A stretch of DNA of 29,106 bases, from positions 258,366-287,471 of the forward strand of contig NW_003123906.1 of assembly GCF_000003605.2 (NCBI RefSeq), in the 5' to 3' direction. The notes beneath the pieces were generated by a model, which searched no databases, had not been told where the DNA came from, and saw only the letters and a program-made list of their open reading frames with translations. Shown piece by piece: positions 1 to 29,106 of the stretch (positions are counted from its first letter, which is position 1; the number at the start of each line of letters is the position of its first letter). The position numbers and the translations under genes were made by a program. This stretch comes from Saccoglossus kowalevskii (taxonomy: Eukaryota > Hemichordata > Enteropneusta > Harrimaniidae).

Positions 1-2
1 AA

Positions 3-40
3 TTTATTATTATTATTATAATTTATTATTATTATTATCA
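3..40. repeat. ATT/TTA trinucleotide microsatellite
   Basis: Two runs of TTATTATTATTA separated by a short interruption open the window. This is simple sequence with no coding meaning. Confidence 0.9.
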
Positions 41-49
41 ATTATGCGT

Positions 50-2040
50 AATGAAAAAGGTATCAATAGATTTTAAAATACGATGAATCATCTTATTACG
101 CAACCAACATTTCTCTACATTATTCATAAAATCAGCATCGGAAAGAAATTACAACAATGGACTATTTCAGTCTCCAACTCATCGCCGTCATTTTCCAAAT
201 GCCGTACTTTGCAGTATCTCCAGACATGCTGCTAACTTCAGACTTCCTTGGACACCTAATGAAATCAACATATATTGGGATGATCCATTCACAGTGTGCG
301 ACTATACAGACCGGCGAACTATGACGTCATTTGTGTACATTTTTGCCAACCAAGACCATGCGCATGTCTGACAAAATATGACCAGCACAAATTCGTGTAT
401 CCGCAGTTGTGTATTTAACCGCTACACGTGCACTGGTCAGGTTGTGCATAAAAGTGTACAAATGCATATGGCTTACGTTGTTTTGCTGAAATGATGTTCA
501 CCACATCATCCTATTTGATATCCAGATGCGTATAAACCTGTCACCCTAGGGCATTTTGTGTAATTTTCAAATTAACAAGAATGGCCACCATTATGTGTTT
601 TTTGGCTCAATCAAATTATAAGTGAATTTAAAATGGTATAATTATAGAATAAAGTGTAATTTTGTTATTTAGGTTTTGGTAAACACTGTTGAGAATCTGC
701 AAGGTGGGGGAAATTTAAATATTCAAGATGGCGGGCTAAGATGGCTGCCATAATTTTATATGGGATCATATGTTTGTTTCCACATATGATAGGATGATGA
801 TCTTGGTGTAAATAATCAGGTTTTATGTATCAACAAATCCATTTCTGGTATTTTCAGACGTGTTCAGATATTTTTATAACAATTTAAGATGCAGCTAAAT
901 TTCCATAATACAGATGTTAAAGAAGACTGTGTACTGATTTTTTTTATAGAAATTGGAAAATGAATATCATTTTTATCGTTATATTCTGTGGTGATAAATT
1001 AAAAATAATAATATTATTTCCAAATATGGGATGATTTTTCGTTTGTGTGTATGACTATTTGCCAAAGGCCTACAATACAATAAACACAGACACACACACA
1101 CATATATATATTAATTAGAATGAGTGGTTGGTCAAAAGGTTGATGAGTCAGGTGAATCTATTGGCTAAGCCTATAAGATGCAAATGATTATAGGAACCAT
1201 TAGTGCTGTAGGGTGTATTGGGAGGGGTTCGACGATTTCATGTTTGTAATGACTGGTCGTTGTTTTCAGAATGCAGCCTGATATTTTTTGCATTCTTGGT
1301 TGTTTAATTATTGCTACAATTTCTGTGGTGGGTGGACGATTTGTTTATTTGTTGTTGAGTCATTGTTTAGACACCCTGCAGCTTGAAATGTTTTGGTTCA
1401 AATCAAAATTCGATCTGGCGGTATCGTCTAAAACATGGCATCAAAAAGACTTCTGTTTATTTATTACTGTTGTAGATCCTGAAAAGTAACCACTGAATAT
1501 GATGTTGGGAATAAATGGTATTCTGAATAAGCTTCATTAATTAATGCTGGCAATAATCCGATATGAATTAGGAGTAAACTGTGACATCAAATATAGCCGT
1601 TGTACTGTCATACTTAAAATATTTTTTTTTCAAATGTCTTGAAACAGATTCAAATATAAGGATATGGATTGTAAAATATTAAGATGAAATATTGTTTAAC
1701 AAATTAATTTGTATATGGCAAATTTATTTTAAAGCATTCAGTTAAAATATTATGAAATAAAATATATTAAATAGACATATTATGTGTATTTTTGTATGTG
1801 GAAACTTGGCTGGCCCACTCAAAATATAAATGTGAGGTCTGCAGTTCTTTTTATTTTTAATTTTGCTTTATTTGTGAAAAAATTGTATTGTGAAAAGTGC
1901 AAACAATAAAACAGTGAGAGGCTAGTTCACCGACATGTGTATTCTCTTGCTTGAGTGTGAAAGTACATGGTTTAGTGAGTAACTCTTATTTTTTAAATAT
2001 TAGAATTTCTTTATTTGGGGAGGTTCTTCTATAAAAATGG
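50..2040. other. Gene-free AT-rich stretch
   Basis: I see no supportable gene here. Reading frames are short and without family resemblance. The longest (about 72 codons from 1271) follows a plausible acceptor at 1269 but has no recognisable motif and is rich in hydrophobic and low-complexity residues. A motif resembling a YY1 site (AAGATGGCGG) occurs near 725, and a CA/TA microsatellite lies near 1084-1112. Confidence 0.5.
1084..1112. repeat. CA/TA dinucleotide microsatellite
   Basis: A run of CACACACACA passes directly into TATATATA. It is a compound dinucleotide repeat inside non-coding sequence. Confidence 0.85.
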
Positions 2041-2044
2041 AACA

Positions 2045-2820
2045 GATGTAATGAATTAATTTCAATATTGTATTTCAATTTCGAAACTAGATGTGATTCA
2101 CTGGCTGGAAAATGGTATATCGCAGAAATTGAGCTGCGACTAGACTGCAAGCCTGATGGGTACAATTAATAAGTGCTGCCCTATATGTTTTGAGGTGAGT
2201 GAACTATATATCTTTATGGAATATCACAGAATTTGAGCTGCGTCTAGATGGCAAGCCACCATGGGTATAAGTTATAAGTCCTGCCCCAATATGTTTTGAG
2301 GTGAGTGAACTATATATCTTTATTAATCTGAGGCATCGCTTGATGTTCAGTGCTCGTAATATTTATGAATTAATTTTAATAATCTATTTTGATTTCAATA
2401 CTAGATATGATCCCCCGGCTGAGAAATGGTATGTCACAGAATTTGAACTGCGACTCGAATGCACCCCCATGGGTACGAATTATAAGTCCTGCCCAATATG
2501 TTTTGAGGTGAGTGAACTATATATCTTTATTAATCTGAGGCATCACTTGGTGTTCACTGATTGTAATATTTATGAATTATTTCAAATATTTTATTTTGAT
2601 TTCAACACTAGATGTGATTCACTGGCTGGAAAATGGTATATTGCAAGAAATTGAACTGCGACTCGAATGCATTCCCTCATGGGTACAAGTTATAAGCCCT
2701 GCCCAATATTTTTTAAGGTGAGTAAACTAAATATGTTAATTAATCTGAGGTATCGCTTGATGTTCACTGCTTGTAATAAATTGTAATGAATTATTTTCAT
2801 TATTTTAATTTGATTTTAAT
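2045..2820 (+). repeat. Tandem array of exon-like units, about 207 bp period
   Basis: Four related copies follow each other. Full units begin with an acceptor-like CTAG at 2087, 2401 and 2608; a truncated unit begins near 2215, directly after the donor region of the first. Each unit has about 105 bp ending in a TTTTGAG|GTGAGT-type donor (GGTGAGTA in the last), then an AT-rich intron-like part. The unit at 2401-2508 keeps an open frame containing EKWYVTEFELRLEC and YKSCPICFE. The 207-bp spacing is a multiple of three, so one frame runs across two units. The other units have indels or stops. The cysteine spacing resembles no family I can name. It may be a decaying array of duplicated exons or a tandem repeat that merely includes splice-like sites. 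Confidence 0.7.
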
Positions 2821-3030
2821 TCTACAAAACCGACCACATTTAATATCTTACACCAAAATTATATCACCGAGCTGTAACCATATTCCACAACAACTTCATT
2901 ATTGCATGTTTTTCTATCTACAGGTGATGGATAACGGATGATACATCATGTGACTACAATCAGAAATATTTATATTCAGGTAAAATATATTTGGAATTAT
3001 ATTCAACGTTGTATCTGACTTACTTTTCCT
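2819..3030 (+). pseudogene. C-type lectin domain pseudogene fragment (paralogue of CTLD1 second exon)
   Basis: This segment aligns with 22962-23161, the second exon of CTLD1 in the intact gene plus both flanking introns. Matching stretches include TCTACAAAACCG before the exon and TTCAACGTTGTATCTGACTT after it. The pseudo-exon lies at 2924-2979 between a CTACAG acceptor and a GTAAAATAT donor. It is 56 nt against 68 nt, an in-frame loss of four codons. A TGA stands at the place of the tyrosine codon before the conserved Trp, and the last lectin cysteine (TGT) has become TAT. The residues DD.SC and YL are still readable. Weaker similarity continues to about 3310, matching about 23225-23275. The fragment cannot encode a working domain and no protease exons are seen nearby. 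Confidence 0.82.
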
Positions 3031-3339
3031 GATCTTTTACAAGCTTAGCGTAGACACCATGTACGATGACTTGCATATGCACGTCGATTCCCATACCCAC
3101 TTGATTAAATATTGCTTACTGACGGCTATTTTGGCTCTGAACTGTGTTAAATGTTGATACCGTTGGAGATAAACAGGTCGTTTTTATTCGAATGTTGTAC
3201 AATGATCATACATATTATATAGTCAAGGGGCAATTCACAGCATTCGGACGATAATGGCCGACCGCCGGTCATCTTGTTTTTATTCATGGTCATGCCGATT
3301 CCTCACCATTTTTAATTTTACATATGTACTATGCTCATA

Positions 3340-6300
3340 CTAATTTTATGATTTCTAAAACCCCCAAATATTAAAATGTTTTCAAATTACGTCACTTGAC
3401 GCAATGATCCTGGGACCCGCAGGCGGGTCATTCTTAAACGCGTAGTTGACTGAATCAAAAATCAATTTTGGATGCCAGAAATCAACTAAAGACGTTTATT
3501 TAGGTTTAATTTGCGCTGTCAAGACAAAATTCAGGTTAATAAAATAAGATTGACGACGTCTACCCGAGAGGAAAAAGTGAATTATTTATTGAAAAAAGCG
3601 TTGATAAATTTAGACACAAAAATCGTGACGTCGATTCTACGCATGCAATGCAGCGTCATGGAAATTGTCTACAGTACACGTACACGCACCTTTCGATGAT
3701 GTAGATTATTTTTCCCGCCAGCCGAGAACGCCGTACAGACAGTGTACAATAATTAAGAGCTTGTGCCCTTTTGCAAACATTTAAATATATTCTTAACAAT
3801 TGCTTTACCTCTAAAACTCCGCATGCTATTAGTATTCAGTGCTTTGAACTAAACGACTTAGTCGCTTAGCAAAGCTTAACACATTTTCAGGATTTATTGG
3901 CACATGATGTCAGGAATCAGGGAATCTAACGGCCAAAAATAAACGTAACGTTTCATTGCGGCCACAGAATGCTTTTCATCGCCAAATATTGCATCATACA
4001 TAAATGACGACATCGATTTACTGGGCCTATAGCCTGCGAACTCATATGATTTATGTGATGTGTACATGCACGGTGTGACTAGTAACAAATACCTAACCTA
4101 CCGGCCCTGCACGGCCACCGTTGTCACAATGCATCTCAATTTAGCATGTCAAACCAAAAATTAGGGCCGATATGTGCAAATGCATTAATAGTCTGGTCTA
4201 TGTCATTGGCAAAATGATGGCCTTGGATGTAGTCATGTCTAGGGGCATGAATATGATTTATAGTCTTTGCCCATTAATTTAATGCTATAGTGTCTATGAA
4301 GTATGTGATCATGATTAATCTTCATGATCATTTGTGACCACTGATTATTCGGCATAGACTACCACACACTGTATAATATTGAGCAGAAAGTCATGCAATA
4401 ATTGCATTTCATTCACCACACGAGTTAGCATGGCTGGCTGTACCCATTCTTAGTTTTTCATGCCATTGTTTGGCCCACTACAATTTTCTTTTAATTTAGG
4501 CTAATTTTTGTCACATGCAAGAAACAGCAAAGGCTGCAATGTGTACATCAGAAATGCTCTTATCATGCTTGTGATGTTGCTATATATGTTATGTTGTAGG
4601 TAAATGACCACTGCAGGAATGTGCATAACTTTCATTTATTAGGCAAAAACTGATAGGGGCCAATTCCTTGTGCAGATGTCTACATACACATGTACATCAG
4701 TGAAAATTTTGCTATCGCCATTCTTGAAATGGTGCCACCGATCTACAGTTCTTGTCACTCATCACAAGCTAAAACAATGACATGTGTTGCCATTTGTTGT
4801 AAGGCAAAATTTTATTTTCATGGAAATGAATTACTATTTTCTAAACAAAAGTTGATAATATAATCATGGCAATTGTTAAAAATGAGTGTATTTGATGTAG
4901 ACTGAACATGTCGGGAAAAAATAAATCTAAAATAATAATAAAATCCCTGCCTAACTACCCAATATTTTTTACCCTTATACTGAAAACACCGAATTTGTTT
5001 TCATTGGCCTCATATTGGTTTGAGATCCTTTTAACATGGTCCACATAAATAATGAGGCATGGACTGGTATTCTGTACAAACAGTTCCATACCTTTACATT
5101 CTATGTTTCTGGTTTGATGTTGGCTTATTTACAGCCCTGTCATTGGTGATACCAGGATTTTACTTCATATATGTGTGGGCTGTCTTATGCAAACCAGCAA
5201 TGCTTGCTTTGGACATGGTCAATTCACTCCGGTTATATTTCAGATGGCACATTGCCATGCCATGCAATAAATTGATATACTTCGTATAAGGCAGTGATAT
5301 TCCTATGAAGTACAATTACATTTCATATAGACTCTTTGTATCTAATGTATTTCCTATTCATTCTGAATGGATAGTTGGATGAACATACAATAGCCTAAAA
5401 GTAAGGGGTATATTTGTACGACACCCTGTAACTTTGGATGATATGGGTCTATAATACTGTCTTGTACAATGTTGTAAAGAGTTAACTACTGGTTTCGTAC
5501 AGTTTATTGTTGCTGTGCATCATACCAGATTTAATCATAACACTCTGTTTACAGCACTAATTTACCTCATTATAATGTAAATGTGCATAACATGTGTTTC
5601 CTTTCATTGAGAAGATGCTTGAATGCACGGTAGTGCTTCCAGCATCCTCTCGCCCGTTTTTTACAATGTGCCTCAAGACTTAATATTGGAAAGTCCAATC
5701 ATTTCCAAAGCATTGTCTACTTCAACAATGTTCTTCCTATTGAACAAATCCCTACAATTTACTCAAATCATTTATTACCTTTATATAATCCTTACCATTT
5801 ACTTGTTTTTTTTTATTTTTGTTCCATGCAAAATAATTCAACCATCTCCTGTATCTCCTACTGTAACTTGACAAATATTGTTCTATTATTCTTACTCGAA
5901 TGTTTTTTGTAAACTTGTTGTTTATTGCTGGTTAACATAAAGTAAAAGCTTTTCCTTGTTCATTACAGACGTTTATTCTATGAACACTATCTGTACATGG
6001 TTGTCTTCCAACTAGTCATGCTAGTGATGTCTAATAGCAACTGGCCAAATTACAATCGAGTGGTTGGTGGGTCACAGTCAAGTACAAATAAGCCATTCAC
6101 TTCCAAAGAACAAATATAATCATTCTTTCCGATCAAGTATTTTAACCTCCCCGTCTTGATTCAAATGACATAACCAAAAGACCTAAGACTTCACCTACTT
6201 CATAAAACACACAACATCATATTCACATAATTGTTCATACATGTATATATTGTCACAGCAAATTTACCAATGGCTCCAGCAAATCATTTGGCCATATTAA

Positions 6301-6390
6301 CTATAGCCTCCTTTGTTATTCATCTAATACTGTTGTCTTGTGTTTGAATTACATAGCGTTAGTTAAAAAATGTCAGCTTCTATTATTTGA
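3340..6390. other. Gene-free stretch
   Basis: I see no supportable coding exon. Open frames at 3511-3699, 5059-5289 and 5623-5871 are short, hydrophobic or low-complexity, and lack motifs. A 7-bp perfect inverted repeat lies at 3414-3429. Confidence 0.5.
3414..3429. repeat. Short perfect inverted repeat (7-bp stem)
   Basis: GACCCGC is followed by AG and then GCGGGTC. It is a GC-rich stem in AT-rich surroundings. Function is unknown. Confidence 0.7.
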
Positions 6391-6399
6391 ACACTATGG

Positions 6400-6660
6400 A
6401 AAACACAATCCCCTTATCAAGGTCACGTTTACATTGCGCTTGTCCCGCTTGTCACGTGCCTTTGGGCCGTAATCACGGCCAAGTAGAACAATATGGCGAT
6501 TACTAGACACCTGCGACCTACTTGCCATTCGCATGGGACGCCGGGAACCAACGAATTTTCTTTTTGAGCAATGTAGTTTGGTAAATGGTGCTAATTGAAA
6601 GTCCTACGATTTACTAAACACGGAAGTGTGAACTCTCTCAACCGCAAGCCAGATAAGTGC
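6400..6660. promoter_or_regulatory. Possible promoter-like block, less AT-rich than its surroundings
   Basis: This block is visibly less AT-rich than its neighbours. It holds a CACGTG E-box (6453-6458), a GGCCGT-AATC-ACGGCC inverted repeat (6465-6480) and a YY1-like AATATGGCG (about 6490-6498). These motifs commonly occur near animal promoters. No first exon could be identified on either strand, so this is only a candidate. Confidence 0.3.
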
Positions 6661-7509
6661 GTTATGAACATACTCGATTCCTACCATTGACTTTGTGTAC
6701 ATGCATATTAGTGCATGAACATTATTCATGTAATTTCTACGTTATTATGCTGCTGATGTTCACCATTGCTGAACATTGTACACGCATGCATATAATATTA
6801 TGCTTATTATGTTAGAGGTAACCGCTATAATTATTATAGACATTTTTGAATGTTATGTCTTTGTGATTGAAGACAGCGCCCTCAATTTCATGAAGTACAC
6901 CTGTGCAGCGTAAGCTATGTTCGTTTTCTGCTAGAATTCAAGTTATTTACAATACCTGGAAATGAGTTTGTATTGAACGTCTCGATGTGACAGATACCGC
7001 AAATCAGTTAAAATGTTCGACCTGTAGTGCTGATGTGAACTTTTTTATTTTATTATAACTATATTGGGGTAATTTTTTTATTGAAAACAAATATTGTACC
7101 ATCACTGTTTAACGTTAATATATTTTTTATGCATATATTGAATATTTGCCTGCTCTCGAGTGCCTTGCACGTGTTTTCTGTGCTACTAATTCAAATTATA
7201 TAAATTGATTATTTTGTCTACCCTTAGTCTGCTCAATCGCTAGGGCATAGTTCGGAACAAAGCTTAACAGTTGCAAAATAAAATATAAATTATATTATGC
7301 ATTTTTGTGTGTTTATATGATTATTGAGTAGGGAAGGTCTTATTTGCATTTGCTGGCAATTTTGTAACCTTTGCTGGAACAGCTATATAGGAATTCTGAA
7401 TAGATGGTAGTTCAACGTTGTCTTAAGGATTTGTCGGATGATCCTGGAGTTGAGTGTAAATTCATAATACGACTTGATATTAAATATTAAATAGCTACAT
7501 GTTACTATG

Positions 7510-7690
7510 AACACCCGTATTAAGTATGCAATGGCCTTGCTATTACACTTGTACTAAGATTGATATTAAATGGCTCTACATTTCTATGTAGTTCTAGCTA
7601 CACACTTTCAAAAGTTGCTTTACTTTGCATGATATTGTCACAAGTATGTAAATGGCCATGCTATTTCACTTGATATTCAATTATGTTACT
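7510..7690. repeat. Degenerate tandem duplication, about 120 bp
   Basis: The phrase AAGTATG.AATGGCC.TGCTATT.CACTTG occurs near 7525 and again near 7645 with similar flanks. It is a two-copy decayed repeat. Confidence 0.55.
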
Positions 7691-8150
7691 TTTGAAAAGC
7701 TTCACGCCAAATGTATCTCCTACAAATTTTGGATTAAACACCTCGGACATAGCTCTTTCTACTCCGCTTGAGTGTGGACACAGTTACTATTTGAATTTTG
7801 ATATCTTTTTTCAATACCAAGATTTTTGACCCCAAAGTTGGGGTAACTCCTCACCAGGAACGGCGATTTGGTTCAAACTTCGCAGGCAAGTCATACATTC
7901 ATTCTAGTTAAGTAGTAAAATTTGGCAACAGTCAAAAAAATATCCTTTGAAGACCTTCACGCCAAATTTGTCTCACCTACAATTCTATGATCTAAACAAT
8001 TTGTTGATTTTGATGTTTTTTTTTTCATCACCGTCAAAATTTGACCTCAAAGTTTGAGTAACATTTTACCAGTAACGGTGATTTCTTTTAGTTTGATCGA
8101 TTTTATTCATACTTGGCAGTCAGCTCATACCATCTCTAATCGGAAAAAAA
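7690..8150. repeat. Two tandem copies (about 255 bp) of a dispersed repeat family
   Basis: Two successive units share CTTCACGCCAAAT..TCTC...TACAA (7694 and 7949), then TTTGATAT/TTTTGATG..., then GACC.CAAAGTT.G.GTAAC and an A.CGG.GATTT segment ending in CTTCGCAGGCAAG or CTTGGCAG. A third, diverged copy lies at 28262-28500. It has no coding capacity and its family is not identified. Confidence 0.7.
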
Positions 8151-9370
8151 TATTCTTGGCCACTACAGCAATGGCAACAGCCAACAAAATGCTGAATACA
8201 TTCGCCCAAAATGTGTTACCTGCTACCAGTCTTGTAATAGCAGTATTCAGATGATCATGCTATTTAATTTTACCTAAGAAGATCACCGGCACCGACATTG
8301 TTACACTATATCAACGTAATCAAAAATTTGAACTTTAAGTAAACTGTAAAAGCTGCGTTTGATCAAAGAATCGAAATACAATCGAAAAACGGTCGGAAAT
8401 AATAATAAAGTGCTATTAATAAAGTAAAGTGACTTCTAAAGACTGACATTTATTTGTGAACTTCGTATATGGGGCCTGGTTTTAGGTATAATCCGACCCT
8501 CACGTTCATGTCCTACCATGGCAGCAGACGCAAACATGTTGTTGTTTTTTTCAGCGGAGCGGATTGCCAGCCAGCCTACCGGCCTTTAAGTTACTTACTT
8601 ACTTGCATAACTGGTGCACTCAGCCATTGCTGGCATTGGGTTAAAAGAGCGCACACACTCACCGATTAGATCAGACCCCGTGATTACCTTTATTTGTTGT
8701 CTTTTTAAGTGTTGCTTCCATATTTGCTGATATCTGGATAGTTGTATTTTGTTTGAACACTTGTATTTTTGTAAGACAAACCATTACACATTTTAAGATA
8801 TCCTAATAAAGGTTTATCAAAGTAACCTTCATGTGTGCTGCAGGAGTCATCTGTATCCCTCCCCTTTATCTACCCCTATTTCTAGCATGTCATTCCAACT
8901 AGGAACACATTGGTTAAATTGGCACCTGTGTCTCTAAAAATCCCACGTTGAAAAGCTACCTTGATTTTAACACCTCATAATATATTACATTTAATCTCAC
9001 TTATATGAAAGCTCTTGCTAAGAAAAACGGTATAAATAAAAGATAAAATATGTTTAATATCATCATTGCCTGGGCTTTGATATAAATTATTGCTAGCCAC
9101 TTGAAAGTTGCAAAATGTTCATTCAGTGATCCCAATAGTCTATTGTCATTAGGCTGTTATTTTAATCGTGTTTACCTTGCCTTCGTATGGTCCTTTTGGT
9201 ACACATTTAGTTGTTGAAATATGATCACATAAATTTCACTTTGTACATGGTTTTAGTAAATGCAGTATCTAACCTTGTGTCTGGGATGATGGCAGTTGAA
9301 TAACTGAAGGTCGTTTTTGCCGCATCAGTTCCACTTCTGCACGCGACACTCCTGTGTCAACAATGTGCAC
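8150..9370. other. Gene-free stretch
   Basis: No exon, RNA gene or clear repeat is supported here. A short ACTT repeat (about 8593-8606) and scattered AATAAA-like hexamers, for example near 8805, are present without an associated gene. Confidence 0.45.
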
Positions 9371-9935
9371 CAAATTTGCATGCGTTTCTACATTAACCAG
9401 ACCTAATATATGTCATTATTTAACTTTGTCGTGTTATTTAGACTTCTAATTGCGCCAACTTAAAATATTTCCATGTAAATAAAAATCTATTTTGATGTGC
9501 TTAAAAAAATGTTAGTGTATTATGGCTAATCACACGAGTCGCCATACTTTTTTACGTGAAACAGCAGCGCATATGGTAAGTGTCTTGTAAACCTCACGAG
9601 GCCGATGTGCGAATAACGACATGTACCACTTCTGTCACGTGACCTATTGTATGTATTTCGGTGTACATAGTGATATTCTGGGTGGTTTCGATGCCTTAGA
9701 CATTTCTGTTCTTTTTTTCCTTGTCATGGTCACGTGATCCACTAATCACTGTACAGTGTTTCCTTGGTAACATTCTGTAAAGCTCTGAAACGTGTATATT
9801 TTTTAATATGTATTGAATATGTAGAAAGATAACAACTGAATACTGTAAAGTAATACCTGCACAAATATAAACAAATACAAAATAGTATAAAATATACTAT
9901 AATATATCTAAGACCGACTGCATGGGGGCGTTCTA
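9370..9935. repeat. Module B0: partial copy of the B repeat
   Basis: The left part matches B1 (TTAGACTTCTAATTGCGCC near 9440 against TTAGACTTCTAATTACGCC near 14112). The right part matches B2: GTTTCCTTGGTAACA near 9760 against 16922, and AAAGTAATACCTGCACAAAT near 9846 against 17010. It ends in CGACTGCATGGGGGCGTTCT, as B1 does near 14189. About 230 bp at 9510-9745 has no counterpart in B2. Confidence 0.75.
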
Positions 9936-11782
9936 ATAGTTTTCATATACATTATTTCTGTTTTGCTTTATTTATAAACTTTGCTAGGGTATAAAACATG
10001 TCAGTATCGTAATGACATTTTGTTATTTATTTTATTTTTTAATTCCAGTTTCTTGCAACAGCTTTCATCTTTCTTTGTCGAAAATTCACAGTCGGGGATA
10101 AAATGTTGGGATATTTTATTTTTTTGCATTTCGTGTCATTTTCTCTAGGTTTTGCAGTGCGGGCTACATCTGTATACGATATCGGCAGCCAACCCCCCCC
10201 CACCCAAAAAAACACACAGCCACACACATATTTGTTCTCACTCAGCATACTGTAACGTAACCTTTTTCATTTTTTCTATCGGTTAACCACATTCAGTAAC
10301 ATATCCAGGTACAAGCAGAACAAATAATATTATACAGCTGTCAAAACTAATAATTGAGAATAGTATAATTTCATGGATGCTTTTAAACAAATTACACACG
10401 TTTTCAAACGGGGGAATAACATTTCGTGACAAATTACTCTATTTGCTAAGTTAATTTTCAGATCTTTTTTAAAGGTAATCTAGAATACTGGTTGAGGATT
10501 AAAAAAATCTAATTTGTTTAGCTTCCAACGAACATATCCCATTTAAAGTGTATTAAAAAAACAATCTTCTTCATGTGTACTAAACATCTGTATGCATGGC
10601 TAAATGCTAGCAGTGGTCTGGTGGCCATGGACCAGATAAACTAGATGTTCGGCTCGCAAAATTTTCAGAACGGTAAAATGTGGTGCCCTCATCGGACAAA
10701 AAATATGTTACTGTCTCTTATAAAAAAAATCCGAAAATTATTGTATAAATACAGGGCAAGGCCTATTGCAATCTGTACATAGACAAGCTATTTTATATGC
10801 TTTTCAAGATATTGTTGGCCTATTGTAAACTGAATGTTCATTGTTTTTTATTTTACATAAAACTCAATACAATGTACTGCTAATTCAGAATATCAAGCAA
10901 TATTGCAAAACTCTTCAGCGGCATTCTATGATCAGTACGCCCACTTTCTAATTGTCGAGTGTCGAGGATCCAAATGTGCCTGCATTAGAAATGAGGAAAA
11001 TACTTTCATTAGAAATGTATCTTTATGAACTATCCTATCACAAGTTTATATTGCACATTTGTTAATTATGGAAATCATATAGTCTACACAATACCCCAAA
11101 CTGAAGTAATCTCTTACCCACTATGCAGTCCCTGTAACAGTATTGAACTGCCTTGTAGTTCATGAATATTTATAATTATTTGCCACGAATGCATTGCTTT
11201 TCAAAATTAGGTTTTCAAAGATTCACAATTATTGGCCTAATGGTTATGACATTGCTGCTGATGTGCTAGCAACAAAATTTAAAATATGATTAATTTCACT
11301 TCAGCTAGCTATGGCTAAACATGTATGACCATTAACTTAGTCTATGTATGTAGCCATGTCCATGCATGGCAAATACGGCTGTTCTATTTTGATTGCTCAT
11401 TTTTTTTAAATCAAGTAAGCACTATTCAGCTCATAATATTCGTTCAAATTGAGCCTAGCATAATGAATACATTTACACAGTTCAAATACATCTAATAACA
11501 CCCATTTATTCTTTGGAATTCATCAAAATAAAAAAAACTTTTAAGTTTTAGAAAGCACATACACCTCCGTACCTTGTAAAGTAACAAAGACTAAATATTT
11601 TTCATTTCTGTTCATGAATCTTGATATTATTAAACCATGTCTTTGACGTTCCCAATCACAACACTAAACAGCAATTCACAGCAACGAATATCATACATAA
11701 GACTGAACAGTAACTTAGCATACCTCGCAAAGCTTTGAAGATGAAATTGGCTTCCATCCCACACGGCTGATTTTCTTCACCA
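9936..11782. repeat. Module A1: first copy of a large direct repeat of about 1.8 kb
   Basis: Collinear with A2 (14534-16280), from TAGTTTTCATATACAT at the left to GCAAAGCTTTGAAGATGAA and CATCCCACAC at the right. By eye about nine in ten bases match, with indels. Segment 11585-11715 is absent from A2, while A2 has about 70 bp near 16085-16155 that A1 lacks. Stops break the frames in both copies (an 80-codon frame in A2 at 15206 is interrupted in A1), so it is not obviously protein coding. Confidence 0.9.
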
Positions 11783-11796
11783 CTTCCGTGTCACTG

Positions 11797-11911
11797 AGAA
11801 TGTTCTAGAACCGTACTGTATCTGGGTGGAATATTCTAGATGTTTTTTTAGAAACTGGTTGAATAGGTAATAGAACACTGTAGAAGGCAATATAAGGTAA
11901 TGGAACATTCT
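11797..11911 (+). promoter_or_regulatory. Cluster of heat-shock-element-like motifs
   Basis: A perfect three-part element (nGAAnnTTCnnGAAn) lies at 11797-11811. A near-perfect one is at 11828-11842 (third part GAT) and a two-part GAAnnTTC at 11903-11910. GAA half-sites are scattered between. The cluster lies 70-190 bp upstream of a TATATATA box, the arrangement expected for an HSF-responsive promoter. No heat-shock protein coding sequence is seen downstream before the gap. Binding is inferred from motif match only. Confidence 0.55.
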
Positions 11912-11960
11912 ATAAATTTGTAGTAAGTTCCAGACTCATTATGTATGCTGATGTAATGGT

Positions 11961-11990
11961 CTATTTATAGACTGTGGGGGTATATATAGG
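11961..11990 (+). promoter_or_regulatory. TATA box pair
   Basis: CTATTTATAG at 11961 and TATATATAGG at 11981 lie just downstream of the heat-shock-like motifs. A start near 12010-12020 would be expected. A possible non-coding first exon would end at the donor TCTG|GTAAGA (intron from 12215). Confidence 0.45.
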
Positions 11991-12078
11991 AGTTCAGATC
12001 GGAGATCTCGTTGAATTGTATTGGAGTTTAAGTATCTAGTTGTGAGGGCGCAATTCTGTGTTATAACCATTAGCCTCC

Positions 12079-12111
12079 GCGCATGCGCACTTCATTTGTT
12101 TTCCGCCATAT
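12079..12111. promoter_or_regulatory. NRF1-like and YY1-like motifs
   Basis: The palindromic GCGCATGCGC (12079-12088) matches the NRF1 consensus. CCGCCATAT (12103-12111) matches YY1 on the minus strand. Together with the TATA box upstream they suggest promoter activity, direction uncertain. Confidence 0.45.
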
Positions 12112-13573
12112 TTGTTTACCAAAAGATTTTACCAACTTTATTGCAAGATTCTATCCGCTGTAATCTGATTGTCATCTTTGCCATCCAACCGTATTATTGT
12201 TGAATTTGTATCTGGTAAGATTTGATTCTTTTGTATATTAAGTTTATTTGCCATTTTGTTAGTGTTTTTGAAGATGTTTTAACTTTTGTATACATTTTTG
12301 TATTTCGTGTATTGAGCAGACGACTGTATTTATGATCACAAATTTCTTTGTTCGGTATTTTGTGCGTTACTGCTTACAAAAAATTGAGTCGATTGCTCAT
12401 GAAGTGACACCCTGTCATAGTGATTCTGTGTGTGATATTTTCGTGACATTTTGCAAATTGTAAAAGAGGTATTTCTATTCATTTAATTCTATGCACTGTT
12501 TATCTGTAAAAGTCATACTTATCTGCACTTAAGTTTGCAATTCACTAGGAATATTACACTACTCCTTTATTACTAAACAGGTGTTAAGATCTGATATGTT
12601 CTGATATTTTGAAGCTAGAAATTGTGAATTGAGGACAGAAATTGTCTTTTTGCGTCCTGTCGGGGTGAGTGATATACATTTATAGTACATGAGCCTGTAA
12701 AATAGTGTTTAAATTGCCTGATTTATTATATAATACAACAAATCTTTGCAAATGTTTCTTCATACTGTAGTGTATATAAACACCTTGTTTATGCATTATT
12801 TCAGTATTTTATCTCTCTGATATGACATTGTATTGATTTTGTATATTTTGACAATAATAATGTGCAGTTTGGGTTGCTTCAGTTATTAATAGAAATGTAT
12901 TTTGTATCCCACGCATGATGTCATCATTTTAGGGCCAACTGATATTATTTATTTTTAACAGTGTTTTCTATACTTCTGTATGCAGGTTTCTGTAGTATAT
13001 CTTTGTTATATACACACAGAATTAGGAAATAAAAAGAACCGGATATGTGATTGGACTCNNNNNNNNNNNNNNNNNNNNNNNNNNNNNNNNNNNNNNNNNN
13101 NNNNNNNNNNNNNNNNNNNNNNNNNNNNNNNNNNNNNNNNNNNNNNNNNNNNNNNNNNNNNNNNNNNNNNNNNNNNNNNNNNNNNNNNNNNNNNNNNNNN
13201 NNNNNNNNNNNNNNNNNNNNNNNNNNNNNNNNNNNNNNNNNNNNNNNNNNNNNNNNNNNNNNNNNNNNNNNNNNNNNNNNNNNNNNNNNNNNNNNNNNNN
13301 NNNNNNNNNNNNNNNNNNNNNNTATATGTTGTCTATATGTCTTATATCCCAGCGTTACATAGTTATTAGAGTAGTGGAGTTTTACCGCGTTATTGTACTT
13401 GATGTTTGCAGAGTATAATAATACCAGTACCAGTTGAAACCTCATCTGTTGGCTCCGTGTTCGTTTGTTATCATCGCCGCCATGGAAGTCTTTCTGTTAC
13501 TGTTGCCATTTTGGTATTTGAATCATCACATCTGTACTATACCAATTACAGTAATATTACGTTGCGTGTGACA
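12112..13573. other. Insert sequence between A1 and B1, no gene seen
   Basis: This is most of a stretch of about 1.78 kb that separates A1 from B1 but is absent between A2 and B2. It is AT-rich and contains donor-like sites (12215 and about 12665) but no coding exon I can support. The assembly gap removes 264 bases of it, so a coding part could be hidden. Confidence 0.5.
13059..13322. other. Assembly gap (264 N)
   Basis: A run of N. Any reading frame crossing it is an artefact. Confidence 0.99.
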
Positions 13574-14220
13574 TGGAGTCTAAAGGAAATCTACACATTG
13601 AGAAACCCGTGTGGTGTATATTAGTGCACAACAACCCGGAATTTTTCGTGAACAAACTCAAAACTTTTCGTGGTAGACTTGAATTGCACAAATACGCGAG
13701 CACGCAGACTGAATAAACCGAATTTGGTCACAAAATGGCTGCGCGGGTCACGTGAACATATTTTTCCGCGTCGTCATCCGCCTACTCTCTATTCTGTATA
13801 AGGGGAATCTATTCGATATTTCTCTAAATATTATCAACATTATCAGAGACTGAAAAATGCTTAAGGATGTGCTACTTTTCCTCAGATATCGTATTGGCAA
13901 GGTCAATGTAACTATAAAATCATGAGTGACTGCATGGAAAAGATAACATTATGTTTGAATTATGTATAATATTTTTAGCTTGATTAGAAACTCTAGTGCT
14001 TTGAGTATATTCATGGCTGTTGGAGCACCTGGACAAATAGATTCTGTGTTTATGCATTTGTACATATTTTGAGCATCTAATGTATGTATCTAATTAGCTT
14101 TTCCATATTAATTAGACTTCTAATTACGCCAAATTACAATATTACCAGAGATCCAAGGGCGAGAGCCCCTTACCTATATATCCAAACCCGACTGCATGGG
14201 GCGTTCTGGTCCCATCGATA
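13574..14220. repeat. Module B1: copy of the B repeat
   Basis: Collinear with B2 from TGGAGTCTAAAGGAAATCT onward, including CACGCAGACTG, GGTCACGTGAACAT and CCGCCTACTCTCTATTCTGT, to ATCCAAACCCGACT and GGCGTTC at the right. It contains a CACGTG E-box near 13748. After 14220 about 310 bp, present neither in B0-A1 nor in the B2 tail, leads into A2. Confidence 0.88.
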
Positions 14221-14533
14221 ATAGAGTCCATTTCTACAGAGAGTAGCGACAACTGAGAACACACCGCCATTTTGGGGGCAATTGTGAACCGCTGCGTATG
14301 TGGGTGTGCGCACGTGTGTATATAGAACCTCTTCGGCTTAAGGGAGAGCAGGAAGATGGAAAAAGTGAAACAAACAATATTAATAATAAGTGATGAAAAT
14401 AAAATACAAATCATAAAAAGTACATTAGCTAAATAAACTAAACTATAATATAAAAATAGAATAAAGAGATGTTAAAAAGCATAATAGGAAAAATGTGATT
14501 TAAAAAAAAAAGGATTCTCCCACTGTAGAAGTG

Positions 14534-16280
14534 ATAGTTTTCATATACATGATTTCTGTTTTGCTTTATTTATTTATAAACTTTGCTAGGGGTATAAAGC
14601 ATGTCAGTATTGTAATGAAATTGTTTTATTTAGTTTATTTTTTATTTCCAGTTTCTTGTAACAGCTTTCATCTTTCTTTGTCGAAAATTCACAGTCGAAG
14701 ATAAAATGTTGGGTTTATTTTTTTCAAACACTATTTTAATTTTTTTTTTTTTTTGCATTTCATGTCATTTTCTCTAAGTTTCGCAGTGCGGGCTACACCT
14801 CTATACCATATCGACAGCCAATAACCCCCCTCAAAAAACATGCAGTCATGGACCCACACACATATTTGTTCTCACTCATTCCAGCATACTGTAACGTAAA
14901 CTTTTTCATTTTTTTCTATCGGTTAACCACATTTAGCAACATATCCAGGTACAAACAGATCAAATGATACTATACAGCTATCAAAATTAATAATTGAGAA
15001 TACAACATTTTCATTGATGCTAAACAAATTACACAAGTTTTCAAACGGGAGTATACAATTTCGTGATAAATTACTCTATTTGCTCAGTTCATTTTCAGAC
15101 CCTTTTTAAAATTAATCTGGAGTACTGGTTGAGGATTAAAATCTAAATTGTTTAGCTTCCAACGAACATATCACATTTAAAGTGTATTAAAAAACAATTT
15201 TCTTCATGTGTACTAAACATCTGTATGCATGGCTAAATGCTAGCAGTGGTCTGGTGGCCATGGGCCAGTTAAATTTGATGTCAGTCTCGCAACATTTCCA
15301 GAACGGTGAAATTTGGTGCCCCCATCGGACAAAAAAAATTTCACTGTCACTTATAAAAATTACTGCAAATTATTGTATAAATACAGGGCAAGTCCTATTG
15401 CAACATGTACATAGTCAAGCTATTCAAGATATTGTTGACCTATTGTAAACTGAATGTTCAATACAATGTACTGCTATTCAATATTTCAGAATTCTTCAGC
15501 TGCATTTTATGATCAGTACGCCCACTTTCTAACTGTCGAGGACGCAAATGTGCAAATGAGTTTAATACTTTCATTAAAAACATATCTTTATGAAATATCC
15601 TATTACAAGTTAACATTGCACATTTGTTAATTATGAAAATCATATAGTCTACACAATACCCCAAACTGAAGTAATCTCTTACCCACTATGCAATCCCTGT
15701 AACAGTATTGAACTTCCTTGTATTTCATGAATATTTATAATTATTTGCCACGAATGCATTGCTTTTCAAAATTAGGTTTTAAAGATTCACAATTTGACCT
15801 AATGGTAATGACATTGCTGCAGATGTGCTAGCAACAAGAAAATTTAAAAATATGGCTAAACATGTATGACCATTAGCTTAGTCCATGTATGTAGCCATGT
15901 CCATGCTTGGCAAATACGGCTGGTCTATTTTGGTTGCTCATTGTTTAATTTTTGTTTAAATCAAGTAAGCACTCGTCAGATCAAAATATTCGTTCAAATT
16001 GAACCTAGCATGATGAATACATTTACACAGTTCAAATACATATAATAACACCCATTTATTCTTTGGAATTAATCAAAATAAAAATTTGCCAAGATATTGC
16101 ACTTTCTTAGTCTTTACATGTCAAATCAAAAATTTCACAAATGACAACTGTTTCACTTTTAAGTTTTAGGAAGCATATACACCTCCGTACCTTGTAAATT
16201 CGCATTTTTTTCGTAAGTACGTCGCAAAGCTTTGAAGATGAAGTTGGCTACCATCCCACACAGCTGGTTTTTTTTCACCC
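14534..16280. repeat. Module A2: second copy of the large direct repeat
   Basis: Partner of A1 (9936-11782). Two blocks are much better conserved than the rest: 15201-15263 is identical to 10568-10630, and 15614-15780 differs from 11050-11216 at only about four sites. No RNA gene or protein family was recognised in either block. Confidence 0.9.
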
Positions 16281-16295
16281 AGATTTTACTTCAGT

Positions 16296-17243
16296 TGGAG
16301 TCTAAAGGAAATCTGCACATCTAGAAACCCGTGTGGTGTATATTAGTGTACCGGAATTTTTAGTGAACAAATTCAAACATTTTCGTGGTAGACTTGAACT
16401 GAACAAATACGTGAGCACGCAGACTGGCTAAACCGAATTTGGCCACAAAATGGCCGCGCGGGTCACGTGAACATTTTTTCGCGTCGTCGTCCGCCTACTC
16501 TCTATTCTGTATAAAGGGAATCTATTCGATATTTCTCTAAATATTATCAACATTATCAGAGACTGAAAAATGGTTGAGGATGTGCTTTTCCACTGAGATC
16601 ACGTTGACAAGGTCAACATGACTATAAAATCATGCTGTCCACTGTGTGTGACTGCATGGCAAGGATAACATTATGTTTATATTGTGTATGATATTTCTAG
16701 ATTGATTAGAAACCCTAGTGCTTTGAGTACATTCATGGGTATTTCGTCCCCTGGACAAAAAGATTCTGTCCGTATATTTTTTTACTTATTTTGAACTGAT
16801 AATTGATGTAACTAATTAGCTATGTCCTGATATTTAGAATTGTAATTGCACTGATTAAAATATTTTCATGTAAAAAAAAAAATTAAAAAAAAATTCTTTT
16901 TGAGCGATTTCACTGTACTGCGTTTCCTTGGTGACAATCGGTAACGCTCCAACGCATGTATATTTTTGATATGTATTGGATATGCAGGACGATAAACAAC
17001 TGAATAGGGTAAAGTAATACCTGCACAAATATAAACAGTTAAAAAAATAATATCGAACGATTCCATTTACGGGAAATGGAAATACGATGATGGTCGAAAT
17101 GATGTTTTCGTTGACTTAAGAAGGCAGAGGACTGTCGTATAATCAATTTGGGAATTGCTATCAGGCCACAAAAAAATACCAGAGAGCTCCTTACTCACAT
17201 ATCCAAACCCGACTTATTGAGGGCGTTCGGGTCTCATGGATAA
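16296..17243. repeat. Module B2: copy of the B repeat
   Basis: Follows A2 after only about 15 bp (against about 1.79 kb between A1 and B1). It matches B1 at 16296-16860 and 17170-17243, and B0 at 16905-17035. It therefore carries parts that each of the other two copies lacks. Confidence 0.85.
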
Positions 17244-19410
17244 TTCCCCCAATCATTGAAAATGAAACGGGTATCAATGCTATATATATTTGGAAGTTCT
17301 GCCACAATTTTACTCATTTTCACTTTCTTTTTATTATTATTTAACATAATGGGGGACATTTCGACGTTAAGTTGCGCATTCACAAGATACAATTGTGTGC
17401 ATGAGTTGGCTATAAATGGAAACTGTTGTATGTGCTGGCAATCGTGATATACATATTATATTATATTATATTATGCTAAATATAGTATATTTATTCATTT
17501 ATAAATGTTCGATAATAATGTTTTTTATTATTTACTTTAACGCTTGTTTACGAGCAAATTGTTTGCATATTTTCAAAACAAACATATCCATAAATTATTA
17601 CTAGTAATTTTGTTTTACCTGATAAGATAAGCATTTAATATTTTTTTTTAATTTTTCTGATTGCGGATTATTCGTCTCGGCCAATCACATAACACGTTAC
17701 ATACAAGAGCTTACCAACGCGCACAATTTTATTCTATACTAGTAAAATAAAACGTTAGCATATAATGTAAACAGAGACAATTTCTGTTGCAAACATCAAA
17801 TATAAAATAACGCAATATACTTAGATACAATTAACTAATAGTTATTGTTTTTAAATTAGTAATTAGAATGGATGTACACTGCCTTAGTAAACCATTCGTA
17901 GCTAATGAGTTGATAGAAATGTATTTTGATTCAAAATGGCGAATATGATTTTTGCCTTGAAATATATTTACAGACAAAGAAACGTCCATAAACACTTTAC
18001 ATTCGTTTTAAAATCGCAACCATGACACATTTTTCCAAATGCGATCACATTTTACTTTGTATTGAATAGGACATTATCAGATTTCGATTTTGAGAAGCTG
18101 ATTTTTGCGTCTTTTGCAGATCGTTGATTAGCAGTGGACGATGATTGCTGTGTATTTTGATAAATTACATACTTTCCCTACGTCTATGAGGTATAATAAT
18201 AAAAAATGTTAAACAAATAAATGCACTAGCGTAAAGCTCCTGGATGAAACCGCTAAACATATGTCATTGTCACACAGAGTATGGACAAATAAACGTAATG
18301 TGAATAGTCAGCAAAGAGACATGAAGCAATGATTGTTTGCATTAAATTTTGTTTGGAATTGTATCCCCATGTTTTGCTTTGGAATGCTTTATTATCACAT
18401 TACGTGGGTGAGATATAGAGGATTTTTTACGTCAGAAATATGTAAATCATTTCAAACACCCCCGCAACGAAAACTGAGCAAATATTATTATAAATGCAGC
18501 AGTGTGCCTACAGTTTTAATTCATTCGCCTGACATCTACTCCTCTACGAATGTGGACAGATTCATGTGAGTATGGTATATTTTGTTGCATGCATGTGGCT
18601 ACGATATACATGATCTCAAATACAGGAAATCTGTTTTTTGGTGTGTGTGTGTTTTTTTACATTTACTATTTGTTCTAATCTTACCTGTTTATGAGCAATA
18701 CGACCATATTGATCCACTGTCGAGCGAGCAGAATTCTCAACTGAAATCGCGAGCGAGATTTATTTTCGAATAGTTTTGTTTGAAAAAGTCATCTCAAAAT
18801 AAAAATATTATCTCGATATTGTTCTAATGCATTATGAATTTAAATGCATTCATTTCGTGATTTTAATTTCATATTTGTAACGAATGCGTACGTAATCTTT
18901 CGTTACATTGATATGTTAACTATTTTTGACGCTACTACTCAGATTGATTTGATATGTGATTTGTACCTTACTCATTCCGTAATATAATATATGAGGTTTT
19001 CTATTTTTTGATATCGTTTTTGTCATAAACGCGATTGAAAACTGCTACGTAAATAATATCCATACTTCCGAGTAACCGGATTTCCTAGTGTGGCACATTT
19101 TGTGAGATATGTTGTATTTAACTCGAGTTCAGTTTACTCCACGTTCTTGATGATACCATACCCTTCGTATATGCTGGCTATCAAGTGTGCTGTACATATG
19201 TGAGTGAGCATGTTAAGTGAATTATTAATTAAAGGGTTTACGCTGTACCATATTGATATGTTCAAAACCTCTAAAGAAGTATAATGCGCATGTCCCTTAA
19301 AATAAAAAAAAAATAATATATGAAGCAGAATGTTTGCCCGTTCCGTTCGTCCATCTTTGTCACATGAAATAGAAGCTTCCGTTCCTTGTTTCAACTAAAA
19401 TACTTTTTAA
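17243..19410. other. Gene-free stretch upstream of the protease gene
   Basis: No coding exon is recognised. An ATATT microsatellite lies near 17453-17475. An open frame of about 78 codons (18333-18569) ends just past a donor-like TTCAT|GTGAGT but has no family resemblance. The stretch may hold upstream regulatory DNA or an unseen 5' non-coding exon of the astacin gene. Confidence 0.45.
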
Positions 19411-19417
19411 TGAGACA

Positions 19418-19443
19418 TATATACTACTGATGTTTGTCTACAG
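19418..19443 (+). promoter_or_regulatory. TATA-like box or splice acceptor before the astacin start codon
   Basis: TATATA at 19418-19423 is about 25-30 bp upstream of an initiator-like CAGACACG, which would give a 5' UTR of about 30 nt. The same CTACAG (to 19443) also reads as a good splice acceptor, for an upstream 5' UTR exon or for spliced-leader trans-splicing if the organism uses it. The sequence does not decide between these. Confidence 0.4.
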
Positions 19444-19474
19444 ACACGAATACTGGTGAGACGAACTGAACACG

Positions 19475-19883
19475 ATGGCAAAGATTCAAGCAGTATCCGT
19501 ATTTTTTGTAATGCTAGCGACTTTTACGTTTGTCACATATACGGTAAGTAGTAGACGTTCTACAGTCGAACGTTTGCGTGTTAGCCCAATGAAACACCTT
19601 GAACATTCTTCCCATCGTTTGAAAATCAAAACTAAAAATCAGATAAAGTATATTATTATTTAAAAATCATTTTAAATTATTTATTAGACACAAAACGAAC
19701 CTCCTGAAGAGCAACCAAGTCCTGGCACCCTGGAATCCGATATGAAGTTAACAGATGAACAACTCGGGGCTATTGTAGCAATTGTAGAGGCGGAGGCAAA
19801 CGGAGTGGTTGATAGAAAGGCTAAAGCCGATCTTACTTATCGTTGGCCAAATGCCGAAGTGCCTTATGCAATATCGGATTCAA
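19475..19883 (+). other. Astacin exons 1-2: signal peptide, propeptide and start of catalytic domain
   Basis: Exon 1 encodes a Lys-containing N-terminus followed by a hydrophobic core (VSVFFVMLATFTFV), and ends exactly in phase 0 at GTAAGT. Exon 2 carries an acidic propeptide, the LESDMKLT segment (D41 is the likely zinc-blocking aspartate) and the first catalytic strand. Activation probably occurs near the basic DRKAK stretch (65-69), just before YRWPN. The start codon is the first ATG after the putative transcript start. Confidence 0.88.
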
Positions 19884-22800
19884 GTAAGGATGATGTTCAT
19901 TTTCCCTGTGCAGCTTTTGTCTGTGTCTTTTTGCATTGTGCTTGTGTTTCTCGCTATGTACTCTATATATTTGTATCATTATAGGTCGAAATGATGGTGG
20001 TATAATAAGAAAAGCGCTTGCATATTGGGAGAGCAACACTTGTATTAGATTCCCGCTATATAATTCGGTCAACGCAAACCAACACAGAATAGAATTTATA
20101 AAGGCAGACGGGTAAGGTGGCTAAAAAGATAACATATTTTTCACAATTTTGCAATATTTAGTGGCGTATTGCTGTCTTTTCTATTCTATTCAAATACTGT
20201 TACACTTTTATTTATGCTACTAATCATTGTGTCCTGGGGGTGAGGGCAGGTCCGTTAACATTATTTAGATTTTTGCAAATAGTAAGACGAATGAAACGTC
20301 AACGGTTTAATATATTAGATTTAATGTTGGTGAGATGCAGTTAAAGCGATTTAGTACTTTTGCGGTGTCTTTGAATCCGAGGAAATAGTTCTGTGGCAAG
20401 TTAATCGTGTTGTGCCAGGTCACAGAACAACACACTCGGGACCACTGTTGTCTCTCCAGACTGTTTTTGAATGCAAGTACAGAGTAGAATATTCACCAAT
20501 ATTCCGTCTCAAACAGAGATAGGCTTTGAACTCAATGCCGATCATCAGTCCGCTTCACTTTAATGTCGGAACACGCCCAACGAACATCTAGTAGTATTGT
20601 GCAAATTTAGGAATTTCTCTTTGATTAACACCACGAGCCATTCTCTTGTTAATTTTTCTTGTACGTTTTGATGAATTGTACTATTGTGGGAAAGTGTTAA
20701 TTTGGATGCATCCAAGATGCGAAGACAAAGCATATGTGCATTTAACATTTTACTTAAATGTTTCGTGATATTTATTATTTTTTAAAACTTGTTTATGGTC
20801 TTGGTACTCTTTTGTTTGTTTGTTTATTGTATGTGTTTCTTCAAGGTGTAAATAAACGGCATATATATTCTAAGTTGTTGTATTTGACTATAGGTCATCA
20901 GTGAAACTGTGGCACTTTAAACGCCCTTTTTGTCTCTTGGTTTAGAATCATCCTTAGCATAGGAACAAGCCTTAAGTAACAAATGAATATCATAGTATTT
21001 TGACAAGAATGTGGGCAGACAACTACGTTTATTAACATTACTGAATAACTCGGTGTGTATTAAAATCTAATATTCAAATTCAATACAAACCTCAAAATGT
21101 CTTGTACGATGTGACATTGGTATCAGATGATGTACAATTGTTATAGTAAAAAGCTTTGTAACTTTCAGATAACGCCTGAATCACCGATCAGTGTTGAACT
21201 CCTTATCTCGTGTTGCTATTTCAATTACTATATGGTTATTGATGCATTTGTGTTACCTTTGTAGGTGCTGGTCGTGGGTCGGCGATACCGGTAAACTCCC
21301 ACAAAACATTTCCATAGGGGCTGGATGTGAATGGGTGAGTTATATTTATGTTGTGTTTTTGAGATGATGAGTAATGTTGAACGTTTGCCCTGGACCAAAT
21401 AGGCGTAACGTTGTATACGCACTATGCGATACAGCGTGGGATGACACGATTAAATTGTTAATTGTGCAATATGATATACTAAAATATTGACGGAAAATAT
21501 ATGACTGTCAAAGGTGAAAGGTGTGTATCTTTTTTCAGATCGTGACTTATTGGATATTTTATTATTTTGCCCAATAGAGAGGAACTATCGCTCATGAAAT
21601 TGGCCATGCAATAGGATTTTGGCATGAACAAAGTCGTGACGACAGAGACAATTATGTTACAGTTCACTTGGGAAATGTTAAATCGGGTCAAGATCATAAC
21701 TTCAATAAATATACTGCAAACAATGTTAACTCATACAACGTGCCATACGACGTTGGGTCTCTAATGCATTATGGTCCCAAGGTAATAATACGTTTATCAT
21801 TTCTTATTTGAACTTGGACTTTGACAATCCATACCATGAGGTGATACTACACAGTTTAAATACAAACTAATCTAATGAGATTCACGCTTTTTTACAGTGA
21901 TAATCACAACGGGGATAAACTAAATCATCAATTCTACATATGCATCTGTCTATAACGATATTGTTTTTTTTTCTACATGTATTATTTCATAAACTAACTA
22001 ACTTAGCATATTGATACTTCAGTTATGAACTCACGTCAGCTTATAAGTGTTGTGCTATGTTAACATACCAATAAATGAATTCAGTATTTCAGCAAGAATG
22101 GTTTGGATACAATAACAGCAAATAATCCAGAAGACCAAGATAAAATGGGCCAGGATGAGCATCTCAGTACTGCTGATATTCTGCTAGCTAATATAATTTA
22201 CGATTGCCCAGGCAGGTATATTTCTGGTTATTTGTAGGACATAGCTGCTAAGAAAATGAAATCGATATTTCATGATCCATCATCAAATAATTGTGGGTAA
22301 TTACCAACTAATTATCTTGAAGTCAAGAAAACTCCCCTAGCCGTGCACTAGCACGGTTGGCCAGATGTTGATCAGTATGGTTTATTCGTTTGTTCATTAG
22401 AAAGACTCTCAGATATACAAATGTAGGCTCTTGCACATTTACTGAAATTAATAAAATCATTACAGAATCAGAAACTCAACTAAAATTTAAGTGTCTCACA
22501 TTTTATTTGTCAGAAAATATTTATAATTTTCAATAAATTTACCCTGTGTTTATTATTTGTTTTCATTGCGTTTGTGTTTCTCGCAATAAATTATACAGGT
22601 GGAGCTAAAATCAGCACGGAATCAAAGCGTTGGGAAAATAACCAGTGTGCATCGCCATACAAAGTGAATAGCCTTGCTACTATGAATTGGGCAGTCTCTG
22701 CGCTAATCGCGAATGGAGATACTTCAAATTTCTGGATTGATGGCAGTATTGACGGCTCTAGAATCACATTCAGTGATGGTTCAACAATGGCGGTTGACTC

Positions 22801-24048
22801 AAATCTATTTCACGATGATGAACCCAATGGAAGTGGTTCCTGTCTGCAGTTGTGGTAAGTTCAAAATAATGGCAATTGATGCCATCCTGTTATACTAAAA
22901 AATATGTGCATGGTGCGTGTTTATAACAAGGTATGCAGTTGTCGGTTTATTTTATCAACTCATTCTACAAAACCGGCTACATTTAATATCCTAAATCAAA
23001 ATTACATCACCACTTTGCCAGAACAACCTCATTATTGCATAATCTACAGGCATAATAATGGTTACTGGATGATGGATGATTCATCATGTCACTACGAGCT
23101 GAACTATTTATGTTCAGGTAAAATATAATTTAAATTATATTCAACGTTGTATCTGACTTACTTTGACTATTTGAATATAAGTGAAGGTCATATATATACT
23201 GTATATATTCAATTTGTACAAACATGACCGACTGGCAGTCATTTCAGTTAAATTCATGACCGTGCCAATTCCTCACTAATATATCACCGATTCAGTTGAA
23301 AGTACTATACTTGCAAGTAATACTCTAGGCTGATCTATGTTTTTATTATAAAATTACAGATGCATGTCATATTTTTGTCTAGACGCGAACACGGATTGCC
23401 CATCTGACGACCATTTGGTTTGTTATGATTTCCATGTTAGTTTTTTTGACTGCATGTGTGTATATAATCACTGTATTTTGCATTTTACTATATTGAAATT
23501 GACATACGCGTGTACTGTGTACTGTCAAGGCGTATTATTATTATTATGCTCATGTTACATATAGCATTGCCTGTGGTTAGTTCGGACACAGCGTATCTAG
23601 CGTCAACTCAATGTGCGTCTGGAGCTCTATACCAAGTTACTGACCAGGCCAGTTTGGAACGTGCTCAGGTTGTTATGGCAACAAATGGAGAGAATGTAAA
23701 TTACTGGGTTGATGGCAATATTTCAGGCAATACAATTACCTTCACTGGTGGTTCAAAAATCGCAGTTGATTCGACACTGTTTCACGCAAATGAACCCAAT
23801 GGTAGTGGTCCCTGCCTCTTTTTGGGGTGAGTGTGAATTTGTTGGTGATTGATGATGACATAATTATAATTATAATTATAAAGGTGACTGTCGAATTACA
23901 CCAACAAAACATTTCCCATAAACGTCTTTACAACATAGAATTGCAATATTATTATTTTTTTGCTCATATTTACAGGTGGAACAGCGGTGAATGGAAATTA
24001 GATGATAGCGCATGTGGTCATCAGCGAAGGTATTTATGTATTGGTTAA
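19475..24048 (+). CDS. Secreted astacin-family zinc metalloprotease with two C-terminal C-type lectin-like domains
   Basis: Exons: 19475-19543, 19688-19883, 19985-20111, 21265-21334, 21578-21781, 22085-22211, 22599-22854, 23050-23117, 23565-23826, 23976-24048; 1452 nt, 483 residues, in frame throughout. Residues 1-23 form a signal peptide. The propeptide (24 to about 67) contains LESD, in the place of the FxGD aspartate switch. The catalytic domain (about 68-263) starts near YRWPNAEVPYAI. Zinc ligands are H160, H164 and H170, with catalytic E161 and Met-turn SLMHY (M217, Y219). Cys 108/263 and 132/152 fit the two astacin disulfides. CTLD1 spans 265-372 and CTLD2 373-483, each with four cysteines, W(I/V)DG and EPN. 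Astacins cleave extracellular or secreted proteins; the lectin domains probably direct it to a glycan or protein surface. The intron after 22211 must use GC-AG. The catalytic part is certain; the fusion rests on frame and conserved phases. Confidence 0.92.
21265..22211 (+). other. Astacin exons 4-6: active site, Met-turn and C-terminal catalytic subdomain
   Basis: Exon 4 encodes the C132-C152 loop (DGCWSWVG to GAGCEW). Exon 5 encodes GTIAHEIGHAIGFWHEQSR with the three zinc histidines and the glutamate, and ends at SLMHYGPK. Exon 6 encodes YFSKNGLDTI and closes the domain with IIYDCP (C263). The acceptor at 22084 was preferred over the nearby AG at 22092 because only the first keeps the family sequence YFSKNG in frame. 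All key catalytic residues are intact, so an active enzyme is expected. Confidence 0.93.
22341..22356. repeat. Short perfect inverted repeat within the protease-lectin intron
   Basis: CCGTGC-ACTA-GCACGG lies inside intron 6. It is GC-rich compared with its surroundings. A role in splicing is possible but not shown. Confidence 0.6.
22599..23117 (+). other. C-type lectin-like domain 1 (exons 7-8)
   Basis: Exon 7 (phase 1 entry) encodes KISTESKRWENNQC, FWIDG and EPNGSGSC. Exon 8, joined in phase 2 inside a Trp codon, encodes GYWMMDDSSC and NYLC. Expected disulfides are C281-C371 and C346-C363. E339-P340-N341 is the motif that in classical lectins helps bind calcium and mannose-type sugars. The usual WND is replaced by MDD, with Asp kept at the position three before the Cys. 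The extra N-terminal cysteine pair of long-form CTLDs is absent. Confidence 0.85.
23383..23435 (+). other. Possible skipped or decayed linker exon between the two lectin domains
   Basis: After a TTTGTCTAG acceptor, the frame entering in phase 1 reads ANTDCPSDDHLVCYDF, close to the N-terminal strand of long-form CTLDs (CPxxx..xxCY). No strong donor follows. The only early phase-1 donor (GTTATG, intron from 23422) is weak, and GTTAGT at 23436 gives the wrong phase for exon 9. It may be an alternative exon or a remnant. Confidence 0.35.
23565..24048 (+). other. C-type lectin-like domain 2 (exons 9-10)
   Basis: Exon 9 enters in phase 1 at ATAG|CA. Its start aligns residue for residue with exon 7 (VSSDTAYLASTQC against ISTESKRWENNQC). 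It carries YWVDG and EPNGSGPC (449-451 EPN). Exon 10 enters in phase 2 and encodes GEWKLDDSAC and RRYLC, then Gly and TAA. Pairs C389-C481 and C456-C473 are expected. An upstream ATG at 23546 in the same frame would give a hydrophobic leader, so a stand-alone secreted lectin transcript is an alternative, but the shared boundary with CTLD1 favours splicing. Confidence 0.83.
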
Positions 24049-24740
24049 ATGGTAAGTCATCTAGTATTTTGCCTTGCAAACATGTCAACCTAAACAACAT
24101 TCTTAATGCGCATGTAATTCACAAAAAGTTAATTATTCTTGAACTCAACAATATTCTTCCCTTGTACATTTATCTACCGATTTGCACATAATTTTCTATT
24201 TCTAGGTTATATTCACTTAGTGCATATTTTGCATCCTGTGTAGTTTAAGCAATGGCACATTATTTATCCCCCTGCGTCTGTTCACTAATTTGACATTATT
24301 TCATTGTACAATATTCGTACATTATGTATCTGTTCACTAATTGCATATCATTCTCAGTTTTCTAAACATGTACATTATTTTCATGTTGTTAATTATTCGG
24401 TATGTAGTGTAGTATATTGCACTTCAATTCATTTATATATTTTTCAAATACAAATGTGAATATAGGAAATACAAAATTGTTTTGTTAATTTAAAATTATC
24501 TGTTAATCGTTTTATTTAATTTCAGAAAATGGTTCATTTACGACAGATTCCGAAAATAGTGCATAATGTAAATATAGTATATCGCATGGGTTAGTTCGAT
24601 TGCATGCCTGATGTAAAAATAATAATAAATCGTATGTATTGCAGAACATCCTGGAGTCATGGTCTTTTATATTTGGTATAGTTGTGGCACGAGATTATTA
24701 CAGCCTCTTCCAATAAACGACCAATTCAATCTAGTTGAAA
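24049..24740 (+). other. 3' UTR with an intron
   Basis: Three bases after the stop codon an ATG|GTAAGT donor opens an intron (24052 to about 24525) with an ATTTCAG acceptor. The terminal exon would run from 24526 to about 24740. The stop lies only 3 nt from the exon junction, too near to trigger decay by the usual 50-55 nt rule. Confidence 0.55.
24712..24717 (+). terminator. Polyadenylation signal AATAAA
   Basis: A canonical hexamer in a good position for cleavage near 24730-24740. An earlier AATAAA at 24624-24629 could give a shorter transcript. Confidence 0.55.
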
Positions 24741-26150
24741 CAACATAAAATTAATGAGGAATTAGCCTTTATATATTTTCTACATTTTTTATCACATACA
24801 TATGTATTTTCTAACATTGCTGTTTCATACCTGCAATATGTTGACTCCTTGCATAATATTCTTTCGATGAAAAATCCTAATACGAGAGTGAGGTGATTGT
24901 TCCCACTCATGGCGAACTTATCCCATGGTGTATTGAGTTGAGAACTGTTGACGGCATAACTCCCACAGTACTTTCCACGCACATATGATCATGCTATTTT
25001 GCCCTTACTCCCCTGTTGCGTGTCTAATGACTTCGAGTTTATCCACACAAGAGTGAAAACATGAAGGGTTTCTAAAGGTGGTGCACTGCCTTTTCAATCC
25101 ACGATTTTGAGTTTGAGCACTCAGGCTTGGGTCAACCAGCAACACCAACTCTAACTCTATTAGGTGCTTATGCTATTAAATTTTAGAACGATACCGGGTA
25201 CATTTATATGAGCGTTGAAAAAACTATATACCGATTCATGTTTTCATGAAAGAAATGTACATGAATTTGAAACGATGGTATTGATCATAACTGACAGAAT
25301 GTCAGCCTTCTATGACAGCAAGACGGTGAAGTTGTGATAATGTTCACAGCGCAACAACGCATGTAGAGTTAAAGGTAATTGCAAACTTCAGATGCATTCA
25401 AACATGAGACATTTTTTGTCGTTTTTCATCATTTCATTGGCAGTGTCGGACGATGAGCATATCTTGGTATCAATTACTGAATTTATGAATGTGCGAACCA
25501 CGTGCTGTACGCTAAAGTTGTGTCCATAGTCAGCTGGCGCACAGGCGGTAATATAATAAATGCGATATTTAACTATATGGGGTCGCCATCTTGAATACGG
25601 CATGAACATAAATAAAGAGAGTTATGAAACGCGTTTTTCAGTTTTCTACAAATCGAGGGAAAATGGTTAACAAAATTTGACCGAATTCGTCGTTTTGTGT
25701 AGAAAAATCTCTTGCATACAAACACATAACTACATGAAGAACATATCGAAAGTCGAAGATAGGGCGTTCCACATGCGCGCACACCGTTTTGGTGGTGTAA
25801 CGTAAACTTGCACGCGTGATATTGTACTTCTGGGTATACCAATCGACGTCACAAAAATAACATTCTTTATCGACTATCAGCAAACTGACATGTTGCTATT
25901 TTTGAACAGTAGTTTTGCTACTTACGGGAAAGTGGTTTATGGGGTAAAAAAGTGAAAGTTCTTCAAAATATCGGTATCGTGTAGCATACACCAATGAATA
26001 TTGTCATCACAACATTTTAGAAGTCAAACGACTACACAACGACAATGCCTGAAATATAAGTCATTTTGGCTTCACAAATGCACGTTTCTACTAGAGGGCA
26101 CGATTTATAGAAAAGGCGTATACCACGAATAGAGAAGTCATTGCAATGAA
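24740..26150. other. Gene-free stretch
   Basis: No supportable gene. Minus-strand frames at 25388-25883 overlap each other, lack motifs and show no splice pattern. Confidence 0.5.
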
Positions 26151-26160
26151 CAATTGCATG

Positions 26161-27867
26161 ATACATATAGTGTAGCATCAGCAATTACTCAAAATACGCG
26201 ACATATAGTGTAGAATTGGTAGTGACACATATTACACTACATATAGAGTAGCATCAGTAACACATATATGCTACATATAGTGTAGCGTAAGCAATGACAC
26301 ATATTACACTGCGTAAAGAGTAGCATCAGTAATGACATATATGCTACATACAGTGTAGTATGAGCAATGGCATATATTACACTACATATAATGTAGCATC
26401 AGCAATTACACATATTACACTATATATAGTCTAGAATCGGCACTGACACTTATTATGCTACATATTGTGTAGAATTGGCAATGACACATATTACACTACA
26501 AGCAGTGTAGCATCAGAAATGACACATATTACACTACATATAGTGTAGCATTAGCAATTACACATATTACACTATATATAGTCTAGAATCGGCAACGACA
26601 CATATTATGCTACATATAATGTATTACACTGCGTAAAGAGTAGCATCAGTAATGACATATATGCTACATATAGTGTAGTATGAGCAATGGCATACATTAC
26701 ACTACATAAAATGTAGCATCAGCAATGACACATATTACACTATATATAGTCTAGAATCGACAATGACACTTATTATGCTACATATAGTGTAGAATTGGCA
26801 ATGACACATATTATACTACAAGCAGTGTAGCATCAGAAATGACACATATTACACTACATATAGTGTAGCATTAGCAATTACACATATTACACTATATATA
26901 GTCTAGAATCGGCAATGACACATATTATGCTACATATAATGTAGCATCAGCAAAGACACATCTTACACAGCATATAGTGTAGAATTGGGAATGACACATA
27001 TTACACTACATACAGTGTAGCATCAGCAATTACATATATTATGCTACATATATTGTAGCATCAACAATGACACTTATTACACTACATATAGTGTAGCACT
27101 AGCAATTACACATATTACGCTACATATAGTGTAGCATCAGCAATGACACATAATGCGCTACATACAGTGTAGCATCAGCAATTACATATATTATGCTACA
27201 TATATTGTAGCATCAACAATGACACTTATTACACTACATATAGTGTAGCACTAGCAATTACACATATTACGCTACATATAGTGTCGCATCAGCAATGACA
27301 CATATTACGCTACATATAGTGTAGCATCAGCAATTACACATATTACTCTACATATAGTGTAGCATCTAGAATGACACATATTACGCTACATATAGTGTAG
27401 CATCTAGAATGACACATATTACTCTACATATAGTGTAGCATCTAGAATGACACATATTACTCTACATATAGTGTAGCATCTAGACTGACACATATTACGC
27501 TACATATAGTGTAGCATTAGAAATTACACTTATTGCGCCACACATAGAGTAGCATCAGCAATGACACATAATACGCTACATACAGTGTGGCATCAACAAT
27601 GACACATATTACGCTACATATAGTGTAGCATCAGCAATTACACATATTACTCTACATATAGTGTAGCATCTAGAATGACACATATTACGCTACATATAGT
27701 GTAGCATCAGCAATGACACATATTACGCTACATATAGTGTAGCATCAGCAATTACACATATTACTTTACATATAGTGTAGCATCTAGAATGACACATATT
27801 ACGCTACATATAGTGTAGCATCAGCAATGACACATATTACGCTACATATAGTGTAGCATCAGCAATT
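26161..27867. repeat. 38-bp minisatellite, about 45 units, each with an inverted repeat
   Basis: The unit is GACACATATTAC.CTACATA followed by TAGTGTAGCATCAGCAAT. The 38-bp period is exact in the right half, for example GCATCTAGAATG at 27362 and 27400. Each unit has a small stem such as GCTACA-TATAG-TGTAGC or ACACTA-CATA-TAGTGT. The left half is older and more varied, with a 152-bp (four-unit) period and a duplicated block of about 320 bp. The right half is more uniform. There is no coding potential. Confidence 0.97.
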
Positions 27868-28037
27868 TGTGTTTGAAGTTCGAAAGTACGTAATTTCCGG
27901 TTTCAACAAGTTCGAAAATAAAATAACGCGTAGAACTTCTTGCGAACCATACACTAGCAGCGTATCCGTATTGCAAATTTGCGTAATTTGAACCCAGTTT
28001 GTTCTTACAAGATTTCTAAGTTTCAATTATCATTATT
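27865..28037. repeat. Satellite tail sequence, copy 1
   Basis: Begins directly at the end of the satellite with ATTTGTGTTTGAAGTTCGAA and ends near TTATCATTATT. It matches 28911-29106 with small indels. Confidence 0.88.
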
Positions 28038-28108
28038 TAGTAAACAGACCAATGAAACGATTTAATATTTCTGTAAAATACGTGCCAACCGACGACTGAC
28101 TTTGAAAC

Positions 28109-28124
28109 GTTCGAAGTTTCGAAC
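28109..28124. repeat. Short perfect inverted repeat GTTCGAA-GT-TTCGAAC
   Basis: A 7-bp stem with a 2-base loop, between the satellite tail and a small satellite island. The TTCGAA core also occurs in the tail sequences as AGTTCGAA. Confidence 0.6.
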
Positions 28125-28182
28125 AAACTCCCGGCACACCTTGTGCGATATGGAGAAGACGCCGACCTGCAGCGTTAATGCA

Positions 28183-28262
28183 ATGACACATATTGCGCTA
28201 TATTATTACGCTACATATTGTGTAGCATCAGCAATGAACCATATACGCTACATAGAAATACG
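28183..28262. repeat. Detached island of the 38-bp satellite
   Basis: About two diverged units (AATGACACATATTGCGCTA, TTACGCTACATATTGTGTAG, CATCAGCAATGA) lie 320 bp beyond the main array. Confidence 0.85.
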
Positions 28263-28500
28263 CTACGAGAAATTTGATCCAAAGGTGGGGTAACTGTTAA
28301 TTCTTCTGTGATTTTTTTGGCTTGGCCGATTTGGTTCAAACTTGGCAGGCATGTCACACCTGCACTCTAGTTAAGTGGTTGAATCTGAAAACAAATTCTG
28401 GCCCACCGTTTCCGTGGCAACATCCAAAAAATGATTTTTTTTGAGTACCTTCGCGACAAAAGTATTTACCATACAATTCTAGAATTAAAAAGCTCGGACG
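28262..28500. repeat. Third copy of the dispersed repeat seen at 7690-8150
   Basis: Shares GATCCAAAGGTGGGGTAACT with the GACCCCAAAGTTGGGGTAACT form near 7830, then CGATTTGGTTCAAACTT.GCAGGCA.GTC, CTCTAGTTAAGT and TACAATTCTA.. in the same order and orientation. Confidence 0.75.
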
Positions 28501-28888
28501 TCTACATCTCTCAAAACGGCATTTATATTGGTAGGTAATATCTGATCATAGCAACGGATGACTACAAATCAAAGCAAAAACCATGGTCAACCCTTTGGCT
28601 GGTTCCTGCCTCAAGTGTCATGGCGTACCAAACTACAACAAGCCGGTAACTCGTTGTGTCGTCACCGGAAGCGCTGTCCCAGCACAAACCTGTGTCATAT
28701 GACACCTTACTAGCCGGTTTTGGCTAAAATTCCGCTCCGCCGCCGCTTTACAACAGTGTTTATACGCGGAACTTGATATTGCTTTTTACAATTTGGGTTG
28801 CCTTTGAATCACATATTTTAGTGAAATAATGTTTATAGAGTGAAATATTATTGTCATACATAATTCAATCTTTGAAACAACAGAAACT
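28501..28888. other. Unassigned stretch, locally GC-richer
   Basis: No gene seen. An ETS-like ACCGGAAGC near 28666 and a GC-richer patch to about 28760 could mark a regulatory site, but no exon is attached. Confidence 0.35.
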
Positions 28889-29106
28889 AACACATAATAA
28901 CGATCATCAAATTTGTGTTTGAAGTTCGAAAGTAGTTGCGTTATTTCCGGTTTCAACTAGTTCGAAAATAGAACGTCCTTGAGCGCAATAAAATCACACG
29001 TAGAACGCCTTCCGAACCAGACTCTAGCACCGTAAACTTATTGCAATTTGCGCAATTTGGGCGCAGTTTGTTCTTACAAGTTTTCTAAGTTTCATTTATC
29101 ATTATT
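28889..29106. repeat. Satellite remnant plus tail sequence, copy 2 (runs off the window)
   Basis: AACACATAATAACGATCATCAA (28889-28910) looks like a satellite unit with its central stem deleted. The tail then starts at 28911 exactly as at 27865 and continues to the window end. Confidence 0.8.

Follow-up and report, generated by a model that had tools for sequence, protein, structure and literature searches.

The window, a stretch of 29,106 nucleotides from Saccoglossus kowalevskii, contains a ten-exon gene at positions 19475-24048. The splice model encodes 483 amino acids followed by the stop codon, with no internal stop, in agreement with the gene model of the initial annotation. The product is composed of a signal-like peptide, a propeptide, a complete astacin domain, and two C-type lectin-like domains (CTLD1 and CTLD2). 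Eight of the nine introns are GT-AG, whereas intron 6 (22212-22598), placed by the splice model and junction scoring, is GC-AG (CAG/GCAGGT). This gene and the other window features described here lie on the forward strand. Exon 1 (19475-19543) carries the start codon and a hydrophobic, signal-peptide-like stretch of 23 amino acids, and ends at a GTAAGT donor. By eye, a possible TATA box (18489-18494) and a possible 5' untranslated exon are found upstream, within 18489-18565; the exon is followed by a GTGAGT donor at 18566 that would join 19444, ahead of the ATG. A search of the window against Rfam returned nothing at the gathering threshold.

The protease is encoded by exons 2-6. Exon 2 (19688-19883) contains the propeptide and the beginning of the catalytic domain, and exon 3 (19985-20111) the N-terminal portion of the astacin domain. 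Exon 4 (21265-21334) contributes CWSWVGDTGKLPQNISIGAGCEW, while exon 5 (21578-21781) harbors both the zinc site HEIGHAIGFWHEQSRDDRD and the Met-turn SLMHYG; the assignment of exons 3-5 combines the splice model with Pfam. Exon 6 (22085-22211), positioned by the splice model and junction scoring, ends the catalytic domain and exits in phase 1. HEIGHAIGFWHE and SLMHYG are both complete in the protein. The zinc site matches HEXXHXXGXXH, its third His is followed by Glu, and XXRXDRD is matched as well; these features define the astacin zinc site in the available part of a 2023 review (PMC9848320). The Met-turn, SLMHY versus SIMHY, shows a single conservative change. The Pfam Astacin match (PF01400, M12A) spans residues 75-264 (E 9.4e-64, 215 bits) and covers the profile over its full length (positions 1-189 of 189), which puts the astacin assignment far beyond chance. 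The complete active site claimed initially holds. In the propeptide, the literal FXGDI of animal astacins, the aspartate switch, is absent; the sequence reads LESDM here and FEGDM in the paralogue L006, with the Asp aligned. The catalytic domain matches those of meprin beta (4gwm, E 1.9e-41), tolloid-like 1 (3edi, E 6.6e-39), and BMP1 (6bsl, E 4.4e-36), whose tails, as described in the same part of the review, consist of MAM/TRAF/EGF or CUB/EGF domains, unlike that of the window gene (PMC9848320).

Each CTLD is encoded by the same kind of exon pair. Exon 7 (22599-22854) provides the first part of CTLD1 with EPNGSGSC, and exon 8 (23050-23117) its end, WMMDDSSC...YLC, exiting in phase 1; exon 9 (23565-23826) provides the first part of CTLD2 with EPNGSGPC, and exon 10 (23976-24048) its end, WKLDDSAC...YLC, followed by the stop codon. 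All four are placed by the splice model, with exons 7 and 9 also scored by profile. A decayed copy of exon 8 with flanking intron sequence lies at 2819-3026, matching 22962-23164 at 78%, and its last Cys reads Tyr. The canonical CTLD (PF00059) is characterized by four cysteines, an EPN/QPD loop, and an acidic pair before the third Cys; both copies in the window have four cysteines, EPN, and an Asp pair ahead of the third Cys. The whole protein matches Lectin_C with E 8.4e-6 and 26.9 bits (cut-off 22.6) in two stretches, while CTLD1 and CTLD2 individually score 20.7 and 21.9 bits, slightly below the cut-off. The lectin assignment is well supported, and the two in-frame CTLDs with EPN of the initial annotation hold up. 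The domains are compact, with a short EPN-to-Cys loop, and the N-terminal portion of a full CTLD seems to be missing. Structure prediction for one incomplete CTLD was poor (pLDDT 63.7), and a Foldseek search with this poor model gave nothing significant (best E 1.3), its weak matches including CLEC9A at rank 5 and LOX-1 at rank 8.

Among solved structures, a profile of four CTLD copies matched the tunicate lectin TC14 first (1byf, E 9.9e-5), in an alignment that matches EP as well as the Asp pair (LDD) preceding the third Cys. The available part of a TC14 study gives the calcium ligands as Glu106, Asn109, Asp127, and Asp128 (PMC3293724). The Glu and both Asp align with the window copies, whereas Asn109 falls on Gly, the window Asn being one place earlier. 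The Polyandrocarpa lectin (1byf, 1tlg) is a stand-alone protein of 125 amino acids whose solved sequence has EPS, whereas the window CTLDs form a protease tail and carry EPN.

The border between protease and lectin was examined with junction scores from a small home-made weight matrix (12 donors and 12 acceptors). Three joins keep the frame and leave both domains whole: GC 22211 to 22599 (donor 5.2, acceptor 7.2), the best-scoring join tested, GT 22226 to 22599 (3.3 and 7.2), and GT 22215 to 22615 (4.3 and 1.7). Exon 6 thus has alternative ends at 22215 (phase 2) and 22226 (phase 1), the former GT donor standing 4 nt downstream of the GC donor, and acceptor 22615 lies 16 nt downstream of 22599. 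The idea that the GC donor is obligatory for the fusion was rejected, since the two GT-AG joins keep the frame as well. Joining GT 22215 to 22599 leads, on hand reading, to an immediate stop (CPGRWS-stop), and an unspliced read into intron 6 ends at CPGRYISGYL-stop. The open frame leading into exon 7 (22484-22598) contains no ATG. The paired donors and acceptors, common to the window gene and its paralogue L026, are the least expected feature of the locus and may possibly constitute a splice switch.

L026 repeats the order astacin, CTLD1, CTLD2, with the same phases and GC donor and with the matching donor (GC + GT) and acceptor pairs, while its exon 8 is frameshifted and both of its CTLDs carry EPD. 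By blastn, exons 4-7, 9, and 10 match the window together with short flanking sequences, and one further stretch of 25 bases also matches. The dS between the two genes is 0.45, against at least 1.19 in four of seven other paralogues, the other three giving no value. Third codon positions are not significantly enriched among their differences (p 0.21 for the protease, 0.42 for the lectin part), exon dN/dS is 0.36-0.71 (NG86), and introns 5 and 6 agree in 82% and 80% of aligned bases in gapped global alignment, not below exon 7 (77%). Compared with older paralogues, the catalytic exons of the window gene have dN/dS of 0.11-0.25 in four of seven comparisons (three without a value). Changes unique to L026 number 16, versus 2, 3, and 5 in the window gene (outgroups L013, L016, and L023), and the lineage difference is not significant with three of six outgroups. 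A tree that had paired the two genes (0.77, 112 catalytic columns, 22 of 27 rows with five dropped for gaps) was discarded: the L026 row had been partly misread across an intron by tblastn, and on correction, with L019 dropped too, the pair breaks (0.51 in FastTree, bootstrap 16). Their kinship is suggested by dS, tail, and donor, not by the tree.

The genome of 572 Mb contains about 32 astacin loci, which have the catalytic core in common and differ in their tails. These include kringle, VWD, TSP1, MAM, F5/8C, and tectonin domains, WSC and Lectin_C below cut-off, and further ones recognized by eye. When the end of exon 6 was scanned in 18 loci, 11 had a GT[AG]AG donor, in phase 1 in every case (11/11), the phase of exon 7; the other seven, L026 among them, had no such consensus donor. 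A phase-1 GT near the border is present in all 17 loci other than L026, which is weak evidence because this region is rich in GTs in every phase (43 in phase 1, 28 in phase 2, and 22 in phase 0). In addition, the lectin part consists of a module of two exons, further copies of which lie on C207, C350, and C3803, contigs outside the astacin list, with matching phases where readable, and this distribution points to exon shuffling. The related, manually joined modules at L044 and L050 pass the Pfam cut-off on their own (22.8 and 25.5 bits). In a separate observation, in mitochondrial ND1, COX1, and COX2 (L029) ATA codes at conserved Ile positions, AAA at Lys positions, TGA at Trp positions, and a single AGA at a Ser position, a usage that fits hemichordates; a tunicate source, which the TC14 match had raised, was rejected on this ground.

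The astacin gene with a double CTLD is real and is a further case of a combination already on record. The Figure 1 legend of the 2023 review names CLEC (C-type lectin, PS50041) as one of the accessory domains of astacins (PMC9848320), and the proteins described there have, like the window gene, a signal peptide, a propeptide, an M12A domain, and a C-type lectin accessory domain. This weakens the initial proposal that the arrangement lies outside the known ones. The window gene has two compact TC14-like CTLDs; the legend gives neither species, copy number, nor CTLD kind, and a search of open-licence PMC literature, as far as its texts were available, found no double-CTLD astacin.

The locus probably represents a single gene for a secreted astacin (M12A) zymogen with a tandem CTLD tail. 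The fusion is supported because L026 shares the order, phases, and donor, and because all 11 consensus border donors are in phase 1. Exon shuffling through a phase-1 intron would have joined the catalytic domain to a two-exon CTLD module, which would then have doubled in tandem. The zymogen would be secreted, removal of the propeptide would free the protease, and the Ca2+-type lectin pair may keep the enzyme close to a surface that bears glycans (mucus, matrix, microbe, or egg coat), raising local cleavage. Guidance of the protease to such a surface by its lectin tail, as initially suggested, would be a fair reading, while the choice among these surfaces is not decidable from sequence. Several observations count against the single-gene explanation: the ambiguous junction, with its GC donor or weak GT alternatives, and the CTLDs, which fall under the Pfam cut-off alone and seem to lack their N-terminal part, one of them, incomplete, having given a poor model with no significant Foldseek match. 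The out-of-register Asn109 and the EPD of L026 would also speak against it, as may the absent third-position excess, the exon dN/dS values, the introns as alike as exon 7, and the broken exon 8 of L026.

Many CTLDs serve dimerisation, protein binding, or folding, and it is conceivable, though clearly less probable, that the fused gene carries CTLDs without sugar binding. The compact domains with scores near the cut-off and a short loop, the EPD in both L026 copies, and the single TC14 ligand, among the four, that is shifted in the alignment would fit such a role, and TC14-3 itself dimerises via helix alpha2 in the part of the study available (PMC3293724). Against this, both window copies retain EPN and the Asp pair, and the Glu and both Asp occupy TC14 calcium-site positions. 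It is unlikely that the locus makes mainly a tail-less protease, with intron 6 often retained or GT 22215 joined to 22599, so that most product ends after the catalytic domain. The two early stops, which L026 shares along with the weak donor pair, are in line with this, as is the enrichment of GC donors in alternatively spliced genes stated in the part of PMC2490688 available; but the open CTLD frames, matching phases, at least two frame-keeping joins per copy, and the doubled module argue for a tail in at least part of the product. A still more doubtful extension is that matched donor-acceptor pairs would yield a lectin-anchored protease, and that pairing the GT donor with the first acceptor, or retaining the intron, would yield a freely diffusing one. 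Such a switch would belong to a broader set of proteins, one astacin core being given many different glycan- or matrix-binding tails by phase-1 exon shuffling.

It is very improbable that the locus comprises two neighbouring genes, with an astacin that stops after exon 6 and a separate lectin gene that begins near exon 7. In favour of this, the border lacks a strong GT-AG join that preserves the frame, and the CTLD module is also present on contigs outside the astacin list; yet the frame into exon 7 is open without an ATG, weaker in-frame GT-AG joins are present, L026 repeats the domain order, and consensus border donors elsewhere are in the phase of exon 7. We consider a decaying pseudogene the least probable explanation of all: the frameshifted exon 8 of L026, the exon 8 relic, and the nearly even spread of differences across codon positions point that way, whereas the window copy is intact, its catalytic exons have dN/dS of 0.11-0.25 against those older paralogues that gave a value, and more changes are unique to L026, with the reservation on outgroups given above.

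Taken alone, the window gene is one more modular astacin. Together with its paralogues, it provides a compact and still readable case of exon shuffling, with a common phase-1 exit, varied tails, and a lectin module traceable elsewhere in the genome. If the tail aims the enzyme, the paralogue set would form a natural series on how accessory domains choose substrates.

The window gene spans 19475-24048 and contains ten exons, which join into a stop-free frame of 483 residues; the coordinates given in the initial annotation are correct. Residues 75-264 form a full-length astacin domain with its active site (Pfam, E 9.4e-64), and the two C-type lectin stretches lie behind it, with a whole-protein score of 26.9 bits (Pfam Lectin_C cut-off, 22.6 bits). 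Because CTLD1 (exons 7-8) and CTLD2 (exons 9-10) scored one by one reach 20.7 and 21.9 bits, just below the cut-off, their identity leans also on the four cysteines, the EPN motif and the acidic pair ahead of the third cysteine in each copy, and on the CTLD profile, which matches the lectin TC14 of a tunicate at E 9.9e-5 and Clec4d at E 0.0015. Two loci outside the astacin list, L044 and L050, have related copies that exceed the cut-off on their own (22.8 and 25.5 bits).

The protease and lectin parts meet at intron 6 (22212-22598), modelled as GC-AG (CAG|GCAGGT at 22212), a donor that the initial annotation left unremarked. Splice sites were scored with a small weight matrix based on the window gene and its paralogue L026 (12 donors, 12 acceptors). 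The GC join from 22211 to 22599 is top-ranked in the window (5.2 + 7.2 for donor and acceptor), and two GT-AG joins, 22226 to 22599 (3.3 + 7.2) and 22215 to 22615 (4.3 + 1.7), also preserve the frame and both domains. L026 has the identical GC donor, which scores 5.2 + 2.9 when joined to the first of its acceptors, and an identical second donor-acceptor pair (3.9 + 1.9). With more than one frame-keeping join at each locus, the fusion is therefore independent of any single odd splice site. Among 18 astacin loci scanned at the protease-tail border, the window excluded, 11 carry GT[AG]AG donors, all in phase 1, and seven, including L026, have none. We infer that the GC donor is an ancestral phase-1 donor altered by one base before the window gene and L026 split. 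In the window (24043-24055), L026, L044 and L050, the final CTLD copy ends in a stop codon directly followed by a donor-like TAAAYGGTRRGY, which suggests an intron in the 3' untranslated region or an additional exon used alternatively.

L026, located on contig C1343, repeats the order and phases of the window gene, from the astacin exons through CTLD1 to CTLD2. Across exons 5-6, dS between the two is 0.45; four other loci gave 1.19-1.51, and three further loci yielded no value. Blastn matched exons 4-7, 9 and 10 with short flanks, as well as a 25-base downstream stretch. The intron 6 flanks share 17/40 and 13/40 bases in fixed register, while gapped global alignment gives 82% and 80% identity over the aligned bases of introns 5 and 6, values that do not fall below the 77% of exon 7. 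Exon 8 of L026 is frame-broken (55 nt versus 68 nt in the window). With L013, L016 and L023 as outgroups, L026 shows 16 unique changes versus 2, 3 and 5, respectively, in the window gene; this excess was not significant with three VWD-tailed outgroups. Differences by codon position number 27, 18 and 30 in 110 protease codons (p 0.21) and 42, 43 and 49 in 191 lectin codons (p 0.42), and exon-by-exon dN/dS (NG86) ranges from 0.36 to 0.71. Given these near-even positions and ratios, the pair provides no codon-level proof of constraint on the lectin tail.

Searched with Pfam, the genome to which the window belongs (572 Mb, 4830 contigs) gave at least 51 astacin exon matches, hand-grouped into 32 loci. 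Tails of the other 31 were surveyed in partly masked sequence covering each locus and its downstream flank, 2 to 10 kb per locus. Six of ten tail reading frames exceeded the Pfam curated cut-off (kringle, VWD, tectonin, TSP1, F5/8C type 2 and MAM), two matched below it (WSC, and Lectin_C at L019) and two had no Pfam match; additional kringle, VWD, TSP1, CUB and WSC types were identified by eye only. In this partly masked sequence a double-CTLD tail of the window type occurs at L026 alone, and a genome search with CTLD1 matched no further contig of the astacin list. At L016 (G000:C2388) the astacin is followed by two similar copies of tectonin-like exons about 1.6 kb apart, the first of which was Pfam-tested. 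At L019 (G000:C48), TSP1-, WSC- and VWD-like exons, seen by eye, accompany the astacin, and about 5 kb downstream lies a CTLD exon of canonical appearance, which may belong to the same gene or to a second one. COX1 has a single match in the genome, on a 17-kb contig, where codon places fit AUA as Ile, AAA as Lys, UGA as Trp and AGA as Ser, the mitochondrial code of hemichordates; the genome is probably that of a hemichordate.

The exon 7 peptide matched ten places. The window, C1343, C207 and C350 have two apiece, C3803 has one, and C2724 adds a weak match (E 0.002). Splice phases were examined in five copies, the pair at L044 and one each at L046, L049 and L050. Entry is in phase 1 in both L044 copies and L049, and unreadable at L046 and L050; the inner donor is in phase 2 in all four copies inspected (both L044, L046, L050). 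The second-exon acceptor fits in four of five copies, the fifth being the first L044 copy, whose start is stated one base off. A phase-1 exit is clear only at L049, where the first exon is frame-broken. Near the module, L046 has a CUB domain (E 5.1e-6), L050 has a mucin WxxW domain (E 3.4e-21) and L045 has a Cys-rich exon resembling repeats behind the L039 astacin. This repeat, WRxDxxCG...CCS...CG...C.C..C.DY, stands behind astacin at L039 (G000:C560) and before the CTLD module at L045 (G000:C207); one L039 copy has only a weak chitin-binding match (E 0.016), and that of L045 matched nothing in Pfam.

Within the window, exon 8 of CTLD1 has a decayed duplicate at 2819-3026 that includes part of the adjoining introns; it lies roughly 20 kb upstream of the exon in the gene itself and borders a 207-bp tandem repeat (2216-2824). 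A minisatellite with a 38-bp unit and about 45 copies (26162-27866) is located 2 kb downstream of the gene. Direct duplications of 82-83% identity pair 9936-11534 with 14534-16084 and 13574-14143 with 16296-16864, and a run of 264 N occupies 13059-13322.

EPN is a mannose-type motif; both L026 CTLD copies have EPD instead. Three of the four TC14 calcium ligands align with the window CTLDs, whereas Asn109 lies opposite a Gly that directly follows an Asn. The lectin sites are predicted to be of the calcium type. TC14-3 is described as galactose-binding (PMC3293724), in contrast to the mannose-type EPN, and the sugar specificity of the window CTLDs cannot be read from sequence.

The initial annotation placed the double-CTLD tail outside the standard astacin arrangements. 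A review (PMC9848320) already lists C-type lectin (CLEC) among astacin accessory domains, beside KRING, FA58C, VWF, SMB, TSP and more, and a lectin-tailed astacin is a known kind of protein. Neither this gene, nor its compact double-CTLD tail, nor its splice-site pairs were found in searches of open-licence PMC literature. The protein is predicted to be secreted. Its latency would be of the aspartate type, through a propeptide Asp that aligns with FEGDM of another astacin locus, L006; the exact FXGDI, given as the astacin propeptide motif in the same review (PMC9848320), is not in the window propeptide. The lectin tail may serve to target the protease.
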